Shown: one piece after another, positions 1 to 20,785 of the stretch
How positions within the stretch are numbered: the stretch's first letter is position 1
How the letters are laid out: each line of letters starts with the position of its first letter
Virus record (IMG/VR): IMGVR_UViG_3300043639_000125
Coordinates: 1 to 20,785 of that record
Source: a virus
DNA length: 20,785 nucleotides
Direction: 5' to 3' (one strand)
The notes under the pieces: generated by a model
Told to the model about the DNA's origin: nothing
The model's input: only the letters and a program-made list of their open reading frames with translations
The model's database searches: none
Position numbers and translations under genes: made by a program

Positions 1-244
1 GGGAGCGGTCGAAACCGTCCACCAGGACGGGTTTCAACGGGCCGAGGGGTTTGATCTCGGTCATGCCGTCCTCGGTGCCGGGCAGCATCCCGATGCCGGC
101 GAGCGGCACCGTGCCGACGCCCGCCGTGCTGCCGGGCGGCATGATGCTGCCGCGGTTCATGTTGGGAACAGCGTCGGGGCCGATCCCCGGTGTGCGCCGC
201 ATCGGCGCCGGGGGTGGTGTGGTGGTCGAGGTTCCGCTGGCCAT
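1..244 (-). CDS. Pro/Gly-rich phage structural-operon protein, N-terminal part only
   Basis: The reading frame is open from an ATG at 242-244 to the left edge, giving 81 residues without a stop; the C-terminus is outside the window. It starts one base after the stop of the upstream 102-residue gene, so it belongs to the head operon. The first 65 residues are low-complexity, rich in Pro, Gly, Thr and Met, including a run TSTTTPPPAPMRRTPGIG. No domain is recognisable in this portion. The position downstream of the capsid gene suggests a head-completion or connector protein, or a disordered virion linker, but this is inference from gene order only. Confidence 0.6.
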   Translation of the reverse strand, partial: MASGTSTTTPPPAPMRRTPGIGPDAVPNMNRGSIMPPGSTAGVGTVPLAGIGMLPGTEDGMTEIKPLGPLKPVLVDGFDRS

Positions 245-245
245 T

Positions 246-554
246 TCAGAGGGTGCTCCGATCATCGGTTCGGAAGACGCTGTTGTCTGGATCATTGAGC
301 CAGTTGTTCAGGGCCTTCTCGTCGTTGGTAATCCCCAGTTTCTTCAGGCGGTTCCAAACCACCAGCGGGATGCGGGCGACGTGGACGGTATCGCGTCTGA
401 CGTGGGGGTCGAAGTTCGCGGCGATCGTTTTGGCGCTCTCGGTGATCGCTTTGGTATCCTGGGAGTGGACGAACAACAGCCCGCCGTCCTCCCGCTCCAC
501 CTCGGTGTGGCGGAGCGTGACAGGATCAAAGCTCTCGTAGAGAAGGGCGCTCAT
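246..554 (-). CDS. Conserved-looking phage protein downstream of the capsid gene (102 aa), function unknown
   Basis: This encodes a 102-residue soluble, charged protein whose start codon overlaps the capsid-gene stop by one base (TAATG), so it is probably translated by re-initiation; no clear Shine-Dalgarno sequence precedes it. Visible features are a hydrophilic N-terminal half with VEREDGGLLFVHSQDTKAI and a helical C-terminal half with IPLVVWNRLKKLGITNDEKA. I do not recognise the family. Small proteins directly after the major capsid gene are often head-tail connectors or decoration proteins, and that is the likeliest role here on position alone. Frame continuity and the tight overlaps on both sides make the gene itself convincing. 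Confidence 0.72.
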   Translation of the reverse strand: MSALLYESFDPVTLRHTEVEREDGGLLFVHSQDTKAITESAKTIAANFDPHVRRDTVHVARIPLVVWNRLKKLGITNDEKALNNWLNDPDNSVFRTDDRSTL

Positions 555-1537
555 TACTGGTTGAGGTCCGCGATCCAGGCATGCGCTTTTGGCGCGGTCG
601 GACGGAGAGATCCCTCGAACAATACCGCGCCCTGTGTGTTATCGCCCGTCTTGGCGAAGTCCAGTTCGATTACGTCACGACCCGGCAGCGGCGCCAGTTC
701 GACATAGTCGGTGGAGACCAGCAGGATCTGGTTGGCGGGGCAGAAACGATCAGGCGCCAACTGGATCGTTCCGAAGTTCGTCCGGTAGACATCGACCGCG
801 CCCATGATGGTCACTTCTTGCGACGACGTGACGTTCTGGATGTTCTGCGCGACGACGGCGTTGCCCGTGCCTCCTTGCGACAGCGTGGCGAAATACGCCT
901 TGATGTTGCCCGACATGATGCCGAGCGTCGGCTTGCCGCCGGCCTGCCACGCCTGCTGCACGGCGGCGTCGAGCATCGCCAGCGTGAGGTCGCGCTTGGT
1001 GCCCGGCGTGCCCGCGTTGGACCCATCGCCGACCGGCATGACGCCCGCGCCGGTGCCTCTGGAGCCATTGGCGCAGTAGCAAGGCAGACCGCTCATGTGG
1101 CGCGGGTCGGTGATGGTGCGGACCAGCGGCGACGTGATGGCGAACTCCAGGTCGCGCTTCACTTCCATCCCGCGCAGGATCAGCTGCCTGTCATATTCGT
1201 CCTCGCCGCCGACCATATCGACCGAGCGCAGCGTGTTGGACACGCCCACCGTGCGGACGAGGATTTGCGCCACGTTGTTCATACGGACGGGTTTCGTCAC
1301 CGCCTGCATGGAAGCGGTAAAACCCTCGGGCTGGGCGTTATCGGCGACAACCCCAAGCTCCTGGACGACCCACTCGGTCAAAATTTGTTTCGCTTCCACA
1401 CTGGGAATCGCCGAGACAAGCGGTGTCTCGTCGGGATCGATCTGGAAGATCACGTCGCGAAGATCTTCCTTCACCCCAATCGCGGCCGGCTCTAAATACG
1501 TGTTCGCCGGGGCCGCGCCCATTGATCCAAGGGCCAT
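554..1537 (-). CDS. Major capsid protein, SU10/DUF5309-like HK97 fold
   Basis: This is the main shell protein of the head, 327 residues from the chosen start. The N-terminal block, with NTYLEPAAIGVKEDLRD followed by a hydrophobic stretch and DPDETPLVSAIPS, matches what I know of the SU10_MCP (DUF5309) family, which reads roughly N-T-Y, A-V-G, REDLSD, P-T-D-T-P-F. The C-terminal half holds the expected mix of beta strands, for example TIQLAPDRFCPANQILLVST. The frame could extend 12 codons further, to an ATG at 1571-1573. I prefer the ATG at 1535-1537 because it gives the MALG start typical of the family and has GGAGA eight bases upstream. It is preceded by a 231-bp leader with repeated hairpins and lies downstream of the scaffold gene, a standard order for head operons. 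Confidence 0.9.
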   Translation of the reverse strand: MALGSMGAAPANTYLEPAAIGVKEDLRDVIFQIDPDETPLVSAIPSVEAKQILTEWVVQELGVVADNAQPEGFTASMQAVTKPVRMNNVAQILVRTVGVSNTLRSVDMVGGEDEYDRQLILRGMEVKRDLEFAITSPLVRTITDPRHMSGLPCYCANGSRGTGAGVMPVGDGSNAGTPGTKRDLTLAMLDAAVQQAWQAGGKPTLGIMSGNIKAYFATLSQGGTGNAVVAQNIQNVTSSQEVTIMGAVDVYRTNFGTIQLAPDRFCPANQILLVSTDYVELAPLPGRDVIELDFAKTGDNTQGAVLFEGSLRPTAPKAHAWIADLNQ

Positions 1538-1768
1538 GTCGCATGTCTCCAACGCTGGCGCGGCGCTCCGCATGTCTTTCCATGGGGAGCCGCTCGCGCG
1601 GTGAAACCGATGATGGGATTGGTTTCGCGTTGGTCTCGATCGGGCTTATGCGCGGTTGGTGCGGAGCACTCCACGCGGCGCGACTGGCCTCTGGCGACGG
1701 CACGGCCCGCCGGGTGGTTGGTGCCTAAGGGCACTCCACGGGGCGACGGCGGATTATTGAGACGGTTT
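1538..1768 (-). promoter_or_regulatory. Long untranslated leader upstream of the capsid gene
   Basis: This 231-bp stretch is the only long gap in the left-arm head operon, where neighbours otherwise overlap or nearly touch. It contains two imperfect copies of a hairpin element (1654-1745), a perfect 6-bp inverted repeat GAAACC/GGTTTC at 1603-1608 and 1621-1626, and GGAGA before the capsid start. I find no convincing sigma70 promoter and no U-tract terminator in it. It could set the high expression of the capsid gene through RNA structure, mRNA stability or processing, or house a phage-specific late promoter that I cannot recognise. Confidence 0.5.
1654..1745. repeat. Two imperfect direct copies of a small hairpin element in the capsid leader
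   Basis: Copy A is 1654-1680 and copy B is 1716-1745. Both begin GGTTGGTGC and both contain GCACTCCACG followed by GGCG. Between these blocks copy A has GGA and copy B has CTAAGG, and in each case GTGC pairs with GCAC: the A stem is 1659-1662 with 1666-1669, and the B stem is 1721-1725 with 1730-1734 and a TAAG loop. The loops differ while the stems are kept, which suggests the structure matters. Confidence 0.7.
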
Positions 1769-1948
1769 TTACGGGTTGTCCAGTATTCGTTCAATTTCAG
1801 CGATCAACGCATCCAACCCGTCATGGGCCAGGGTGAGCGCCACACGATCGGCATCGTCGATCTTGTCGTAATCACCCAGGCATAACTGAAGCATGATAAG
1901 GCCCTCCCTGACGTGGCTGGCCTCACGCTCCAGGTCTTCTCGCGTCAC
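1769..1948 (-). CDS. Small acidic helical protein between scaffold and capsid (59 aa)
   Basis: A GTG start at 1946-1948 overlaps the scaffold stop as GTGA, and the frame runs 59 codons to a TAA at 1769-1771. The product is rich in Asp, Glu and Leu (for example LIMLQLCLGDYDKIDDAD and HDGLDALIAEIERIL) and is probably two or three helices. The frame is open further upstream, but that part overlaps the scaffold gene and is arginine-rich, as expected of a shadow frame. Coupling to the scaffold and its place just before the capsid gene suggest an assembly accessory role. I do not recognise a family. Confidence 0.62.
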   Translation of the reverse strand: MTREDLEREASHVREGLIMLQLCLGDYDKIDDADRVALTLAHDGLDALIAEIERILDNP

Positions 1949-3066
1949 CGCGCGTTCCCGTTCATCGCCGCCCGGCGCGCCGCGATCAGGGCCGCGCCGC
2001 CGCGGATATCGGGGCGGGCATGGAACGCCTCGGTGGCGGCGGCGACGCGCTCCGAGGGCGCGGGCGGCGGGGCCACACCCCGCGCGGGGACAGAGGATGA
2101 CGGTGGCGCGGAGGTTTTCGCGCCCTCCACCCAGCGATCGAACATCGCCGCCTTCATCATGGTCTTGAGATGATGCGGACTGGAGAGACCGCGTAGTTCG
2201 TCCCGGCTGAAACCACCCTTGGACGTGGCCCATTCGACGATCTGTTGCTGCGCCTCCAGCCGCTGTTGGGGGTCGGCCCAGAACGGCAGTTCCTTCGCCA
2301 GTTGCTCATTGGCGACGGCGACCTGCTGCTCCAGCGCCCGCTGCTGGGCCTGACCCTGGAGGTTATTGAGACTGAACAGGCGCTGCTGCTCGGCCAGGGC
2401 GTGCTCATACTGGGCGCGCTCGCGCAGATACTGCTGCTGATTGGTCTCGATCAGGGAGGGATCGGGCGGTTGGGGCGGATTCTGGACCATTTCCTGAAGG
2501 CGCATCAGTTCCGGCTGGATATGCGGCAGCACCTCGGCCAGCGCCCGCTGCTGGGCCTCCAGTTGTTGGCGCTGTTGCGCCAGTTCCTGGGTTTTCCGGG
2601 TGTAATCGGTGGATTTCAGCACCGCCTCGCGTAATTCGGCGCTCGTGTAGCGGCGGCCTTCGATTTCGAGGGCGTCGAGGGTGTTTTGGGGCGTTTCGGG
2701 GGTCTGAGGTGTGGATTCCTGGGATGGCGGGGCCGTCGGGGGCACGCCGAGGGCCTTTTCCATCGCGCTGAGAGGCGAAGGGGCCGGTGTTGGCGCGGTT
2801 TGGGGTGTTGGAGCAGGCGCTTTCGCCAGTTCCGCCGCCGGCGGACGCCTTTCGGGTGTTTGAGGGGCGGGGGGAGTGGGTGCTGTTTCGCGCCGCTGGC
2901 GCGACAGCAGGCGCGCCGCCTCCGAGACGGAGATCGGCGGTTTGTCGTTCGCCGGTGGCGATACGCCGGGGTCGGAAGCGGGGGCTGTTGGGGCAGCGTT
3001 GGGGGCCGGAGCGGGGGTGGCGGCCGGGGCAGAGGAGGGAGGCGGAGCAGATGTGGATTCAGACAT
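1945..3066 (-). CDS. Capsid scaffolding protein (373 aa)
   Basis: This internal scaffold is expected to guide capsid assembly and then leave the prohead. The first ~130 residues are low-complexity Pro/Ala/Thr-rich and probably disordered. Residues ~140-260 are rich in Gln, Leu and Ala with long predicted helices (for example KTQELAQQRQQLEAQQ), typical of scaffold coiled coils. The C-terminal ~100 residues are basic, with FDRWVEGAK and a final arginine-rich AARRAAMNGNAR, like the capsid-binding tails of known scaffolds. There is no recognisable catalytic motif. GGAAC lies about eight bases before the ATG. It sits two bases after the upstream gene and two small units before the capsid gene. The identification rests on composition and gene order, not on a sequence family. 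Confidence 0.72.
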   Translation of the reverse strand: MSESTSAPPPSSAPAATPAPAPNAAPTAPASDPGVSPPANDKPPISVSEAARLLSRQRRETAPTPPAPQTPERRPPAAELAKAPAPTPQTAPTPAPSPLSAMEKALGVPPTAPPSQESTPQTPETPQNTLDALEIEGRRYTSAELREAVLKSTDYTRKTQELAQQRQQLEAQQRALAEVLPHIQPELMRLQEMVQNPPQPPDPSLIETNQQQYLRERAQYEHALAEQQRLFSLNNLQGQAQQRALEQQVAVANEQLAKELPFWADPQQRLEAQQQIVEWATSKGGFSRDELRGLSSPHHLKTMMKAAMFDRWVEGAKTSAPPSSSVPARGVAPPPAPSERVAAATEAFHARPDIRGGAALIAARRAAMNGNAR

Positions 3067-3068
3067 GG

Positions 3069-3761
3069 TTATTGTTCCGTTGAGTATTTCTTTACCAGCG
3101 CCCGATAGGCATCCAGTAAAGGCTTGTTTCCGGGGATCGCCGTGAGCGCGTCATTCATCGCGCGAACCTTCATCAGATGATTATCCGCCCCCGGCCCCGC
3201 GCCATTCCACGCCTTGATCTTGTCCTCCGCTGTCGCGCCCGGCTTCGCCGCGAGAAACATGGCGGTCATCCTGGCCTGCATGGGTAACGACTGAACCCTC
3301 GTGGGGTCGTCGAAGGAACTAATTCGATAATCAGGATACCTCCTGATGTCCCCATACGGCGTTTGAACGGTCGTAAGGCCGATCCCCATCTTCCGGGCAT
3401 GATCCGCGTAAGGATCAGGTTGTCCGGCTTCGACCGACGGAGGGGCCACGATGCCGAAGTCTTCCGGGCGGTTTTCGACCAGTTGGTTCGGCATGAAGTA
3501 TTTCGCGAGTTGGGGCGGCAAAACCCCGGTCTTCACGGCACGCGCCTCGGCCTGGGCGAGCGCGTCCAGGGCTTCCACCGGATACCGTTCCGGCGCCCAG
3601 CCGCGCTTCACGTAATCATTGTTGGGGTAATAAGAATGAATCGCCGGGGGTTTATAGGCCGGGGGCGCGGGCAGAGGCGGAACCTGGTCGATCACGGCGC
3701 CCAGCAGGCCCGATGATGGCGTGGGCGTGTCCTGGTCATCGGGGAGCAGCAGAGAGGCCAT
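3069..3761 (-). CDS. Putative lysozyme-like virion protein (230 aa)
   Basis: This 230-residue protein has AGGAGG nine bases before its ATG, and the ATG overlaps the upstream stop as TGATG. Residues 1-60 are Pro-rich, starting MASLL. Residues ~62-105 form a helical segment ending VENRPEDFGI (Glu97). Residues 183-199, KAWNGAGPGADNHLMKV, resemble the W/Y-N-G-x-G ... KV motif at the end of lysozyme-like transglycosylase domains in some virion proteins. From this I infer a degraded or divergent peptidoglycan-cleaving domain used during genome entry; the evidence is only motif resemblance. It could equally be a structural internal protein. The neighbouring HExxH protein has the same MASLL start. 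Confidence 0.5.
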   Translation of the reverse strand: MASLLLPDDQDTPTPSSGLLGAVIDQVPPLPAPPAYKPPAIHSYYPNNDYVKRGWAPERYPVEALDALAQAEARAVKTGVLPPQLAKYFMPNQLVENRPEDFGIVAPPSVEAGQPDPYADHARKMGIGLTTVQTPYGDIRRYPDYRISSFDDPTRVQSLPMQARMTAMFLAAKPGATAEDKIKAWNGAGPGADNHLMKVRAMNDALTAIPGNKPLLDAYRALVKKYSTEQ

Positions 3762-4618
3762 CAGCGCGGTCCTCCTGGATGCAGAGATAAGAGATAGCGC
3801 GACGCGATGGCGTTCAGGTCTTCGAGTGCCTTCCGCTCCTCGGGGCCGTAAGGGTTGGTCCCTCGGGCCTGAGGGTCGTCTTTACTTCGACCGAACAACC
3901 AGAGCGCGCGGGCGCGCTCGAAATCAGCCGCTGGCCCGCGTCCGCGCTCGGGATCACCCATCGCCGACGCCATGATGTAGCGGGTGACGTATTCTTCGTC
4001 TTTTGGCAGTTTCGCCCAGAGTTCCGGCGGCACGACATTGGCCCGGCGCAGCTTCTCCAGGCCGCGATGGACTGATTCATGGACGAGATTGGAAGGGTAG
4101 GCGGCATTCGAGTATATGCTGTCGGTTTTGGGTGAATAAGAGCCGACGACGGAAGCATCGGGACCGCTTTCGGTATCAAGGTTCGTATTACGCGGCTGAT
4201 AGCCGAGAGCCGCCACGGGTGAGCGATTGATGGCGAGTTGCGCCGCCTCGTAGGCGTCCGCCGTGGTGGGCGTGCCCTGGGAAGGCCGTCCGAAGCGAGG
4301 GTCGGCCACGACCGCCGGGGACAGGCCCTCGACGGGAATGCCAAGCAGATTGGCCGCCCGGCCGCTGGTGTAAGCCTCGTTACCGGAGCCGTAAGAGGCG
4401 TCGTTTTGGCGGGCATTGGCGATGTCGGAGGTGTCGGGATAACGCGCCATGGGCGGAGCCAGAGTGGTCTCCGTGGCGGGCGCGCCGCCGATGCCCAGCA
4501 GGCCCGCGATACTCGAAAGCCAGCCTCGGTTCCGCTCCTCGGTGTGATCGGTGACCGCCTGATACACCTGGCCGAGGGGGTTTGGCTGTTGCTCGGACAG
4601 ATCAAGCAGAGAGGCCAT
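3761..4618 (-). CDS. HExxH metallopeptidase-like protein in the head operon (285 aa)
   Basis: The product carries HESVH at residues 180-184 inside a helix-like stretch (SNLVHESVHRGLEKLRR), the zinc-binding and catalytic signature of zincin metallopeptidases. An acidic EEYVTRY segment at 208-214 is 24 or more residues downstream, where gluzincins place their third zinc ligand (Glu). Residues 1-60 are a hydrophobic, Gly/Pro-rich leader beginning MASLL; residues 60-175 are polar and probably linker. GGAG lies six to seven bases before the ATG. It may be a head-packaged peptidase, a maturation protease acting on scaffold or capsid, or an ejected protein that cleaves host wall or envelope peptides. 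A five-residue motif can occur by chance, so the enzymatic call is tentative, but the local helix pattern and downstream Glu raise it above noise. Confidence 0.6.
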   Translation of the reverse strand: MASLLDLSEQQPNPLGQVYQAVTDHTEERNRGWLSSIAGLLGIGGAPATETTLAPPMARYPDTSDIANARQNDASYGSGNEAYTSGRAANLLGIPVEGLSPAVVADPRFGRPSQGTPTTADAYEAAQLAINRSPVAALGYQPRNTNLDTESGPDASVVGSYSPKTDSIYSNAAYPSNLVHESVHRGLEKLRRANVVPPELWAKLPKDEEYVTRYIMASAMGDPERGRGPAADFERARALWLFGRSKDDPQARGTNPYGPEERKALEDLNAIASRYLLSLHPGGPR

Positions 4619-4621
4619 GGG

Positions 4622-4879
4622 TTACTCCATGCTCTGGGCGTGGGCGCTGATGGAGGCCTCAGCCTCGGGGGCCTCGGCGTCGGCCTGGAGTTCCTCCCAG
4701 ACCCGTTTGATCGCCAGGATCAACTGACGGGCGGCCTCGCGTTGGGTGGCGTCGTCGAGGAAGATCGCGTTCCGGGTCGCGTCCTCGGCGATGCGGTCGA
4801 GGAGAGCATTGAAGTGCGGATCGGCGATGAAGCGTTTCGCCGCCTCGCACTGGATGAGGCGTTCGGCGCTGAGTGTCAT
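4622..4879 (-). CDS. Small helical head-operon protein (85 aa)
   Basis: This 85-residue protein is almost entirely predicted helix (for example ERLIQCEAAKRFIADPHF, then REAARQLILAIKRVWEELQ) with an Ala/Glu-rich tail. Its ATG overlaps the upstream stop as ATGA, and it ends three bases before the HExxH gene. It resembles, in pattern only, short alphaproteobacterial phage proteins near portal genes that read A-x-R-L-L-x-D-P-x-L and whose function is unknown. A role as assembly chaperone or regulator of the following HExxH protein is possible but unsupported. Confidence 0.65.
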   Translation of the reverse strand: MTLSAERLIQCEAAKRFIADPHFNALLDRIAEDATRNAIFLDDATQREAARQLILAIKRVWEELQADAEAPEAEASISAHAQSME

Positions 4880-5103
4880 CGGAAGCCCCCGACAACACGC
4901 TCGATGTCCCTGAACGTCCGCGAGCCAATACCGGGCATTTCACGCCAAAAACCGGCCCCCTTGGCTCTGACGGCGGTTTTGGTCAGGGCGGGAAGATCGT
5001 CGCGCATCCAGGCGAGCGCGATCACGATACACGACCGTTTCACCCGGAGATCATTGGTCCAGGGCGGTAGCTTCACGGCGAAGGAAGGTTGTTCTCGTTT
5101 CAT
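4876..5103 (-). CDS. Small basic protein with helix-hairpin-helix-like C-terminus (75 aa)
   Basis: The frame is open further upstream, but that part is Ser/Thr/Cys-rich and overlaps the membrane-peptide gene. The ATG at 5101-5103 gives a clean 75-residue product just after the upstream stop. The C-terminal MPGIGSRTFRDIERVV (residues 56-71) resembles an HhH DNA-binding hairpin, as in the RNA polymerase alpha C-terminal domain (PNLGRKSLNEI). The N-terminal half is basic (KLPPWTNDLRVKRS). It may bind DNA inside the head operon, perhaps in packaging. The start has no strong Shine-Dalgarno sequence. The stop overlaps the next start as ATGA. Confidence 0.6.
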   Translation of the reverse strand: MKREQPSFAVKLPPWTNDLRVKRSCIVIALAWMRDDLPALTKTAVRAKGAGFWREMPGIGSRTFRDIERVVGGFR

Positions 5104-5107
5104 CGCG

Positions 5108-5269
5108 TCAATAACCGCGCAGCAGGATGAACAACAGGATGACGAGGAGAATGGCCCCGATGCCGATACCGGGGCCGTAATACCCGCCGTAGTTGGAGTG
5201 CGCCCAGTAGCCGCCGCCAAGTCCTCCGAAGAGGAGAAGCAAGATGATGATGAGGAGGACGAGGTTCAT
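5108..5269 (-). CDS. Two-helix membrane peptide, DUF3309-like (53 aa)
   Basis: The ATG at 5267-5269 overlaps the preceding stop as ATGA and is preceded by GGAGG six bases upstream. The 53-residue product consists of an N-terminal hydrophobic segment (NLVLLIIILLLLFGGLGGG), a Tyr/Gly-rich turn (HSNYGGYYGPG) and a second hydrophobic segment to the C-terminus, ending LLRGY. This layout matches DUF3309, a short membrane-protein family common in alphaproteobacteria. It should insert as a helical hairpin in the inner membrane. Two-helix hairpins of this size also occur among holins and virion membrane-penetrating peptides, so a lysis or genome-entry role is possible. Its place inside the head operon, rather than by an endolysin, argues slightly against a plain holin. 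Confidence 0.68.
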   Translation of the reverse strand: MNLVLLIIILLLLFGGLGGGYWAHSNYGGYYGPGIGIGAILLVILLFILLRGY

Positions 5270-5460
5270 GGGTTGCCTCCGGGACAGCAGGCATTGTCGC
5301 ACAGCCATTCGTCTGTCCCGCTCGGGTTGTACATCGCTTCCCGGACGCCCAGATGGCAGCCGCAACCCGGGCATTTCGGCGTGTCCTGGTCCGGGTCGTC
5401 TCTGGCATCCCGTTGCCACCGCCGCACGGTCGGAAAGGCGCTCGTTGGGTTATTGGTCAT
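5266..5460 (-). CDS. Small zinc-ribbon-like protein (64 aa)
   Basis: This starts at the ATG at 5458-5460, overlapping the portal stop as ATGA, with GGGAGG six bases before the start. The 64 residues contain a Cys cluster CPGCGC (Cys30, 33, 35) and a second group CDNACC (Cys54, 58, 59), enough ligands for one structural zinc. The N-terminal 25 residues are polar and charged. A zinc-ribbon protein immediately after the portal is unusual in my experience; a structural or nucleic-acid-binding role is possible. The frame continues far upstream antiparallel to portal codons, but that part has no coding character. I do not recognise a named family. Confidence 0.65.
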   Translation of the reverse strand: MTNNPTSAFPTVRRWQRDARDDPDQDTPKCPGCGCHLGVREAMYNPSGTDEWLCDNACCPGGNP

Positions 5461-8189
5461 GATTGGCCTCCCGGGGGTGCTGGCAATGGCGGGCCGCCGG
5501 GGCCGTTGAGCGGGAAGGCGGAGGCCCGCTGGGTCAGTTGTCCATACGCCGTTGGCATCCGGCCCGTCGCCAGGGACTGACGGATGGCATTGGCGGCCTC
5601 GGGGTTGATGGGGCCTGGGGGCGGGGCGACAGGATGCGCGGCGGGTGGCGGCGCCATGGGCGGCCTCGGTGGCCCTGGAGGCATCATTGGCATGCCCTGG
5701 GGGCCAGGAGGCTTCTGCTGTTGGGGTGGTGGAGCTCCGACCGCCGGGGGCTGGGGGCTGGTGGGAGGGGGGAGATCCGACAGCAGCCCGACCGCCGGGG
5801 CGTTCGACTTCATGGCCGCTTTGAACTCGTCGAGCGAGGGGACGACGATGTTGGACGTCGCCCCCGCCACCCACGCCTTCACCCAGGCATCGAGGGCGGA
5901 TTTGTCCCGCTCGCGGTCGTCCTCGAGGAGGAGAGAGGCGCGTTTGGTCTGCTGGTCCGCCCGGGTGTTCTCGATGTCGGCGTTGGTCTTCTTGTTCTGC
6001 ACATCGGCGAGGATGAGGTCGGTATTGGGCGGCGGGGGAGGGGTGGGAGGTGGTTGGAAGTCGGGCGGCAGGGCTTTGAAGTAGGAGCTGATATCGGCGA
6101 TGTTCACCGTCTCCAGCATGCGGGCGAGCGTGTTGCGATACTCCGGCAGACCGGCGAGGGGGTTGGCGAGCCCGCCTTGCTGGATCAGTTGCTCCTGCTT
6201 CTGGGCGATGGCGCTGAGCATCTGGAGCCGCTCCTGGGGCATGCCCTTGCCGCCGACATTGACCGCCGTCTCCCACTGGGTGGCGAGCGCGCGCGGGTCG
6301 ATGGGTATCCACTGCTGGCGGATCCGAATGACGTTGGGGCGGTCCTGCTGGCGCGCCAGCATCTTCAGTAGTCCCTTGTAGAGCGGGGCCAGCCCGGTCT
6401 CGGCCAGCGTGCGGGCCACCATATCGAGCCTGTCCTGGGCGGCGGAGGACTGCTGAGAGACGGCGATCGGGGCGGTGCTCTGGAGTTCATCGACGGTCAG
6501 ACCCGACGAGGCCCGCGTGATGCCGGTCCGCGATTCACGGATCGTTTCGAGGACGGCCATGATCGGCAGGGCTTCTTTCCCCATGAACGGCTTGGTCAGT
6601 TCCTGGACGGCGCCCTGCTGGGCGACGCGGATGATGCTGCCGATCGCGGTCTGGCGGGTGTCGGCGAGATTGGCCTGGCCCACGACGACGGTCGTGCGGG
6701 GGAACATGGACTGACCCAGGCTGTCGAGCACGCCGCGCATGACGCGGGATTCGACCCGTTGCAGGTCCATGACCATGTCGGCCTGGCTCTGGCCGATGAC
6801 CCTGCCTGGCTCTCTGTAAGGCGTGAAGCAGGCGAGTGGGATCTCGTCGCAACGCTCCCACATGACGAGGTTCTGGGAGGCGCCGAGGAGATGGACATGC
6901 AGCAACTCCGAGACGTTGTCGCCATCGGCGTCGCAGCGGAGCCAACCCTCGGCGTGGCGCACGATCGACTGGGACTTATCGTTGGGCGGGGCGCCCGCGA
7001 TGTTGTGGCCCTGGGCGTTGGACCGCGCGATCAGTTCCGTCCGTTGCCGCCCGGCGGAGCCACGTCCCGAGGCGATATTGGCGAGGATCTTGTCCTCCGG
7101 CAGGCCCGCCTCGATCAGGTCGGAGACGGTTGAGTCCTGGACGATGAAGAGGGCCGGGGCGGTCTCGACGGACGCGGCTTCGGGCGCGATCCAGACGCTT
7201 TCGGTGAGGACGTGAGAGACCTGAGGCCACGCCTGGGTGGCGCTCCGGGTGATCGTGGCGCTCCAGTATTCGGCGGGCGCGCCCTGTTGGAGATACATCC
7301 GGCCCTCGGGGGTTTTGGCGAGAGCCTGGGATTCCGCCGGTGTCATCGGGCGTCTGACGATGCGGGACGCCTCGATGCCGGGCTCGGAGAGGAGCATTTG
7401 CAGTTGGGGGAGAAGAAGGCCGGCGGCGACCTCGGTGCGGGTGTGTTTCGAGGACCCCCAGTGCCACCGCACCCAGCCCGCCTTGCGGGTCAGGGCGTCG
7501 AGGAGCGCGTCGTGGAGGATGGTCCAGCCAGGATTGGCGGTGAACAGCGCCCAGCGCGCGTAGTCCGTCGCCTGCCTGGCGAGGGACGTGGCGAGTTGAT
7601 CGTTGGTGTCGGGGGTTGAGGGCGTGTTGGAGGAGAGCGGCTGGAAGGAGACCGGGTCCTCGACGCCGGTGAAGATGCGCAGGAGAGAGGGGAGCGTCTG
7701 GCGGATGGTGTCGCGCACGACGGTCATCGTCAGCTTGGAGCGGCCGTCCTCCAGCGGCCCATCGGGCAGACCGGCGTAGTAGTTCGAGGCGGTGACCCGC
7801 TCGCGGGACAGGTAAGTGTCATAGTTCTGGGCGGTTTTGTAATAGAAACGGGCGACGGCGTTGATTTCCACATCCGTCTTGCCGAGACGCTCGAAGACGA
7901 TCTCCTGGGACCAGGGTGAAGCGGTCGGTTTGAGGGTCGGGCGCAGGCCGGCGGCGTAACGGCGGAGTTGTGGGGGGAGAGACTGGTCGCTGTCAGGCGG
8001 GTCGTCGTCATGTTTTGGGGGGAGAAGGAACGCCAGCATCTGCTCGGAGGGGGAGGCGGACAGGGGGGTGGGCCGCATTCCCTGGGGAATGAGCCCTGGA
8101 ATGGGCGGCAGGGGCGTGGGAGCGTTGGGGTTGGCGATCTGTTGGGGGGCGAGAAGGCCGGAAGAAGGGGGTGCGAGGGTGCTGCTCAT
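5457..8189 (-). CDS. Portal protein (910 aa)
   Basis: This is the dodecameric DNA-entry ring of the head, through which the terminase packages DNA. Its size and position directly after the large terminase fit the large portals of podovirus-like and SU10-like phages. After a Pro-rich N-terminal tail (~75 residues), the core includes ERVTASNYYAGLPDG and SKLTMTVVRDTIRQTLPSLL, a stretch I recognise from this portal group. The mid-region has the mixed alpha/beta character expected for clip and stem domains, and residues ~690-760 are Gln/Arg-rich coiled coil. The last ~120 residues are extremely Pro-rich (PPPQQQKPPGPQG-like) and probably disordered. GGAGAAGG precedes the start, which overlaps the upstream stop as ATGA. 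Confidence 0.85.
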   Translation of the reverse strand: MSSTLAPPSSGLLAPQQIANPNAPTPLPPIPGLIPQGMRPTPLSASPSEQMLAFLLPPKHDDDPPDSDQSLPPQLRRYAAGLRPTLKPTASPWSQEIVFERLGKTDVEINAVARFYYKTAQNYDTYLSRERVTASNYYAGLPDGPLEDGRSKLTMTVVRDTIRQTLPSLLRIFTGVEDPVSFQPLSSNTPSTPDTNDQLATSLARQATDYARWALFTANPGWTILHDALLDALTRKAGWVRWHWGSSKHTRTEVAAGLLLPQLQMLLSEPGIEASRIVRRPMTPAESQALAKTPEGRMYLQQGAPAEYWSATITRSATQAWPQVSHVLTESVWIAPEAASVETAPALFIVQDSTVSDLIEAGLPEDKILANIASGRGSAGRQRTELIARSNAQGHNIAGAPPNDKSQSIVRHAEGWLRCDADGDNVSELLHVHLLGASQNLVMWERCDEIPLACFTPYREPGRVIGQSQADMVMDLQRVESRVMRGVLDSLGQSMFPRTTVVVGQANLADTRQTAIGSIIRVAQQGAVQELTKPFMGKEALPIMAVLETIRESRTGITRASSGLTVDELQSTAPIAVSQQSSAAQDRLDMVARTLAETGLAPLYKGLLKMLARQQDRPNVIRIRQQWIPIDPRALATQWETAVNVGGKGMPQERLQMLSAIAQKQEQLIQQGGLANPLAGLPEYRNTLARMLETVNIADISSYFKALPPDFQPPPTPPPPPNTDLILADVQNKKTNADIENTRADQQTKRASLLLEDDRERDKSALDAWVKAWVAGATSNIVVPSLDEFKAAMKSNAPAVGLLSDLPPPTSPQPPAVGAPPPQQQKPPGPQGMPMMPPGPPRPPMAPPPAAHPVAPPPGPINPEAANAIRQSLATGRMPTAYGQLTQRASAFPLNGPGGPPLPAPPGGQS

Positions 8190-8419
8190 GATGCCTTCTC
8201 CAGGGCGCGTTTCACCTGACTGTCCTTCATGCCTTCCACGGGACGAAGAATCCTGATCTCGGGACGTAACTCTTCCAGTCGCGTATCAACCGCCCGCCGC
8301 AGGCCGAGAAGCGCCTCTTTCATGACGCTCAGATCACGGTTGAGCGCGTTCACCAGCCGCCGCTGGGCCGCCAGGGCTTCTTTCAGTCTTCTGATCTCGG
8401 CCATTGGGTCATCCATCAT
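8186..8419 (-). CDS. Small coiled-coil protein between terminase and portal (77 aa)
   Basis: The start is taken at the first of two adjacent Met codons (8417-8419) because it gives the operon's usual ATGA overlap with the terminase stop. The product is a continuous charged helix with heptad-like Leu spacing (MAEIRRLKEALAAQRRLVNA, then LSVMKEALLGLRRAVDTRL), followed by EIRILRPVEGMKD and a short helix. It is probably an oligomeric coiled coil. It may help terminase-portal docking or be a minor virion component. No family is recognised. Confidence 0.68.
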   Translation of the reverse strand: MMDDPMAEIRRLKEALAAQRRLVNALNRDLSVMKEALLGLRRAVDTRLEELRPEIRILRPVEGMKDSQVKRALEKAS

Positions 8420-9834
8420 ACCAGATCTCCATCGGTGAGGCTCATGTGCATGGGGGCTTTGTCGAACAGGCCGGAGGTCAGGCCGCTGACGACGCCGAGA
8501 CCGGCGGAGGCGAAGGTATGAATGAGCGCATCCGCCGCGTCGGGCGAGGAAAACCCGCGCGAACGCATCGATTGCTTGGTCTCCACGAGGAGGCGGCCAT
8601 CGGAGAGGTAGGTATAGCGCGGCGCCACGAGTTCATCGCGCAGTTCTTCATCCCTCGGCAGACGGACGGCACGGGAGGCCAGCCACTCGCGCGTCCGATC
8701 CCACAGCTCGTCGCGCAGCCGCCGGTGCTGGTTCGTGGTGGAGGGATTCTCAGCGACGTTGACGCCGAGGACCGGCAGGCCCTGCTCGGTCAGACGATCG
8801 ACGACGCCCGCTCCAATTCCAATAACATCGACAACAATAAGGAACGGTTTGGCGTTGAGAGAGCGGTCCCACTCCGCCTTTATCGCACCCGAGAGTCGCA
8901 TCGTATCGAACTGACGCCACCGACGCGGCATGTCGGGGACGACATTTCCCTGCCGTTTTATGAGCACCGACGAGTCGGAGCCGAATCGGGCGACATCGAC
9001 GCCCCAGATAATGGGCGCTGTCGGGTCGAGCGGGACGTCCCTGATCATGGCGCTATCGACCAGCTCGGCTCCGATAAGGGTATCGTCATCGGCGAGCGGG
9101 AACTCGCCGAGAACCCTGATCCGGAAGCGGTTGCTGCTCTCGCCGTAGCGTTTCTTGATCTCCTCGACGAAGTCGGGCGTCACCCGTTTTGAATCGAGGG
9201 ACGAGACCTTCATCGTGAACCAACGGTCGCGCTCCAGGGTGTGGACGCGCCAGAAGAACCCGGATGATCGTGTCGGATTGCCAATGAGTAATGTTACGGC
9301 ACCGAAACTACTCATGCTGCCGGAAGCGGCCTCGAAAACCGCTTCGTGAATGCCGCTGGCCTCGTCGGCCACGAGAAGGATGTGAGCACTGTGCAGGCCG
9401 GCCATCGCCTCCGGCGTATCGGGTCTCGAGGTTCTTGCTGTCACGAAACATTCCTGATCGGCTTTAAGAGTAACGCGATCAGAACGAATATCCCACAGAT
9501 CCCGCCAGCCGGAAGGGAGAATGTTCAGCCATTTCACGAACTCAGGCCACAGCGCGTCAAACAACTGCGGTGAGGACGGCGCGGTTATGGCGACCTTGAA
9601 CGGCGCGCGGGTGCAGATGAACCATACGCACAGCCACGCCGCGAAAGCAGTCTTACCGACGCCATGCCCTGAACGAATAGCCAGACGGGTATGCCCGCGC
9701 GCCACCGCGCGGAGTGCCTCCAGCTGCCATGGGTCGGGCTCAACCCCAAGAATATCCCGCACGAACGCGATCGGCGCGCGGGCATACTTTTCAATCGCCG
9801 CGTGGAACGGGTTGGTTTGAAGTGTGGAACTCAT
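8416..9834 (-). CDS. terL: Terminase large subunit
   Basis: This is the packaging motor: an N-terminal ATPase drives DNA into the prohead and a C-terminal RNase H-like nuclease cuts the concatemer. Residues 55-62 (SGHGVGKT) are the Walker A motif and 153-160 (LLVADEAS) the Walker B motif with its catalytic acid, followed by the coupling segment IGNPTR at 184-189. The nuclease acids are at WGVDVARFG (Asp280), LIVVDVIGIG (Asp336) and SPDAADAL (Asp432, Asp435). The 472-residue length is complete for the family. The start overlaps the upstream coiled-coil gene as ATGA. All motor and nuclease residues are present, so it should be active. Confidence 0.95.
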   Translation of the reverse strand: MSSTLQTNPFHAAIEKYARAPIAFVRDILGVEPDPWQLEALRAVARGHTRLAIRSGHGVGKTAFAAWLCVWFICTRAPFKVAITAPSSPQLFDALWPEFVKWLNILPSGWRDLWDIRSDRVTLKADQECFVTARTSRPDTPEAMAGLHSAHILLVADEASGIHEAVFEAASGSMSSFGAVTLLIGNPTRSSGFFWRVHTLERDRWFTMKVSSLDSKRVTPDFVEEIKKRYGESSNRFRIRVLGEFPLADDDTLIGAELVDSAMIRDVPLDPTAPIIWGVDVARFGSDSSVLIKRQGNVVPDMPRRWRQFDTMRLSGAIKAEWDRSLNAKPFLIVVDVIGIGAGVVDRLTEQGLPVLGVNVAENPSTTNQHRRLRDELWDRTREWLASRAVRLPRDEELRDELVAPRYTYLSDGRLLVETKQSMRSRGFSSPDAADALIHTFASAGLGVVSGLTSGLFDKAPMHMSLTDGDLV

Positions 9835-10031
9835 GGCTTTTCAACCAACTGCTTCAGCAATACCTCGATTCGATCAAGCCTGTTCTCGATGTTCCGTAAT
9901 ACCATCGGGTTGACGCCACCAACGAAATTACCGCCAATACGCTCCAGCTTACCCTCGATCGCCGAAAGGCGCGGCTCCAGACGCCACAATCGTTCCTGGA
10001 CAATCTCGGGAAGGACATGAACTTCACTCAC
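9831..10031 (-). CDS. Small coiled-coil protein upstream of the terminase (66 aa)
   Basis: A GTG at 10029-10031 overlaps the upstream stop as GTGA and has GGAG eight bases before it. I prefer it to the in-frame ATG at 10047-10049, which has no Shine-Dalgarno sequence and would overlap by 22 bases. The 66-residue product has two amphipathic helices (LPEIVQERLWRLEPRLSAIE and NPMVLRNIENRLDRIEVLLK) around a Gly-rich hinge (GGNFVGG). It could assist the terminase, but no small-terminase DNA-binding motif is visible. It is immediately followed by terL. Confidence 0.68.
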   Translation of the reverse strand: MSEVHVLPEIVQERLWRLEPRLSAIEGKLERIGGNFVGGVNPMVLRNIENRLDRIEVLLKQLVEKP

Positions 10032-10258
10032 CGTTCGCGCTCCAGACATTTATCGATGATCGTTTTAAGAAAAGCGTTACGCGCCTCCGTGTTATGATTA
10101 ACGGCATAAGCGAGAACGCCCATGAATAATACATTGAGACAAATAAGAACGACAAATCCAGGAGGTAAGGCTTTGATCAATCGTTCAGGAACCGTCGCCA
10201 GAATCCTGGTAGCGCTACGACCGTTGGTATGTTCAATATTTCCCCCGTTGTCTGTCAT
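10028..10258 (-). CDS. Single-pass membrane protein (76 aa)
   Basis: This 76-residue protein has a polar N-terminus (~30 residues), one clear transmembrane helix at about 34-53 (PGFVVLICLNVLFMGVLAYA), and a charged C-terminal helix ending CLERER. There is no signal-peptidase motif, so it probably stays anchored in the inner membrane. Similar one-helix proteins occur in alphaproteobacterial phage packaging operons, but I know of no assigned function. An inner-membrane spanin or a superinfection or envelope factor is possible. Its ATG overlaps the end of the doubtful repeat-containing ORF as ATGA, and its own stop overlaps the next gene as GTGA. Confidence 0.7.
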   Translation of the reverse strand: MTDNGGNIEHTNGRSATRILATVPERLIKALPPGFVVLICLNVLFMGVLAYAVNHNTEARNAFLKTIIDKCLERER

Positions 10259-10578
10259 TGATTTATCGTATCAACACTATTAATTCCAAAAGTGTAACGT
10301 GTTTTCAAAATAGTGCTGAGGAAATTTATCGTATCAACACTATTAATTCCAAAATCGTAACGTGTTTTCAAAATAGTGCTGAGGAAATTTAGAAGGGGTG
10401 CCAGTGCCATCGCCATACGCGCGGGCAGGGGGGCGGGCGCCCACCCGCGCGCCTGGGCGCGCGCACGCGCGCATGCGCCCGATCGCGCGATCATGTTGAC
10501 CGTGGCTTGATGTTTGGTATTGGGATCATGTCCAAACGGACGATTGGTGACACACTCCATGATTGAATGATATGTCAT
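10255..10578 (-). CDS. Doubtful repeat-containing ORF (107 aa)
   Basis: An ATG at 10576-10578, seven bases after the DUF5681 stop, opens a 107-codon frame that crosses the GC block and both 63-bp repeats. It ends exactly at an ATGA overlap with the next gene. The product starts MTYHSIMECVTNRPFGHDPN, passes through an Ala/Arg-rich stretch, and ends in two copies of a 21-residue unit containing FLSTILKTRY and FGINSVDTIN. In favour: the perfect operon-style junction and in-frame repeat length. Against: the odd composition, no recognisable family, weak GGAA at ten bases, and the chance that this stretch is a cis site. I rate it slightly more likely non-coding. Confidence 0.35.
   Translation of the reverse strand: MTYHSIMECVTNRPFGHDPNTKHQATVNMIARSGACARARAQARGWAPAPLPARMAMALAPLLNFLSTILKTRYDFGINSVDTINFLSTILKTRYTFGINSVDTINQ
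10261..10386. repeat. 63-bp AT-rich tandem repeat, two copies, with internal inverted repeats
   Basis: Copy 1 is 10261-10323 and copy 2 is 10324-10386. They are identical except for two adjacent-region substitutions (AAGTGTAAC versus AATCGTAAC). Each copy contains a 7-bp inverted pair CACTATT ... AATAGTG, in copy 1 at 10275-10281 and 10309-10315. The repeat is markedly AT-rich compared with the rest of the window. Such a layout could be protein-binding iterons (packaging recognition or origin) or a recently duplicated piece of coding sequence, since 63 is a multiple of three. Confidence 0.9.
10441..10492. other. Extreme GC block with hairpin, alternating purine-pyrimidine tract and palindrome
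   Basis: CGCGCGCC at 10446-10453 and GGCGCGCG at 10456-10463 form a perfect 8-bp inverted repeat with a two-base loop. From 10457 to 10478 every step alternates purine and pyrimidine over 22 bases, mainly GC with GCAC and GCATGC, which favours left-handed Z-DNA. GATCGCGCGATC at 10481-10492 is a perfect 12-bp palindrome. The block lies 55 bases from the AT-rich 63-bp repeats, between the DUF5681 gene and the membrane-protein gene. Confidence 0.75.
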
Positions 10579-10585
10579 TACACTA

Positions 10586-11044
10586 TCATTCCGTTGGGAT
10601 ATCTGTAGATGTGGACTCGATAGTCTCGATTGTTGGCGTTGATTGCTGTTCAATCAGGGTTGCGCTAATGGCGCGAGCCGCCACTAAGTGCAGCTCAATG
10701 GTTGAGTTGCTGTTGATGTCCATCTCTTGCTTCGGCCGCCCGAAGCCGCGGTCAAGCAGCGCTATCGCGGCCGCGAGCTTAATCTTCTCGTCCTTGCTGC
10801 GCGTCATCAGGCGGACGACAACCTCAATACACTTCGTCCCATGCACGCGCGCGAGCGCCGCTATGTCAACGTCAGGCTTCGCGCGGCCGGCGGGATTGCC
10901 CGATTGTCCAGGCTTCCACGCGCTGCGCGGCGCGGGATTGCCTGATTGTCCCGGTTTCCATGCGTGAGGTGGCGCTTTACGCTTTGTGTGCTCAATCGTG
11001 CTGACAGACACAGTGAGACAAATCCCATGCGGTGATACAGACAC
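10586..11044 (-). CDS. DUF5681-type protein, candidate terminase small subunit (152 aa)
   Basis: This is the first gene of the late operon. It contains the DUF5681 signature W-K-P-G-Q-S-G-N-P twice (residues 28-38 and 42-52, identical AWKPGQSGNPA), followed by GRAKPDVDIAALARVHG and a helical region (residues 58-106) ending FGRPKQ, then a Thr/Ser/Ile-rich tail. DUF5681 proteins are frequent beside phage terminases and are often treated as small-subunit candidates that bind the packaging site; I infer that here from position. The start is uncertain: the longest frame begins at a GTG (11042-11044) with only a weak AGG two bases upstream, and another GTG lies 11 codons in. The C-terminus ends just before the repeat-rich stretch. 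Confidence 0.68.
   Translation of the reverse strand: MSVSPHGICLTVSVSTIEHTKRKAPPHAWKPGQSGNPAPRSAWKPGQSGNPAGRAKPDVDIAALARVHGTKCIEVVVRLMTRSKDEKIKLAAAIALLDRGFGRPKQEMDINSNSTIELHLVAARAISATLIEQQSTPTIETIESTSTDIPTE
10889..10963. repeat. 42-bp-period coding duplication of the KPGQSGNPA motif
   Basis: Copies at 10931-10963 and 10889-10921 (33 bp each) lie inside the DUF5681 gene and encode the same eleven residues. They differ at five positions, all third codon positions and all silent (GCA/GCG, AAA/AAG, CCG/CCT, TCA/TCG, GCG/GCC). Confidence 0.9.
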
Positions 11045-11101
11045 AACCTGCCATTTATCACTGTTTTCGCCAACTATCTTCGTCCGACCCCAAAATACCT
11101 C

Positions 11102-11132
11102 TTGCCTATGGACGCAACGAGGTTCATATATG
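11102..11132 (+). promoter_or_regulatory. Promoter P1 for the 62-aa gene
   Basis: The -35 is TTGCCT (11102-11107). The -10 is read either as CATATA after 17 bases (11125-11130) or TATATG after 19 (11127-11132). The upstream block GACCCCAAAATACC (11086-11099) is repeated exactly at P2. The hexamers sit in the divergent gap between the late operon (minus) and the early operon (plus), 39 bases before the first early gene. Confidence 0.65.
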
Positions 11133-11170
11133 GATGGTTAATCAGTCAATCAGTCAAACAGGAGTAACCA

Positions 11171-11359
11171 ATGTTTTCAATCATCGAATACCATACCGCC
11201 GCGGACGGCGCCCGGCTGGACAGTTACGAAGTAGAGGAATGCGCCACCGAGGCTGAGGCCAACGCCCGTATCGATGTTTTCATCGCGATGATGGGTCATC
11301 CGTGTGAAGACGGTTCAGTCCTCACCTGGGCGGTATTCGCGCCTGAGCGGTCATATTGA
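11171..11359 (+). CDS. Small early protein of unknown function (62 aa)
   Basis: The ATG follows AGGAGTAACCA, a good ribosome site. The 62-residue product is acidic, with an N-terminal strand (FSIIEYHTAADGARLDSYEV), an Ala/Glu-rich helix (ATEAEANARIDVFIAMMG) and a C-terminal strand (SVLTWAVFAPERSY). I recognise no family. It is bracketed by two copies of the promoter module, P1 upstream and P2 starting within two bases of its stop codon, so it behaves as a self-contained cassette. Small early phage proteins of this size often bind host enzymes, but nothing here shows a target. Confidence 0.75.
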   Translation: MFSIIEYHTAADGARLDSYEVEECATEAEANARIDVFIAMMGHPCEDGSVLTWAVFAPERSY

Positions 11360-11373
11360 CCCCAAAATACCCA

Positions 11374-11404
11374 TTGACCTATGAACGCAACAAGCCCATA
11401 TAGG
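11374..11404 (+). promoter_or_regulatory. Promoter P2 for the DUF7227-like operon
   Basis: The -35 is TTGACC (11374-11379) and the -10 is CATATA at 17 bases or TATAGG (11399-11404) at 19. It is a diverged copy of P1: from 11358 and from 11086 the two share GACCCCAAAATACC, TTG, CCTATG, ACGCAAC and CATATA. Two one-base indels compensate each other so that spacing is unchanged. Downstream, CATATAGGTTTGGTCAAC (11397-11414) is identical to P3. Confidence 0.7.
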
Positions 11405-11453
11405 TTTGGTCAACCAGTCAAACAGTTCAAACAGTCAAACAGGACAAACAGTC

Positions 11454-12227
11454 ATGATCGTTTACCAGGGTCCATCAATGCTAACCGGCGAGCCCATCGT
11501 GATGATAGTCACGGGCTTTAAAGGTTCGTCCAACCGTAAAACCGGCGCTGAATTGCTCCAAACCTATATCCTCCGCGACGATATGCACCCCGTTGAAGCC
11601 TCCCGCACCGGCGCCGACAAGGCGATTTGCGGTGGCTGTAAACACCAGGGTCTGCGCGATGACGAGGGTATGAGAGTCGAGGGCTCGCGCGAGTGTTATG
11701 TGAACCTTGGGCAAGGCGTTTCCGTTGTCTATAAAGCGCACGCTCGCGATCATTATGAGACGTGCGCCGAAGCGGATCTGGCCGATGCGTTCGAAGACCT
11801 GTTGATCCGCTTCGGCACGTATGGTGATCCGGCCGCCGTTCCCCAACGGATCTGGGAAGCCATGGTGAGCAAGAGCGCCGGCCGCACCGGCTATACCCAC
11901 CAATGGAAGGATAGCCGTTTCGCCTGGCTCAAGGCGTACGTGATGGCGTCCGTCGACACGCTGGAAGAAGCGGCCGTTGCCCAGGCGATGGGCTGGCGTA
12001 CGTTCCGCGTCGCCCCCGCCGTTGGCTGGACCAGGGAAAAGACCGAGTCGCTTTGCCCGGCATCGGAAGAAGGCGGCAAAGCCACCACCTGTGACCATTG
12101 CCAGCTATGCTCGGGGACCGCGGGCAAGGGGAAGCGGAACATCGTCATCCCAAACCATTCCACTCAGGCGCGCGCCGTGAAACGCCGCGCCGGCATCGTA
12201 TTCAAGAAAAACGGGGTGGTGGCATGA
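11454..12227 (+). CDS. Cys-rich phage protein, DUF7227-like (257 aa)
   Basis: The start chosen is the ATG at 11454, with AGGA about nine bases before it. The frame is open 16 codons further back, but that part is only the translated leader repeats (NQSNSSNSQTGQT). The product has an N-terminal strand-rich region (MIVYQGPSMLTGEPIVMIVTG), a CGGC pair (Cys59, Cys62) with Cys81 in RECYVNLGQG, and a second cluster at Cys201, 213, 216 and 219 (TTCDHCQLCSG). I recognise this pattern from a phage and mobile-element family I recall as DUF7227. The Cys layout suggests zinc or iron-sulfur binding. Function is unknown; the early-operon context suggests a host-takeover or replication-associated role. Its stop overlaps the next start as ATGA. 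Confidence 0.72.
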   Translation: MIVYQGPSMLTGEPIVMIVTGFKGSSNRKTGAELLQTYILRDDMHPVEASRTGADKAICGGCKHQGLRDDEGMRVEGSRECYVNLGQGVSVVYKAHARDHYETCAEADLADAFEDLLIRFGTYGDPAAVPQRIWEAMVSKSAGRTGYTHQWKDSRFAWLKAYVMASVDTLEEAAVAQAMGWRTFRVAPAVGWTREKTESLCPASEEGGKATTCDHCQLCSGTAGKGKRNIVIPNHSTQARAVKRRAGIVFKKNGVVA

Positions 12228-12484
12228 GCAACAATAACGCGCTTATCCGCGACGTCTCCGCCGCCGCTCTGGCCATGGCGCGCCATGCCGGAGACGCCGA
12301 GGAAGCGACACACCGAATCACCCTTAACCGTCGCGCCGAGGCGCGCGGTCATGTCCCCGCCGGGACATACGACCGAGAAAACGAGGCATTGCGTTGTCAG
12401 CGCGACACGGCGCGCGACGATTACCGTAAAGCTCTGGCCCGCTACGCGCGAGCCCGTGAAACCCTCGCGAACAATCTTCTTTAA
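12224..12484 (+). CDS. Small helical early protein (86 aa)
   Basis: The ATG at 12224-12226 overlaps the previous stop as ATGA, so the two are translationally coupled. The 86-residue product is basic and Ala/Arg-rich, mostly predicted helix (VSAAALAMARHAGDAEEATH, then CQRDTARDDYRKALARYAR). A loop in the middle (GHVPAGTYDREN) separates the helices. No domain is recognised. The frame is open upstream, but that part overlaps the preceding gene and has no own start signal. Confidence 0.7.
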   Translation: MSNNNALIRDVSAAALAMARHAGDAEEATHRITLNRRAEARGHVPAGTYDRENEALRCQRDTARDDYRKALARYARARETLANNLL

Positions 12485-12508
12485 CCAGCCGAACAAGGAC
12501 AAACAGTC

Positions 12509-12910
12509 ATGACCATTCAAAACGATACAAACACGACCCCGCGTTTCCTGGTGATGACCAGCTCCGCGAAAATGCCGGCCTCGGTAAAGGCGGCATACCG
12601 CAACGTCGCCGTCGTCGAAACGGACGGGACACGCTACCCGGCGATGATATCGGAGCACGCCAGGGGTTTGGTCCGCGTCGTGTCATACCGGGGACGGCTG
12701 AACGTCGGCGAATGCGTTCGCAGCGCGTACGCGCTGGCCTTGGCGGAGGCTGAAGCGATGGCGGAGCGACTGAACGCCCGAGACGCGACTCTCCGCCAGC
12801 GTTTGGCCGAGATCGAACAAGTACGCACCGCGTCTGGTATCGCCGATGCTTTGCCTGGGACGGAAAGCGTTTTGCACGACGCTCTCGCCCGCGTATGGGA
12901 AACGGCGTAA
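12509..12910 (+). CDS. Early protein of unknown function (133 aa)
   Basis: The ATG is preceded by AAGGACAAACAGTC, nearly the same leader as the DUF7227-like gene, with AGGA nine bases away. The product has a strand-rich N-terminal half (TPRFLVMTSSAKMPASVK, then RNVAVVETDGTRYPAMISEH) and a helical C-terminal half (LAEAEAMAERLNARDATLRQ). I do not recognise the family; a small alpha/beta fold with a helical tail is likely. It is the last gene of the plus-strand operon and stops 18 bases before the terminator hairpin. Confidence 0.72.
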   Translation: MTIQNDTNTTPRFLVMTSSAKMPASVKAAYRNVAVVETDGTRYPAMISEHARGLVRVVSYRGRLNVGECVRSAYALALAEAEAMAERLNARDATLRQRLAEIEQVRTASGIADALPGTESVLHDALARVWETA

Positions 12911-12928
12911 GACCATTGACCAAAAGCA

Positions 12929-12950
12929 AAAGGCCCCGCGAGGGGCCTTT
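12929..12950. terminator. Bidirectional hairpin terminator between convergent operons
   Basis: AAAGGCCCC (12929-12937), loop GCGA, GGGGCCTTT (12942-12950) make a perfect 9-bp stem. On the minus strand the stem is followed by TGCTTTTGG, giving a fair U-tract; on the plus strand it is followed by ACTGTTTC. It ends the plus early operon and the minus replication operon; the RuvC stop codon lies inside it. Confidence 0.85.
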
Positions 12951-13389
12951 ACTGTTTCTGGACGATGTTCCGCCAGCCATACCACGCCAGCAGCACGGCA
13001 TCGGCTTCGTCATGCGTCAGGGGTCGATCAGGCTCCCGCAGAATCTCCCTGGCCATGGCGACGCCCGCCGCCTTGCCCGCCGCGCCTCCCCCGAGGCCAT
13101 ACGCGCCCCGCCACACCGCCGGCTGGACATATTCCACCCTCAACCCCGGCCTCGGCGCCAGCAGCCCCCTGACGATCCCGTATGCCTGCCCCAGGGCGAA
13201 AGCGGACCTTACGCCTTGTTGAGGGGAGGAATGTTGGGCTTCGACCACCGCCAGTTGGGCCACCGCCAGCGGTACCAACAGGTGAAAATCGATTGGCCCG
13301 ATGTGGCATCCGGCGATAACGCCAGCCTCCACCCGGATAAACGCCCCCGCCCCGCTGCCGCCGGGATCGATGCCAAGAATGAAGGTCAT
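12949..13389 (-). CDS. RuvC-like Holliday junction resolvase (146 aa)
   Basis: This RNase H-fold nuclease is expected to cut branched DNA during replication, recombination or packaging. The first strand carries FILGIDPGGSGAG (Asp8), the second VVEAQHSSPQQG (Glu50), and the last helix HDEADAVLLAWYG (Asp127, Asp130), the four acids expected of RuvC-type enzymes. The 146-residue length is slightly short of bacterial RuvC but normal for phage versions. AAAGGTAGAAT precedes the ATG. It is the last gene of the minus replication operon, separated from the PrimPol gene by a 143-bp stretch containing a perfect inverted repeat. Phage resolvases of this type usually clear Y- and X-junctions before packaging. 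Confidence 0.88.
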   Translation of the reverse strand: MTFILGIDPGGSGAGAFIRVEAGVIAGCHIGPIDFHLLVPLAVAQLAVVEAQHSSPQQGVRSAFALGQAYGIVRGLLAPRPGLRVEYVQPAVWRGAYGLGGGAAGKAAGVAMAREILREPDRPLTHDEADAVLLAWYGWRNIVQKQ

Positions 13390-13408
13390 ATTCTACCTTT
13401 AATCAATT

Positions 13409-13521
13409 TACGGGGACTTCGGGGACATACGGGGACTTCCTTATACCCCCATGGGAGAAACGCAAGGTGTTTTACGGTAAATGGATGACAGAACCCCCCG
13501 TGAGTCCCCGAAGTCCCCGTA
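13409..13521. repeat. Perfect 18-bp inverted repeat flanking a 77-bp spacer
   Basis: TACGGGGACTTCGGGGAC (13409-13426) is exactly complementary to 13504-13521. Similarity continues inward, with CGGGG and TTC blocks, to about 31 bp per arm with four differences. Each arm is itself built from three CGGGGAC units. The spacer also contains TTTAC-G-GTAAA. The repeat fills the gap between the PrimPol and RuvC genes. Confidence 0.95.
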
Positions 13522-13532
13522 GATAACTTTTA

Positions 13533-16157
13533 TCAAAATGTCATGGTAAGACTCCACGTCATTATTTTACGTCCTGAGTCCATGCCCCCCGTGAATCGGC
13601 GCCCATCGGAGATTCCCCCCGCGTGATGCCGTAGCCAGTGCCCGAGCTCTTGCGGCGTTATTTTCGCACCATTCTTGCTGATGCTGGCGAGGGCTTCTCC
13701 GAGTGCGACGCGCGCGGCGACGCGTGCTTTATCCCTTGCCTCCCTGGCCTTTTTAGCCGCCGGGGTTTCATTGTTTGGGCTGCTTTCGAACTCCCGTGAC
13801 GGATTTTGCGCCATCTCAATGACTTCAGTAGCGGTCTTCGCCGTGCCCAGGCCCACCGCCGCCTCCCATGCCGCCATGACGCTCCGCAGGAGCGCCAGCG
13901 CCGGATCGGCGGCGTGTAGTTTCTCCATGGTATCAGCCGGGTCGGTTTGTCCGAGCCATATCAGCGGCGCCCGCGTGAAGCGGGTATAATCCTCGAACGA
14001 TCCCAGCGGGGATATCTCCGCCTTCCCACCGCTGGCCATATACCCTCTGACGATCGTCAGCACCGCCGCGAGATACCGGCCGCGATCTTTCAATACCCGT
14101 TGGAATGGGTTCCCTTTGAACTCTTTCTTTTCCGGCCGCTCCATCTCCGCGTCCATCGACGCCATGACGACGCGGCGCGTGACATCTTCGACCACGACCA
14201 TGTTGTTGCCGGTCACGCCGGCCAGTGCGCTGTTGGGTGTCCGGTGCATGTCCGAGCGCCCCAGGCGCCGCAGGTCCAGCAGCGGTTGCGTGGCGATCTG
14301 GCAAATAAGATCTCCTTCCAGCGGCACGCTGAGATTGTCGATACTGAACAGCGTCGCGCCTTGCAGCAGCAGTCCGTTCAGTTTCTTTTCCATCTCCTCC
14401 CGCGAGCCTCCGGCGTAGATGACCGGGCAGCGGCTGCCGTAAACGATGGCGGCGGCGATATCGTAGAGGAACGATTTCCCCGTCCCGCGCCTGGGCGCCG
14501 TGGCCGCGTGTATGGGCGCCACGTCCATGGCCGCTCTGACAACGGCGGTGATGAACAGCGACAACGCCACCGAGTGCGAGGCCCCGCCGTCCTCGATGAA
14601 CGGGAACTCTTCCAGCAGCCCTTCCAGCACCGCGAGCGCGGCCACGCATTCCCCTCGCGAGGGCGCGTCGCTGATCGACGGCATGTTCAGGCCGGGTGGC
14701 AACGCCAGGTAATATCCGCTGGCTTTGTCGTATCCGCTTTGGTCGATCAGCGTCCCATCACGGCGGATCGTCGGGTGCGCGATGATGCCGCGCAGATAGG
14801 GCGCATTCCATTCTCCGGCCCGCCCCAACAGGATATTGGCGACGGCTTCCGGCGGGTCCGCCTTAACGTCTTTCTTCAGTTGCCGGCTGTATTTCATCCA
14901 TTCCCCGGTCTGGCAGAACAGATCCAGCATTCCGGCGGTATCGATCCGGTGCAGGCCGGTCACCTGGGTTTTCCCCTGGTCCGCCGCGTCCATCTCGATG
15001 ACGGCGGGGCGCACCAGCATCGACCGTTGGAACACCGGCTTTCCACTGGCGATGATGGCCGCCTCTCCTTCACTGGCCAGGTGGTGCAATTCGCCGGCGA
15101 TGATCTTGATGCGGCGGCGGGTCACACCCTCGCCGCTACCACCAAAAGGCCGCCGCGATGGCCTGACCCATCCTGGCTCCGCCTTTTCCGCTTCCAGCAT
15201 CAGGTATCCGATACCGATACGATCAGGCGGCGAGCGCATCCAGTGATCCCACCGTTCGCGGCAGGCCGCGTCGTCGTGCTTCCCCGACTTCTCCGACCAC
15301 GCGCGGAACGCCTCGTATCCGTCCTCGCTCCCGCCCGTCGCGCCCCGCACGGCCATCCCGGTCTTCGACCAGTCATCCCACCCGAGGTCATCGTTCGCGA
15401 TCTTGCCCAGCGCCGCCACCACGTCTTCGATATGCCCGCGCAGGGAGAGCCCATCATCGTCCGCCCGCTCCGCCTTTCCCTCGATCGTCTTCCCTTTCTC
15501 CGCTCGCTCCATCAGCCATTCCACCACGGGCGTTATATCGACCGTGCAATCCCCGGCCGGATTCCATCCCGTGACCGTCAAAAAGCGGGCGCAGGCGTGG
15601 AATATCTCGATCTGGGCGCGGGCCTTGATCCCCTCACCCCACCACGCTCGTTCCTCGGCGCTGTCAGAGCCCTCCAGCCCATCCACCCATGCCTTCACCC
15701 GCAGCCGCCCCTGGAACGCCCCTGGAGGCCCTCCCAGGCGTCCGATGATCCGTATCCCCGTCCCCGAGGGCGTCACCTCCCAATAGGCTCCTGGCGCGGC
15801 GGCGAGGATCGCCAGCGCCCATCCGTCGATCTTCCCCGTCCGAGGGTCGCGACAGTGATCGATATCGATGGCCACGCGCCCGAAATCGTCTTTCATGCGC
15901 CAGCCGACGCCGGCGGCGTCTTCGGCCAGCACCGCCGCTGACGCCACGTCGTAGCCAACCACCCCTTCCAGATCGTTGACCCGGACGTTCCGTCCCGTTC
16001 CGGGGATGACGGGAACCTTGGTCTTGCCCTTCGTCCCGTCCTTTCGGATCAGCACTCGCCAGTACCAGATGCACCACCGATCAACGGCGAGCATCGCCGC
16101 GAGGCCGGGTATGTCCCTGAGATTCAGTCCCCGTGTTTTGTCCTTGTCGCCGGCCAT
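13533..16157 (-). CDS. PrimPol-helicase fusion replication protein (874 aa)
   Basis: This is a two-part replication enzyme. Residues ~25-215 are an archaeo-eukaryotic primase-like domain: VAIDIDHC holds the metal-binding Asp98-x-Asp100 pair, and TPSGTGIRIIG (129-139) is the nucleotide-binding segment, with Arg where many relatives have His. Residues ~240-325 resemble a PriCT_2 linker domain (WDDWSKTGMAVRGATGG). Residues ~500-720 are a superfamily 3-like helicase: Walker A PRRGTGKS (555-562), Walker B LFSIDN (603-608), a GNNMVV sensor (650-655), and RR at 661-662 as likely arginine finger. The product would both prime and unwind DNA. GAGGGG precedes the start. Upstream is a Cro/C1-like gene, downstream the inverted repeat and RuvC. 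Confidence 0.85.
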   Translation of the reverse strand: MAGDKDKTRGLNLRDIPGLAAMLAVDRWCIWYWRVLIRKDGTKGKTKVPVIPGTGRNVRVNDLEGVVGYDVASAAVLAEDAAGVGWRMKDDFGRVAIDIDHCRDPRTGKIDGWALAILAAAPGAYWEVTPSGTGIRIIGRLGGPPGAFQGRLRVKAWVDGLEGSDSAEERAWWGEGIKARAQIEIFHACARFLTVTGWNPAGDCTVDITPVVEWLMERAEKGKTIEGKAERADDDGLSLRGHIEDVVAALGKIANDDLGWDDWSKTGMAVRGATGGSEDGYEAFRAWSEKSGKHDDAACRERWDHWMRSPPDRIGIGYLMLEAEKAEPGWVRPSRRPFGGSGEGVTRRRIKIIAGELHHLASEGEAAIIASGKPVFQRSMLVRPAVIEMDAADQGKTQVTGLHRIDTAGMLDLFCQTGEWMKYSRQLKKDVKADPPEAVANILLGRAGEWNAPYLRGIIAHPTIRRDGTLIDQSGYDKASGYYLALPPGLNMPSISDAPSRGECVAALAVLEGLLEEFPFIEDGGASHSVALSLFITAVVRAAMDVAPIHAATAPRRGTGKSFLYDIAAAIVYGSRCPVIYAGGSREEMEKKLNGLLLQGATLFSIDNLSVPLEGDLICQIATQPLLDLRRLGRSDMHRTPNSALAGVTGNNMVVVEDVTRRVVMASMDAEMERPEKKEFKGNPFQRVLKDRGRYLAAVLTIVRGYMASGGKAEISPLGSFEDYTRFTRAPLIWLGQTDPADTMEKLHAADPALALLRSVMAAWEAAVGLGTAKTATEVIEMAQNPSREFESSPNNETPAAKKAREARDKARVAARVALGEALASISKNGAKITPQELGHWLRHHAGGISDGRRFTGGMDSGRKIMTWSLTMTF

Positions 16158-16192
16158 CGTTCACCCCCTCGGTTTCTTCGTGTAGTAGGCGC

Positions 16193-16477
16193 TCACCCCC
16201 ACTCGGCCCATTCGTCCGCCTCCGCCGACGGCCGATGTCCGATCTTCACCCGCACCGGCGGCGGCCCCGCCGCCGCCACCGCGCCCGCGAGCCCCTCGAT
16301 CCACGTCATGACAGCGTCCGGGACCGGATAGAGCCCTTCCCGCCACCTCCGGGCGGTGCTGACGCCGATGCCGAGCACCTCGGCCAGATCACCCGAGGTC
16401 CACCGCAACGCCGTCAGCGCCGCCCCCAGGCGGCGGGAACGGTCATCTTCGACAATCCCCCGCATCGTCTCGCTCAT
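16193..16477 (-). CDS. Helix-turn-helix regulator, Cro/C1-like (94 aa)
   Basis: Residues ~18-64 contain a HTH: LTALRWTSGDLAEVLGIGVS supplies the first helices and turn, and TARRWREG the recognition helix, followed by PVPDAVMTWIEGLA as a packing helix. This resembles phage Cro/C1-type regulators. The C-terminal 25 residues are Pro-rich and acidic, ending EWAEWG. It starts at an ATGA overlap and ends 35 bases before the PrimPol gene. It may control the operon it sits in or act with the 18-bp promoter-linked element at P2 and P3; this is inference. Confidence 0.75.
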   Translation of the reverse strand: MSETMRGIVEDDRSRRLGAALTALRWTSGDLAEVLGIGVSTARRWREGLYPVPDAVMTWIEGLAGAVAAAGPPPVRVKIGHRPSAEADEWAEWG

Positions 16478-16647
16478 GGCTTTTCCTCCGTCTCCACGGC
16501 CACATCCCGGAGCGCCGCGCGCAGTAGCGTGTCGCGTATCGCGTTGAGGCTGTCCTGGTGAATCCTCTTGTTCTCCCGGTGCTTCTCCATGATATCCAGC
16601 TCCAGCAGCATCATTCGGATATCCAGGGCCGTCAGACGCCCGCTCAT
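16474..16647 (-). CDS. Small helical protein (57 aa)
   Basis: The ATG at 16645-16647 overlaps the upstream zinc-finger gene stop as ATGA, and its own stop overlaps the HTH gene start the same way. The 57-residue product is one long amphipathic helix pair (LDIRMMLLELDIMEKHRENK and DSLNAIRDTLLRAALRDVAV). No family is recognised. The frame is open upstream but Arg-rich and antiparallel to another gene, so I start at the coupled ATG. Confidence 0.62.
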   Translation of the reverse strand: MSGRLTALDIRMMLLELDIMEKHRENKRIHQDSLNAIRDTLLRAALRDVAVETEEKP

Positions 16648-16913
16648 CGATCCGCCCTCCACTCTTCGGCTCTTTCGATCGCGTAATCCAACCGCTGCTC
16701 TTCCGCGCACGATCCGCACAGCATCAGCCCGTCGAACACTTCCACCGCGTCCCGCTGGCAGCACTCGCAAGACGCCACGACCTCGCCGGTCCCCTCGCAT
16801 TCACGGCATTCCCAGGTCTTCGCCCAGGGGTCGTTGGGGTGATCGTGCGTCCGTATCCCCGCGCCTTCGCATTCGGGACACTTCGTCATCAATGTTGTGC
16901 TGTTCGTCGTCAT
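16644..16913 (-). CDS. DnaJ-like zinc-finger protein (89 aa)
   Basis: The chosen ATG (16911-16913) has AAGGA ten bases upstream; a GTG seven codons earlier is possible. The 89-residue product has two CxxCxGxG knuckles, CPECEGAG (Cys12-Gly19) and CRECEGTG (Cys36-Gly43), followed by CECC (49-52) and CGSC (66-69). This is the cysteine pattern of DnaJ-type zinc-binding domains without a J domain. Small proteins of this type occur widely in phage early regions, perhaps acting as protein-binding adaptors. The C-terminus is an acidic helix. It follows a 84-bp gap that holds a hairpin. Confidence 0.72.
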   Translation of the reverse strand: MTTNSTTLMTKCPECEGAGIRTHDHPNDPWAKTWECRECEGTGEVVASCECCQRDAVEVFDGLMLCGSCAEEQRLDYAIERAEEWRADR

Positions 16914-16959
16914 CTGCTTACATTCCTTTTCCACTCGTTATTCGTCACACCCCCACCTT

Positions 16960-16989
16960 CCGGCGGCGACCCCCACGCCGCCGGTTTTT
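16960..16989 (+). terminator. Plus-strand intrinsic terminator with no plus-strand gene upstream
   Basis: CCGGCGGCG (16960-16968), seven-base loop ACCCCCA, CGCCGCCGG (16976-16984), then TTTTTC and TTTGTCTT on the plus strand. This is a textbook rho-independent shape on the plus strand. On the minus strand, where the genes are, there is no U-tract, only AAAAA before the stem, so it would not terminate the operon there. Confidence 0.7.
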
Positions 16990-16997
16990 CTTTGTCT

Positions 16998-17162
16998 TCA
17001 GCCTCTCGCGGCCAGAACCTCCTGGGCTTTCGCCTCGCAATTCCTGGCGCTCGTTTCGTCACCGTTGGCGCGATACTCTTTCGCCATTTTGTTCAGTCGT
17101 TCCGCGAACGCCTCGGCGGCGCCAGGGAAGAGGTAAGAGTTGTTGTTGTTTGATACGGTCAT
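16998..17162 (-). CDS. Small early protein following promoter P3 (54 aa)
   Basis: An ATG at 17160-17162, with AAGGA seven bases upstream, opens a 54-codon frame ending TGA at 16998-17000. The product begins MTVSNNNNSYLFPGAAEAFA and continues as a charged helix containing RANGDETSARNCEAK. It is the first gene behind promoter P3. The length, ribosome site and codon composition are convincing, although no family is recognised. Confidence 0.7.
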   Translation of the reverse strand: MTVSNNNNSYLFPGAAEAFAERLNKMAKEYRANGDETSARNCEAKAQEVLAARG

Positions 17163-17200
17163 TTGCTTATCCTTTTCGCTGGTTCATCGTGTTGACCAAA

Positions 17201-17231
17201 CCTATATGAACCATCTTCCTCCATAGTGCAA
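17201..17231 (-). promoter_or_regulatory. Promoter P3 for the replication operon
   Basis: Read on the minus strand: TTGCAC (17231-17226), then the TATG block, and CATATA (17208-17203) after 17 bases, or TATAGG after 19. From the -10 onward, CATATAGGTTTGGTCAAC (17208-17191) is identical to P2 over 18 bases. It lies 29 bases before the 54-residue gene start. Confidence 0.7.
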
Positions 17232-17234
17232 GCC

Positions 17235-17456
17235 CTATTTGCCTCCTTCGCTATCTTTTTCCTTATAAGCCTGGAACGCCTCCCGCAGTCGCCGCTGCAC
17301 CATCACCTCCTCCCGTACGACCTCGGCTAACTTATCGAGAAAACTCGGCTCGAATCCGCCAGGGCGTACGCTATCGGCGACAATGTAATAGCGTTCGTTC
17401 ATCTTCCGTAAATCATCCACGTCCGCCTCCGGCGTGTTTTCCTTGGTGAACCGCAT
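17235..17456 (-). CDS. Small charged helical protein opposite the HTH switch (73 aa)
   Basis: The ATG at 17454-17456 has GGGGA seven bases upstream. The frame is open 15 codons further but crosses promoter P5, so the shorter start is preferred. The product is charged and mostly helical: TPEADVDDLRKMNERYYIVA, a turn around RPGGFEPS, then FLDKLAEVVREEVMVQRRLR. It ends in TAG at 17235-17237. It is transcribed divergently from the HTH gene. Possible roles are antirepressor or partner regulator, without direct support. Confidence 0.68.
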   Translation of the reverse strand: MRFTKENTPEADVDDLRKMNERYYIVADSVRPGGFEPSFLDKLAEVVREEVMVQRRLREAFQAYKEKDSEGGK

Positions 17457-17467
17457 CACTTTTCCCC

Positions 17468-17495
17468 TTGCGCTATCTTCGCCACCTGTTATACG
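17468..17495 (+). promoter_or_regulatory. Promoter P4, leaderless start of the HTH gene
   Basis: The -35 is TTGCGC (17468-17473), the spacer 16 bases and the -10 TATACG (17490-17495). Transcription would start at about 17502-17504, which is the A of the ATG. There is no Shine-Dalgarno sequence before that ATG. The -35 overlaps the ribosome site of the divergent gene, and the -10 shares bases with P5. Confidence 0.55.
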
Positions 17496-17516
17496 TCTCA
17501 CTCATGGTTAAAACAA
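17488..17516 (-). promoter_or_regulatory. Promoter P5 for the divergent 73-aa gene
   Basis: Read on the minus strand: TTGTTT (17516-17511), 17-base spacer, TATAAC (17493-17488), a good sigma70 match. The -35 lies inside the first codons of the HTH gene. The -10 overlaps the opposing P4 -10 by four bases (17490-17493). Confidence 0.6.
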
Positions 17517-17719
17517 CATCCCCGCAGACCTACAGCATCAAAGAGGCCGCCAAAGTTCTCGGCGTTCCTGGACGGACGATATACGGCCAGGTGGCGCGCG
17601 GTGAACTGCCCGCCATTCGCCTGTCCGGCAGGATCTTGATCCTTCGGGCTGTTATCGATCAGATCCTTTTGTCGGGATTGCCGAAGCCCGAGACAGTCGA
17701 GGAAACCACCGAATGGTGA
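17504..17719 (+). CDS. Excisionase/MerR-type HTH DNA-binding protein (71 aa)
   Basis: This 71-residue protein starts TTSPQTYSIKEAAKVLGVP, followed by RTIYGQVARGELPAIRLSGR and a helix to SGLPKP. The order S-I-K-E-A-A-x-x-L-G-V-x-x-R-T-I-Y with a small wing is the HTH_17 (excisionase/MerR-like) pattern. It may act as excisionase, repressor or activator. No integrase is in the window, so a transcriptional role is the safer guess. The start codon lacks a ribosome site and coincides with the predicted P4 transcription start. The last codons overlap the next gene, so it heads a five-gene operon. Confidence 0.78.
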   Translation: MVKTTSPQTYSIKEAAKVLGVPGRTIYGQVARGELPAIRLSGRILILRAVIDQILLSGLPKPETVEETTEW

Positions 17720-17838
17720 AGAAGCCTTTCACCCTTCGCCTGCCGCCGTCTCTCGCTCAACTCATAAGGGATTGCGCGAAAGCCGAGGGGATCTCCGTCA
17801 ACGCCTGGATCGTCCGTTGTCTGGAACAGGCGAGATGA
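17713..17838 (+). CDS. Arc-like ribbon-helix-helix protein (41 aa)
   Basis: The ATG at 17713-17715 has GAGGA nine bases upstream; a GTG one codon later would give a GTGA overlap. The frame runs 41 codons, containing KPFTLRLPPSLAQLIRDCA then KAEGISVNAWIVRCLEQA. This fits the Arc-type ribbon-helix-helix: a DNA-contacting strand FTLRLP, a first helix, a G-x-S-x-N-A turn, and a second helix. Such dimers bind operators. It lies between the HTH and helicase genes, and its stop overlaps the helicase start as ATGA, so it could regulate its own operon. Confidence 0.75.
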   Translation: MVKKPFTLRLPPSLAQLIRDCAKAEGISVNAWIVRCLEQAR

Positions 17839-19181
17839 CATCGACCCTTGCTCTCTGGGCGCATCAACGCGCGGTCATCCCGGCCCTCACCCAGGGCCAC
17901 TACCTGCTGCTGTGGGACATGGGGACGGGAAAAACCGCCGCGCTCATCCGCGCCGGGGCCGCCGTGGGCGGGCGGCAACTATGGATCACCCACGCGGTCC
18001 TGATCCCCCAGACCCTCAACGATATCGCGCTCTGGCGTCCTGGCGTTCGCGTTCAGCGGATCACCAACGGCAAATCGATCGTCGATGACACCGCCGACAT
18101 CGTCATCGTCAGCTACGACCTGATGCGAAGGGTCGAGATCTGGAAGCAGTTGTTCCGTCTTTACTGGGAATCCATGGTTTGCGACGAAGGCCATGCTCTC
18201 GGTCATGGCGCCGCGGCCAGAACAAGAGCCATGTATGGCGCGACGATTTACTCGAAAGGCGCTCTTTATACTCGCTCCCCCAGAGTTTGGATCGCGACGG
18301 GGACGCCCGTGCTCAACAGCCCTGACGAATTACATCCACATCTGTCCAGGCTTTTCCCCAACCTTATCCAGGGTTTTGTCCATAAAGCGCTCTTCCTGGA
18401 GCGGTATTGCGTCACTGTCCAAAAGACATTTGGCCCCGTCATCGTTGGTGCTCGCAACTCCACTGAGTTACGAGCGGTTTTGAGCAAGTGCGCCAGCCGC
18501 GTGAAACTGTCCGATGTGACCGACCTGCCGCCGCTGACCGTGGACACCTTGCCCGTCGAGATCAGCCCCGCCGACAGGCGCGCGGTCGAGGTGACGATGA
18601 CCGACACCCAGCGGGCGGAACTCAATGTGGTCCTCGCGCAAATTGAAGGCGGTGACGAGGCGGGGTGGCAGCGGCTCAACGCGATGTTATTGCCGCTCGC
18701 CAGCACCCGCCGCGTCCTCGCGCTGGCCAAATCCCGCGCCGCGATCGATCTCATCAAGAGTGAGATCGAGGGCGGGGCTGATCGTATCGTGCTGTTTGGC
18801 GTTCATGTCGATGCGCTCAAGGCGATCAACGCCGCCTGCATCGGTCTCGGCGTACGCCTCCTCATGGGTGAAACGCGGGCCCCCGAGCGCAACGGGGCGG
18901 TTCTCGGATTTAACCAGGGCGCGGTCCGCGTCCTCGTGGCCTCCGTCAGGGTGGCCGGCTTCGGTCTCAACCTCCAGAGTGCCCGCCGCGCCATCTTTCT
19001 CGAGACCGACTGGACCAGCGCCTCGATCGACCAGGCCATCGCGCGCCTCTATCGCGCCGGCCAGGCCCGTCCGGTGCGTGTCTCCATCCTCACCGTCGCG
19101 GACTCCATCGACGCCCGCGTCGCCGACATCGTCCGCCGCAAGCGGCGGATCGTCACTCAACTTCTGGAAGAGACCTCATGA
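17835..19181 (+). CDS. SNF2-type superfamily 2 helicase (448 aa)
   Basis: This is a DNA-dependent ATPase of the compact phage SNF2-like type. MGTGKT (29-34) is the Walker A motif in LLLWDMGTGKTAALI. DEGH (117-120) is motif II, TGTP (155-158) motif III, VLVASVRVAGFGLNLQ (367-382) motif V and QAIARLYRAGQ (400-410) motif VI with the arginine finger. No extra DNA-binding domains flank the core. The start is the ATG at 17835, coupled as ATGA to the RHH gene; an upstream ATG would overlap that gene. In phages such helicases sit beside nucleases and probably assist replication or recombination; here a DUF2800 nuclease follows two genes on. Confidence 0.9.
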   Translation: MTSTLALWAHQRAVIPALTQGHYLLLWDMGTGKTAALIRAGAAVGGRQLWITHAVLIPQTLNDIALWRPGVRVQRITNGKSIVDDTADIVIVSYDLMRRVEIWKQLFRLYWESMVCDEGHALGHGAAARTRAMYGATIYSKGALYTRSPRVWIATGTPVLNSPDELHPHLSRLFPNLIQGFVHKALFLERYCVTVQKTFGPVIVGARNSTELRAVLSKCASRVKLSDVTDLPPLTVDTLPVEISPADRRAVEVTMTDTQRAELNVVLAQIEGGDEAGWQRLNAMLLPLASTRRVLALAKSRAAIDLIKSEIEGGADRIVLFGVHVDALKAINAACIGLGVRLLMGETRAPERNGAVLGFNQGAVRVLVASVRVAGFGLNLQSARRAIFLETDWTSASIDQAIARLYRAGQARPVRVSILTVADSIDARVADIVRRKRRIVTQLLEETS

Positions 19182-19711
19182 GTATCACTGTTAATTGTTC
19201 GATCGACCTGACCGAGGAGGAGTTGCTGTTCATCCTCCGCCGCAGGGCGGACCATGCCATCATCGACCAGACTCTCGATGCCGCGACGGCGGCGGTGAGT
19301 GGAAATGAAACCCTCGATTCTTCGGGGCCAGCGCCACCGGTTGACGGCGACTACCCCATGACAGAGGGTATCCCTCCTCCACGAGCGACTCCGGAACGGA
19401 TCGAGGCGGTCGAGACTGTCATCGCCGCCGCTCTTCCGCCTAAACCAACACGCCGCGCGAAAGCAAATGGCGCGGAAGCGCCCGTCAACGCGACACCGCT
19501 GGCCCCGCCTCCACCTCCCGAGGCCCTCGACGAGCCGGCCATGCGGAGCCTCCTGTCCAAGGTTGGCGCGGTGCATCCGTTGAAGGTAAAGGCAATCACC
19601 GATCTGTTGGAGGCCCACGGCGGAAAACGTCGTTTGTCTGAGTGCGACCCCGCGACGTGGCCCGCGATCGCCGAGGAAGCCCAAAAGGTTCTCGCGGAGT
19701 ATGAGGCGTGA
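19178..19711 (+). CDS. Ala/Pro-rich protein between helicase and nuclease (177 aa)
   Basis: This starts at an ATGA overlap with the helicase and ends at a GTGA overlap with the nuclease. The N-terminal ~40 residues (SITVNCSIDLTEEELLFILR) form a strand-helix element, residues ~40-115 are low-complexity Pro/Ala/Thr linker, and the C-terminal ~60 residues are helical (MRSLLSKVGAVHPLKVKAIT, then ATWPAIAEEAQKVLAEYE). The C-terminal part resembles phage proteins sometimes labelled Rrp5-like, a label I regard as unreliable. A bridging or single-strand DNA-associated partner of the helicase and nuclease is possible. Function unknown. Confidence 0.65.
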   Translation: MSITVNCSIDLTEEELLFILRRRADHAIIDQTLDAATAAVSGNETLDSSGPAPPVDGDYPMTEGIPPPRATPERIEAVETVIAAALPPKPTRRAKANGAEAPVNATPLAPPPPPEALDEPAMRSLLSKVGAVHPLKVKAITDLLEAHGGKRRLSECDPATWPAIAEEAQKVLAEYEA

Positions 19712-20785
19712 ACGATACCCAACTTCCCTCGGAGCGGGGCCACTCGCCCCTCGGAATGTCCGTCCTCGAACGCCGCTCCATGTGCCCCGGCAGCATGGCG
19801 GCCGAGGAAGGTCGGCCCAACACCGCCTCTGTCTATGCGAAGCGGGGGACGGATCTCCACGAAGTAGCGGCCGCCTGCCTGCGCGAGAACCTGTCGCCGT
19901 TCGACGTCATCCCGGAAGACCCCGAGGGCGCGGAGATGGTGATGGCTTACGTCATCGAGGTTCAGTCCGCGCACGATCGCCTCGGTGGAACGCTCCACGT
20001 GGAGCAGCCGATCGAGATGACCGCGCTGCATGAACTCTACATCGGAACGGCTGACGCCTTCATCGTCGCCCCGCCCCGCGCATACGTCGCCGACCTCAAG
20101 ACGGGATACCATGGCGTGGAGATCCGTCGCCCTGACGGGCGCGCCAATCTACAGGCGGGCGGCTACGGCCTCGGCGCTCTCTGGTCCCTGCCGCCCGGTC
20201 TCGCCAATGAGATCACTGAAATAGAACTCGTCGTCGTCCAGCCCACCCTTGGGCCGCCGCGTCGCACCATCCTGACCACGGCGGAGATCCATGATTTCGC
20301 CGCCGACCTCCTTGAGATCGCGGAGCGGGCCACTATGCCCGACGCCCCGCGTCATGCGGGCGAGCATTGCAAATACTGCCGCGCCGCCGGTGACTGCCCG
20401 GCGCTGCGGGCGAAGGCCCTCGCCTCCATCGGACTGGAATTTGAAGTGGTGGAAGTTGACAACGCCGTCTCGTTGTTGCCGGACCCGGCGAAGATGTCCC
20501 GCGCGCGTTTAGGGGGACTTCTCGAAGGCGCCGAGATCATCGACCAATGGCTGCTGGCCGTTCGTGCTCACGCCAAGGCCCTCGCCGATCGTGGCGAAGA
20601 GATTCCAGGGTGGAAGCTGGTCGATAAGCGCGGCAGGCGGGTATGGGTCGATGAGGAAGACGCGGAGCACACGCTGTCGGCCTTGCTGGGCGAAGACGCT
20701 TACGCCACGAAGCTTCACTCGCCAACACAGATCGAGAAGGTTCTGAAGGCGAAGAAGATGAAAAAACCGGCTCAATGGAACGAGC
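19708..20785 (+). CDS. DUF2800-type PD-(D/E)XK nuclease, C-terminus cut by window edge
   Basis: A GTG at 19708-19710 overlaps the previous stop as GTGA, and the frame is open for 359 codons to the right edge. The N-terminus reads HSPLGMSVLERRSMCPGS (Cys26), typical of DUF2800. Then GTDLHE (47-52), GTAD (Asp116), DLK (Asp129-Lys131) and LQAGGYGLG (Gln149) give the PD-(D/E)XK active site. CKYC with a following C (Cys221, 224, 230) plus Cys26 would build the iron-sulfur cluster known from Cas4- and AddB-like nucleases. It likely processes DNA ends in recombination with the upstream helicase. DUF2800 proteins are commonly about 370-400 residues, so only the tail is missing. Confidence 0.88.
   Translation, partial: MNDTQLPSERGHSPLGMSVLERRSMCPGSMAAEEGRPNTASVYAKRGTDLHEVAAACLRENLSPFDVIPEDPEGAEMVMAYVIEVQSAHDRLGGTLHVEQPIEMTALHELYIGTADAFIVAPPRAYVADLKTGYHGVEIRRPDGRANLQAGGYGLGALWSLPPGLANEITEIELVVVQPTLGPPRRTILTTAEIHDFAADLLEIAERATMPDAPRHAGEHCKYCRAAGDCPALRAKALASIGLEFEVVEVDNAVSLLPDPAKMSRARLGGLLEGAEIIDQWLLAVRAHAKALADRGEEIPGWKLVDKRGRRVWVDEEDAEHTLSALLGEDAYATKLHSPTQIEKVLKAKKMKKPAQWNE

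Follow-up and report, generated by a model that had tools for sequence, protein, structure and literature searches.

Two neighboring genes on the minus strand of the window, the complete 20,785-bp stretch of viral DNA analyzed here (a linear fragment), encode a PrimPol-helicase and a RuvC-like resolvase, and the 143-bp gap between their ORFs (13390-13532) holds a long inverted repeat. The features of the locus are as follows.

12949..13389, minus strand: RuvC-like Holliday junction resolvase gene, downstream neighbor of the PrimPol gene (PHROG 1770, E=1.2e-13; Pfam RuvC just below cut-off)
13406..13439, no strand: left arm (plus-strand view), with CGGGGAC units, the candidate iterons, at 13411, 13420 and 13430; perfect core 13409-13426
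13440..13490, no strand: central spacer, G+C about 46% vs. 61%; proposed melting/loading region
13491..13524, no strand: right arm (plus-strand view), with GTCCCCG at 13504 and 13513 and the variant CCCCCCG at 13494; perfect core 13504-13521
13533..16157, minus strand: PrimPol-helicase gene, 874 aa, NrS-1-polymerase-like in both halves, with a PriCT_2 Pfam match; proposed initiator
13536..13763, minus strand: codons of the C-terminal helices and beta-hairpin (residues ~799-874), winged-helix-like in an AlphaFold2 model (pLDDT 68-88)
13788..14750, minus strand: codons of the helicase domain (residues ~470-790), with Foldseek matches to NrS-1 CTR, SaPI PriRep1, ASFV PrimPol and pox D5/E5

Just upstream of the PrimPol gene lies a gene for a small HTH protein (16193-16477, minus strand) with a weak phage repressor match (PHROG 2328).

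At the core of the element, two exactly complementary 18-bp arms built of CGGGGAC units, TACGGGGACTTCGGGGAC (13409-13426) and GTCCCCGAAGTCCCCGTA (13504-13521), enclose 77 bp, as the preliminary description had reported. The imperfect extension that it had put at about 31 bp is present as well, but measures 34 nt when mismatches are allowed (13406-13439 / 13491-13524, 85% complementary, 51 nt between). The arms are made of tandem short direct repeats: CGGGGAC occurs five times, plus one variant, with a spacing of 9 and 10 bp within each arm. Read from the outside inward, the plus-strand arm is TA CGGGGACTT CGGGGACATA CGGGGACTTC, and the arm on the other strand is CTA CGGGGACTT CGGGGACTCA CGGGGGGTTC. 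With a score of 18, the element is the top-scoring long-loop inverted repeat of the window, compared with best scores of 14 among 30 dinucleotide shuffles of the entire window and 10 among 300 shuffles of the 143-bp gap. Thus, the element is not a product of chance. A second long-loop inverted repeat, GTATGCCCGCGCGCC (9689-9703 / 9773-9787, 15 bp perfect, 69 nt apart), lies near the start of a terminase-like ORF (8416-9834, minus strand).

Within the record, CGGGGACTTC is confined to the element. In the viral contigs searched, the TACGGGGACTTCGGGGAC pattern recurs in a near-identical contig (L001/L004); further matches in two other contigs (L002 and L003) fall inside long ORFs, lack an inverted repeat, and were set aside as coincidence. 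An Rfam search of the element returned no family. A mobile element of the REP or MITE kind was rejected because the sequence at this site differs in each relative and has no further copies.

For the N-terminal part of the PrimPol-helicase, hmmsearch gave matches to structures of the NrS-1 primase (E about 2e-6); the entry 6a9w, labeled just ‘Primase’ in the match table, is NrS-1. A model of the full-length protein was poor (pLDDT 49.7) and gave no significant fold match, so the C-terminal half alone was used, which AlphaFold2 modeled at pLDDT 75.5. The best Foldseek match of this half was the NrS-1 C-terminal region (E 4e-7, probability 1.00), followed by SaPI PriRep1 with dsDNA, ASFV PrimPol, the SaPI5 primase-helicase, and pox D5/E5; whole-length TM-scores of these fold matches were modest, at about 0.4. 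The model predicts two helices and a beta hairpin at the end of the protein, as in a winged helix. The replication protein combines an AEP primase, an SF3-like helicase and, as predicted by the model, a C-terminal winged helix. Among close relatives, one N-terminal PrimPol type (about 60–83% identity) is fused to at least three C-terminal halves, as seen when window positions 13536-16157 are compared with L009, L010, L012, L026, and L099. The spacer type of the putative origin switches along with the C-terminal half.

Close relatives of the PrimPol were collected from viral contigs, and in 14 of the 17 an inverted repeat of this kind lies no more than 300 bp past the PrimPol stop codon, at a density of 2.70/kb in that interval vs. 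0.042/kb elsewhere in the same DNA. Relatives that share the helicase only have a repeat in 14 of 33 cases (1.39/kb vs. 0.007/kb elsewhere), and 103 further loci have one in 65 of the 76 that are viral and 16 of the 27 that come from bacterial genomes; no bacterial-genome relatives of the window PrimPol itself were found. Every close relative with a window-type or D5-type C-terminal half, and with DNA past the stop codon, has a long inverted repeat there, and L026 and L099, close relatives whose C-terminus is of a third type, have inverted repeats of at most 10 bp. L028 (44% identity, N-terminal part only) has no inverted repeat after PrimPol, and a clear element was not found in L099, L028, L031, L109, L139, or L145. 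The preliminary description had counted a lack of conserved symmetry in relatives as evidence against its reading; the symmetry is in fact retained in most.

In a typical relative, the arms consist of two or three direct repeats of ~9–10 bp, inverted around a 40–80-bp spacer. Arm sequences differ from one relative to another, as in GCGGGTATGCGGGTAT (L006), GCGGGTGTTGCG (L007), CGGGGACTTCGGGGGGTT (L013), CCAGGGCAGGGTAGGGC (L009), GGGCAGGGAAGGGCGGGTCA (L010), and GTGCCACTCGGTGGCTGCTCA (L012), and arm 12-mers have no other copies in seven long relatives. In L154, a more distant relative (33% identity), the PrimPol gene runs with its final codons into the left arm. Named phages with the element are Acidithiobacillus AcaML1 and Mycobacterium LindNT and Milly, and, more weakly, Listeria PSA. 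In Milly (L140), the annotated hypothetical gene 73 (3970-4434) overlaps the origin-like element (4201-4328), and may be a false gene call.

These comparisons bear on two roles that the preliminary description had offered for the element. A resolvase gene often comes next (in the window, L010, AcaML1, and Listeria phage PSA), as might be expected if the arms formed a cruciform substrate of the neighboring RuvC-like resolvase. However, L009, L012, and L013 have a different next gene while the element is unchanged in kind, and the element goes with the PrimPol gene, as its arm sequence goes with the PrimPol C-terminus; we regard a resolvase substrate as highly improbable.

The second role was an RNA hairpin limiting RuvC expression, or more broadly a terminator, attenuator, or RNase III processing site between the PrimPol and RuvC mRNA. 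The element does lie between two co-directional genes, with a single weak terminator-like match per strand near the arms, but mismatched arm positions are not enriched in G-U (9 G-U, 11 A-C, and 24 other), and pairing is therefore not obviously selected in RNA. Loops of 40–80 nt with no U-tract past the element are poorly suited to this role, and in the window the loop of 51–77 nt, with AAATTGATTAAAG next on the gene strand, does not fit an intrinsic terminator. The overlap of the L154 left arm with the coding end of its gene, and the tracking of arm sequence with a DNA-binding domain (see below), also argue against it, as does the plasmid pRN1, in which a separate terminator is dispensable but the stem-loop is not (PMC4234260). 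An RNA hairpin is thus very unlikely.

The internal repeats of the arms have a defined period. Self-similarity in 29 non-redundant arms peaks at lags of 9 bp (z = 10.9) and 10 bp (z = 8.2), and at no other lag; judged by their sequence, the arms are an iteron array. Four relatives (L100, L101, L102, and L104) have additional iterons outside the paired arms. At the same time, the match from arm to arm far exceeds the match from unit to unit within an arm. Two base pairs have changed in both arms together between the window and L013, and pairwise counts in the AcaML1-like set, which are not independent, give 318 changes that both arms retain vs. 79 that are broken. Among relatives, structure is kept and sequence is changed.

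Arms that remain complementary although their sequence has wholly changed between relatives, the 318 kept against 79 broken changes, and the compensatory rescue in pRN1 (PMC4234260) all favor an origin that is read mainly by shape, in which the initiator loads on the hairpin of a cruciform extruded from the arms, and the 9-bp repeats are incidental. Yet neither a 9–10 bp arm period nor a coupling to the winged helix is expected of a shape-only site, and the iterons beyond the paired arms also speak against it. We consider such an origin unlikely.

We compared arm similarity with protein identity domain by domain. In 57 non-redundant D5-type proteins, arm similarity correlated with winged-helix identity at rho 0.58 vs. 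0.35 for the helicase, and the partial correlations were 0.50 for the winged helix and 0.08 for the helicase. The winged-helix value of 0.50 was reached by 0 of 500 permutations, and the coupling held in every stratum of helicase identity. In an earlier set of 24 D5-type relatives, arm similarity tracked identity only in the last two segments of the protein, which correspond to the winged helix; in variants of this test, subsets were weaker and the peak was broader. The segment just upstream of the winged helix showed about background correlation only. The winged-helix codons adjoin the element, and joint transfer may therefore add to the correlation. These data come from D5-type helicases, the helicase type of the window having only about six distinct relatives, and we infer that the coupling extends to the latter.

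Operators are also typically inverted arrays of short repeats, and this usual design would suit an operator, autoregulatory, or partition site for PrimPol or another regulator. The element, however, lies behind the PrimPol gene and not in front of it, no promoter-like site was found in 13200-13700, and neither does the unit recur elsewhere in the window nor do the arms in the seven long relatives, leaving such a site with a negligible likelihood.

The spacer is lower in G+C than its surroundings, by a modest margin (0.46 vs. 0.61 in the window locus; class mean 0.54 vs. 0.62). D5-type members have a CG-rich alternating purine-pyrimidine tract in mid-spacer (19 of 21 spacers), with a density of 17.1 per kb in D5-type spacers vs. 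0.16 elsewhere (~100x); this tract is absent from the window's own group. It is possibly a Z-DNA or supercoil-sensitive core. The CG/CA tracts are 12–32 nt long (e.g. L018, L088-L107, L114-L116, and L137), and similar alternating tracts occur in the loops of the plasmids pHEN7 and pSSVx. An inner hairpin in the spacer was dropped as a general feature, being present in some relatives only and not in the window, where the candidate AAAC/GTTT (13458-13472) is weak and not significant.

The closest parallel in layout is pRN1, in which a 100-bp stem-loop right after the PrimPol gene is required for replication, and the spacer is needed, according to two groups (PMC4234260, PMC3869888). This origin has a 21-bp stem and a 58-nt loop (PMC4234260, PMC3869888). 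The stem-loop functions when moved, and mutation of the stem is tolerated only with symmetry restored (PMC4234260), which favors a structural over a purely sequence-based reading at that position. In the loop, 3-bp deletions abolish function and substitutions are tolerated (PMC3869888), a pattern that could reflect a need for fixed spacing of two bound arrays. The authors of the pRN1 work did not see iterons, referred to ‘not yet identified sequence motifs’ as what the initiator recognizes (PMC4234260), and proposed the same kind of origin for Bordetella phage BIP-1; the perfect stem of BIP-1/BPP-1 is just 9 bp long and lends weak support. We read the stems of this family as two 9-bp repeats each, TGTCCATAG-TGTCCAACT in pRN1, GGACCGATA-GGACAGGAA in pRN2, and GTCACCACT-GTCACAACT in pHEN7. 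Across four stems of the pRN family, the only lag to stand out is 9 (z = 4.3), and pSSVx by itself shows no such period.

The pRN1 family and the window thus share an inverted repeat directly 3' of a gene for a PrimPol, SF3 helicase, and winged helix, and in both groups structure is kept as sequence diverges, with 9-bp direct repeats in the pRN stem. They are also comparable in size (21 bp and 58 nt in pRN1; 18-bp perfect or 34-bp imperfect arms and a 77- or 51-nt spacer in the window). The window arms, unlike those of pRN1, are G+C-rich with three units each. In addition, pRN1 is an archaeal (Sulfolobus) plasmid, whereas the window comes from a virus record.

Other systems share parts of this arrangement. 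The solved protein most closely related to that of the window, in both halves, is NrS-1 polymerase. This enzyme initiates DNA synthesis de novo, using an 8-nt site with two mid-genome copies, one on each strand (PMC7102993, PMC8718748). Its known site, TTTGGTTA, is a primase template motif, and no iteron arrays are described (PMC7102993, PMC8718748). Origins of SaPI and SCCmec resemble the window in that iterons lie directly downstream of the initiator helicase gene (rep/cch2), and these iterons are bound by the initiator's C-terminal domain (PMC7581432); the window protein has SaPI PriRep1 and the SaPI5 primase-helicase near the top of its fold matches. Deletion of the separate inverted repeats of SCCmec left Cch2 binding intact, and the direct repeats alone were important (PMC7581432); in the window, in contrast, the inverted arms themselves consist of the repeats. 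P4 alpha, like the window protein, unites primase, helicase, and a winged helix that binds the origin repeats, but its primase is of the Toprim type and the iterons of P4 ori do not form one large stem (per PMC4234260).

We think it likely that the element is the replication origin of this virus, consisting of inverted iteron arrays to which the PrimPol-helicase binds through its winged helix and in which pairing of the arms is maintained too. An origin recognized by the PrimPol-helicase had been among the roles first suggested, and comparative sequence evidence supports it well, because position and symmetry are conserved in relatives, arms and winged helix co-evolve in D5-type members, and the layout is shared with the proven pRN1 origin. 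In the mechanism that we infer, two arrays of 9–10-bp iterons (CGGGGACTT-type) would face each other across a ~50-bp spacer, just past the gene for the initiator that acts on them. This protein would bind the iterons with its C-terminal winged helix, and the bound arrays would place two helicase rings in opposite orientation. The rings would then open the spacer, and the PrimPol domain would prime and start DNA synthesis on the exposed strands. Complementarity of the arms is maintained to a degree that iteron binding alone would not demand; loading is therefore probably aided by a hairpin or cruciform intermediate.

GC skew, which the preliminary description had proposed as a check, did not mark the element as an origin: there is no cumulative minimum at the element in the window, where the peak lies near 9 kb, nor in the seven long relatives. 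In six of those seven (G001 and G003-G007), the cumulative GC-skew maximum lies 0.9–4.2 kb downstream of the element, and more likely reflects gene polarity.

On the best reading of these sequences, the window element would belong to the pRN1-type class of origins as a new member. New for this class, it seems, are the iterons in the stem, the winged helix as their reader, the rapid joint change of the two, and the alternating tract of the D5 branch; no paper stating this was found in the literature searched, which included few subscription papers. A broader proposal is that PrimPol/D5-helicase replicons ranging from archaeal plasmids to tailed phages share one origin code, in which inverted 9–10-bp iterons, changing fast together with their winged-helix reader, surround a structure-prone core. 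This core would be an alternating CG/CA tract in D5-type members and a different one in NrS-1-type members such as the window, and the pRN1 stem-loop would be a disguised iteron origin with its arms kept complementary. We would give this proposal as a whole an even chance.

The relatives offer one short candidate motif per phage together with a predicted reader domain, and the set includes the cultured phages AcaML1, LindNT, and Milly, which makes the motif testable. If the reading is true, origins could be located by sequence in many phages that are annotated only with a ‘DNA primase/helicase’.
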